Source: Flavobacteriia bacterium (GTDB lineage Bacteria; Bacteroidota; Bacteroidia; Flavobacteriales_D; Crocinitomicaceae). From it: a DNA stretch of 38,073 nt. A program made the translations under genes and the position numbers. The stretch spans positions 1 through 38,073 of the forward strand of contig CANFUT010000030.1 in the NCBI GenBank assembly GCA_947450325.1, read 5' to 3'. Positions 1-38,073 of the stretch are shown in pieces. Under the pieces are notes generated by a model. That model made no database searches. It was not told where the DNA came from and saw only the letters and a list, made by a program, of their open reading frames with translations. Position 1 is the first letter of the stretch, and every line of letters starts with the position of its first letter.

Positions 1-73
1 AATCGGATAATTTTTTAATTAAATTTGAAAATAATTAAGACATGAAAAAAGTAGTTTTTGATGACAAATTTTA

Positions 74-143
74 GGTGGTCACTTTCAATTGGAATTACAT
101 GGTCAATTTAAACTGGAATGAGGTGGTCAATATAGCTGGAATT
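74..143. repeat. Three 24-bp-spaced TGGTCA direct repeats (IS21-like end remnant)
   Basis: TGGTCA occurs at 76, 100 and 124, exactly 24 bases apart. Each copy is followed 9-10 bases later by GGAAT (91, 115, 138), so the unit is TGGTCA-N(8-9)-GGAAT. Short multiple repeats of this kind are typical of the ends of IS21-family elements in Bacteroidota, where the transposase binds. No istA or istB gene is in the window, so I read this as an abandoned or cut-off element end. The family assignment is from memory of the repeat style and is uncertain. Confidence 0.45.
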
Positions 144-145
144 AG

Positions 146-295
146 CACACTGGTAAAAGTGAACGATACTCCCGTGAAATTTTGCGAAAAATAAAGACAC
201 TTCATAACAAGCAAAAGCATCAGCTGGTTTCTCTTCAGGAATTTTGTGATTTTATAGGTTTGAATATTGAGGAAGTAGAATTATTGATAAGGTAA
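146..295 (+). pseudogene. Start-less ORF remnant, about 49 codons
   Basis: An open frame runs from just after a TAG at 143 to a TAA at 293-295. It has no ATG or GTG; the only alternative start is an internal TTG. The peptide is hydrophilic and helical, ending with a segment LQEFCDFIGLNIEEVELLIR. It directly follows the TGGTCA repeats, as though an insertion removed its 5' part. I do not recognise the parent protein. A short genuine protein with an unusual start is the alternative. Confidence 0.3.
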
Positions 296-299
296 TTTC

Positions 300-327
300 G
301 ACCAGTTTTTTATGTGATAAACTGGTC
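300..327 (+). terminator. Perfect 9-bp hairpin after the remnant ORF
   Basis: GACCAGTTT (300-308) and AAACTGGTC (319-327) are perfect inverted repeats with a 10-base loop. The hairpin lies 5 bases after the stop codon of the remnant ORF. The tract after it is AT-rich but not a clean T run, so a weak terminator or a protein-binding palindrome are both possible. From 328 to 470 I see only AT-rich sequence without a recognisable feature. Confidence 0.35.
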
Positions 328-472
328 AAATTATTTTGTCCTGTTATGATTTATTATTAAACATTTTGTAAGTAAACTAATTAACCCAAATAAATTAAAC
401 CTTTTATTATTATTACCTAAATGTTTTTAAGCTACAGATAAATAAGGGATTTCAATAATTTTAGTAAGATGT

Positions 473-503
473 TTTGTAAATTAAACATAAAAACCTAATT
501 TTG
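473..503 (+). promoter_or_regulatory. Bacteroidota-type promoter for the Fic gene
   Basis: TTTG at 473-476 and TAATTTTG at 496-503 are separated by 19 bases. This matches the Bacteroidota -33 (TTTG) and -7 (TAnnTTTG) consensus. Transcription would start near 508-512, inside the 24-bp repeat array that follows, leaving an untranslated leader of about 75 bases. Confidence 0.6.
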
Positions 504-585
504 ACACAACACTAAAACAGAATTTATACACAACACTAAAACAGAATTTATACACAGCATTAAAACATAATTTTAATACACAAAA
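504..585 (+). repeat. 24-bp direct-repeat array in the Fic leader
   Basis: The unit ACACAACACTAAAACAGAAT plus TTAT begins at 504, 528 and 552 (24-base period). A shortened start of a fourth unit lies at 578. The first two copies are near identical; the third has a few substitutions and a 2-base expansion. The array fills nearly the whole gap between the -7 box and the Fic start codon. Its position suits an operator in the initially transcribed region; autoregulation by the Fic protein's winged-helix N-terminus is inference. Confidence 0.7.
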
Positions 586-586
586 A

Positions 587-2134
587 ATGGCAACACCAAA
601 TGAAAAACTAGCTGAATCACTAAAGTTTCTACAAGAATTACAAGACCAAGGATTAATTGCCCTAAAATCAAGCTATTTCACTCGAACACATCGTGAACGT
701 TTGGTGAAGCATAATTTTATACAAGAAATTTTAAATGGTTGGTATATCGTTACCCCACATAATTTAAACCAAGGCGATAGTAGTTCATGGTACACATCTT
801 ATTGGAAATTCTGTGCTCAATATTTGGAAGACCGTTTTGGGGATAAATATTGTATTTCTGCGGAACAGTCGCTCATGCTTCATGCAGGAAACGATAGCAT
901 TCCAAATCAAATGGTCATCAGAGCTGAAAAAGGAACAAACGATTCAACCAATTTTCCTTTCTCAACTTCACTGTTCGTGATGCGCTCAACTTTGCCTAAA
1001 AAAGCTGAAATTATTTCAAAAAATGATTTAAGAGCACTATCAAAAAGTTCAGCACTCCTATATGTAACACCTAGTATTTTTACCACAAACCCAATCGAAG
1101 TAAAAACCGTGTTATCTATGTTTAAAGATGCATCTGAAATCTTAGCGCTTCTTCTTGAGAGTGGTCACAGCGTTAAAGCTGGGAGATTGGCAGGAGCATT
1201 TAGAAATGTTGGTCAAGTAAAAATCGCAGATGAAATTTTAAAAACTATGAAAGCCCTTGACTATGACGTCAGGGAAGTGGATCCATTTTTAGAAAAGGAA
1301 GAACTGAAAATTTCACTACGAGAACAGTCTCCATATGCAACAAGAATTCGCATGCTTTGGCAAGAAATGAGAAAGACCATTCTGCAGAATTTGCCAATCC
1401 AAAAATTTGAAGCATTAAACAAAGAAATCTATCTCAAACAAATTGATGACATTTATGTAACGGATGCTTATCATTCACTTTCAATTGAAAAATACCAAGT
1501 TACACCTGAACTCATCGAACGCGTGCGATCTGGTCAATGGGATTTAAAAGAAAATGAAGCAGACAAGCAACAACGCGATGCTATGGCAGCAAGAGGATAT
1601 TGGCTAGCATTCAACGAAGTAAAGAAAAGTATAAGTTCAATATTAGATGGTCAAAACCCAGGGAAAATAATAGATGAACAACTATCGAGTTGGTATCGAA
1701 AATTATTTGCTCCAAGTGTTGCTGTAGGCTTGCTAAATCCGGCAGACTTAGCAGGATATAGAAGACATCAAGTTTACATAGCACAATCTAAGCATGTTCC
1801 TTTGAATGTAGATGCGATTAGTGATGTTATGCCAGTTTTCTTTGAATTATTAGCACAGGAAGAAAATGCATTTGTTAGAGCTATCTTAGGTCATTTTATA
1901 TTTGTTTACATTCATCCATACATGGATGGAAACGGAAGAATTGGGCGATTTTTAATGAATACAATGTTGATTTCTGGAAATTATCCTTGGATTGTAATTC
2001 CATTAGAGAAAAGGCAAGTTTATATGGAAGCTTTGGAACAAGCTTCAGTTAATCAAGATATTTTGCCTTTAACGAATTTCCTATTAATTTTATTGGAAGC
2101 ATCTGCAAATGGAATACCAATTGCTCAATTATAA
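587..2134 (+). CDS. Fic domain protein with AbiEi-like winged-helix N-terminus
   Basis: A 515-aa predicted protein AMP-transferase (AMPylator). The Fic core motif HPYMDGNGRIGRF is at residues 443-455, with the catalytic His443 and the nucleotide-binding DGNGRxxR. A flap-like segment (YRRHQVYI, about 391-398) precedes it. SLSIEKY at 297-303 sits where class II Fic proteins carry the inhibitory helix [S/T]xxxE[G/N]; the Glu (301) is present but the following residue is Lys. The first about 60 residues (ALKSSYFTR...GWYIV) look like the winged helix of AbiEi-type antitoxin proteins, suggesting DNA binding. It stands alone behind its own promoter and repeats, and probably arrived with the island. 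The target protein is unknown. The start ATG at 587 has an A-rich leader and no Shine-Dalgarno, normal for this phylum. Confidence 0.88.
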   Translation: MATPNEKLAESLKFLQELQDQGLIALKSSYFTRTHRERLVKHNFIQEILNGWYIVTPHNLNQGDSSSWYTSYWKFCAQYLEDRFGDKYCISAEQSLMLHAGNDSIPNQMVIRAEKGTNDSTNFPFSTSLFVMRSTLPKKAEIISKNDLRALSKSSALLYVTPSIFTTNPIEVKTVLSMFKDASEILALLLESGHSVKAGRLAGAFRNVGQVKIADEILKTMKALDYDVREVDPFLEKEELKISLREQSPYATRIRMLWQEMRKTILQNLPIQKFEALNKEIYLKQIDDIYVTDAYHSLSIEKYQVTPELIERVRSGQWDLKENEADKQQRDAMAARGYWLAFNEVKKSISSILDGQNPGKIIDEQLSSWYRKLFAPSVAVGLLNPADLAGYRRHQVYIAQSKHVPLNVDAISDVMPVFFELLAQEENAFVRAILGHFIFVYIHPYMDGNGRIGRFLMNTMLISGNYPWIVIPLEKRQVYMEALEQASVNQDILPLTNFLLILLEASANGIPIAQL

Positions 2135-2372
2135 ATCATGAAATTTACTTCAAATTACCTTGTTTTATCATTCCATTTTTGTATTTTTGTAGTGTATGAT
2201 TAGTTCTTTAAAATAAAACAAATTAACTCAAATTTAATGCATGTTTTAAAGCTAGCGTTTTTTGATTTTATTTGTATCTAGTTGAATATCAGATTAAAAT
2301 TCGGGTCAGTAAATTCCCTCCGACTCCACTTTTTAAAGTGGTCATTACGATGATAAAACCAAAAAGACATTG

Positions 2373-2425
2373 AAACTCCTCAATTTTCCAGATTATTTGT
2401 TTGGTGGTTGGGGAGTTTTTTTTTT
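2373..2425 (+). terminator. Strong rho-independent terminator
   Basis: AAACTCCTCAA (2373-2383) pairs with TTGGGGAGTTT (2408-2418) over 11 positions including one G-U pair. Ten consecutive Ts run from 2416 to 2425. It is about 240 bases past the Fic stop codon, which is far for that gene, so it may instead end an unannotated RNA or be the terminator of a displaced gene. Confidence 0.75.
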
Positions 2426-2613
2426 GAACTTTATTACAAAGTGTTTTTAAACTGAGCTTATTGATAAAAACACGCCGTCAAATCCCATAAATTTAGAACT
2501 AACATCTTAGCATTTTTTCTAGTTTTTTAAATTGTTCAAATTTAAAACAAGTGAAAATTTAAACAATTGCCTTTTCAAGCTTGAAATCAAGGCCGTAAGT
2601 TCGTATTAAATGA

Positions 2614-2621
2614 TATATTTG
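2614..2621 (+). promoter_or_regulatory. -7 box TATATTTG upstream of hsdR
   Basis: TATATTTG fits TAnnTTTG and lies 32 bases before the hsdR start codon. No convincing TTTG is found 19 bases upstream, so only half of the consensus is present. Confidence 0.4.
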
Positions 2622-2652
2622 TGTTTGGTAAAAAAAATGAAAGCTAAAATTC

Positions 2653-5600
2653 ATGAAATTTAACGAAGATACTCGTGTAAAAATCCCTACAATTATTCAT
2701 TTGAGTAGATTGGGCTACAAGTATTTATCATTAAAGAATTTGAATTGGGACTCATCAACAAATATTGTCACTGAGATTTTTATAGAAAATATCCTAAAAC
2801 TTAATCCAGACTTATCTGAGAGTGATGCAAAAAGATATTTTGATGAAATTTCATTAACACTTGAGAATGAAGATTTAGGTAAAGCTTTTTATGAAAAATT
2901 GACCAATACTTCAGGAATACGATTGATCGATTTTGATAACTTTGAAAATAATCAATTCAATGCTGTAACCGAATTCACTTGCAAAAAAGATGACGATGAA
3001 TTTAGACCTGACATTACACTGCTAATCAATGGAATGCCACTCGTTTTTATTGAAGTCAAAAAACCAAACAACTTAGACGGAGTTCAAGCAGAACAAAAAC
3101 GAATAAATAGTAGATTCCAAAATAAAAAATTTAGAAAGTTTGTAAACATCACTCAATTGATGGTGTTCTCAAACAATATGGAATATGATGATTATTCTCA
3201 TACTCCGCTAGCTGGAGCCTTCTATGCAACCTCTTCATACAAAAAACCAATTTTCAATTATTTTAGAGAAGAAAAGGAAGAACTTTTTTCATCTATTTTG
3301 TCGAAAGACCTAGATGAAAATGAAGAACTCTTGGTTTTAAGAGACACAAATTGCCTTAGTATTAAGAATTCACCAGAATATATAACCAACAAAAATCCAA
3401 ATACGCCAACAAATAGAATTTGTACTTCACTTTTTGATTTAAATCGTTTGGCGTTTGTTCTTCGTTACGGAATTGCATATGTTAAAGAAAAAAATGGAAT
3501 TCAAAAACACATAATGCGCTATCCTCAATTGTTTGCAACAAAAGCAATTGAAGCAAAATTAAATGAAGGAATAAAAAAGGGAATCATTTGGCACACCCAA
3601 GGAAGTGGAAAAACTGCACTAACCTATTATAATGTAAAGTTCTTAACTGATTATTTCCAAAAGAAAGGTGTTGTTCCCAAATTCTATTTTATAGTAGATA
3701 GACTTGATTTACTAATTCAATCCGCCAGAGAATTTAAAAGTCGCGGTTTGGTTGTACATGAAGTTAATTCAAGAGAAGAATTTTCGAAGGATATCAAATC
3801 AACCAATGTAATACACAATAATTCAGGTAATACAGAAATCACAGTTGTAAATATTCAAAAATTTGAAAATGACCCAAATGTGGCCCGAAATACCGACTAC
3901 AATGTGAATATTCAACGTGTATATTTCTTGGACGAAGTTCATCGCAGCTACAATCCCAGGGGAAGTTTTTTAGCTAATTTGCATGAATCAGATCAAAATG
4001 CAATCAAAATTGGCTTGACTGGAACACCTTTGATTGGCGCAGATTATTCTTCCAAAGCAATATTTGGAGATTATATTCATAAATATTATTACAATTCTTC
4101 AATCGCCGACGGTTACACTTTGAGATTGATTCGGGAAGAAATAGAGACAGAGTATAAACTTTATATGAAAGAGACTCTAGATGAGATAAAAATTATCAAA
4201 GGAGACGGAAATAAGAAATATGTTTATGCTCATCCAAAATTTGTTGACCCTCTATTAACATACATCATTCAAGATTTTGAAAAAACTCGAATTGCCATGA
4301 ATGAAAATTCTATTGGAGGAATGGTTGTTTGCGATTCATCGGAGCAAGCAAAACAAATGTTTGAAATTTTTCAAGAAAGATATAATCCGCAAGAAGAAAG
4401 TAGTGAATTTATGTTGATGGCGGCTGGATCTCCACTGCCATATGACAATCCTGTTCTTTCTGAAAGTAAAGTGAAAACTGCCGCATTGATTTTGCATGAC
4501 GTGGGTTCAAAACAAGATAGAAAAGAACAAGTTGAAGCATTTAAAGAAGGAAAGATAGACTTTTTGTTCGTTTACAACATGTTACTAACTGGTTTTGACG
4601 CGCCAAGATTGAAAAAATTATACATTGGCAGGGTCATAAAAGCACACAATTTGTTGCAGACATTAACTCGAGTAAATAGAACCTATCAAGATTTTCGTTA
4701 TGGATATGTAGTCGATTTTGCTGATATTCAGAAAGAATTCGATAAAACCAATCGAGATTATTTCAATGAATTACAGTCTGAATTAGGAGACGAAATGGAA
4801 CACTATTCAAATCTATTCAAAACTAAAGAAGATATTAACAATGATATCCAGAATATCAAAGAAGTTCTATTTCACTATGACACCAAAAATGCAGAGAATT
4901 TTTCAAGTCAAATTTCACAAATTCAGGATCGCAGTGAGATGCAACGACTAGTGAAAGTTTTAAATGATGCAAAGAGTTTGTATAATTTAATTCGTTTATC
5001 TGGAAATTATGAATTGCTAGACAAATTAGACTTTCATAAACTTACCATTCTTTCGCGAGAAGCCAGTAATCATTTAGCATTAATCAATACCAAGGAAGCA
5101 TTAGAAAATAATGTTGATACCACAAATTTATTGAATATTGCTCTCGAAGACGTACTTTTTGCTTTCGTAAAAGTCAAAGAAGAAGAAATGGTACTTGCGG
5201 ACCAATTGAAGAATATATTGCAAAAAACGCGAGAAGCTTTGGGTGGAAATTTTGACCCACACGACCCGCAATTTATTTCTCTAAAAGAAGAATTAGAGCG
5301 CCTTTTCAAGAAAAAAAACTTGAACGAAGTCACCAAAGAAGAAATGGAAGCAAATATCAAAGCACTGCAAGATATTTACGACAAAGCAAAAGAATTGGAG
5401 CGAAAAAACCAATTGCTACGAGCGAAATATGATAACGACGAAAAATATGCGCGCTTGCACAAACGTTTGATGGAAAAAAATCCATTAACAGAAAGCGAAA
5501 GCAAATTATTTGAAGCTTTACAAGGTTTGAAACAAGAAGTAGACAATCAATTACAACAAAACGCACAAATTCTTGAAAACGAAAATTATGTAGAACGAAT

Positions 5601-5730
5601 GATCATGCGTTTTGTCCTTGAGCAATTTAAAAACAAACAGAATATTCCCATGGATTTAGAAACTTCGAAACGAGTGAATGCCATGGTTGTAAGGGAATAC
5701 ATGAACGAATTTTACGGCAGAGTTGCATGA
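2653..5730 (+). CDS. hsdR: Type I restriction enzyme subunit R (HsdR)
   Basis: A 1025-aa ATP-dependent translocase and endonuclease subunit of a type I restriction-modification complex. The nuclease motif is complete: Asp120 (FRPD) and Glu134-x-Lys136 (IEVKK). The SF2 motor follows, with Walker A HTQGSGKT at 314-321, DEVH at 427-430, TGTP at 456-459 and the motif VI region QTLTRVNR at 669-676. The C-terminal third is charged and coiled-coil-like, as expected for the HsdM-binding part. Length is normal. An ATG at 2637 opens a short out-of-frame reading frame that runs over the chosen start, so 2653 is the proper start. The stop overlaps the next gene's ATG by 4 nt, and hsdM and hsdS follow after a transposase and a hairpin field. 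Confidence 0.95.
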   Translation: MKFNEDTRVKIPTIIHLSRLGYKYLSLKNLNWDSSTNIVTEIFIENILKLNPDLSESDAKRYFDEISLTLENEDLGKAFYEKLTNTSGIRLIDFDNFENNQFNAVTEFTCKKDDDEFRPDITLLINGMPLVFIEVKKPNNLDGVQAEQKRINSRFQNKKFRKFVNITQLMVFSNNMEYDDYSHTPLAGAFYATSSYKKPIFNYFREEKEELFSSILSKDLDENEELLVLRDTNCLSIKNSPEYITNKNPNTPTNRICTSLFDLNRLAFVLRYGIAYVKEKNGIQKHIMRYPQLFATKAIEAKLNEGIKKGIIWHTQGSGKTALTYYNVKFLTDYFQKKGVVPKFYFIVDRLDLLIQSAREFKSRGLVVHEVNSREEFSKDIKSTNVIHNNSGNTEITVVNIQKFENDPNVARNTDYNVNIQRVYFLDEVHRSYNPRGSFLANLHESDQNAIKIGLTGTPLIGADYSSKAIFGDYIHKYYYNSSIADGYTLRLIREEIETEYKLYMKETLDEIKIIKGDGNKKYVYAHPKFVDPLLTYIIQDFEKTRIAMNENSIGGMVVCDSSEQAKQMFEIFQERYNPQEESSEFMLMAAGSPLPYDNPVLSESKVKTAALILHDVGSKQDRKEQVEAFKEGKIDFLFVYNMLLTGFDAPRLKKLYIGRVIKAHNLLQTLTRVNRTYQDFRYGYVVDFADIQKEFDKTNRDYFNELQSELGDEMEHYSNLFKTKEDINNDIQNIKEVLFHYDTKNAENFSSQISQIQDRSEMQRLVKVLNDAKSLYNLIRLSGNYELLDKLDFHKLTILSREASNHLALINTKEALENNVDTTNLLNIALEDVLFAFVKVKEEEMVLADQLKNILQKTREALGGNFDPHDPQFISLKEELERLFKKKNLNEVTKEEMEANIKALQDIYDKAKELERKNQLLRAKYDNDEKYARLHKRLMEKNPLTESESKLFEALQGLKQEVDNQLQQNAQILENENYVERMIMRFVLEQFKNKQNIPMDLETSKRVNAMVVREYMNEFYGRVA

Positions 5731-6197
5731 GTACCTATTCTCAAATATACATTCAAATCGTATTCGGTGTTAAACATCGAAACGCCCTAATATCACCAAA
5801 GTGGGAAGATGAGCTGTACAAATATATAACGGGGATCATTCAACAAAAAGGACAAAAAGTAATTGCAATAAACGGTACAGCGGATCACCTGCATATTTTA
5901 ATTGGTATGAAACCAAATTGCAACCTTTCTGATTTAGTAAGGGAATTTAAAAAAGCAAGTAGCGTTTTTGTTCGAGAAAAAGGTTTTTGTCCCTTCAAAT
6001 TTGAATGGCAAGAAGGATATGGCGCTTTTTCATACAGTCATTCAGCGCTGGACAATGTGATTCGATACATAGATAATCAAAAGCAACACCACAAAAAAAG
6101 TACTTTTAAAGAGGAATATGTAGAATTTTTAGAAAAATTTAATGTCGATTTTAAAAATGAATATTTACCAAAATTTATTGAAGAAGAAATGGAATAA
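5727..6197 (+). CDS. RAYT-type HUH (Y1) transposase, IS200-like
   Basis: A 156-aa single-strand DNA transposase of the IS200/REP-associated family. The HUH metal site is D-H-L-H at 53-56. The catalytic tyrosine is probably Tyr114 in RYIDNQKQHH, the usual context in this family. The ATG overlaps the hsdR stop as ATGA, so it is probably translated by coupling. It is followed at once by a field of REP-like palindromes, the classic arrangement for a domesticated REP-associated tyrosine transposase. No IS ends or accessory tnpB are present, which favours a domesticated RAYT over an active IS200. Both catalytic elements look intact. Confidence 0.88.
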   Translation: MSTYSQIYIQIVFGVKHRNALISPKWEDELYKYITGIIQQKGQKVIAINGTADHLHILIGMKPNCNLSDLVREFKKASSVFVREKGFCPFKFEWQEGYGAFSYSHSALDNVIRYIDNQKQHHKKSTFKEEYVEFLEKFNVDFKNEYLPKFIEEEME

Positions 6198-6208
6198 GGG
6201 CTGCTATA

Positions 6209-6510
6209 CGACCCACTCCGGGGTCGAGTTGCCTAGCGGGATTTTTTTTTAGCGCTATATCATCCCTTCGGGATGAACATACGAGTAAAAAAACACAAAG
6301 CACAAGATCCCGAAGGGATCACATTGATATAGTAAAACAATAAAAGATCCCAAAGGGATCAAATAGTTATAATCAAAAGCGAAGTATGTCGCACCCGACT
6401 CCAACGCGGGTCGCGTAGGAATAAAAAAACACAAAGCACAAGATCCCGAAGGGATCAAATAGTTATAACCAACAGAGATATATGTCTCGCCCGACCCCAA
6501 CGTGGGTCGC
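6209..6510. repeat. REP-like hairpin field between the RAYT and hsdM
   Basis: Two palindrome families alternate. Family A (GATCCC-N3-GGGATC or CATCCC-N3-GGGATG): 6261-6275, 6306-6320, 6346-6360, 6442-6456. Family B (CGACCC-N6-GGGTCG or close): 6209-6226, about 6391-6414 (imperfect) and 6492-6509. A 36-base segment at 6286-6321 recurs exactly at 6422-6457. The 71 bases at 6344-6414 recur without gaps at 6440-6510 with about 10 differences. So the field is built of duplicated A+B composite units. REP palindromes next to a RAYT gene are the expected substrates of that transposase. There is no protein-coding gene here. Confidence 0.85.
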
Positions 6511-6548
6511 ATAGATATCCCCCTGAAATGGGTCAAAAAAAAGAAAAT

Positions 6549-8174
6549 ATGACAACAACAATTCAATTCGAACGCCAAACCAAAGCCCTCATCGACGACC
6601 TAAAAAGCGTCTGTGCCAACTACGGCTTAGGAAACGATGGTAACGAATTCAAAATCATTACCCAGGTTTTCCTATACAAATTCTTGAACGACAAATTTGC
6701 ACACGAAGTACAAAAAATCGACTCCAAATTGGCGCAAGCCGAAAACTGGGGAGCAGAATTAAAAAAATACTCCAAAGATGATTTCGAAATGTTGACTTTC
6801 CAATTGAGTGAAAGTACCGCAATTCTGAAACCAGAACAGTTTATCTCTTCCCTATTCGAGCGCCAAAATGAAGCAAAGTTTGCTGATTTATTCGACAACA
6901 CTTTGTTAGACATTGCAAAAGAAAACAGTGCATTATTCTCCGTAATTACAGAAGGTGGCGAGAAAATTACCTTGTTTGAAAACATCAGTAAATATGTGAC
7001 CGATAAACGCGACGAATTCTGCAAAGCGATTATCAATAAATTGATCAATTTCAGTTTTGAGCACATTTTCCATGAGAAGTTCGATTTCTACGCAACGATT
7101 TTCGAATATTTAATCAAAGATTACAACACGAACAGTGGCGGAAAATATGCGGAATACTTTACACCGCACGCTGTAGCGAAAATCATGGCGCGTTGCTTGG
7201 TGCAAGGCGATGTGAAAAATGCGATGTGTTACGATCCATCTGCAGGTTCTGGAACTTTGTTGATGAATTTAGCGCACCAAATTGGCGAAGACAAGTGCAC
7301 CATCTATTCTCAAGACATTTCGCAAAAATCTTCGAACTTACTGCGTTTGAATTTGATTTTGAACGATTTGGTGCATTCTATTCCAAACATTGTAAAAGGA
7401 AACACCATTTTGGAACCTTACCACAAGGACAAAAGTGGCAAACTACAGAAATACGATTTCATCGTTTCTAACCCGCCGTTTAAACTGGATTTCTCCGATT
7501 ACAGCGCGGATTTAGATACCAAAGAAAACCACGACCGCTTTTTTGCAGGAATACCTAACATTCCAAAAGCGAAGAAAGATTCCATGGCGATTTACTTGCT
7601 ATTCTTGCAACACATCATGTTTTCATTGAAAGAAAACGGAAAAGCAGCGATTGTGGTGCCAACCGGTTTTATTACCGCGCAAAGTGGTATTGACCGCAAG
7701 ATTCGTGAGAAAATGGTGGAAGACAAAATGTTGGCGGGCGTGGTTAGTATGCCAAGTAACATCTTTGCAACCACGGGCACCAATGTTTCCGTGATATTCT
7801 TGGACAAGCAAAACAAAGGAGATGTAATTCTGATTGATGCATCCAATTTGGGAACAACCATCAAAGAAGAAAAAAACCAAAAAACAGTACTTTCTCATGA
7901 AGAAGAAGATAAAATCATTGACACATTCAACAAAAAAGAAGCCATTGAAGATTTCTCTGTAGTCGTTTCTTACGACGATATCAAAACAAAGAACTACTCT
8001 TTGAGTGCTGGACAATACTTTGAGGTAAAAATTGATTATGTGGATATTACCCACGAAGAGTTTACTTCCAAACTACGAGGTTTTGAAGAGAACTTGAAAG
8101 ATTTATTCGCAGAGTCGAAGATTTTGGAGAAAGAAATTGAGAATAATTTGAAGGGATTGAATTATGGGGCGTAA
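6549..8174 (+). CDS. hsdM: Type I RM methyltransferase subunit M (HsdM)
   Basis: A 541-aa N6-adenine DNA methyltransferase. The SAM-binding motif DPSAGSG is at 229-235 and the catalytic motif NPPF at 308-311. The helical N-terminal HsdM domain (IQFERQTKALIDDLK...) starts right at residue 4. An in-frame ATG lies at 6528, but the seven extra residues fall on the last REP-like repeat, and family members normally start MTT-x-IQFERQ, so I chose 6549. hsdS overlaps the 3' end by 11 bases. Base use is less AT-rich than in the genes downstream of hsdS, suggesting a different age or origin. The hairpin field lies in its leader and could separate its expression from hsdR. Confidence 0.95.
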   Translation: MTTTIQFERQTKALIDDLKSVCANYGLGNDGNEFKIITQVFLYKFLNDKFAHEVQKIDSKLAQAENWGAELKKYSKDDFEMLTFQLSESTAILKPEQFISSLFERQNEAKFADLFDNTLLDIAKENSALFSVITEGGEKITLFENISKYVTDKRDEFCKAIINKLINFSFEHIFHEKFDFYATIFEYLIKDYNTNSGGKYAEYFTPHAVAKIMARCLVQGDVKNAMCYDPSAGSGTLLMNLAHQIGEDKCTIYSQDISQKSSNLLRLNLILNDLVHSIPNIVKGNTILEPYHKDKSGKLQKYDFIVSNPPFKLDFSDYSADLDTKENHDRFFAGIPNIPKAKKDSMAIYLLFLQHIMFSLKENGKAAIVVPTGFITAQSGIDRKIREKMVEDKMLAGVVSMPSNIFATTGTNVSVIFLDKQNKGDVILIDASNLGTTIKEEKNQKTVLSHEEEDKIIDTFNKKEAIEDFSVVVSYDDIKTKNYSLSAGQYFEVKIDYVDITHEEFTSKLRGFEENLKDLFAESKILEKEIENNLKGLNYGA

Positions 8175-9357
8175 GGATTGGCAAATTACAAATGTTGGAA
8201 ACCTTTGCTCTAGAATTGGCGATGGACTTCATGGAACACCAGAGTATAATAAAGAAGGAGAAATATATTTTATTAATGGAGTAAACATTAAAAATGGGCG
8301 AATAGTTGTTTTCGAAGACACAAAAAAAATTAGTATTCGAACATTAGAAAAACACTTTATTCCTCTTGATGAGAAAACATTACTAATGTCAATAAATGGA
8401 ACATTAGGTAATCTAGCTTTCTATTATGGTGAAAAAATCATGTTGGGTAAAAGTGCTGCCTATCTGAACTTTAAAACTGAAATTAACAGATTCTATTATT
8501 ATTACTTTCAGTTATCGGGAGTTCAAGAATATTTTTATCAGGTTGCTACTGGTTCAACGATAAAAAACCTGGGATTAAAATCAATTCAAGATTTTGAAGT
8601 TCCTTGTCCTGAAGAAAAGGAATGGAGACCAATCGCCAAAGTTCTTTCCGACCTAGACGCAAAAATAGAACTCAACAAAAAGATCAACTCTGAGTTAGAA
8701 GCCATGGCCAAACTCATTTATGATTTTTGGTTTGTGCAGTTTGATTTTCCGAATGAAGATGGCTTACCGTATAAAAGTTCGGGCGGAAAGATGGTTTGGA
8801 ATGAGGAATTGAAAAGAGAAGTACCTGAGGGTTGGGAAGTGAAGGAATTAGGGAAGTATGCCAATATAAAAAAAGGAACGTTAATAACTGGTAAGACATC
8901 AAACTCAATTGGGAAAATCAAAGTTGTATCTGCAGGTCTTGATTTTTCTTACTACCATGATGTTTCTAATTATCCTGAAAATACAATTTCAATAAGCGCA
9001 TCTGGAGCTAATGCAGGTTATATTAATTTTTGGAGAGAACCGATCTTTGCATGCGATTGCACAACTGTTAGAGGTTCAAATGATGCTGATACAATCCATA
9101 TTTTAGGTTTTCTTAAAATGAGACAAGAGTTTATCTATCAACAAGCAAGAGGCTCAGCTCAACCGCATGTTTATCCCAAAGATATAGAAGCACTTTTAAT
9201 TCCTACTCCACCGTTTGAATTAATTACGAAATTTTCAAATAAAGTTATTTCAGGAAATAAAAAAATATCAATCAATTTAAAAGAAAACCAAAAACTCGCC
9301 GAACTCCGCGATTGGTTGTTACCGATGTTGATGAATGGGCAGGTAAAATTCAAATAA
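8164..9357 (+). CDS. hsdS: Type I RM specificity subunit S (HsdS)
   Basis: A 397-aa DNA-recognition subunit with the two-repeat layout. Target recognition domain 1 is about residues 5-150, followed by a conserved helical spacer (IAKVLSDLDAKIELNKKINSELEAMA) at 157-182. Target recognition domain 2 is about 224-360, starting at GWEVKELG. A second conserved helix ends with LRDWLLPMLMNGQV. Both recognition domains are intact, so a bipartite target is expected, but it cannot be read from sequence. It starts inside the hsdM 3' end. No second hsdS or inverted repeat for phase variation is nearby. The next gene starts 6 bases after the stop. Confidence 0.93.
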   Translation: MGRKDWQITNVGNLCSRIGDGLHGTPEYNKEGEIYFINGVNIKNGRIVVFEDTKKISIRTLEKHFIPLDEKTLLMSINGTLGNLAFYYGEKIMLGKSAAYLNFKTEINRFYYYYFQLSGVQEYFYQVATGSTIKNLGLKSIQDFEVPCPEEKEWRPIAKVLSDLDAKIELNKKINSELEAMAKLIYDFWFVQFDFPNEDGLPYKSSGGKMVWNEELKREVPEGWEVKELGKYANIKKGTLITGKTSNSIGKIKVVSAGLDFSYYHDVSNYPENTISISASGANAGYINFWREPIFACDCTTVRGSNDADTIHILGFLKMRQEFIYQQARGSAQPHVYPKDIEALLIPTPPFELITKFSNKVISGNKKISINLKENQKLAELRDWLLPMLMNGQVKFK

Positions 9358-9363
9358 TAAAAT

Positions 9364-9639
9364 ATGAAAAACATCCAAATTGAACTTAAAAATAAAAGAA
9401 CTATTTATGTTATTGGTCTAATTAATCAATTCAGAGAAAGTACAGAAGTACAAAATATTTATAATTGTTATGAATATGTGCGATTGGTACATGAATTTAA
9501 TGGTCTTTCTAATTTTCGAGAAAGTTTAAATGAAGAAGAAAGGACACTATTGAGTCAAAATCTAAATGTTTGGTTTATGTGTTTTGAATCGTTAAGTACA
9601 TTTAACGTTTTCATTGAAAATCAAGGTGTAATTTTATAA
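9364..9639 (+). CDS. Small orphan protein at the head of the defence tail
   Basis: A 91-aa protein I do not recognise. It has no signal peptide or membrane segment. The sequence looks like a beta-hairpin (IQIELKNKRTIYVIG) followed by amphipathic helices (residues about 20-75) and a hydrophobic end, so a small alpha/beta protein is likely. It begins 6 bases after the hsdS stop and precedes the phosphorylase-NTPase gene by 46 bases without a visible promoter between, so it is in the same operon. A partner, inhibitor or sensor for the following NTPase pair is plausible but is inference from position only. Confidence 0.65.
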   Translation: MKNIQIELKNKRTIYVIGLINQFRESTEVQNIYNCYEYVRLVHEFNGLSNFRESLNEEERTLLSQNLNVWFMCFESLSTFNVFIENQGVIL

Positions 9640-9685
9640 AAAAATAAACTATACTCATTGGAAATGATAACACAAATAATTTAGG

Positions 9686-11320
9686 ATGTATCAAGAAATA
9701 CCATTTGAAAAAATAGCACATCTAAAAGATCAGTCAATTTTAATAGTTACTGCTACAGATATTGAAACAGAAATTTTACATAGTGTTTTAAAGCCAATCT
9801 CAAGCGATGGCTTGATTTTAAAATCACATAATGCAGATAAAACATACTTTATCGCGGTTTTTGGTGTGTATTCTTGTTTTCATATTCAGTGCGGCACTAT
9901 GGGTTCTATTGGGGTCAGAAGTTCAATTGTCACAGTAATGGACGCAATAAGTTTACTGTCGCCAAAAATTACAATTATGATTGGAATTGCCTTTGGAGTA
10001 GATTCTGAAAATCAAGAAATTGGAGATGTGCTGGTTGCTGATACAATAGTCCCATATGACAATAAAAAAATTAGTCAGGGAGAAACAATAATACGCGCTT
10101 CAACAATTCCAACAAGTCAATTATTACTAGACAAGTTCAAAAATTTACGTGATTGGGAACACCAATTAAATGAAAGACCCGCTAAAAAAATAGTGTCTCC
10201 TGTGTTCTCAGGAGAAGAATTGATAAATGACATAATAAGAAGAAAAGAAATAGAAGAAATTAATAAACTTGCAAAAGGAGGAGAAATGGAAGGGGCGGGA
10301 CTCTACGCCGCAGCCAATGGTAAAAGCGAATGGATTCTCGTAAAAGGTATTTGTGATTTTGCAGATGGGAATAAAGATCAAAATAAAGACGAAAATCAAA
10401 AAATTGCTATGCGTTCAGCAGTTTCTCTCTGCCTTGAAGTGTTTTCAAGTTTACATGCTTTTAAATCATTGAATTTATCTCCTTTTAAAGATGTAGAAAT
10501 AAGAAATAATGAAATTATTTTTGATCCACTAATAGTAAATAATGTACTATTCGACATCTATGATATTAAGAAAGAAAAATTTTATTTAATTCGTGATAAG
10601 GATACTGAAATAACCAAAATAATTAATTTCTATTCAATCTGGATTAGTGGAGATTCTGGCAGGGGAAAATCAATTTCAATTCTTCGAAATTTAATTAATT
10701 CAGAATTCGAGTTTATACAAGTTAACCTTGCAAATTGTTTGGGTTTATCAATAGATGATTTTTTCTTTGAAATATATGTGGAAATATTGTCAATCCTTGA
10801 TTCTACTAGTAAGATTGATACTAAAAAAGATTATCAGGACTCTATCCGAAAAATAAATTCGCTATTAAACACTGATAATAAAGGAAAAACCATTTTTATA
10901 TTAATTGATGAAATACCACTTGGTAACGATGAAAAATTTTCTGAATTCGTTCAGAAAATCTGCTCATTATTTATAACATCTTCACAAAATATCAATGGTA
11001 CAAACATTAGATTTGCATTATCATCGATATATTCACCGGAAAATCATATTCCCGAATTTCAAAATAAGGTGCGCGCAAATCTTCAGTTTGTGAAAATTGA
11101 AAACTGGACTGAATCCGAATGTATGGAATTAATTTCACTAATTGAGAATGAATTGAATTTCAAATTGGTTCAATCAAGTAAGGAATTGATTATTAATCAA
11201 TCTAATGGCTCACCACGATGGATAAAAAACGTTTTAAAAAATCTAATTATGTTAGGTGATTTTTCAGAAAAAAATGTCGAAGTAGCGATTTCTCATACAA
11301 AAAGTCAAAATGTAAAGTGA
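9686..11320 (+). CDS. Nucleoside phosphorylase-fused STAND-type NTPase
   Basis: A 544-aa two-domain protein. Residues about 17-256 form a PNP/UDP-phosphorylase (MTAN-like) domain. It shows an early TAT-DIE segment (Glu27), GTMGSIG at 70-76, GIAFGVD at 100-106, GEMEGAG at 199-205 (Met201/Glu202, ribose contact) and Asp224 in ICDFAD, the usual base-protonating Asp. Residues about 300-540 are a P-loop NTPase with Walker A GDSGRGKS (322-329), Walker B IFILIDE (403-409) and a GSPRWIKN segment at 508-515 that resembles the STAND/AAA sensor region. PNP-fold effectors fused to STAND-like NTPases are known immune effectors; some cleave ATP (ATP nucleosidases such as Detocs DtcC). I infer that this is a nucleotide-destroying effector switched by its NTPase. 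The stop overlaps the next start (TGATG). Confidence 0.85.
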   Translation: MYQEIPFEKIAHLKDQSILIVTATDIETEILHSVLKPISSDGLILKSHNADKTYFIAVFGVYSCFHIQCGTMGSIGVRSSIVTVMDAISLLSPKITIMIGIAFGVDSENQEIGDVLVADTIVPYDNKKISQGETIIRASTIPTSQLLLDKFKNLRDWEHQLNERPAKKIVSPVFSGEELINDIIRRKEIEEINKLAKGGEMEGAGLYAAANGKSEWILVKGICDFADGNKDQNKDENQKIAMRSAVSLCLEVFSSLHAFKSLNLSPFKDVEIRNNEIIFDPLIVNNVLFDIYDIKKEKFYLIRDKDTEITKIINFYSIWISGDSGRGKSISILRNLINSEFEFIQVNLANCLGLSIDDFFFEIYVEILSILDSTSKIDTKKDYQDSIRKINSLLNTDNKGKTIFILIDEIPLGNDEKFSEFVQKICSLFITSSQNINGTNIRFALSSIYSPENHIPEFQNKVRANLQFVKIENWTESECMELISLIENELNFKLVQSSKELIINQSNGSPRWIKNVLKNLIMLGDFSEKNVEVAISHTKSQNVK

Positions 11321-13917
11321 TGGATAAGATATTAAGACCGTATACGATAGTGCCCGCTTCACTTTATGTAGAGCGATCAGCAGACAGGCAAGTTAGTGAT
11401 ATTATAAAAGAAATGGGACGACCAGGCTACGTTCTTGTTTCAAGGCAAATGGGGAAAACAAATTTATTATTAAATGCTCGGCGAAAATTTTCTACAGACG
11501 AGGATAAGTTTGTTTACATAGATCTAAGTAACTTGTTTGACACAGATTTAGATTGTTTTAGAAATATTATTGATACTGCAATTGAGACGAATCTTGATTC
11601 CTTCGTTGGTTTAGATTTAGAAATTAATAATTTCAGAAAGGACTTTTCAAATTTACCGCCTCATAAACAACATGAAAGAGAATTAAGAATATTATTAAAT
11701 AAAATAAACGGGAAATTAATTGTTGTTTTAGATGAAATTGACGCTTTAACAAAAACTGATTATTCAGACAGAATATTTTCACAAATTAGAAGTATATATT
11801 TTGCAAGAGTTAATTACCAAGAATTTAACAGATTAACATATTTATTATCGGGAGTTGTCGAACCCTCAGACCTAATCAAAGATCCGAAAATTTCACCATT
11901 CAACATAGGTGAAAAAATCTTTTTAAATGATTTTACTTATACTGAATTCAGTTATTTTATCGTAAAAGCTAATTTAAATAATTTAAATCCATCGGTTATA
12001 GAAAGGATTTTTTATTGGACTAATGGAAATCCTCGCATTACTTGGGATTTACTTTCAATAATTGAAGACGACAAAGAGTCTTTTAATATTGCAAAAGATG
12101 TTGATAACGTTGTATCAAAGCATTATCTAACCTCATTTGATAAACCCCCAATTGATAATATACGGGAGATCGTAAAAAAAGATCAACAACTGAAGGATGC
12201 AATCTTTGAAATTCATTATGGAAAAGGTAACTTAATTACCGATTCAGTTAAACAAAAGTTGTATTTATCAGGAATAATAAATCTAGAAACTGAAAAAGTT
12301 GAAATTAAAAATAGGATTATTAAATCATCACTATCAGTTAGTTGGATAGAAACCTTAGGAGGTAACACTATCGATTACTTCCAAAAAGGAATTGAGTATT
12401 ATGGCAATTCAGCTTATAAACTTGCTATCGAATCTTTAAACTCAAGTCTGTCAACGCAAAATCTAGAAAGTAATGATATAAACCTAGCGAAACTATATAT
12501 TGGATTAAGTCACTATTATAATGGTCAATTTGAAACGGCAAAATCGTTTTTAAAGGAAATAACATTTGATAAAAAAGAATTTGGCAAATTATTTTCCTTA
12601 CTAAAACTGCATTTAGGGTACGTTTTTATTTTAGAAAATGAGTATGAAAATGCTTGGGATGTTTTAAAGGAATTGGTGGACTTTGAACCAAAAAATGAAT
12701 TTGATCTTTCTGCAAAAATCAATTTAATTCTAATTGGCAACATTTTAAAGGATTCTGAAAAAAATCAAATTATTGAAAAATATATTAAGGAACTAATACA
12801 CATTGAAATTAGCGAATTCGAACTTGAAAATTTCAATATTTTTTATGAAGCAAAATTTGTGGCTGGAATCTCGTTGAATAATTTGAATAATGAAATATTG
12901 AACAATATAGACCTTGTTCAATATCTAGAAAATTTAGAACAAAATATCTCAACAGAGTTCAAAACGAATTTATTCCTAAAACTTTATGAAATACATCCAG
13001 ATGCTGAATTAAGAAAAAAATATATTTCGAAATCATTTAATAATATTATTGAGAATAAAGTCAAACTTAATCATTCGCGTTTACCAAGTGCTCACAAATT
13101 CAGAACAAAACAACTCCGTTATTTGGAATATTATTTATTTAAAGAAAAACTTCTTTCAGATTTTAATGAGCTAATTGAATATGAGTTAACACTAAGAAAG
13201 TCTTATACAAAAGAAAAAGTTTTTGATAAACTTATCGGGTTTATCCAAGAAAAGAAAATTCCTGAAAGTGATATTTTTTCCTTAGCAGAATATTTTTACT
13301 TGAGTACTCCACCATTGGACCTAGATATAAAGAAAAATTTATTGACACTGTTAAGTAATTATTCTTTCACTCATGGAAATAGAATTAATTCTAAGTACGA
13401 AATTGAATTATTAGAATTTATTTTTCAAAATGAAGGTGATGAGATTTCTTTAGAAGTAGTTACATTTCTTATGGTCGCAATAGATAAATTATTACAAGAA
13501 AAAGATTACAATAAAGCAAATTATTTCATTAAAATGGGATATGCAATTGAATCAAGAATTCCAGTGGAAATAAGGGATTCAATTCTACTAATTAATTTCT
13601 TAGAACTGATATATCTAAAGAAATCTGGCAATTTTGAAGATGCGAAAAATAAAGCATCTGAAATATTAGAACTTTCGAAAAGAAATAAGGCAGAAAATTC
13701 AAAAAACCCGCTTATTATTAATAATTTGAAAGGAATTATTAATGAATGTTTCTCGACTATTAATGAACTTAAAAATAGAATTCCCATATTCAAATCGAAT
13801 ACACCTAATAGGAATGAGATCGTAAAAGTACGTTATAAGAATGGGAAAGAAATCACGACAAAATATAAAAAAGTAGCACTTGATATTGCAAATGGTAATT
13901 GTTTAGTTATCAAATAA
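11320..13917 (+). CDS. AAA_35-type STAND NTPase with helical-repeat region
   Basis: An 865-aa protein. The N-terminus (YVERSADRQV...GYVLVSRQMGKTNLL) is the signature of AAA_35-like STAND ATPases: a degenerate P-loop RQMGKT at 42-47, Walker B IVVLDEID at 134-141 and a sensor-like WTNGNPRI at 233-240. Residues about 330-810 are all-helical with TPR-like pairs (YFQKGIEYYGNSAYKLAIESL), a typical ligand- or partner-sensing superstructure. The last about 34 residues, after a polar linker, look like a small beta module (VRYKNGKE...KYKKVALDI). A GTG at 11317 is in frame, but the ATG at 11320 overlaps the upstream stop as TGATG and is preferred. It lacks an evident catalytic effector, so it probably acts as sensor or regulator of the upstream phosphorylase-NTPase. 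Confidence 0.82.
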   Translation: MDKILRPYTIVPASLYVERSADRQVSDIIKEMGRPGYVLVSRQMGKTNLLLNARRKFSTDEDKFVYIDLSNLFDTDLDCFRNIIDTAIETNLDSFVGLDLEINNFRKDFSNLPPHKQHERELRILLNKINGKLIVVLDEIDALTKTDYSDRIFSQIRSIYFARVNYQEFNRLTYLLSGVVEPSDLIKDPKISPFNIGEKIFLNDFTYTEFSYFIVKANLNNLNPSVIERIFYWTNGNPRITWDLLSIIEDDKESFNIAKDVDNVVSKHYLTSFDKPPIDNIREIVKKDQQLKDAIFEIHYGKGNLITDSVKQKLYLSGIINLETEKVEIKNRIIKSSLSVSWIETLGGNTIDYFQKGIEYYGNSAYKLAIESLNSSLSTQNLESNDINLAKLYIGLSHYYNGQFETAKSFLKEITFDKKEFGKLFSLLKLHLGYVFILENEYENAWDVLKELVDFEPKNEFDLSAKINLILIGNILKDSEKNQIIEKYIKELIHIEISEFELENFNIFYEAKFVAGISLNNLNNEILNNIDLVQYLENLEQNISTEFKTNLFLKLYEIHPDAELRKKYISKSFNNIIENKVKLNHSRLPSAHKFRTKQLRYLEYYLFKEKLLSDFNELIEYELTLRKSYTKEKVFDKLIGFIQEKKIPESDIFSLAEYFYLSTPPLDLDIKKNLLTLLSNYSFTHGNRINSKYEIELLEFIFQNEGDEISLEVVTFLMVAIDKLLQEKDYNKANYFIKMGYAIESRIPVEIRDSILLINFLELIYLKKSGNFEDAKNKASEILELSKRNKAENSKNPLIINNLKGIINECFSTINELKNRIPIFKSNTPNRNEIVKVRYKNGKEITTKYKKVALDIANGNCLVIK

Positions 13918-14047
13918 TTGATTTTAATTTTTTGATGACAATTTTAATGAAATTGTAAAAACAATCATTCTCTATTTTTAAAATATTGGCATTAATCTTA
14001 AAATCTAATTCAACTATTTGATAGTTAAAGTAAAAAAGTCTTTAACC
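13918..14047. other. Convergent intergenic stretch ending the island operon
   Basis: These are AT-rich bases between convergent genes. Two small perfect hairpins occur: ACAATTT/AAATTGT (13938-13956) and AACTAT/ATAGTT (14012-14026). Neither has a proper T tract on either strand, so a terminator is not convincing. No tRNA-like or direct-repeat attachment site is visible here that matches the left side of the island. Confidence 0.4.
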
Positions 14048-15334
14048 TCAAACCCCAAAAACCTTCCTCAAATGCCCATTTAAAAACACTCCATTCGGAT
14101 CATGCTTTTCCCGAATCGACAGGAAATCATCAAATTTTGAATAAACTTTCTTGAAAAAAGCAGCGTCTTGGGTGTGCAATTTTCCCCAGTGTGGCCGACC
14201 GCCGTGAGCTACAAATAAATCTTCTAAATTTTTGAAATACTTGGTGTTGTTCATGCCTTTGAAAACATGACTGGCGATGTAAGCAGATTTTCTTTCGAAA
14301 GCGGGACTCAAATAAATATCGTCTGCGTCCACAAAACGATGTTCTTGCGGAAAACTGATTTGGTAGTTGTTTTTTTCGATCAATTGCAACATTTCTTTCA
14401 CAACCTGCTGGTAATTTTCAAGCGGAATATTGTATTCCATTTCAGTGAATTTCACGTTGCGCACGGTACTGAAAACTTTGTAACTCTGTTCAACTTTCGT
14501 TTCGTTCGAAATGGCAGCACCGATGATTTTTGAAACTGTTTTTGAACTCGATGGTATCACTTTGTTGATGTTACACAAAAATTGCAACGCCCAGTTTTCG
14601 AGCACAATATCATTGATGAACGAACTAAACTTTGAAGTGTGACCTGCTTTTTCATCCACGATATTGGTTATTTTCGTTTGCGACCAAGGAGAATTAGGAA
14701 TCGAATAAAATTCAAAATGGCGGTTTTCGGCAATAATCGAATCTAGTTGAGTCAGCACATCTGATAATTTCTCTTTGCGGATGTCTAATTTTAAATTATA
14801 AGCCTCTTGACAGCGTAATTTCACCCGGGTAATCACTCCCAAACTTCCCAATGAAAGTTGTAAACATTTGAATTCATGCAAATTATTCTCAGGATTGATG
14901 GTAATGATTTCACCCAAACCATTGATAAAAGTAATTTCTTCAATTTGCGTCCCAACGCTTCCAAGTGTAATTCCAGTGCCGTGTGTTCCAGTTGAAATCG
15001 CTCCAGCAACGCTTTGAACGTTGATATCTCCTAAATTTTCCTGCGCCAAGCCGTTTTGCGCCAACTCCTCACCCAGCCTTTTCAATTTTGTTCCAGCCCA
15101 AGCAATTACGCGTTTATCATCTTCGATGGAAATGACGCCTTGTAAATTGTCCAAGCTCAACGAAATGCTATCTGTGGATAACAATGGCGTGAACGAATGG
15201 TGAGATCCAACGGTACGAATGGTTTTACCCGATTTATTCGCTTTTTTGATTAAATCAGCTATTTCTTCCTCAGAATTTGGTTTCAACACTTCCTGCGGTG
15301 TCCATTTTACATTTTCAGCCCAATTTTCCATCAT
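14048..15334 (-). CDS. FAD-linked aldonolactone/alditol oxidase-like protein
   Basis: A 428-aa flavoprotein of the VAO/FAD_binding_4 family with a D-arabinono-1,4-lactone oxidase-type C-terminus. The N-terminal FAD domain has TVGSHHSF at 41-48, where a His is the usual covalent flavin attachment point. SVAGAISTGTHGTG (about 108-121) is the second FAD-binding stretch. The C-terminal HWGK at 382-385 matches the HWxK motif of sugar-lactone oxidases. No signal peptide. It starts within the stop of the upstream deaminase/aldolase gene (ATGA, 4 nt), so the two are translationally coupled. The substrate could be an aldonolactone or a polyol. Confidence 0.85.
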   Translation of the reverse strand: MMENWAENVKWTPQEVLKPNSEEEIADLIKKANKSGKTIRTVGSHHSFTPLLSTDSISLSLDNLQGVISIEDDKRVIAWAGTKLKRLGEELAQNGLAQENLGDINVQSVAGAISTGTHGTGITLGSVGTQIEEITFINGLGEIITINPENNLHEFKCLQLSLGSLGVITRVKLRCQEAYNLKLDIRKEKLSDVLTQLDSIIAENRHFEFYSIPNSPWSQTKITNIVDEKAGHTSKFSSFINDIVLENWALQFLCNINKVIPSSSKTVSKIIGAAISNETKVEQSYKVFSTVRNVKFTEMEYNIPLENYQQVVKEMLQLIEKNNYQISFPQEHRFVDADDIYLSPAFERKSAYIASHVFKGMNNTKYFKNLEDLFVAHGGRPHWGKLHTQDAAFFKKVYSKFDDFLSIREKHDPNGVFLNGHLRKVFGV

Positions 15335-16515
15335 AAAAAAGATTTTTGTTCACCTCGATAAGTGGGCACAATTTGTTCAATTTTACCATTTCTGACCAAG
15401 GTTAATTCGTTGAATCTCTCGCACAACTCACCTGCTTTTGCATGTCTAAAAAATACCAAATCACCTACTTTCAAAGGAATTTTACCTCGATATTCAAAAG
15501 GCGTTTGTACTTCGCCAGCTCCTTCATTTTTGATTAATTTCATTCCCTCGGGCCAAAATGGTTGCGGCTGTTTGTTGGAATCTGTCGCTCCTGACGCAAT
15601 GTATCCACCACCCAACGCGGTGAAAATTTGCGCTTTGGGATTTCTTACAATTCTCAAGGCATAAAAAACCGCTGGTCGATGGGTGAAATTGGCATAATTG
15701 TCAAACAAATGCGATTGAAAAAATCCGCTTCCGACAGTGATTTCAGTAATCTCTTTTTCTTTCAAAGTAGATTCAATACTTCCAGTTCCTCCACCGTTAA
15801 CAAACTGCAATTCAATCCCTTTGTTTTTGAATACAGCCAAACATTCAGCGCGTCTTTGAGCGATTTTAGGCAAAGATTTCCGCTTCAAAAATCGAATGAT
15901 GCCATTCATCAAAGTATTTTTGGGAAAATTGTCGCCAACACCCGCAATTTGGGCTTCGTAACCCATCAGTCCTTTCCAAGTAATGTTTGCAAAGTCTTTG
16001 GTTTTTTCGAGCAAATTCTCCAAATCACGATTAGTTTGAATGGAAGAACGATAAACTCCAAAATAGATTCCTGGAAAATGCGTGCTCATGTCCACATCGA
16101 CACAAATATTTGCTTTCATTTGGTATTTTGACGCCGTTTGATTCAAAATTTCAACATGTTCCAAGCGGTCCACCATGAAGCAAATCGCTGCATTCAACTG
16201 CGGATTTGAAACCACTTTTTTGATCAAATCGACTTCAAGTGTTGGATATCCAAGCAAAATATTGGTAAATCCTTTTTCTGCTAGCCAAATTGATTCTTCA
16301 ATTGTAAAAGACATTAAACCAAAAGAATAAGGTAATTTATCTAAAATATAACTTAAAATAAATCTACAACGAATTGATTTGGTTGCCAACCTGATATTTT
16401 TGCTTTTCGCTCTTTCCGCAATAGTTAGAATGTTTTCGTCGAGCGCATCCATTTCCACCCACGCAAATGGCGCTTTTTGTGTGTGAAACAAGGATTGATA
16501 AGCAGCGAAATTCAT
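15331..16515 (-). CDS. Alanine-racemase-fold amino acid deaminase/aldolase
   Basis: A 394-aa PLP enzyme of the fold-III group that includes D-serine dehydratase (DSD1) and D-threonine aldolase. The N-terminal TIM-barrel carries the Schiff-base lysine in LATKSIRC (Lys46). Glycine-rich phosphate-binding residues lie in VNGGGTGS. The C-terminal D-Ser_dehydrat-like domain includes FRHAKAGELCERF with His358 and Cys365, probably metal-binding or active-site residues. The exact substrate is not readable. It is the first gene of a tight pair with the flavin oxidase, so the two may act on one metabolite, which is inference. Confidence 0.85.
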   Translation of the reverse strand: MNFAAYQSLFHTQKAPFAWVEMDALDENILTIAERAKSKNIRLATKSIRCRFILSYILDKLPYSFGLMSFTIEESIWLAEKGFTNILLGYPTLEVDLIKKVVSNPQLNAAICFMVDRLEHVEILNQTASKYQMKANICVDVDMSTHFPGIYFGVYRSSIQTNRDLENLLEKTKDFANITWKGLMGYEAQIAGVGDNFPKNTLMNGIIRFLKRKSLPKIAQRRAECLAVFKNKGIELQFVNGGGTGSIESTLKEKEITEITVGSGFFQSHLFDNYANFTHRPAVFYALRIVRNPKAQIFTALGGGYIASGATDSNKQPQPFWPEGMKLIKNEGAGEVQTPFEYRGKIPLKVGDLVFFRHAKAGELCERFNELTLVRNGKIEQIVPTYRGEQKSFL

Positions 16516-16604
16516 GGTTGACTAATTGGTGATGAAATTAGCATTTTTTCTTGATTTCCAGAAAAATTTCCACTCAATCTTCATTTCATTCTCACTTTTT
16601 CCCT

Positions 16605-17267
16605 TTATTCCCAATTTTCCCAAAAACTGGCTTTATCCGCCTTCACCAAATGCGTCGTCTTTAAAAACGGATGCACAAACTCCAACGATTCTGCATGCAA
16701 AAAAAGATGGTCGTTTTGAAATTCAGTGATGAACATGTGGTTGTGGTGTCGATTACCGTGTTTTGGGTCGCCGATGATTGGATGACTGATTTTATTGGCG
16801 TGGATACGCAATTGGTGCATGCGTCCGGTTTTGGGCGTAAATTCAACGAGTGAATAGCGCGAATTTGGATATGGTTCGACAGGAATTTCCAATTCAAAAT
16901 GCTTCAAACAACGAAAATGGGTCAACGCTTCTTTGTAATTTCCACGTTCATTTTTGACTGGTGTATCGATGATTCCATTTTCAATGATGTGTCCGCGCAG
17001 CAAAGCGTGATAGACTTTTTGCACTTCGTTTTGCTCCATCATTTTTTGAAACGGCGCGACAAATTCTTTTGCCTTCGCTAACATCAAAACGCCCGAAGTT
17101 TTGCGGTCTAGCCGGTGAATGGGAAAAACGTCGTAACCATTTGATTTCAGGATTTCCATCAAGGATTCCTCTTCGATGTTGCGCGCATAATGTGAATGAT
17201 GAACCAATAAATTGTTTGGTTTATTGATACAGAGGTAATATGCGTCTTCGAAGATGATTGGGAGCAT
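16605..17267 (-). CDS. RluA-family pseudouridine synthase (TruC-like)
   Basis: A 220-aa cytoplasmic RNA modification enzyme. The catalytic motif HRLDRKTSG is at 51-59 with the nucleophile Asp54. GRMHQLRIH, followed by HPIIGDPKHG, is the conserved RluA-family segment. There is no S4 domain, and the short length and N-terminus (ILFEDxYYLCINKPNNLLVHHS style) fit TruC, which modifies U65 of certain tRNAs. It is followed by the deaminase/aldolase gene after 89 bases and preceded by yhcG with a 77-base gap. Confidence 0.9.
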   Translation of the reverse strand: MLPIIFEDAYYLCINKPNNLLVHHSHYARNIEEESLMEILKSNGYDVFPIHRLDRKTSGVLMLAKAKEFVAPFQKMMEQNEVQKVYHALLRGHIIENGIIDTPVKNERGNYKEALTHFRCLKHFELEIPVEPYPNSRYSLVEFTPKTGRMHQLRIHANKISHPIIGDPKHGNRHHNHMFITEFQNDHLFLHAESLEFVHPFLKTTHLVKADKASFWENWE

Positions 17268-17344
17268 TTGGTGGTGTTTTAAAAAAGTTTTATGATTGAC
17301 TACGTCGGTACTTCGCGCTCGCTTTGTAGTTGAATTCGTAGACG

Positions 17345-18361
17345 TTAGATGGAATCATGATTGTCAATTTTTTCAATTTCTTTCTTTAATTCGTCTATTA
17401 ACTGTTTTTCTGTTGGTAAATAAAGTTGGTATTTACTAGCTACAATTTTCGTGTTGTTTTCTGGTAAACTAAATTTAACCATAGCATCATTTTTATCTGC
17501 GCAAAGCAAAATACCAATACTGTTATTTTCGTGTTTTAGTTTTTCAACACGGTCGAAATAGTTGACATACATTTGTAATTGACCTACATCTTGATGCGTT
17601 ATTTTATGCGTTTTTATTTCAATTATAACAAAACATTGCAAAATGCGATTGTAAAACACCAAATCCACAAAAAACTCATCATCTTCGAGTAGAATGCGTT
17701 TTTGTCTTGCGACAAAAGAGAACCCGTTACCCAATTCCATGATGAAATCTTGTAAATGAGTTATAATTGCACTTTCTAAATCTTTTTCATAGTAGGCACT
17801 TTCGCGTTTTAACCCCAAAAATTCCAAGGTCATTGGGTCTTTGATAATTTCTTTTGCTTCTGAAGGCAATTTTTCTCCACGCGCTACAGCTAAAACGCTT
17901 TCTTTGTCGTTACTTAACAATAGACGTTCATATAATCCGCTATTTATTTGTCGTTCGAGTTGTCGGGATGTCCAATGATTTTTGAGGCTTTCGGCAATGT
18001 AAAATTCTCGTTTGTCTTCATTTTCTAATCTAGAAAGTAGTCGATATTGCGTCCAATTCAATTGTGAACGCAGCGCGTTCACAATTGGAAATGAATTATA
18101 AAATTGAATAAAAAAATATAAATTTCGTGTAGAATAACTACTTCCGTAAATTGGTTCAAGGTTTCTTGAAAGATACTTTATTAAATACTTTCCATATTCC
18201 GCTCTTACTTTTCCCTGTTGCTCATCTTCAAAGATATACCGACCAATATGCCAATTAAGTTGTACGCGATGAAAATCGACAGAACGAATCGCTTTTTCCC
18301 TCGTTTCTTCTATTAAAGAAATGATTTTATTTAGCAATTCTTTATTTTCAATTTCTTGCAT
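17345..18361 (-). CDS. YhcG/DUF1016 family PD-(D/E)XK nuclease
   Basis: A 338-aa protein. The N-terminal DUF1016 helical domain (about 10-170, with the typical NWHIGRYI and STRNLYFFIQFY) is followed by a PD-(D/E)XK nuclease domain with Asp233 (FFVDLVFYN) and Glu248-x-Lys250 (VIIEIKTHK) and a Gln at 261. Length and motifs are complete. The biological target is unknown; family members cluster with restriction and defence genes. Residues 93-101 (IVNALRSQL) are encoded by a perfect 13-bp inverted repeat (18059-18087). It is followed downstream by truC-like and preceded by the DUF2130 gene with a 47-base gap. Confidence 0.9.
   Translation of the reverse strand: MQEIENKELLNKIISLIEETREKAIRSVDFHRVQLNWHIGRYIFEDEQQGKVRAEYGKYLIKYLSRNLEPIYGSSYSTRNLYFFIQFYNSFPIVNALRSQLNWTQYRLLSRLENEDKREFYIAESLKNHWTSRQLERQINSGLYERLLLSNDKESVLAVARGEKLPSEAKEIIKDPMTLEFLGLKRESAYYEKDLESAIITHLQDFIMELGNGFSFVARQKRILLEDDEFFVDLVFYNRILQCFVIIEIKTHKITHQDVGQLQMYVNYFDRVEKLKHENNSIGILLCADKNDAMVKFSLPENNTKIVASKYQLYLPTEKQLIDELKKEIEKIDNHDSI
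18059..18087. repeat. Perfect 13-bp inverted repeat inside the yhcG gene
   Basis: CAATTGTGAACGC (18059-18071) and GCGTTCACAATTG (18075-18087) are exact inverted copies with a 3-base loop. They lie wholly in frame in the DUF1016 domain and are far more GC-rich than the surrounding gene. An RNA hairpin of this strength inside a coding region is unusual. Confidence 0.9.
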
Positions 18362-18408
18362 ATCGAATCAATTTATTGGATTAGCACCTTTAGTATTCAT
18401 TTGAAAAA

Positions 18409-19668
18409 TCAATCCAATTCCTCCGATTCTCCAGGCAATTCAAGCGCTTTGACGGATTGAATCGCATTTCCAGCAATTCCGCGGATGCTTGCATGCATGT
18501 CAATCGTGTTGATGATGACTTTCTCTATTTGCTTTTCGCGTTCTTTCCAAATGCGGTTCATGGCGCGTTTTTCGCTTTCAAGTCCATCTTTCATAGCAGT
18601 AAAACCTTCTACAATGGCTTCTACTTGCATGCGGAAATTGTTGCTCGTCAGGTATTCATACAACATGTGCATTTTATCACCTTTATTTTCTTGCGAACTC
18701 AGCGCGTTGTTCACTTGAATGATTGATTCACGCAAAACGCCACACAATCCTTTAAATTCTTCGTAGGTACAAATCCAAACGCCATTTCGAAATCCCATGC
18801 GTTCCATGTCTGAAGGCATCGCTTCGGTGACTAAAACACCAATATCAGCGCTTTTAACACGCATGTCGGCTTTGAATTTTTCAATCCACGATGGCTGAAA
18901 ATCTTTGGTGCGTTTACTTTCGTAGTAGATTTTTCCGCAATTTTGAACCGAACGTGTATTTACGATTTGAATGCAATCGCCACCTCGTGCGCCTTTTTTG
19001 ATTTCTTCAATGGTATCGAGCGGAAATTGTGCAGCAATCCATTCTTCAATGGCCAATTCTTGCACTTCGCCTTGCATTTGCATTGAACCTTGCTCCTGCT
19101 TGCGTTTCATTTCTTCGGTCAAACGTTTTTGATCTTCCAATTGCTTTTGCAATTCTTTGAATTTCAATTCGTTTTTCTCTTCTTCTGCCTTGCGGATTTT
19201 GTCTTTTTCGAGAATTAATTGCTCGCTCATGCGTTGTTGCGCTTCCAAATCCGCTTGACCTTTGAGTTCATCTTTTTCACGTTTCAACTTTTCGATTTCA
19301 ATTTTGGTCAAATTGAGTTCTTTGATTTGTTCTGATTTTTCATTCAATTCTTTGTTCAAAGCAGCGAACTGATCTTGTTGTTCCTCAACAAGTTTGAATT
19401 TTAATCGCTCTTCAATTAATTTCCTTTCTTCTTTGATTTTCTTCTCAAATCGCTCTTGAAAAAGTTCATTTTCCTGCTTTTTCTTTTCTTCAAAAGCTTC
19501 TTTTTCGCGGTTCAATTTGTCAAATTCAGTTGAAAACTTCTGCTTTTCAGCAATCAATTCCTGGTTGTATTTCTGTTTGATTTCCTCTTCTAATTGATGT
19601 GCAAGAATGTCTTGAACGTCAATGGAAGTCCCACAATTTGGACATTTGATTTGAGAATTATTTTGCAT
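18409..19668 (-). CDS. DUF2130 coiled-coil protein with nuclease-like core
   Basis: A 419-aa protein. The N-terminus carries a single zinc-ribbon-like knuckle (CPNCGTS, 9-15). A long charged coiled coil (about 25-200) follows, then the DUF2130 domain with GARGGDC and YYESKRTKDFQPSWIEKFKAD. These resemble the D and E-x-K parts of a PD-(D/E)XK fold, although nuclease activity is not established for the family. It lies upstream of yhcG in the same direction, and both may belong to a small nuclease cluster. A -7-like box lies 38 bases before the start. The cellular role is unknown. Confidence 0.85.
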   Translation of the reverse strand: MQNNSQIKCPNCGTSIDVQDILAHQLEEEIKQKYNQELIAEKQKFSTEFDKLNREKEAFEEKKKQENELFQERFEKKIKEERKLIEERLKFKLVEEQQDQFAALNKELNEKSEQIKELNLTKIEIEKLKREKDELKGQADLEAQQRMSEQLILEKDKIRKAEEEKNELKFKELQKQLEDQKRLTEEMKRKQEQGSMQMQGEVQELAIEEWIAAQFPLDTIEEIKKGARGGDCIQIVNTRSVQNCGKIYYESKRTKDFQPSWIEKFKADMRVKSADIGVLVTEAMPSDMERMGFRNGVWICTYEEFKGLCGVLRESIIQVNNALSSQENKGDKMHMLYEYLTSNNFRMQVEAIVEGFTAMKDGLESEKRAMNRIWKEREKQIEKVIINTIDMHASIRGIAGNAIQSVKALELPGESEELD

Positions 19669-19705
19669 GAACTGAATTTTATTGATTTACAAACGAGCGT
19701 CTCTA

Positions 19706-19713
19706 CAAAGATA
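19706..19713 (-). promoter_or_regulatory. -7 box for the DUF2130-yhcG operon
   Basis: The - strand reads TATCTTTG, fitting TAnnTTTG, 38 bases before the DUF2130 start. No clear TTTG is present 19 bases upstream, so the promoter is a half-match. Confidence 0.4.
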
Positions 19714-19785
19714 ATTTTTTAGCTGAAATAAGAGATTCATAAATGATTTACATGATAAAAAAACAAGAAAATCTTTAGATGAAAC

Positions 19786-22386
19786 TCAAAGCCAACGCTC
19801 TTTTTTCTTTTTTCTACCTTTTTTGCTCGGCGGAACTTGTGGGATTTCAGGTTTTCTAATCTCAGTGCTGTAATGAAGTCTCGTATCAGATTTAGTAATT
19901 TCACCTTTTTCGTTCACCCAAATGATATTTTCGTCATTCACAAATTGAATTTCTTTTTTCTTTTGGTCAGGAACGGTATATCGGTCATAAATCGGCTCAA
20001 TTAGAATATTGCCATTGAAATCCATCAATCCCACTTTTTTCTCATCGTGGAACCATTTGTGATTTGCATCAAATCTGTAATTGAAACTTTTGTAGAAAGG
20101 AATCAATCCAAATTCTGGTTTTTCGAAACCGCCAAATAAAGTATCGGCAATCATTTTTCCATTGTAATCGAACAGTCCCCAATTTCCTTGCTGCCTTCCA
20201 ACTTGTATCAATTTATCGTCACCTGATAAATCGTACAAATATTTATATCTCAATGGAATAAGAATATTACCTAAAGTATCAATTACACCTCCACCAGTTG
20301 TGTCTGAAATTCTAAACGTGTTGTTTTTGAAGTCGCTGATATACAAATATCGGCAAGGAATCACATATTGTCCGTCCCAATTTTTAACGCCGTAGCAAAC
20401 ATGATTGACGTTCAAATTGCAAGGCTCTTTCACGATTTCAAATCCTTTTTCGTAGTTGTTGACTACCTCCAAAACATTCTTTTTGTAATCAAAATTGTAA
20501 AAATAGCGCTCAACTTTCGTTCTTTTGGTTAATTGCATGAACGCGAAAAATCCATCGCTTCGCTTTTGCGCTATACTCGCGTAAGGACTGATTTCAGCGC
20601 AATAATCAAATTCAAAAGGATAAATCAACTCATTTTGAATGTTGATGATTCCATATTTACCATTTCTTTTTGCACCGATGTAATAATTTTCTTTATCACT
20701 AACCACAAATTTGATTTCATCATAAATCAATGGCACAGTAAATTGCCCTCGTTTGTTGATAATTCCATGTTTTTGATTTTGCACCACATGAGTATAACCA
20801 TCAGAAAGTGGAGTTGATACATCAAATGTTTGAGTATTGATATACTTGCCAGTTAAATCAATCATTTTAGATTTCCCATTAATTTGCACAGTTGCAACAC
20901 CATCTTCAAAACAAGTAACGAAATCTGCAATCAGTGGAAAAATTACGTTGTAGGATTCATCAATAAATCCCCATTTCTTGTTGTTTGTAACCGCAATTCG
21001 ATGTTCTTTAACACATTGCAAATTTTCATAAGCTGCAGAATAATATTGTGGATTGGCTAAATCAATGAAAATGTGCTTATTGTCTCTTTTGATTTTATAC
21101 AAATGTTTATCATATTTGTACACATCTTCGACCTGAAATCCCAAAGCATCTTTTCCACGATCATCGATAACCGTAATTCTGCCTTTGCTGTCATAAACCT
21201 TCAGATAATTTGAGTCTAATATTTGAATATTGGTATAGATTTCATCATTTTTGGTTTCCCCATTTGGATACAACAATTGCCATTTCGTTGACTTTTTAAG
21301 CTCTGAAACATCGATTACTTTTACGTCGAAGCCAGCCAATAATGTATTTTCATTTACTCGCCACAAATCGTAATAAACTCGTTTAGAAACAATTTCTCCA
21401 CGATTATTCATGATTGAACGCTGATAACCCAATTCTCGATCATATTTGGTGACGCAAAAAAGTTGGTCTGACAAAACCAAATACATTTCCATCGAAGATT
21501 TTAAGATTTCGTGACCATTTGCGTCCAAAACATGCCAAACTTTGATCTCATCTAAATATTCAAAATAACCATCTCTCTCGATAATATTCGGAGAAGGCGA
21601 AAAAGGAGGTAAAAATCTTGTCAAACTCCAATCTAAAAATCCCCACAATCCATTCTTTTGAAATTCGTAGTTCATGTATTTGAACTTTGAATTTCTAATT
21701 ACATCATATTCAGTTGGAAGAATATAGGTTCCATCACGGTGAATTAAACCAAATTTACCTCCGTTTTTGAGTAAAATGTGGTCTTTGTAAGTACTGATGT
21801 ACTCAATAGAATCGTAATCTTGAAGCAATAGTTGAAAATCATAACTATACAATTGAAAATGATTATTTTTCTTTGTGATAAATACAGAATCAATGTATTG
21901 AATGCGGTCAAATTCCACTGGAAAAACAATTTTCCCTAAACTGTCCATCAAACCAACTTTTCCTCTACCACCTTTGGTGTTTTTAATTTCATACACTGGA
22001 TATAAAATATTAAACCCAGAATTATCGGCTCCAACAGTTTGTGCAGAATTTTCAGTTTTCAGCTTGTGAATTTGGGGTTTAATTTCAACTGTTTTATTTA
22101 CTTGTTTTTTTTGAAAGTAGGTTTTCAAAGAACCGTCAAAATCATTGTAAATTTCCTGAACATCACCTTTTTCATTCAAAATGACATATTTAGAAACAAG
22201 GATATTTCTAGCCAAATTGATTTCAGTTTCATTGAATCCTTTCAAGTGATATTTGTCTTTATTTGACTTTAACTCAACCAACCTTTTTCCTTGAAAATAA
22301 GGATGATAGATTGTATCGTACTTTTCATTCTGACTAAAAGAATTGCAAACAATCGAAAGAACAAAAACAACCAGATAATACTTCAT
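19786..22386 (-). CDS. Secreted WG-repeat protein
   Basis: An 866-aa exported protein. The signal peptide MKYYLVVFVLSIVCNSFSQ is typical for flavobacteria, with cleavage near the FSQ. The rest is a chain of WG-type repeats (GLMDSLGKIVFPVEFD, WGFLDW, WGFIDE, GIINKRGQFTVPLIYD, YGIINIQNELIYPFEFD, WGLFDYNGK), each about 40-50 residues and rich in aromatic and aspartate residues. This predicts a repetitive beta structure, of the kind thought to mediate binding. There is no T9SS domain and no lipobox, so a periplasmic location is likely. The C-terminal tail is Lys-rich. It may share an operon with the SRPBCC gene 36 bases upstream. Confidence 0.88.
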   Translation of the reverse strand: MKYYLVVFVLSIVCNSFSQNEKYDTIYHPYFQGKRLVELKSNKDKYHLKGFNETEINLARNILVSKYVILNEKGDVQEIYNDFDGSLKTYFQKKQVNKTVEIKPQIHKLKTENSAQTVGADNSGFNILYPVYEIKNTKGGRGKVGLMDSLGKIVFPVEFDRIQYIDSVFITKKNNHFQLYSYDFQLLLQDYDSIEYISTYKDHILLKNGGKFGLIHRDGTYILPTEYDVIRNSKFKYMNYEFQKNGLWGFLDWSLTRFLPPFSPSPNIIERDGYFEYLDEIKVWHVLDANGHEILKSSMEMYLVLSDQLFCVTKYDRELGYQRSIMNNRGEIVSKRVYYDLWRVNENTLLAGFDVKVIDVSELKKSTKWQLLYPNGETKNDEIYTNIQILDSNYLKVYDSKGRITVIDDRGKDALGFQVEDVYKYDKHLYKIKRDNKHIFIDLANPQYYSAAYENLQCVKEHRIAVTNNKKWGFIDESYNVIFPLIADFVTCFEDGVATVQINGKSKMIDLTGKYINTQTFDVSTPLSDGYTHVVQNQKHGIINKRGQFTVPLIYDEIKFVVSDKENYYIGAKRNGKYGIINIQNELIYPFEFDYCAEISPYASIAQKRSDGFFAFMQLTKRTKVERYFYNFDYKKNVLEVVNNYEKGFEIVKEPCNLNVNHVCYGVKNWDGQYVIPCRYLYISDFKNNTFRISDTTGGGVIDTLGNILIPLRYKYLYDLSGDDKLIQVGRQQGNWGLFDYNGKMIADTLFGGFEKPEFGLIPFYKSFNYRFDANHKWFHDEKKVGLMDFNGNILIEPIYDRYTVPDQKKKEIQFVNDENIIWVNEKGEITKSDTRLHYSTEIRKPEIPQVPPSKKGRKKKKERWL

Positions 22387-22422
22387 AGGATTCCTTACAA
22401 TTTCAACAAAGTTTGGTTCAAA

Positions 22423-23280
22423 TTAATTTTCACAAATTTCTCTTAAACGCCCCAAAGCCAAAGGAAATTTCTCTTCCATATAACTTTTATAATCAGCAAT
22501 TGTATCGACTTCTACTGTCAACATGGTTCCAGTAGAAATTTCAGTTAATCGGTAATTTTCATACGATCCAGTCCATGTTTCAGTTTCTTTGTCTAACGGC
22601 AATTCTTCTAAATCCTTAACCATACCAATATGCTTAAACATCATCAATTTATTTTCAATTAGAAAAGCAACATCGCTGTACATTCCTTCGCCGTTTGGAG
22701 AGAGAAAGTGTACACGGTTACCTTGCTTGAGTTCTCCTTTTAGATAACTCCCTTCACAAAAAGGTTCCGTCCAAATTGAATAGTTTTCATTTTCCCACAA
22801 TTTTCGCCAAACGGTTTCTGGCAAAGCATTAATTTCCAAATCAAAAATCAGTTTTTCTATACCGTAAAGAAAGTTTCGCAACATTGTTTTGAGAAAAGCA
22901 TTCCAACCCATTTCAAAATTAGCAACTGAAAAATCAGGACATGCGTCTTCAAAATTTTCTGCACCTGTGTGAGTCAAAGTAACTTTTGTCCCATTTCCTT
23001 CAGATTCAAGTTCCCATTTAAGGTTGGATGTACCTTTTGAATCATTTGGATGCGTCCATGTATGTTCCAAAATTTTCTCTGGAACGATTTGCAAAAAAGT
23101 ACAAGAATGAAAAAACCTAGTTCCTTCCTCACTTTCATAAAAAGTGAAGGTTTTACCTACTTCCAATTCAAAATTTTTGACAGGAAAATACCATTTCTTC
23201 AAGCTATTTACTTCTGTTAACGCTTTCCAAACCTCTAAAATTGGTACGTTGAATATTTGTGTTACAATAATTGGTTTCAT
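22423..23280 (-). CDS. Tandem SRPBCC (AHSA1-like) domain protein
   Basis: A 285-aa protein with two START/Bet v1-fold halves. Residues 1-140 form one AHSA1-like domain (VWKALTEVNSLKKWYFP, LEHTWTH, GTKVTLTHTGAENF) and about 147-285 a second, more diverged one (ETVWRKLWENENYSIWTEPF). Such domains bind hydrophobic ligands in a cavity; a specific ligand is not readable. It lies in a run with a single-domain SRPBCC gene and a DUF1801 gene, a common neighbourhood in flavobacteria. Confidence 0.85.
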   Translation of the reverse strand: MKPIIVTQIFNVPILEVWKALTEVNSLKKWYFPVKNFELEVGKTFTFYESEEGTRFFHSCTFLQIVPEKILEHTWTHPNDSKGTSNLKWELESEGNGTKVTLTHTGAENFEDACPDFSVANFEMGWNAFLKTMLRNFLYGIEKLIFDLEINALPETVWRKLWENENYSIWTEPFCEGSYLKGELKQGNRVHFLSPNGEGMYSDVAFLIENKLMMFKHIGMVKDLEELPLDKETETWTGSYENYRLTEISTGTMLTVEVDTIADYKSYMEEKFPLALGRLREICEN

Positions 23281-23334
23281 TTTAATTCGAATTTAAGCAA
23301 TCAAGGTTTTAGGTATATTTTTGGATGTAATAAA

Positions 23335-23754
23335 TTAATTTTCAGCGTATTTTTTAAAATTATCAAGAATGCTCTGCCAACCAAATCTTTGAAGTTCTAA
23401 CGTGTTTTGAGTTTCAGCATCAAATGTTTGAATAATTTTGACTTTACCATTTTCTTCAGAAAAATCAATCACTACTTTTCTATTGTCTTCCAAAGTATAT
23501 GCTAAATGTTTGTTGGTTTCAACGGCAGTATAAATCCACTTAAAATCAAAGCCCATACTTCCATCCTTTGCTTCCATTCTGCAAAAACTTGAGCCGCCAA
23601 CTTTTAGTTCATTTGACGCGCGTGGCGTATGCCAATCTTCAGAGGCTGCGTTCCATTTTACGATATGCTCAGGTGAATTCCACATTTCCCAAACTTGAGA
23701 GATTGGAGCAGCGACTTCCGTTTCAATTGTTATTTTTTCAAAATTTGATTCCAT
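23335..23754 (-). CDS. SRPBCC (AHSA1-like) domain protein
   Basis: A 139-aa single-domain protein. The N-terminal strand ITIETEVAAPISQVWEMWNSPEHIVKWN and the C-terminal helix (LELQRFGWQSILDNFKKYAEN) frame the START-like cavity fold. The length is standard for AHSA1/activator-type domains. It starts 11 bases after the DUF1801 stop, so the two are co-transcribed. The ligand is unknown. Confidence 0.88.
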   Translation of the reverse strand: MESNFEKITIETEVAAPISQVWEMWNSPEHIVKWNAASEDWHTPRASNELKVGGSSFCRMEAKDGSMGFDFKWIYTAVETNKHLAYTLEDNRKVVIDFSEENGKVKIIQTFDAETQNTLELQRFGWQSILDNFKKYAEN

Positions 23755-23765
23755 GCTTTTTAAGA

Positions 23766-24140
23766 TTATTGGATTTTTGGACTATCAGAGTGTTCGACAA
23801 TTTGATTTTTTTTAAAAACTAAAATTTCTTCAATTAAAGAATAGGGCATTTCTTGATTAATTGGGAATTGAACAGATCCTTTTCCTTGTTTGTAAGCAGA
23901 AAGCTCTTTTTCGAATGCTTTGTGTCCATCAGGAGTTGCATACAAACCAATGTGATTTTTAAAAGCTGCAAAATAAATTAACGGTTTTTTATTCAATTTA
24001 TAAGCAGGCATGCCATAACTGATACTTTCAACTGCTTCAGGTACAATCGTCAGCACAATTTCTCTGATTTTATTCAAAATTAATTGAACTTCTGCATTAT
24101 ACAGCTCCATATATTCTTCAACAGAATTAATTGATTTCAT
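23766..24140 (-). CDS. DUF1801 (YdhG-like) protein
   Basis: A 124-aa protein with the DUF1801 pattern (VPEAVESISYGMPAYKL, IYFAAFKNHIGLY and KGSVQFPINQEMPYSLIEEIL). The family is distantly related to the frataxin-like fold and is sometimes annotated as an iron chaperone; that role is not demonstrated generally. It is the first gene of the run with the SRPBCC proteins and no promoter motif is obvious before it. Confidence 0.85.
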   Translation of the reverse strand: MKSINSVEEYMELYNAEVQLILNKIREIVLTIVPEAVESISYGMPAYKLNKKPLIYFAAFKNHIGLYATPDGHKAFEKELSAYKQGKGSVQFPINQEMPYSLIEEILVFKKNQIVEHSDSPKIQ

Positions 24141-24202
24141 TTTTTGAATTAAAAATAATGATTTAAAGTAAATTTTAAAAATACTTAAAAATAATTATCT
24201 AA

Positions 24203-24233
24203 CAAAAAAAAGCTACCTAAAATATTAGATAGC
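24203..24233 (-). terminator. Rho-independent terminator of the 50-aa gene
   Basis: On the - strand, GCTATCT (24233-24227) pairs with AGGTAGC (24218-24212), including one G-U pair, with an 8-base loop. A run of Ts (24211-24204) follows. It lies directly behind the stop of the small gene at 24243. Confidence 0.75.
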
Positions 24234-24242
24234 CTTGGGTTC

Positions 24243-24395
24243 TTAATTCAAATTGAACAATACCTTTTTGTTCTTAATTTTTTTCGAAACAACAGATTTA
24301 CTGTAATTCAATAACGCGTATACTGTCAATTCAGATGGACTCATTTTCAACTCCACAGTCCTAGGAGCAGTTTTTTCTGGGTAATTTTTTAACAT
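24243..24395 (-). CDS. Small 50-aa protein, flavobacterial type
   Basis: An ATG at 24395 opens a 50-codon frame ending in TAA at 24243. The peptide has a Pro/Thr-rich start (PEKTAPRTVELK), a core PSELTVYALLNYSKSV and a basic end (SKKIKNKKVLFNLN). The core P-S-x-x-T-x-x-x-L-L-N-Y-S-K resembles a short cytoplasmic protein I recall as widespread in flavobacteria, of unknown function. Its private terminator lies 10 bases downstream, which supports a real transcript. The rest of the gap up to 24,546 shows only AT-rich sequence with a possible -7 box on the - strand (24460-24467). Confidence 0.7.
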   Translation of the reverse strand: MLKNYPEKTAPRTVELKMSPSELTVYALLNYSKSVVSKKIKNKKVLFNLN

Positions 24396-24546
24396 AGGCA
24401 AAGAACATTTAAAATCGTTTCAAATGATAACGGTGTTTTATTTAGATTAGTATGTATTTCAAAAATAAAATTGAAATGTTCAAAAACTCCAAAAATTCCT
24501 TTCTGTTTTTACGTTAAATATTTAACTTAGTGCAAAATTAACCCCG

Positions 24547-26226
24547 ATGTATAAAAACATTTTCACCACGTTTATTTTTAGTTTTTTGATTTCAATGCTT
24601 GGATTTTCCCAATGTAGTGTAGGACAAAAAGAAGTCATCGTCGAAATTTTTCCCGATGATTATCCAGACGAAATAAGTTGGAATTTAAAGGAAAATGGAA
24701 TTCAAATAGCTGCAGGAAATTATTTGTCTGACACCGTGTGCATTGGTGAAAATAGCTGTTTGCAATTTACCATTTTAGATAGTTATGGTGATGGGATTTG
24801 CTGTGGACAAGGAAACGGATTTTATAATCTTTACATCAACGGCTTAAATGTGCAAACTGGTGGAAATTACACAACTTCAGAATCTTACGCAGAATCTTGT
24901 GCACCAGGATCAATTTGTGAAACTGCAATTCCTATCACAGAGGGAATTTATGCAGCTCCGACTTACAATACTTTTTACGCTTTTACACCAGATACAACAG
25001 GAAATTATTATCTAACAACTTGCAATCAATCTTCTTGTGACACCAAACTTTGGATTTATGAAAATTGTGGCCCAGCGGTTTTGAACACAGATGGAAATGG
25101 CGCTTTTTTATACGACGATGATGGAGCCAATTGCGGCTACGCAGCTGGAATTACGGCTTATTTAATTGCTGGTACAACCTATTATTTAAAAATTGGTTTG
25201 TACGACAATCAAAGTTGTCCTGGAACAATTGGATTTGAATTGTCATTTTTGGGTGAAATCGTTGGTTGCATGGATCCAAATGCATGCAATTACAATCCTT
25301 TGGCTACAGTCTCCGATGGCATTTGCTATGGAAACGAAACAATTGATTGCAACGGCATCTGCAATGGTGGTGCAGTTGTTGGAGATATGAACGGGAATCA
25401 ACTAGTTGAATTGACTGATATTGATGCATTCATTACTGGAATTTTAGATCAAAACATTGTTGGTTCAGATTGCAAAGATTTAAGCAACGATTCCTTTATA
25501 TCAGTTTGGGACGCTGCCCTTTCAGCAAATTGCGCATTAAATTCAGCAAATTGTACTTTTCCGAATGAAAATACAAATTTGAATGAAACTATTGAAATTG
25601 GATTTACTACAATCAACTCACTTGAACAGTCAATTGATATATTCATCAAAAATCCACAGACTTCAATAAGTGGCTATGAATTAAATGTTTCAGGAATCGC
25701 AATTTCAAATGTTGAAAGTTTAATTGATCAATCGCAATTTCCAAACAATCCTAGATTTAACATAAATGGAACCAAAATTATCGCGCTTTCTATTAACGAC
25801 AGTTTAATTGATCCTAACAATCAAAACACTCCTTTTTTAAGAATTCATTTTGATAGTATTACAAATCATTCTATTTGTATTGAAAGTGTAATTCATTGCT
25901 TAAATCAAAATTTCCAACCGACGAAAGTAAATTTGATAGATGCTTGTGTTCAATTCGCTACGCTGGATGAAAATCTCATTTCAAATTTTGGTATTTACCC
26001 AAATCCAGCAGATCAAAATGTAAATGTTGAATTATCAGTGAAATTGGACGAAAAAGTAATCGTTTCTATAACAGATGCGATGGGAAGAACTGTGATTTCA
26101 AAAACAATAAATCCACTTGAAACTGAATTGACTTTCAACACTGAAAAATTAGCTGATGGATTTTACAATGTTGTTTTGAACACTGGAAATGTATTAAGCG
26201 CAAAACCATTCTTGGTAAAACATTAA
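24547..26226 (+). CDS. T9SS-exported protein with dockerin-like segment
   Basis: A 559-aa secreted protein. A signal peptide (MYKNIFTTFIFSFLISMLGFSQ) is followed by a disulphide-rich beta region containing DSYGDGICCGQGNGFY and CNQSSCDTKLWIYENC, a pattern of flavobacterial surface proteins. GCMDPNACNYNPLA at 240-253 is the short Cys-rich repeat common in these proteins. Residues about 279-331 resemble a dockerin (GDMNGNQLVELTDIDAFITGIL, then SNDSFISVWDA) with two DxNxxxxxxD-type calcium loops. The C-terminal 80 residues (YPNP...GFYNVVL...KPFLVKH) are a type A T9SS sorting domain, so the protein is exported across the outer membrane. Ligand and partners are unknown. Confidence 0.9.
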   Translation: MYKNIFTTFIFSFLISMLGFSQCSVGQKEVIVEIFPDDYPDEISWNLKENGIQIAAGNYLSDTVCIGENSCLQFTILDSYGDGICCGQGNGFYNLYINGLNVQTGGNYTTSESYAESCAPGSICETAIPITEGIYAAPTYNTFYAFTPDTTGNYYLTTCNQSSCDTKLWIYENCGPAVLNTDGNGAFLYDDDGANCGYAAGITAYLIAGTTYYLKIGLYDNQSCPGTIGFELSFLGEIVGCMDPNACNYNPLATVSDGICYGNETIDCNGICNGGAVVGDMNGNQLVELTDIDAFITGILDQNIVGSDCKDLSNDSFISVWDAALSANCALNSANCTFPNENTNLNETIEIGFTTINSLEQSIDIFIKNPQTSISGYELNVSGIAISNVESLIDQSQFPNNPRFNINGTKIIALSINDSLIDPNNQNTPFLRIHFDSITNHSICIESVIHCLNQNFQPTKVNLIDACVQFATLDENLISNFGIYPNPADQNVNVELSVKLDEKVIVSITDAMGRTVISKTINPLETELTFNTEKLADGFYNVVLNTGNVLSAKPFLVKH

Positions 26227-26250
26227 ACTTTTAAAAGTATTTTTTGGAAG

Positions 26251-26280
26251 CCACTTAAATTTATTTTTAAGTGGTTTTTT
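26251..26280 (+). terminator. Rho-independent terminator after the T9SS protein
   Basis: CCACTTAAA (26251-26259) and TTTAAGTGG (26266-26274) form a perfect 9-bp stem followed by six Ts. It is 24 bases past the stop codon. Confidence 0.88.
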
Positions 26281-26338
26281 CATTTAACGACGTTCTGTTT
26301 CGTTTTCTGATTTATTACTCGTTTATTTGTACCCGAAA

Positions 26339-27709
26339 ATGCATTTTGTAATTTGTGATATAGAAACAACTGGTGGGAGTCCAAAATCGAGTAAAATCAC
26401 GGAAATTGCTATGTACAAACACGATGGAACGAACTTCATTGATGAGTTTGTAACATTGGTAAATCCAGATATGCCTATTCCTGAGTTTATCGTCAGATTG
26501 ACAGGAATCAGCGACAAAATGGTGGAAGATGCACCTCGTTTTTACGAAATCGCTAAAAAAATCATTGAATTTTCAGAAAACTGTGTCTTTGTTGCGCACA
26601 ATGTTGGTTTTGATTACGGAATTGTAAGACATGAATTCAAATCATTGGGTTACGACTACAGACGTCCACATTTATGTACAGTGCGCGCTTCTCGATACAT
26701 TTTACCTGGACATGATTCATACAGTTTAGGAAAGTTGACCCGTTCATTGGGAATCGAATTGAAAGGAAGACACCGAGCTGGCGGAGATGCGCACGCTACT
26801 GCTCTACTTTTTGAAATGCTTTTTGCGAAAAGTGAAAAAAATCTGATGACTTTCATGCAAGATGATTTGAATCCAAAATCACTTCATCCGAATTTAGATT
26901 TAGAAGCCCTGGAAGAAATCCCAAATAAAACAGGAATTTACAAGTTCTTTGATGATGCCAACCGTTTGATTTATATTGGAAAAAGCAAACACATTCGCAA
27001 AAGAATCGATCAACATTTAAAAAATACAAAAACCAAAAAAGGCATCGAAATGATGACTGAGATTTGTAGAATTGAGTTTGAATTAACCGGTTCAGAATTG
27101 ATTGCACTTTTGTATGAATCTAATTTAATCAAAAAACACAAACCAATATATAACAGGACTTTACGTAAAAATCTATATCCTTATGGACTATTTTATTTTG
27201 AAGACTCTAATGGATATTTGCACTTGTATATTGACAAAACCGATAAAAAATTAGAAACACCTTTAACCACTTTCACTTCCAAAGCTGACGGTGTTAGCTA
27301 TCTGACATTTCAATGTGAAAAATTGAATTTGTGCCAGAAACTTTGTGGGTTATATAAAACGGAAAGCGCTTGCTTTGGCTATCAAATTAAAAATTGTCAA
27401 GGCGCTTGCATCCAAGAAGAAAAACCGGATACTTATAATTTACGAGTTCAATCGTTGATCAACCAACTTTCCTTCGATGATTCTAATTTTTATATTGTTG
27501 AAAATGGTCGTGAACGAAACGAAAAATGCATCATTTTGATTGAAAATGGAAGTTATCGCGGCTATGGTTTTGTGCCATTTTATGTCATGAAACACAACAA
27601 TAAAACTTGGAAAAATCACATCGATTACATGCAAGAAGACCGAGATGCTAGAACTATTTTAAATTATTTTTTAAGAAAGAATCCAGAAATTAATATTGTC
27701 CATTATTGA
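26339..27709 (+). CDS. DnaQ-like exonuclease fused to a GIY-YIG domain
   Basis: A 456-aa fusion. The N-terminal DEDD exonuclease of the polymerase III epsilon type has Exo I DIETTGG (Asp7, Glu9), Exo II VAHNVGFDYG and Exo III HRAGGDAHAT (His and Asp). A GIY-YIG nuclease domain of the UvrC/Cho type follows at about 195-275 (TGIYKFFDDANRLIYIGKS, then RIDQHL). The C-terminal part has several Cys residues (CEKLNLCQKLCG, CFGYQIKNCQGAC), reminiscent of the UvrC middle region. It probably acts in DNA repair or processing of nicked DNA. A TTG at 26327 is in frame, but the ATG at 26339 gives the normal MHFVICDIETTGG start. The fusion is common in Bacteroidota. Confidence 0.88.
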   Translation: MHFVICDIETTGGSPKSSKITEIAMYKHDGTNFIDEFVTLVNPDMPIPEFIVRLTGISDKMVEDAPRFYEIAKKIIEFSENCVFVAHNVGFDYGIVRHEFKSLGYDYRRPHLCTVRASRYILPGHDSYSLGKLTRSLGIELKGRHRAGGDAHATALLFEMLFAKSEKNLMTFMQDDLNPKSLHPNLDLEALEEIPNKTGIYKFFDDANRLIYIGKSKHIRKRIDQHLKNTKTKKGIEMMTEICRIEFELTGSELIALLYESNLIKKHKPIYNRTLRKNLYPYGLFYFEDSNGYLHLYIDKTDKKLETPLTTFTSKADGVSYLTFQCEKLNLCQKLCGLYKTESACFGYQIKNCQGACIQEEKPDTYNLRVQSLINQLSFDDSNFYIVENGRERNEKCIILIENGSYRGYGFVPFYVMKHNNKTWKNHIDYMQEDRDARTILNYFLRKNPEINIVHY

Positions 27710-27764
27710 TTTCTAATTATTATTGATAAATTAGCGTCATTCATATTCCAAAAACTAAGTAAAG

Positions 27765-28223
27765 ATGATTAAAAACGTTTTCAACCAAAATGATGTTGCT
27801 GAAATTATTGAAAGAATCAATAACCTATCGCCAGAAACTCAAGCACAATGGGGTAAAATGTCAGTTGGACAAATGTTAGCTCATTGCAATATTACCTACG
27901 AATATGTTTTTGAACCTGAAAAACATAAAAAAGCAGGAGCGTTTGTGAAATTTATGCTTAAATTATTTGTGAAAAATAAGGTTGTGAACGAAAAAATTTA
28001 CAAACCAAATAGTCCTACAGCACCTGATTTCATTATAAAAGATGAGAAGAACTTTGAAGAAGAGAAATTTCGTTTAATCGCTTTTGTTAATCGAGCTATT
28101 GAAACTGGTGCAGATTTTTTTGATAATTATGAATCTCATTCATTCGGTAAATTGAACAAGAAAGAATGGAACAATATGTTTTATAAACACTTAGATCATC
28201 ATTTACGCCAGTTTGGTGTTTGA
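27765..28223 (+). CDS. DUF1569 (DinB-like) protein
   Basis: A 152-aa protein of the DUF1569 family, a four-helix DinB-like fold. Conserved His residues appear in GQMLAHCNITYEY and HLDHHLRQFG at the end, the spacing expected for a metal-binding triad. No enzymatic function is established. It converges with the murein ligase gene with a 2-base gap, so there is no terminator room between them. Confidence 0.85.
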   Translation: MIKNVFNQNDVAEIIERINNLSPETQAQWGKMSVGQMLAHCNITYEYVFEPEKHKKAGAFVKFMLKLFVKNKVVNEKIYKPNSPTAPDFIIKDEKNFEEEKFRLIAFVNRAIETGADFFDNYESHSFGKLNKKEWNNMFYKHLDHHLRQFGV

Positions 28224-28225
28224 TT

Positions 28226-29590
28226 TTATAAGTGATTGTTAATTATCTCTTCTCCCAATTGGTCGTAATCAATTCCATCAAAATTGCCTGAACTCATCAT
28301 TAATAATACTTGATTGTCCCAAGATTGATTTTTAATGAAATTCAAAACTTCTGAAGTTTCTGTCATTACTTTCACCTTTCCACCAAATGCTGCTTGCACT
28401 TGTTCTTTGCTAATTGGTTCTAGTTTTTTGTGTTTTACAACTTCTGGACTGAAATAAACAATGGCTTCATCTGCTTGATTCATTGCGCCTTCATATTGTG
28501 GTAAAAACTCTTTCTTCAAGGATGAAAATGTATGCAGTTCCATGCAAGCAACCACTTTTCGTTGTTGATATTGTTCTTTCACAGCTTTGGTTGTGGCTTT
28601 CAACTTTGATGGCGAGTGTGCGAAATCTTTGAACAAAACAAATGTAGGCGATTCAACCACTTTTTGTAACCGTTTTCCTGCACCAGTGAAACTTTCCATT
28701 GCTTTCAAAAAGTCAACAGATTCAATTCCCATTGATTTTGCCAAATGCATCGCACCCATCAAATTTTGCAAATTGTGTCCACCAAAAATTTTCAATGGAT
28801 AATGATTTCCTTCAAACTCTAACAAAGTTCCAGTTTCAGTAACTTGATATTTAGGCGTTTCATATGCAACTGAATTGATTCTATCAGCATATTTCTCACC
28901 TAATTTCTTTACTTCTAAATCTTCTTGATTGTAAATCAAAGTTCCATTAGGCGTGATTTGCTGACAAAAAATATCAAACTGATCCACATAATTTTCAAAC
29001 GTTGGAAAAACATTGATATGGTCCCAAGCAATTCCACTCAACAGTGCTACATCAGGCTTGTATAAATGAAATTTTGGTCGTCTGTCAATCGGTGAACTCA
29101 AATATTCGTCGCCTTCTAAAATCATGAAAGGTGCATCTTCTGTCAATTTCACCATGCAATCGTATCCTTCCAATTGCGCCCCAACCATGTAATCTGCTTG
29201 AACGCCCAATTTTGAAACCGCATGTAAAAGCATCGAAGTAATCGTCGTTTTTCCGTGACTTCCACCAATGACAATGCGTTTTTTATCTTTGCTTTGCTCG
29301 TATAAATATTCTGGATACGAATAAACTTGAATTCCTAATTCCCTCGCTTTCAACAATTCAGGATTGTCTTCCCTTGCGTGCATTCCCAAAATGATGGCAT
29401 CCAAATTAGCTGTAATTTTTTCAGGAAACCAACCAATAGCTACAGGCAAAACACCTTGCTTTTCTAATCTTGTGCGCGAAGGTTCAAAAATTTCATCATC
29501 AGAACCGGTAACATTTGCGCCTTTTCTACTCAATGCAATGGCTAAATTGTGCATAGCACTTCCTCCAATGGCAATAAAATGAACGTTCAT
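28226..29590 (-). CDS. mpl: Mpl/MurC-type murein peptide ligase
   Basis: A 454-aa Mur-ligase family enzyme, most like UDP-MurNAc:L-alanyl-gamma-D-glutamyl-meso-DAP ligase (Mpl), which reuses recycled cell-wall peptide. The N-terminal Rossmann segment is MNVHFIAIGGSAMHNLA, the ATP-binding P-loop GGSHGKTT is at 109-116, and EGDEY and the DFAHSPSKL segment follow, the latter marking the ligase C-terminal domain. An upstream ATG adds 28 residues that look like a signal peptide; a cytoplasmic enzyme should not have one, and the MurC/Mpl start is the Met at 29590. The enzyme sits among cell-envelope genes including an L,D-transpeptidase. Confidence 0.85.
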   Translation of the reverse strand: MNVHFIAIGGSAMHNLAIALSRKGANVTGSDDEIFEPSRTRLEKQGVLPVAIGWFPEKITANLDAIILGMHAREDNPELLKARELGIQVYSYPEYLYEQSKDKKRIVIGGSHGKTTITSMLLHAVSKLGVQADYMVGAQLEGYDCMVKLTEDAPFMILEGDEYLSSPIDRRPKFHLYKPDVALLSGIAWDHINVFPTFENYVDQFDIFCQQITPNGTLIYNQEDLEVKKLGEKYADRINSVAYETPKYQVTETGTLLEFEGNHYPLKIFGGHNLQNLMGAMHLAKSMGIESVDFLKAMESFTGAGKRLQKVVESPTFVLFKDFAHSPSKLKATTKAVKEQYQQRKVVACMELHTFSSLKKEFLPQYEGAMNQADEAIVYFSPEVVKHKKLEPISKEQVQAAFGGKVKVMTETSEVLNFIKNQSWDNQVLLMMSSGNFDGIDYDQLGEEIINNHL

Positions 29591-29717
29591 AAATTTGAAT
29601 TTTTGATTAAATGAAAAGTCAAAAGTAAACGAAATCAGACTGAAAAACGCAACCGAAATCACGAACTTTCTCACATTGTATTGTTAGTCTAAATTGATAT
29701 TAGTAAAATTTCAAGAA

Positions 29718-30518
29718 TTAAAAATCGCAAAGCAAAAAGATAATCGTTTGAAGCAAAATCGAACCATCTAACAAATAAAATTGCAAATATTTGTTTTTCA
29801 AAGACTCACACAATTGAATGAACATAATAGTGATTCCAGCAAATAGCAAAAAAGGCAGTTGAAAAAAGGAATTATGAGCAAAGAAAAAAGCAATTCCTAT
29901 CGCGAAAGCCATTAATATTTTCGAAAATAAAAACGCACGTTTCACACCTATTTTAGACGGAATCGTGACAATATTGTCTTCAATCAATCCCAAGACATCG
30001 AAAGGAATTGAAATCGCAGCAAAATATAAACTTTGAATGCCAATAAAAATCCAAACTTGATTATTTGAAATTTTTAAAGCTGGATTTAACAAACTGAAGA
30101 TGCATCCCGAAATCACCCACACAAAGACAATAATCGGCAATTTTAAAAATGGAACTTTACGCAGATGAATTTTCCATATTAAATCAAATTTGTAGAAAAA
30201 CGTCAAAAATCCAAGACAACAAAATGCCAGTTTTAAATCTATTTCAAAAAACAAAAAACAGATTAACGCAATTAAAAGACTTATAACAACAATCCAAAAC
30301 CGAACACTTTGATTTCCGACAACAAATTGCTTAAAATCATTGTAATACCTGAACAGATTATAAGTTGCTAACGTCGAAAAGAATCCGAATAAATACAATT
30401 CGACTGGATAGGAAATCCCAAAAATTTGACTACAAAAATGAAAAAATGAAACGGTGCAAATGGCTATAAATAAATTATAGTCTATCAAGCATTTATGAAT
30501 CAATTGCAGAATTTTCAA
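29718..30518 (-). CDS. UbiA-like prenyltransferase family membrane protein
   Basis: A 266-aa integral membrane protein with about seven to eight hydrophobic helices. Two polar motifs sit where UbiA-family enzymes bind prenyl diphosphate: NLFRYYNDF (53-62) in the first part and DVLGLIEDNIVTIPSKIG (174-191) in the second. Both are degenerate compared with NDxxDxxxD, so substrate and activity are uncertain. No nearby quinone or pigment genes identify a pathway. Confidence 0.7.
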   Translation of the reverse strand: MKILQLIHKCLIDYNLFIAICTVSFFHFCSQIFGISYPVELYLFGFFSTLATYNLFRYYNDFKQFVVGNQSVRFWIVVISLLIALICFLFFEIDLKLAFCCLGFLTFFYKFDLIWKIHLRKVPFLKLPIIVFVWVISGCIFSLLNPALKISNNQVWIFIGIQSLYFAAISIPFDVLGLIEDNIVTIPSKIGVKRAFLFSKILMAFAIGIAFFFAHNSFFQLPFLLFAGITIMFIQLCESLKNKYLQFYLLDGSILLQTIIFLLCDF

Positions 30519-30567
30519 AATTCATAGAATTATTTCATTTGTAATAATTCGAAAAAGAAAGGCGAAA

Positions 30568-31422
30568 TCACTCTTGATTTTCCCAATAATCATTCAAATA
30601 TGCTTGAATTCTTCTTGAAATCACGTTGAAATATCTTTTGGTGCGATAACCGCCAACCCAAGAAATTCCACGAATGGCATTGGTTAAGAAAATTTCGTCT
30701 GCTGCCAATAAATTTTGCGGTAAAATGGTGCACTCGTACACTTTAATTCCATGATGTATCGCCAAATTTATGACTTGCATACGCATCGTTCCAGCCAAAC
30801 AGCCTTCATCCAAACTTGGAGTATAAAGCACGCCGTTGCTAACCACAAACAAATTGGAATTTGAACTTTCTAGAATGCCGCCTTTTTCATTGCTCAACAA
30901 CAAATCATCTAGGTTTTTCTCTCTTGCAGCGATGGCAGACATCACGTACAACAAACCGTTTTTAGTTTTGTAATTAGACAAGAAATTCTTTTGTTTTTTC
31001 ATGTCCATGTAAATGTCCACTTCCAAACCTTTGGAATTCAATTCAAAATAATTGGCTTCATAAGGATAAACCTCAATGAAATAAGAAACTTCGTTTGTAT
31101 CAGGAAAATAGGTTCCGCCAGCAGCACGATCAATCGAAACGCGGCACTTCCCTCCTTCTTGTAAATTGGATTTTTGTATTAAATCTTTGATTTTAGTCTC
31201 AAAAAATTCAGCGGTAAAAAACGCAGGAATTCGCATTTTCAAAGCCTTAGCACCTTCTTGAATTCTATTAAAATGGTTGACAAAATTGATTGGTCGCCCA
31301 TTCATGATTCTGACACTTTCAAAAAGTCCATCACCATATAAATAAGATCTGTTTCCAGCAGCGATTGTTGCACCAGTATTTGGTAAAACTACACCATTAT
31401 TGTTCACGTATAAAACACTCAT
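30568..31422 (-). CDS. Aminotransferase class IV enzyme
   Basis: A 284-aa fold-IV PLP enzyme, related to branched-chain aminotransferase, D-amino-acid aminotransferase and aminodeoxychorismate lyase. The Schiff-base lysine is Lys152 in NYKTKNGL. The PLP-binding Glu is in GGILESSNSNLF (Glu184), and the phosphate-cup residues are in CLAGTMR (208-214). The length suits any of these activities, so the reaction is not resolved; aminodeoxychorismate lyase is a frequent assignment for such stand-alone proteins. It starts one base after the rhomboid stop, so they share an operon. Confidence 0.85.
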   Translation of the reverse strand: MSVLYVNNNGVVLPNTGATIAAGNRSYLYGDGLFESVRIMNGRPINFVNHFNRIQEGAKALKMRIPAFFTAEFFETKIKDLIQKSNLQEGGKCRVSIDRAAGGTYFPDTNEVSYFIEVYPYEANYFELNSKGLEVDIYMDMKKQKNFLSNYKTKNGLLYVMSAIAAREKNLDDLLLSNEKGGILESSNSNLFVVSNGVLYTPSLDEGCLAGTMRMQVINLAIHHGIKVYECTILPQNLLAADEIFLTNAIRGISWVGGYRTKRYFNVISRRIQAYLNDYWENQE

Positions 31423-31423
31423 T

Positions 31424-32041
31424 TTATCTGAAAATGTAATTGACTAACTCTTTTCCTTTGTCAATATTAATAATTAAAATGTAAATAATGCCAAAAACAG
31501 CTCCACCAATGTGCGCGTCATGGGCAATTTTACTTCCTCCTCGTTTAAATGCGTAATATTCGAAAGCCAAATACAAAGGTCCAAAAATGTAACCTGGAAC
31601 CATTATTGGCAAAAATATCAATCCCATTTTTAACGGAGGATACCAAATAACAGAAGCGAAAATAACTGCAGAAACAGCACCAGAAGCGCCAACAGAATAA
31701 TAAGTATCACTGTCTTGATTTCTGACATAAGGCCAAAGTGTGGCAAATAATCCTCCTAAAACATACAAACCACCAAAAATGATTTCTCCTTTGGCAACGC
31801 CGTAAGTAAAAACCAAATCCCTTTCCATAAATTCTCCAAACATGTAAAATGAAAACATATTGAAAAATAAATGTCCCCAATCCGAATGGACAAACATGTG
31901 GGTAAAAAACCTTTCCTTTTGATTGTAATGCTTCGCCAAATAAGGAGAAAATGACATTTTATAAGCAAAATCTTTGGAATTAAATCCCTGCATTGAAACA
32001 AGAACAGTAATTCCAATAATGATGTAAGTAATGATTGGCAT
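31424..32041 (-). CDS. Rhomboid family intramembrane serine protease
   Basis: A 205-aa membrane protein with about six transmembrane helices. The catalytic serine is Ser120 in GASGAVSAV and the catalytic histidine His177 in HDAHIGGAVFG. HSDWGHLFFNMFSFY at 52-66 is the conserved rhomboid H-x4-N-type segment. The length is that of a basic six-helix bacterial rhomboid. Substrate unknown. The aminotransferase follows after one base. Confidence 0.9.
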   Translation of the reverse strand: MPIITYIIIGITVLVSMQGFNSKDFAYKMSFSPYLAKHYNQKERFFTHMFVHSDWGHLFFNMFSFYMFGEFMERDLVFTYGVAKGEIIFGGLYVLGGLFATLWPYVRNQDSDTYYSVGASGAVSAVIFASVIWYPPLKMGLIFLPIMVPGYIFGPLYLAFEYYAFKRGGSKIAHDAHIGGAVFGIIYILIINIDKGKELVNYIFR

Positions 32042-32122
32042 TTATTATTAATGAATTGGTTTGTAGATTTTTACCTTAAACATGGATACATTTCGTGTAA
32101 AAATAACTAATTTCACGACGTT

Positions 32123-33697
32123 ATGGTAAAAATTACATCTTTCATTCTAATCTTTTTATGCTTTTTTTTAGTTTTATTCAGCTGTAAAAATGAGCAGAAG
32201 AAAATTAACTTTCTCGATCAAAAAATCAGCGTTGAAAAGAAATTAGAGAAATTACTGGATGCCAATAACCTAGCAGAAATTGGAATTGATAAAGGTGGAC
32301 AACAATTGCTTTTTGATTTTTACAAAGCAAGAAATTTTAAGCCAATTTGGTGTGAAAAAGAAAAACTCTCTTCGACTGGACAAATTCTCTCAAATTATTT
32401 AAAAACACCGATTGCATTCGGACTTCCAAGTAAAAGATTTTCGGTATTAAAATGGGATAGCGTTTATCAACTTAAAAATGAAATTATCATCACTGCGATG
32501 CTTGCTCGTATGAAAGTTGATTTAAAAATAGGCGTTTTAGATACTGCAACAAAAAGTTTGCAACCAATTCAATATGTAAATTTAGATTCTTTAAAAAGCA
32601 CTTTAAATTTTCCATCAACTGAAAATGAGATTGCTGCGAAAATTATTTCTTGGGGTCCAGCTGATACCAATTATCAAAAATTAGCTTACGGATTATTTCA
32701 TTTTGCATTTTCACATCCGCTGGAAAACAATGAATTGAAAGTTCCAACAGTCAAAAAAGATTCAATCAATTCAATCATTCAAGCAAAAAAATCACTATTT
32801 AATAAAGGTTTTTTAGCTGCAGAAAATGCAAATGATTCGCTATTCGTAATTGCGTTGAAAGCTTTTCAAGAGGAAAATGGACAGCAAAAAGATGGCGTTG
32901 TAGGAACAAGCACTGCTTTGTCGTTGGAGGAAACAAATCTTCACCGTTGCAGACGAACTGCTTTGGCGATGGAAAAATGGCGATGGAAAAATGCTTTCCC
33001 AGAAAAATACATTTATGTTAACATTCCAGAATTCAAATTGAGATTTTACAATGCTGATACGCTACGAAGTGAAAACAAAGTAATCGTTGGAAAACCAGAT
33101 CATCAAACACCAGAATTCACCGCAAAAGTAAGAACCGTTGTCGCTTTTCCATATTGGAATGTGCCCTATTCAATTACAAGCAAGGAAATTTTGCCGGATG
33201 TGAAACGCAATCCAAATTATTTCAAACGCAACCACATGAAAATTTATCGACGAGGCGAAGAAATTGATCCTTCAACGGTGAATTGGAAGAAAATCAGGGA
33301 AAACACCTTTCCGTATGCCGTAAAACAAGATCCTGGAACACATAATTCTTTGGGAATCATTAAGTTTGAGTTTAGCAATAAATATGGTGTTTATGTGCAC
33401 GATACGCCAAGCAAAGGTTTATTCAATACAACAGTCAGAACTTATTCGCATGGATGCGTGCGTTGCGAAAATCCTGTAGATTTGGCGAAAATCGTTTTAA
33501 CCCAAGATGAAAACACCATGATTCCAGACAGTTTAGATAGCATTATGTCTCGAAAAGTAAATTTCCCTATTCAGTTAAAAAGATCCTTTCTGATTCAATT
33601 TGATTATATAACCGTAATTCCAAATAACAAGGGCGGATTATTGTTTTTAAAAGATGTTTATTTCAAAGATGAAAAGTTTTTGAAATGGATGTTTTAA
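32123..33697 (+). CDS. Lipoprotein L,D-transpeptidase (YcbB-like)
   Basis: A 524-aa envelope enzyme. The signal peptide ends in LFSC (Cys21), a lipobox, so it should be membrane-anchored. A helical region (about 40-240) and a peptidoglycan-binding-like segment (FQEENGQQKDGVVGTST) precede the YkuD catalytic domain with HDTPSKGLF and SHGCVRCENP (nucleophile Cys445). It forms 3-3 cross-links or lipoprotein attachments in murein. Large insertions resemble E. coli LdtD/YcbB. It transcribes divergently from the rhomboid operon. Confidence 0.9.
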   Translation: MVKITSFILIFLCFFLVLFSCKNEQKKINFLDQKISVEKKLEKLLDANNLAEIGIDKGGQQLLFDFYKARNFKPIWCEKEKLSSTGQILSNYLKTPIAFGLPSKRFSVLKWDSVYQLKNEIIITAMLARMKVDLKIGVLDTATKSLQPIQYVNLDSLKSTLNFPSTENEIAAKIISWGPADTNYQKLAYGLFHFAFSHPLENNELKVPTVKKDSINSIIQAKKSLFNKGFLAAENANDSLFVIALKAFQEENGQQKDGVVGTSTALSLEETNLHRCRRTALAMEKWRWKNAFPEKYIYVNIPEFKLRFYNADTLRSENKVIVGKPDHQTPEFTAKVRTVVAFPYWNVPYSITSKEILPDVKRNPNYFKRNHMKIYRRGEEIDPSTVNWKKIRENTFPYAVKQDPGTHNSLGIIKFEFSNKYGVYVHDTPSKGLFNTTVRTYSHGCVRCENPVDLAKIVLTQDENTMIPDSLDSIMSRKVNFPIQLKRSFLIQFDYITVIPNNKGGLLFLKDVYFKDEKFLKWMF

Positions 33698-33780
33698 TCT
33701 AAATATTTTAAAATCAGATTTTTAATAATAATTCAATTTTCTTTCTTCAGTAAACATCCCTTTCATTCAAGAAAGCTTGA

Positions 33781-33788
33781 TACCTTTG
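33781..33788 (+). promoter_or_regulatory. -7 box TACCTTTG before the RlmI-like gene
   Basis: TACCTTTG matches TAnnTTTG and lies 22 bases before the start codon. It has no good TTTG at the -33 spacing. It is a likely promoter for the methyltransferase-MATE-fmt operon. Confidence 0.5.
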
Positions 33789-33810
33789 TGACTGAATTTA
33801 AACGCAAAAT

Positions 33811-34986
33811 ATGTCCATCAAATCACTTGTAATTCGCAAAAACAAACAAAATTCAGTTGAACGATTTCATCCTTGGATCTTTTCTGGAGCGATAGAAACT
33901 GACACTTCTGATATTGTAGAAGGAGAATTGGTTGATATTGTTGGTCATAAAGGACAATTTATTGCGCGTGGACATTTTCAGCCGAGTACAATCGCTGTGC
34001 GAGTTTTGACATTTATCGACAGGCCAATTGACCAAGATTTTTACAATGAAATGGTTCAAAATGCCGTTCAAATGCGTTTAAATTTGAATTTATTAAACGA
34101 AAAGAACAACATTTTTCGATTGATTCACGGCGAAGGCGATTCGTTGCCTGGTTTGATCGTAGATTTTTACAATGGAGTTGCTGTTATTCAATGCCACAGC
34201 ATTGGAATGTATCGCGATCTAAATTTCATTTCTTTAGCACTACAAAGGGTTTTGGGAGATAAATTGATTGCAATTTATTCCAAATCAAACGATACTTTAC
34301 CAGCACGATTAGAAATCGTAAACGAATATGTTTATGGTACTTGCGAAACACCTCACGTTGCTTTAGAAAACGGTGTGAAGTACAATATTGATTGGGTAAA
34401 TGGTCAAAAAACAGGATTTTTTATCGACCAAAGAGAAAATCGAAATTTGATTGCAAAATATGCACTTGGAAAAAAGGTTTTGAACACTTTTTGCTACTCT
34501 GGTGGATTCAGTCTCTCTGCAATTTCTGGTGGAGCAACTTTCGCTCATTCATTGGATAGTTCCAAAAAAGCGATTGAATTGACAGATGAAAATGTAATTT
34601 TAAATGAAATGGGTTCCAATCACAAGTCAATCGTGGCGGACACCATGGAATATATCAAAGAATTACCTGAAGAATACGATATTATTGTACTTGATCCTCC
34701 AGCATTTGCGAAGCACAGAGACAAACGACATAAAGCCATTCAAGGTTATAAAAGATTGAATGCGCATGCGATTCGTCAAATCAAACCAGGTGGATTGATT
34801 TTTACTTTTTCTTGCTCACAAGTGGTAGATAAATTTCTTTTTAACAATACAATCATTGCAGCAGCGATTGAAAGTGGTCGTAAAGTGAGAATCATTGAAC
34901 AATTGCACCAACCAGCAGATCATCCAATCAATGCTTTTCATCCTGAAGGTGAATATTTGAAAGGATTGGTTATCCAAGTAGATTAA
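33811..34986 (+). CDS. RlmI-like class I rRNA methyltransferase
   Basis: A 391-aa SAM-dependent 23S rRNA (cytosine-5-type) methyltransferase of the RlmI/YccW family. An N-terminal PUA-like domain (about 1-75) precedes the central region with GQKTGFFIDQR (198-208), FCYSGGF (227-233) as motif I, DPPAFAK (295-301) as the catalytic motif IV and SCSQ (334-337) with the catalytic Cys. Length and order match the family. It is the first of three tightly packed + strand genes (4-base gap to the MATE gene). Confidence 0.9.
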   Translation: MSIKSLVIRKNKQNSVERFHPWIFSGAIETDTSDIVEGELVDIVGHKGQFIARGHFQPSTIAVRVLTFIDRPIDQDFYNEMVQNAVQMRLNLNLLNEKNNIFRLIHGEGDSLPGLIVDFYNGVAVIQCHSIGMYRDLNFISLALQRVLGDKLIAIYSKSNDTLPARLEIVNEYVYGTCETPHVALENGVKYNIDWVNGQKTGFFIDQRENRNLIAKYALGKKVLNTFCYSGGFSLSAISGGATFAHSLDSSKKAIELTDENVILNEMGSNHKSIVADTMEYIKELPEEYDIIVLDPPAFAKHRDKRHKAIQGYKRLNAHAIRQIKPGGLIFTFSCSQVVDKFLFNNTIIAAAIESGRKVRIIEQLHQPADHPINAFHPEGEYLKGLVIQVD

Positions 34987-34990
34987 TTAA

Positions 34991-36319
34991 ATGCTAGATT
35001 TAAGATATAAAACCATTTTGGGAGTTGCGCTTCCTTTGATGGTTTCCAGTTTTATTCAATCCATTGTACTGCTCACAAACGCTGGTTTTTTGAGTCGATA
35101 CGACACGTTGGCATTTGACGCCAGTGGAAATGCTGGACTAATTTATATCACAGTGTTTGCAGCATTAATGGGAATGAGCGACGGATCTCAAATCTTAATC
35201 GCTAGAAGAATTGGCCAAGACAAAAGCCATGCTGTTGGTCGAATTTTCGGCACTTCTGTTTTCACGATGTTTCTTTTTGGAATCGTCATGTTTTGCTTGA
35301 TTTATTTCCTGATGCCGATTTTGTTGCCGATGTATTCCAAACACAATGATTTGGCACAAGCACAAATTTCGTTTTTATCAATCAGAAGTTTTGCCATCTT
35401 TTTTGGCGTCATCACGCTTTCCATTCAAGCATTTTTCTATGCCATCGGCAAAACATGGGTTGTTCTAATCAGTGCAATCATCGTCGCTTTATCGAATGTT
35501 TTGATGGATTATCTGTTCATTTTTGGCTGGGATTTTATTCCAGAAATGGGACTAAAAGGGGCAGCAATCGCATCTACGTGTGCTGAAGGTCTGGGAATGT
35601 TATTTCTGTTGCTTTTTCTAATTTTCTCTAAAGAAGTCAAACAATATGGTCTTTTTTCGTATTTTGCTTTTCAGTTCAAATCGTTTATCGAATTATTGAA
35701 AGTAGGAATTCCCTTGTTTTTGCAAAGTTTCATGGCATTGGCCACGTGGACGATTTTCTTCACTTGGATTGAACAAATGGGAAAATCAGATTTGACAATC
35801 GCACAAAATATTCGAGCGATTTACTTTTTAGCATTTGTTCCAATTTGGGGATTTGCTGCGACAACCAAAACCTACATTTCGCAGTATCTTGGTAGAAAAG
35901 ATTTTGGCTCGCTTAAAACAATCCAACGAAGAATTCAATTTTTGACCATCGTTTTCTTGCTCATTTTCTTCCATGGATCTTTTCTTTATCCAGAAAAACT
36001 AATCAGCTGGATCAATCCTGAAGAAGCATACATCGAAAAAAGTGCAGATATTCTGAGATTTGTCTCTGGATCAATCTTTATATTTGGTTTGATTTCTGTC
36101 AAATTTCAAACGGTCAATGGTTCAGGAAATACGATGGTGAGTTTTGGAATAGAATTTTTGAGCGTTTTCACTTATACTTTGGGCGCTTACATATTAATAA
36201 AGGTTTTGCATGCAGATATTTTTTGGGTTTGGTCGGTTGAATACATTTATTTTTGCACGCTAGGAACCGCATCTATTTTATACTTGAAATTTTTTAACTG
36301 GAAAAACACACAAATATGA
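34991..36319 (+). CDS. MATE family efflux transporter
   Basis: A 442-aa inner-membrane protein with about twelve hydrophobic helices in two homologous halves. The N-terminal half contains ALPLMVSSFIQSIVLLTNAGFLSRY and GMSDGSQILIARRIGQ, which match the MATE pattern of the NorM/DinF groups. It exports cationic compounds by sodium or proton antiport; the substrate is unknown. The stop overlaps the fmt start by 4 nt (ATGA). Confidence 0.9.
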   Translation: MLDLRYKTILGVALPLMVSSFIQSIVLLTNAGFLSRYDTLAFDASGNAGLIYITVFAALMGMSDGSQILIARRIGQDKSHAVGRIFGTSVFTMFLFGIVMFCLIYFLMPILLPMYSKHNDLAQAQISFLSIRSFAIFFGVITLSIQAFFYAIGKTWVVLISAIIVALSNVLMDYLFIFGWDFIPEMGLKGAAIASTCAEGLGMLFLLLFLIFSKEVKQYGLFSYFAFQFKSFIELLKVGIPLFLQSFMALATWTIFFTWIEQMGKSDLTIAQNIRAIYFLAFVPIWGFAATTKTYISQYLGRKDFGSLKTIQRRIQFLTIVFLLIFFHGSFLYPEKLISWINPEEAYIEKSADILRFVSGSIFIFGLISVKFQTVNGSGNTMVSFGIEFLSVFTYTLGAYILIKVLHADIFWVWSVEYIYFCTLGTASILYLKFFNWKNTQI

Positions 36320-37272
36320 TGAAGAAAGATTTTCGCATTATTTTCATGGGAACACCTGATTTCGCTGTAGGGATTTTAGATGGTTTAATAGCCAATAAAT
36401 TTAACATTGTTGCCAGTATCACCGCGCCAGACAAACCTGCAGGAAGAGGTCAAAAAATCTCTGAAAGTGCTGTAAAAACATTTTGTGTCGAAAATAATAT
36501 TCCAGTTTTACAACCGACGAACTTAAAAGATGAAACGTTTGTGCAATCTTTGAGCGAATTAAATGCCGATTTATTTGTCGTTGTCGCTTTCAGAATGCTG
36601 CCTGAAGTAATTTGGAACATGCCACCAAAAGGAACAATCAACCTGCATGCTTCACTCCTACCGCAATACCGCGGCGCGGCGCCAATCAATTGGGCGATTG
36701 TGAACGGAGACACTGAAACTGGCGTAACGACTTTTTTCATTGAAAAGGAAATCGATACAGGAATGGTGATTGAAAGAGATTCTATTTTAATTGGAGAAAA
36801 TGAAACCGCTGGCGAACTGCACGATAGATTGATGAATTTAGGAAGAGAATTGGTCGTCAAAAGCGTTGCACAAATCGAAGATGGTTCTGTGGTGCGCACT
36901 TCTCAAGATAGTTTGATAGAATCCAATTTACGTTCTGCACCGAAAATTTTCAAACCGATGTGTGAAATCGATTGGAATCAAAATGTACAAACGATACACG
37001 ATTTTTGTCGTGGTTTTTCTCCATATCCTACTGCATGGACAACCATTAGCAACGAAGGACGAAATGAATCCAAGACAATAAAGATTTTCAGAACTGAAAA
37101 AACTGAAATTCCAATAGAAAATTCGAAATTATTAAAAAAGGATGCTGAAGGATTACTTTTCCCTTGCAATGATTTCTATTTAAGAATCACAGAAATTCAG
37201 CCTGAAGGAAAAAGAAGAATGACGCACAAGGAATTTGCTGCAGGCTACAATTTCAACGATTGGAAAATCTAG
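36316..37272 (+). CDS. fmt: Methionyl-tRNA formyltransferase
   Basis: A 318-aa enzyme that formylates initiator Met-tRNA with 10-formyl-THF. The formyltransferase domain shows FMGTPDFAVGIL, the active-site triad in NLHASLLPQYRGAAP (Asn109, His111) and Asp147 in EIDTG. The C-terminal OB-like domain is about 205-318. Length is normal. An alternative ATG one codon downstream would change little. It overlaps the transporter stop, so it is in the operon. Confidence 0.97.
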   Translation: MMKKDFRIIFMGTPDFAVGILDGLIANKFNIVASITAPDKPAGRGQKISESAVKTFCVENNIPVLQPTNLKDETFVQSLSELNADLFVVVAFRMLPEVIWNMPPKGTINLHASLLPQYRGAAPINWAIVNGDTETGVTTFFIEKEIDTGMVIERDSILIGENETAGELHDRLMNLGRELVVKSVAQIEDGSVVRTSQDSLIESNLRSAPKIFKPMCEIDWNQNVQTIHDFCRGFSPYPTAWTTISNEGRNESKTIKIFRTEKTEIPIENSKLLKKDAEGLLFPCNDFYLRITEIQPEGKRRMTHKEFAAGYNFNDWKI

Positions 37273-37518
37273 TTTCCCCAAATAAATCAAGGATTCAAGG
37301 GTTATTTTTCAGCTAATTTTAGCGATTTTTCAATGAACTTAGAAAAAAAGTGAAAAATACTTTTAGTAGCTCAAATTCAATGAATAAAACTAATAAAATT
37401 TTGATTTTTAATCACTTAAGCTAACCGTTGACCTTATTGTCTTATTAACAACTATTGACATTTTTCAACAAAACACTTTTTTTTTAGTAAAAAGTCATGC
37501 TAGGCATAGATATTCGGC

Positions 37519-37526
37519 TATATTTG
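37519..37526 (+). promoter_or_regulatory. -7 box TATATTTG of the HU gene
   Basis: TATATTTG matches TAnnTTTG and is 42 bases before the start codon. The rest of the 296-base gap after fmt is AT-rich; I see no gene in it. Confidence 0.5.
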
Positions 37527-37568
37527 TTTCGATAAATTAATAGAAAAATTTTCTAAAACCAAAAAACT

Positions 37569-37841
37569 ATGAACAAAGCAGAATTAATCGATGCAATTGC
37601 AAACGAGTCTGGATTGTCTAAAGCAGATTCAAAAAAAGCATTGGACGCATTTGTAAGCGCTACTTCAGCAGCATTGAAAAACAACGATAGAATTTCTCTA
37701 GTAGGATTCGGTTCTTTTTCAGTTTCTGAAAGAGCTGCAAGAACAGGTCGTAACCCACAAACTGGTAAAGAAATTCAAATCGCTGCTAAAAAAGTGATTA
37801 AATTTAAAGCTGGTTCTGAATTAACTGACGGAGTTAACTAA
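37569..37841 (+). CDS. HU family DNA-binding protein
   Basis: A 90-aa nucleoid protein, full-length for HU. The helical dimerisation part (MNKAELIDAIANESGLSKADSK) is followed by the beta-arm GFGSFSVSERAARTGRNPQTGKEI and the C-terminal helix. The arm holds the conserved Arg/Asn-Pro-x-Thr-Gly DNA-intercalating segment. It has its own promoter and terminator, so it is monocistronic. Confidence 0.97.
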   Translation: MNKAELIDAIANESGLSKADSKKALDAFVSATSAALKNNDRISLVGFGSFSVSERAARTGRNPQTGKEIQIAAKKVIKFKAGSELTDGVN

Positions 37842-37861
37842 TCAGTTTTTACAAGAAATTA

Positions 37862-37920
37862 AGAGGTGTGCTTTTGTATACCTCTTTTTTTATACCTCTT
37901 TTTTTATACCTCTTTTTTTT
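37862..37920 (+). terminator. HU terminator with three tandem downstream arms
   Basis: AGAGGT (37862-37867) pairs with ACCTCT (37880-37885), and the stem can extend inward with G-U pairs. A T tract follows. The downstream arm plus its T tract, unit TATACCTC plus T(6-8), is repeated three times with a 14-base period (37877, 37891, 37905). One upstream arm can therefore pair with any of three partners, each with its own T tract. Confidence 0.85.
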
Positions 37921-37965
37921 AGACAATGTCTAGTCCTAAAATAGCGATACACAATTTTTATCGTT

Positions 37966-38073
37966 ATGGAAAAAGAGAAAAGCTTTTATGAAAAGCGCAG
38001 TCAAAAGGATTATTCAATGTCCTTTAAATTAGCTGTTGTTAGTGAAGTTGAATCAGGAATTATTTCAGTAACA
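37966..38073 (+). CDS. IS3-type transposase OrfA, N-terminal part (cut by window edge)
   Basis: The ATG at 37966 opens a frame of 36 codons that runs off the window. The residues EKRSQKDYSMSFKLAVVSEV followed by ESGIISVT match the N-terminal helix-turn-helix of IS3-family OrfA proteins (sites the family uses to bind its IRs). The rest is unseen. The preceding bases 37920-37965 include the palindrome AGACAATGTCT and are probably the left terminal repeat of the element, placed immediately behind the HU terminator. Confidence 0.75.
   Translation, partial: MEKEKSFYEKRSQKDYSMSFKLAVVSEVESGIISVT

Follow-up and report, generated by a model that had tools for sequence, protein, structure and literature searches.

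A probable REPtron-like passenger, with its own hairpin array, between hsdR and hsdM of a type I restriction-modification operon

Introduction

What kind of element can separate the restriction gene of a type I restriction-modification operon from its modification and specificity genes, and what does it do there? In the stretch of DNA analysed here (the window, 38,073 nucleotides from a Flavobacteriia bacterium of the Crocinitomicaceae), a transposase gene and a series of palindromes lie between hsdR and hsdM, splitting R from M/S, as an initial annotation had rightly pointed out. That annotation regarded the gene as a RAYT transposase and the palindromes as its likely REP substrates, and offered two explanations for the insertion: a parasitic one, and one in which hairpins in the transcript allow R and M/S to be expressed separately.

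Results

The hsdR, hsdM and hsdS genes, detected with Pfam and PADLOC models, are co-directional and constitute a type I restriction-modification operon, with Pfam domains in the order HSDR_N, Y1_Tnp, N6_Mtase and Methylase_S along the locus (Table 1). Against the NCBIfam hsdR model, the hsdR product scores 268.3 bits, below the cut-off of 284.55. The longest hsdM reading frame begins at 6528; its start is most likely 6549, because the starts of orthologues coincide there (MTTT and similar). The transposase gene, tnpA, is intact. Its ATG shares bases with the stop codon of hsdR (ATGA, 5727–5730), an overlap from which we infer that it may be translationally coupled to hsdR.

Table 1 Features of the hsdR–hsdM locus, in window coordinates.
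Feature	Position	Strand	Evidence
hsdR, type I restriction subunit	2653..5730	+	Pfam HSDR_N 2e-26, SWI2_SNF2 7e-38; PADLOC REase_I 4.3e-45
tnpA, 156-aa Y1 HUH transposase, TnpA_Y1 subclass 1.2 type	5727..6197	+	Pfam Y1_Tnp 1.1e-25; NCBIfam IS200 above, RAYT below cut-off
Palindrome CGACCCACTCCGGGGTCG, B type	6209..6226		sequence; folding z -2.8
Palindrome CATCCCTTCGGGATG, without properly spaced tail	6261..6275		sequence; within inverted repeat I4
Tailed hairpin 1, GATCCC-GAA-GGGATC then ACATTGATATAG	6306..6332	+	repeat scan; folding z -2.8
Tailed hairpin 2, GATCCC-AAA-GGGATC then AAATAGTTATAA	6346..6372	+	repeat scan; folding z -3.7
Palindrome CGACTCCAACGCGGGTCG, B type, in first of two 75-nt units	6396..6413		direct repeats
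Tailed hairpin 3, GATCCC-GAA-GGGATC then AAATAGTTATAA, second unit	6442..6468	+	repeat scan; folding z -3.3
Palindrome CGACCCCAACGTGGGTCG, B type, second unit	6492..6509		folding z -1.4, weak
hsdM	6549..8174	+	Pfam N6_Mtase 3.5e-64; PADLOC MTase_I 3.7e-276; orthologous starts
hsdS, specificity subunit	8164..9357	+	Pfam Methylase_S 7.1e-29; PADLOC Specificity_I 2e-102

The tnpA product carries the motifs DHLH, WQ and Y114-x3-Q-x2-HH (YIDNQKQHH), and residues H54, H56, Y114, Q118, H121 and H122 are invariant in a 31-row alignment; the Y...Q..HH motif is present in 91 of 100 relatives and in 71 of the 80 close ones. It passes the NCBIfam IS200 model (64.8 bits, cut-off 55), and the nearest solved structures by sequence, both with chains named transposase, are 2xm3 (E 2e-5) and the ISHp608 transposase 2a6m (E 4e-4). 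We take 2xm3 to be ISDra2 TnpA. No match was found in PADLOC, and a search of a plasmid collection returned 37 records, every one below 60% identity. In the sections used here of the TnpA_Y1 survey (Quentin et al. 2018, PMC6006769), subclass 1.2 includes low-copy transposases of Bacteroidetes, about 150 residues long, with HUH, WQ and Y---Q--HH motifs, all of them properties shared by tnpA. Its 156 residues agree with the motif set DH[IV]H, WQ and Y---Q--HH at about 148 residues, and its own genome contains two other intact genes (57% and 46% identity) and two fragments, so that low copy number with divergent copies also holds. On its motifs, tnpA fits TnpA_Y1 subclass 1.2. At one position of the first motif, where the subclass 1.2 table of the survey gives I or V, it reads DHLH (PMC6006769, in part).

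While a Y1 HUH transposase overlapping the end of hsdR was correctly recognised by the initial annotation, its identification as a RAYT did not hold, since tnpA scores 20.9 bits against the curated RAYT model NF047646, whose cut-off is 80. The RAYT model found no match at 1e-15 in the same genome either. Class 2 (RAYT/TnpA_REP) has the tyrosine motif Y---NP (PMC6006769, in part), which is absent from tnpA, where YIDNQKQHH stands instead; dispersed REPs with a GTAG/GTGG foot were likewise not found, the stem pattern occurring at its own locus only.

The 351-bp gap between tnpA and hsdM (6198–6548) is rich in palindromes, with three GATCCC-NNN-GGGATC hairpins, three CGACYC-type palindromes and one CATCCC palindrome. 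It includes two 75-nt units, the second lying 96 nt after the first. Folded as single-stranded DNA, each of the three GATCCC hairpins has an energy of -4.8 kcal/mol, with z between -2.8 and -3.7, and a scan of the whole window found no tailed hairpins besides these.

The three match, by their TATA[A/G] tail, a class of hairpins found next to relatives of the transposase, in which a short GC-rich hairpin is followed by a CAnAYRTTTATAG-like tail. Within 800 bp of the transposase, 219 such hairpins occur in 67 of 80 related loci, against 4.0 in shuffles. The 80 were taken as the top matches to a single query and are mutually non-independent, and the tail pattern had been spotted in some of them ahead of counting. 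Their density is 1.84/kb near the transposases and 0.044/kb beyond 3 kb. The tail begins 4–10 nt past the stem, at an offset of 6 or 7 in 176 of the 219, and its locus-weighted logo (209 units) has A at 97%, TT at 87/86% and then TATA with G at 75%, giving the consensus TTTATAR with variable stems and no conserved 5' foot. Strict GAYYCC palindromes are similarly concentrated, 136 lying within 1 kb of the transposase in 55 of the 80 loci (0.0 in shuffles), at 2.0/kb in the nearest 250 bp versus 0.00–0.03/kb beyond 2 kb. When one filter (offsets 6–8) was applied throughout, close relatives gave 67 of 80 loci and 1.70/kb, whereas class 2 RAYT control loci from the same order gave 2 of 22 and 0.057/kb, with 0 GAYYCC palindromes; these 22 were the usable loci out of 30, eight having been dropped where the motif search missed the gene. 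A more distant sample of the family has tailed hairpins in 10 of 29 loci (0.325/kb) and GAYYCC palindromes in 7 of 29, and among the 80 close relatives, 13 lack tailed hairpins in the 800-bp range. Type I genes adjoin only 9 of the 80 related transposase loci. Judged from these sequence counts, the hairpins go with the transposase and not with the restriction genes.

The tailed hairpins are a repeat class unreported in the consulted sections of the main TnpA_Y1 survey (PMC6006769). There, the table marks subclass 1.2 'no' under REP, and the automatic REP search required a 5' GT[AG]G foot, whereas in most close relatives here the hairpins are tailed, TATA[AG] lying 3' of the stem (PMC6006769, in part).

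In the 3.44-Mb assembly, GATCCCNNNGGGATC has three sites, all at the hsdR–hsdM locus; AGGGATCAAATAGTTATAA, with up to 3 mismatches, has two sites at this locus and one 3-mismatch site elsewhere; CGAYYCCNNNGGRRTCG has none; and ATCCCNNNNGGGAT has one on another contig. The two tnpA paralogues (57% and 46% identity) are flanked by different palindromes, as read by eye, and GCCCCNNNGGGGC has two genome sites, which flank one of them. With four patterns searched, no spread copies were found in this genome, so the description of the palindromes as REPs in the strict, dispersed sense fails here, judged by the initial annotation's own yardstick of further copies in the genome. What survives of their proposed role as REP substrates of the transposase is that they are very probably its cognate repeats, though not dispersed in the genome. 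Despite this lack of dispersal, the repeat class accompanying the transposase is real across relatives. Seven tailed copies were found in Pedobacter changchengzhani, all in one 1.2-kb stretch. The most dispersed palindromes among the genomes searched (57) occur in a genome, G228, in which their ownership is ambiguous because a class 2 RAYT resides there too.

Short hsdR–hsdM junctions (under about 105 nt) account for 25 of the 33 orthologous ones, and the 8 others hold RhuM, Bro-N, 23S-IVP or GIY-YIG cargo, which Pfam confirmed, or this transposase; the uninterrupted hsdRMS at all homologous loci that the initial annotation had named as evidence against its proposal is thus found in part. Transposase relatives occupy the equivalent R–M slot in L039, L040, L055 and L189/L140, the R–M slot of EcoEI-type operons in L041 and L078, and the hsdM–hsdS slot in L054. 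In L055, codon 448 of hsdR is an in-frame stop. GIY-YIG cargo comes with 93-nt repeats; those of L148 contain CGTC by eye and may be nearer to the GTAG/CGTC-tagged class (PMC3733652, in part). From these sequences, the junction between hsdR and hsdM is best read as a cargo slot, probably one that tolerates insertions. Duplicated gene ends proved not to be a general mark of insertion: 4 of 63 rows stood out (L040, L054, L058 and L068), and the matches in L058 and L068 are the hairpin repeats themselves.

The relatives' transposases also lie at many unrelated loci, as tallied for the 25 commonest of 91, 100 and 60 neighbour families, in which single weak hsd matches in the family sample may be missed. 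These scans covered 69 of 73 reading frames upstream (minus L053, L068, L103 and L109) and 71 of 73 downstream (minus L113 and L116), each with the window added, and 57 of 60 in the family sample (L008 and L009 among those left out). In a quick tree of 110 rows, with proteins under 110 aa excluded and the hsd-linked L078 carrying no label, the 10 hsd-linked rows are scattered, with 8 changes against a shuffled mean of 9.7 (18 of 500 shuffles as low); two of the changes are forced by starred branches. A tree in which the five EcoR124-like R–M rows were constrained to one group was not rejected (p 0.597), and its likelihood was 8.56 above that of the free quick search; these outcomes are compatible with one entry into the slot or with several.

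Discussion

Our analysis of the sequence indicates that the insertion is probably a REPtron-like passenger, composed of a low-copy Y1 HUH transposase of subclass 1.2 type and a local array of cognate hairpins, in a type I hsdR–hsdM junction. The tnpA gene keeps its catalytic residues and is best read as not behaving as an insertion sequence. TnpA would recognise the hairpin and cut DNA in single-stranded form at the tail or close to it, and such cutting could duplicate the hairpins and spread them locally. Expression of tnpA may come about through read-through from hsdR together with coupling, and the module may persist because the junction tolerates insertions and the operon transfers as a unit. 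In this particular genome, the lack of dispersed copies counts against this reading as far as mobility of the repeats is concerned.

As in a REPtron (TnpA_REP/RAYT plus REPs), several short hairpins, each with a brief conserved motif in a constant position, lie on either side of a low-copy Y1 gene, and the hairpins are paralogue-specific; however, where a REPtron has the class 2 Y---NP motif and a GTAG foot, we find Y---Q--HH and a TTTATAR tail, and the repeats are mostly local in the genomes searched (PMC6006769 and PMC8266576, each in part). CGTC-tagged palindromic repeats have been reported from Bacteroidetes too, and GTAG- and CGTC-tagged repeats are likewise short palindromes with a conserved tag, but the tag here, in a comparison made by eye only, is TTTATAR at 6–7 nt off the stem (PMC3733652, in part). 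An additional gene within an hsd operon is also seen in ecoprrI, a type I operon with the accessory gene prrC; PrrC guards its system, whereas a guarding role is not indicated for tnpA by PADLOC (PMC12707154, in part).

Two other accounts concern how the gene came to its place. Genes may enter the hsdR–hsdM slot as cassettes, by homologous recombination between hsd operons, the activity of the transposase being irrelevant to its position; this is a possibility that we regard as doubtful, and it is compatible with the passenger explanation. The variety of cargo in the slots of different genomes points towards it, as do the copied gene ends (in L040, 50 bp of the hsdR 3' end; in L054, the 3' end of hsdM, lying behind the transposase) and the transposases adjoining Bro-N in L189 and, by eye, a RhuM-like fragment in L039, but gene-end duplication was sought and not found in the window, L039 and L055, and the spread of transposase relatives over unrelated loci argues against it. 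That tnpA is an ordinary IS200/IS605 insertion sequence, with the hairpins as its left and right ends, is distinctly unlikely. It shares the transposase superfamily of IS608 and ISDra2, which include its closest solved structures, and passes the IS200 model; however, its genome has no near-identical copy, the hairpins form arrays in tandem units where a single left and right end would be expected of such an element, and its neighbours are hsd genes and not TnpB.

Retention of the insert because transcript hairpins set the expression of R and M/S apart, easing establishment of the system, is highly improbable. The distance from R to M is indeed 818 nt, far longer than that in the short orthologous junctions, and the RNA of the gap folds better than shuffles (z -9.1), a value that inverted repeats alone would yield. 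The insert is missing from 32 of the 33 orthologous junctions, and searches of the gap turned up neither a sigma-70-type site nor a terminator-like site on the plus strand. The Bacteroidota promoter motif was not found in the gap in any of the five occupied loci tested, a weak test in that the full motif was not found upstream of hsdR either. Tailed hairpins also occur beside transposases that have no restriction genes as neighbours, and with type I genes next to so few of the 80 related loci, the proposed expression role is unsupported; of the two options put forward initially, the parasitic one, as a passenger, is the better fit. Any effect on the R:M ratio would be a side effect of the passenger.

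A wider reading would add subclass 1.2 transposases and their TTTATAR-tailed hairpins to the REP systems, beside class 2 RAYTs and class 3, and would see them recruited, in at least some lineages, into type I operons as a resident module acting on the operon itself, for instance by nicking a displaced strand at the hairpins and so promoting cassette exchange at hsdR–hsdM or hsdM–hsdS; this reading is unlikely. In the survey, the transposases accompanied by REP or REP-like hairpins are those of class 2 (RAYT) and the rare class 3 (PMC6006769, in part). If a class 1 branch closely akin to IS200 has REP-like hairpins with a 3' tail of their own, this would help to explain how insertion sequence transposases become low-copy genes that keep repeats. 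The shared hsdR–hsdM landing slot for unrelated small modules, namely TnpA with hairpins, GIY-YIG with 93-nt repeats, 23S-IVP, RhuM and Bro-N, makes the spread of cargo via restriction operons directly testable.

Results

A Y1 transposase within a restriction operon

The window lies on contig CANFUT010000030.1 of a 3.44-Mb, 99.98% complete assembly, and carries a type I restriction operon, which we take to be EcoR124-like, with a Y1 HUH transposase gene between hsdR and hsdM. The source family is probably Crocinitomicaceae, since one genome of that family (L012, G077) and a Crocinitomicaceae MAG (L089) have identical transposase rows. The hsdR stop and the transposase ATG overlap as ATGA, from which we infer that the transposase is probably translationally coupled to hsdR. 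A Fic/DOC family protein is encoded upstream of hsdR; the nucleoside-phosphorylase-domain protein and ATPase adjoining the operon on its other side are possibly a further defence pair.

Features of the operon and its surroundings (window coordinates)
Feature	Position	Strand	Basis or sequence
Fic/DOC family protein	587–2134		
hsdR	2653–5730	+	Pfam, PADLOC
Y1 transposase, 156 aa	5727–6197	+	Pfam Y1_Tnp
Gap, 351 bp	6198–6548		
Tailed hairpin	6306		GATCCC-GAA-GGGATC-ACATTGATATAG
Tailed hairpin	6346		GATCCC-AAA-GGGATC-AAATAGTTATAA
Tailed hairpin	6442		GATCCC-GAA-GGGATC-AAATAGTTATAA
hsdM	6549–8174 (longest ORF from 6528)	+	Pfam, PADLOC
hsdS	8164–9357	+	Pfam, PADLOC
Nucleoside-phosphorylase-domain protein, then AAA_35 ATPase	9686–13917		PADLOC PDC-M60C match (first protein)

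The initial annotation had called this gene a RAYT accompanied by REP hairpins, a sound observation under a name that is wrong in detail: the protein passes the NCBIfam IS200 model (64.8 bits; cut-off 55) but misses the RAYT model (20.9 bits; cut-off 80). A RAYT-model search at 1e-15 found no match in the window's own genome but, across the order, matches in 38 of 199 genomes. The solved structures closest by sequence, 2xm3 (2e-5; presumably the ISDra2 transposase) and ISHp608 2a6m (4e-4), are both IS200/IS605-type transposases. The motifs DHLH, WQ and YIDNQKQHH fit TnpA_Y1 subclass 1.2 of Quentin et al. 2018 (PMC6006769), described there as carrying Y---Q--HH, of low copy number and found in Cyanobacteria and Bacteroidetes; the survey's table gives ‘no’ as the REP entry for this subclass. 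The Y...Q..HH motif is shared by 91 of 100 relatives (71/80 among loci on named contigs), and H54, H56, Y114, Q118, H121 and H122 are invariant across 31 aligned rows. Bacteroidota-like transposases also occur on metagenome-assembled contigs labelled Chloroflexota, Planctomycetota and Bacillota (L055, L062, L065, L068), the outcome of either transfer or binning errors.

A tailed hairpin class accompanies the transposase

We examined the best 80 of 341 relatives, all on named genome contigs. Within 1 kb of the gene we counted 136 strict GAYYCC-N3..5-GGRRTC palindromes, spread over 55 of the 80 loci (0.0 in shuffled sequences); their density falls from 2.0/kb over the first 250 bp on each side to 0.00–0.03/kb beyond 2 kb. 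A broader search, for any short GC-bearing hairpin followed 4–10 nt later by TATA[AG], returned 219 tailed hairpins within 800 bp of the gene at 67 loci (1.84/kb, against 0.044/kb beyond 3 kb), compared with 4.0 in shuffles; the tail offset was 6 or 7 in 176 of the 219. Since TATA[AG] was required by the search, the evidence lies in place relative to the gene and in the other positions of the locus-weighted logo (209 units, CAnAYRTTTATAG), in which A reaches 97% five bases before TATA, TT 87% and 86%, and G 75%, while stems vary and no foot is conserved on the 5' side. The clearest array, in Segetibacter aerophilus (L078), consists by eye of four units ~135 nt apart, each combining a tailed hairpin with a CGACCCC-type palindrome, which is imperfect in the fourth unit, and with an inverted tailed hairpin. 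Four related transposases (L022, L029, L035, L036), one starred group in our quick tree, adjoin ATCCC-NNN-GGGAT hairpins with TTATAA-ending tails at offset 8, possibly a co-diverged variant.

With one filter throughout (offsets 6–8), the 80 close relatives gave 67 loci and 1.70/kb. For more remote relatives, drawn from the window's own family, the values were 10 of 29 loci and 0.325/kb; it is thus in the close clade that the class is strongest. In 22 usable class 2 RAYT loci (of 30) from the same order, tailed hairpins were at background level (2/22 loci, 0.057/kb) and GAYYCC palindromes were absent. The window's genome holds two further intact transposases (57% and 46% identity) that, by eye, adjoin different palindromes, GCTCC..GGAGC (L006) and GCCCC..GGGGC (L007); the latter stem has two sites genome-wide, both flanking its transposase gene. 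Such paralogue-specific hairpins resemble REPtrons (a RAYT plus its REPs), for which the survey's account describes one hairpin family per paralogue (PMC6006769).

The three tailed hairpins between the transposase and hsdM, the only ones detected in the 38-kb window, each have a DNA folding energy of -4.8 kcal/mol and, with intervening CGACYC-type palindromes, make up two 75-nt units spaced 96 nt. Whole-assembly searches found no GATCCCNNNGGGATC elsewhere, one further site for the tailed string with 3 mismatches, and no dispersal of the repeats. Pedobacter changchengzhani has seven exact GGGTCNMAYRTTTATAG matches, all in a 1.2-kb stretch of a single contig at its hsd locus. Counts of CGAYYCCNNNGGRRTCG in 12 genomes ranged from 0 to 13, save 57 in one member of the window's family (G228); this string is dispersed in G228, over at least nine contigs, and in Cecembia lonarensis, whose 13 sites fall on 12 contigs. 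G228 has one class-2 RAYT besides its three transposase matches, so either enzyme may own its copies. The 57 CGAYYCC palindromes on its contigs C4 to C50 lie in clusters, several at ~50-nt or 212-nt spacing.

The hsdR–hsdM junction as a cargo slot

HsdM orthologues from the family, order and class led to 34 other loci, of which 33 junctions in 32 genomes were read (L133, at a contig edge, was left out). Twenty-five are short, from overlap to ~105 nt, and in the nearest orthologue (L120, hsdM 94%) the two genes lie a few bases apart. Elsewhere the junction holds RhuM (L122, L125, L137), Bro-N (L130), a 23S rRNA-IVP (L123), 187 nt with no recognised gene (L144), a GIY-YIG protein alongside seven 93-nt repeats (L148), or the transposase (L140; order in the wider stretch L189: hsdR, Bro-N, transposase, hairpin array, hsdM). 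The GIY-YIG gene (L148:750–1058), amid its repeats (343–1473), is a second nuclease-plus-repeat module in this slot. In L123 (990–1540) the 23S rRNA-intervening-sequence protein lies, by eye, between AATTACGAATT-type repeats; similar repeats occur in L129 (1360–1560), where the gene is absent.

Searching from the transposase side recovered the window's arrangement in Pedobacter (L039), a Flavobacterium MAG (L040) and a MAG labelled Anaerolineales (L055; in-frame stop at hsdR codon 448). EcoEI-type hsdR, transposase, hairpins and hsdM follow in order in L041 and L078; in L065 and L074, counted once because the tree does not separate their two enzymes, the transposase lies 3 nt past an EcoEI-type hsdR. 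L054 reads hsdM, hairpins, transposase, hairpins, hsdS, and in L064 a divergent hsdR lies beside the transposase. Type I genes thus adjoin it in 9 of 80 loci (L039, L040, L041, L054, L055, L064, L065, L074, L078), less clear cases being excluded (L053, a 38-residue hsdR match; L045, a 24% match to hsdR that lies one gene farther off; L050, a ResIII protein encoded 6 nt upstream). In general the rate may lie below 9/80, as the query is itself hsd-linked and no methylase family appeared among neighbours in the own-family sample (25 of 60 families listed, 57 neighbours).

The duplicated 3' ends of hsdR (L040:7586–7636) and hsdM (L054:5625–5661) beyond the inserted cassettes, and the sharing of the slot by the transposase with Bro-N or RhuM-like pieces in some loci, suggest that cargo may accumulate there by recombination. 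The quick tree scatters hsd-linked rows; constraining five EcoR124-like rows together was not rejected (p 0.597) and gave a likelihood above the free quick tree. The tree data are compatible with one or several entries into the slot.

Discussion

The proposal that the hairpins decouple expression of R from M/S finds no support, mainly because they accompany the transposase among quite different neighbours. The Bacteroidota promoter motif (in the consensus we assumed) was found in the gap of 0 of 5 occupied loci, but this says little, as the 519 bp upstream of hsdR also lack the full motif and contain only two half-motifs. Neither a sigma-70-type site nor a terminator-like site on the plus strand was found in the gap; its three terminator-like matches are all on the minus strand. 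Its strong RNA fold (z -9.1) is of the kind that inverted repeats produce.

Earlier papers offer a cleavage model with a guide motif (PMC8266576), the prrC precedent (PMC12707154) and CGTC-tagged palindromes in Bacteroidetes (PMC3733652). Among the titles and abstract openings listed in searches of open-access literature, none reported REPs for subclass 1.2 or placed a Y1 transposase in the hsdR–hsdM junction. The picture is of a hairpin class belonging to a transposase branch that the survey lists as lacking REPs, lodged within a cargo slot in restriction operons.
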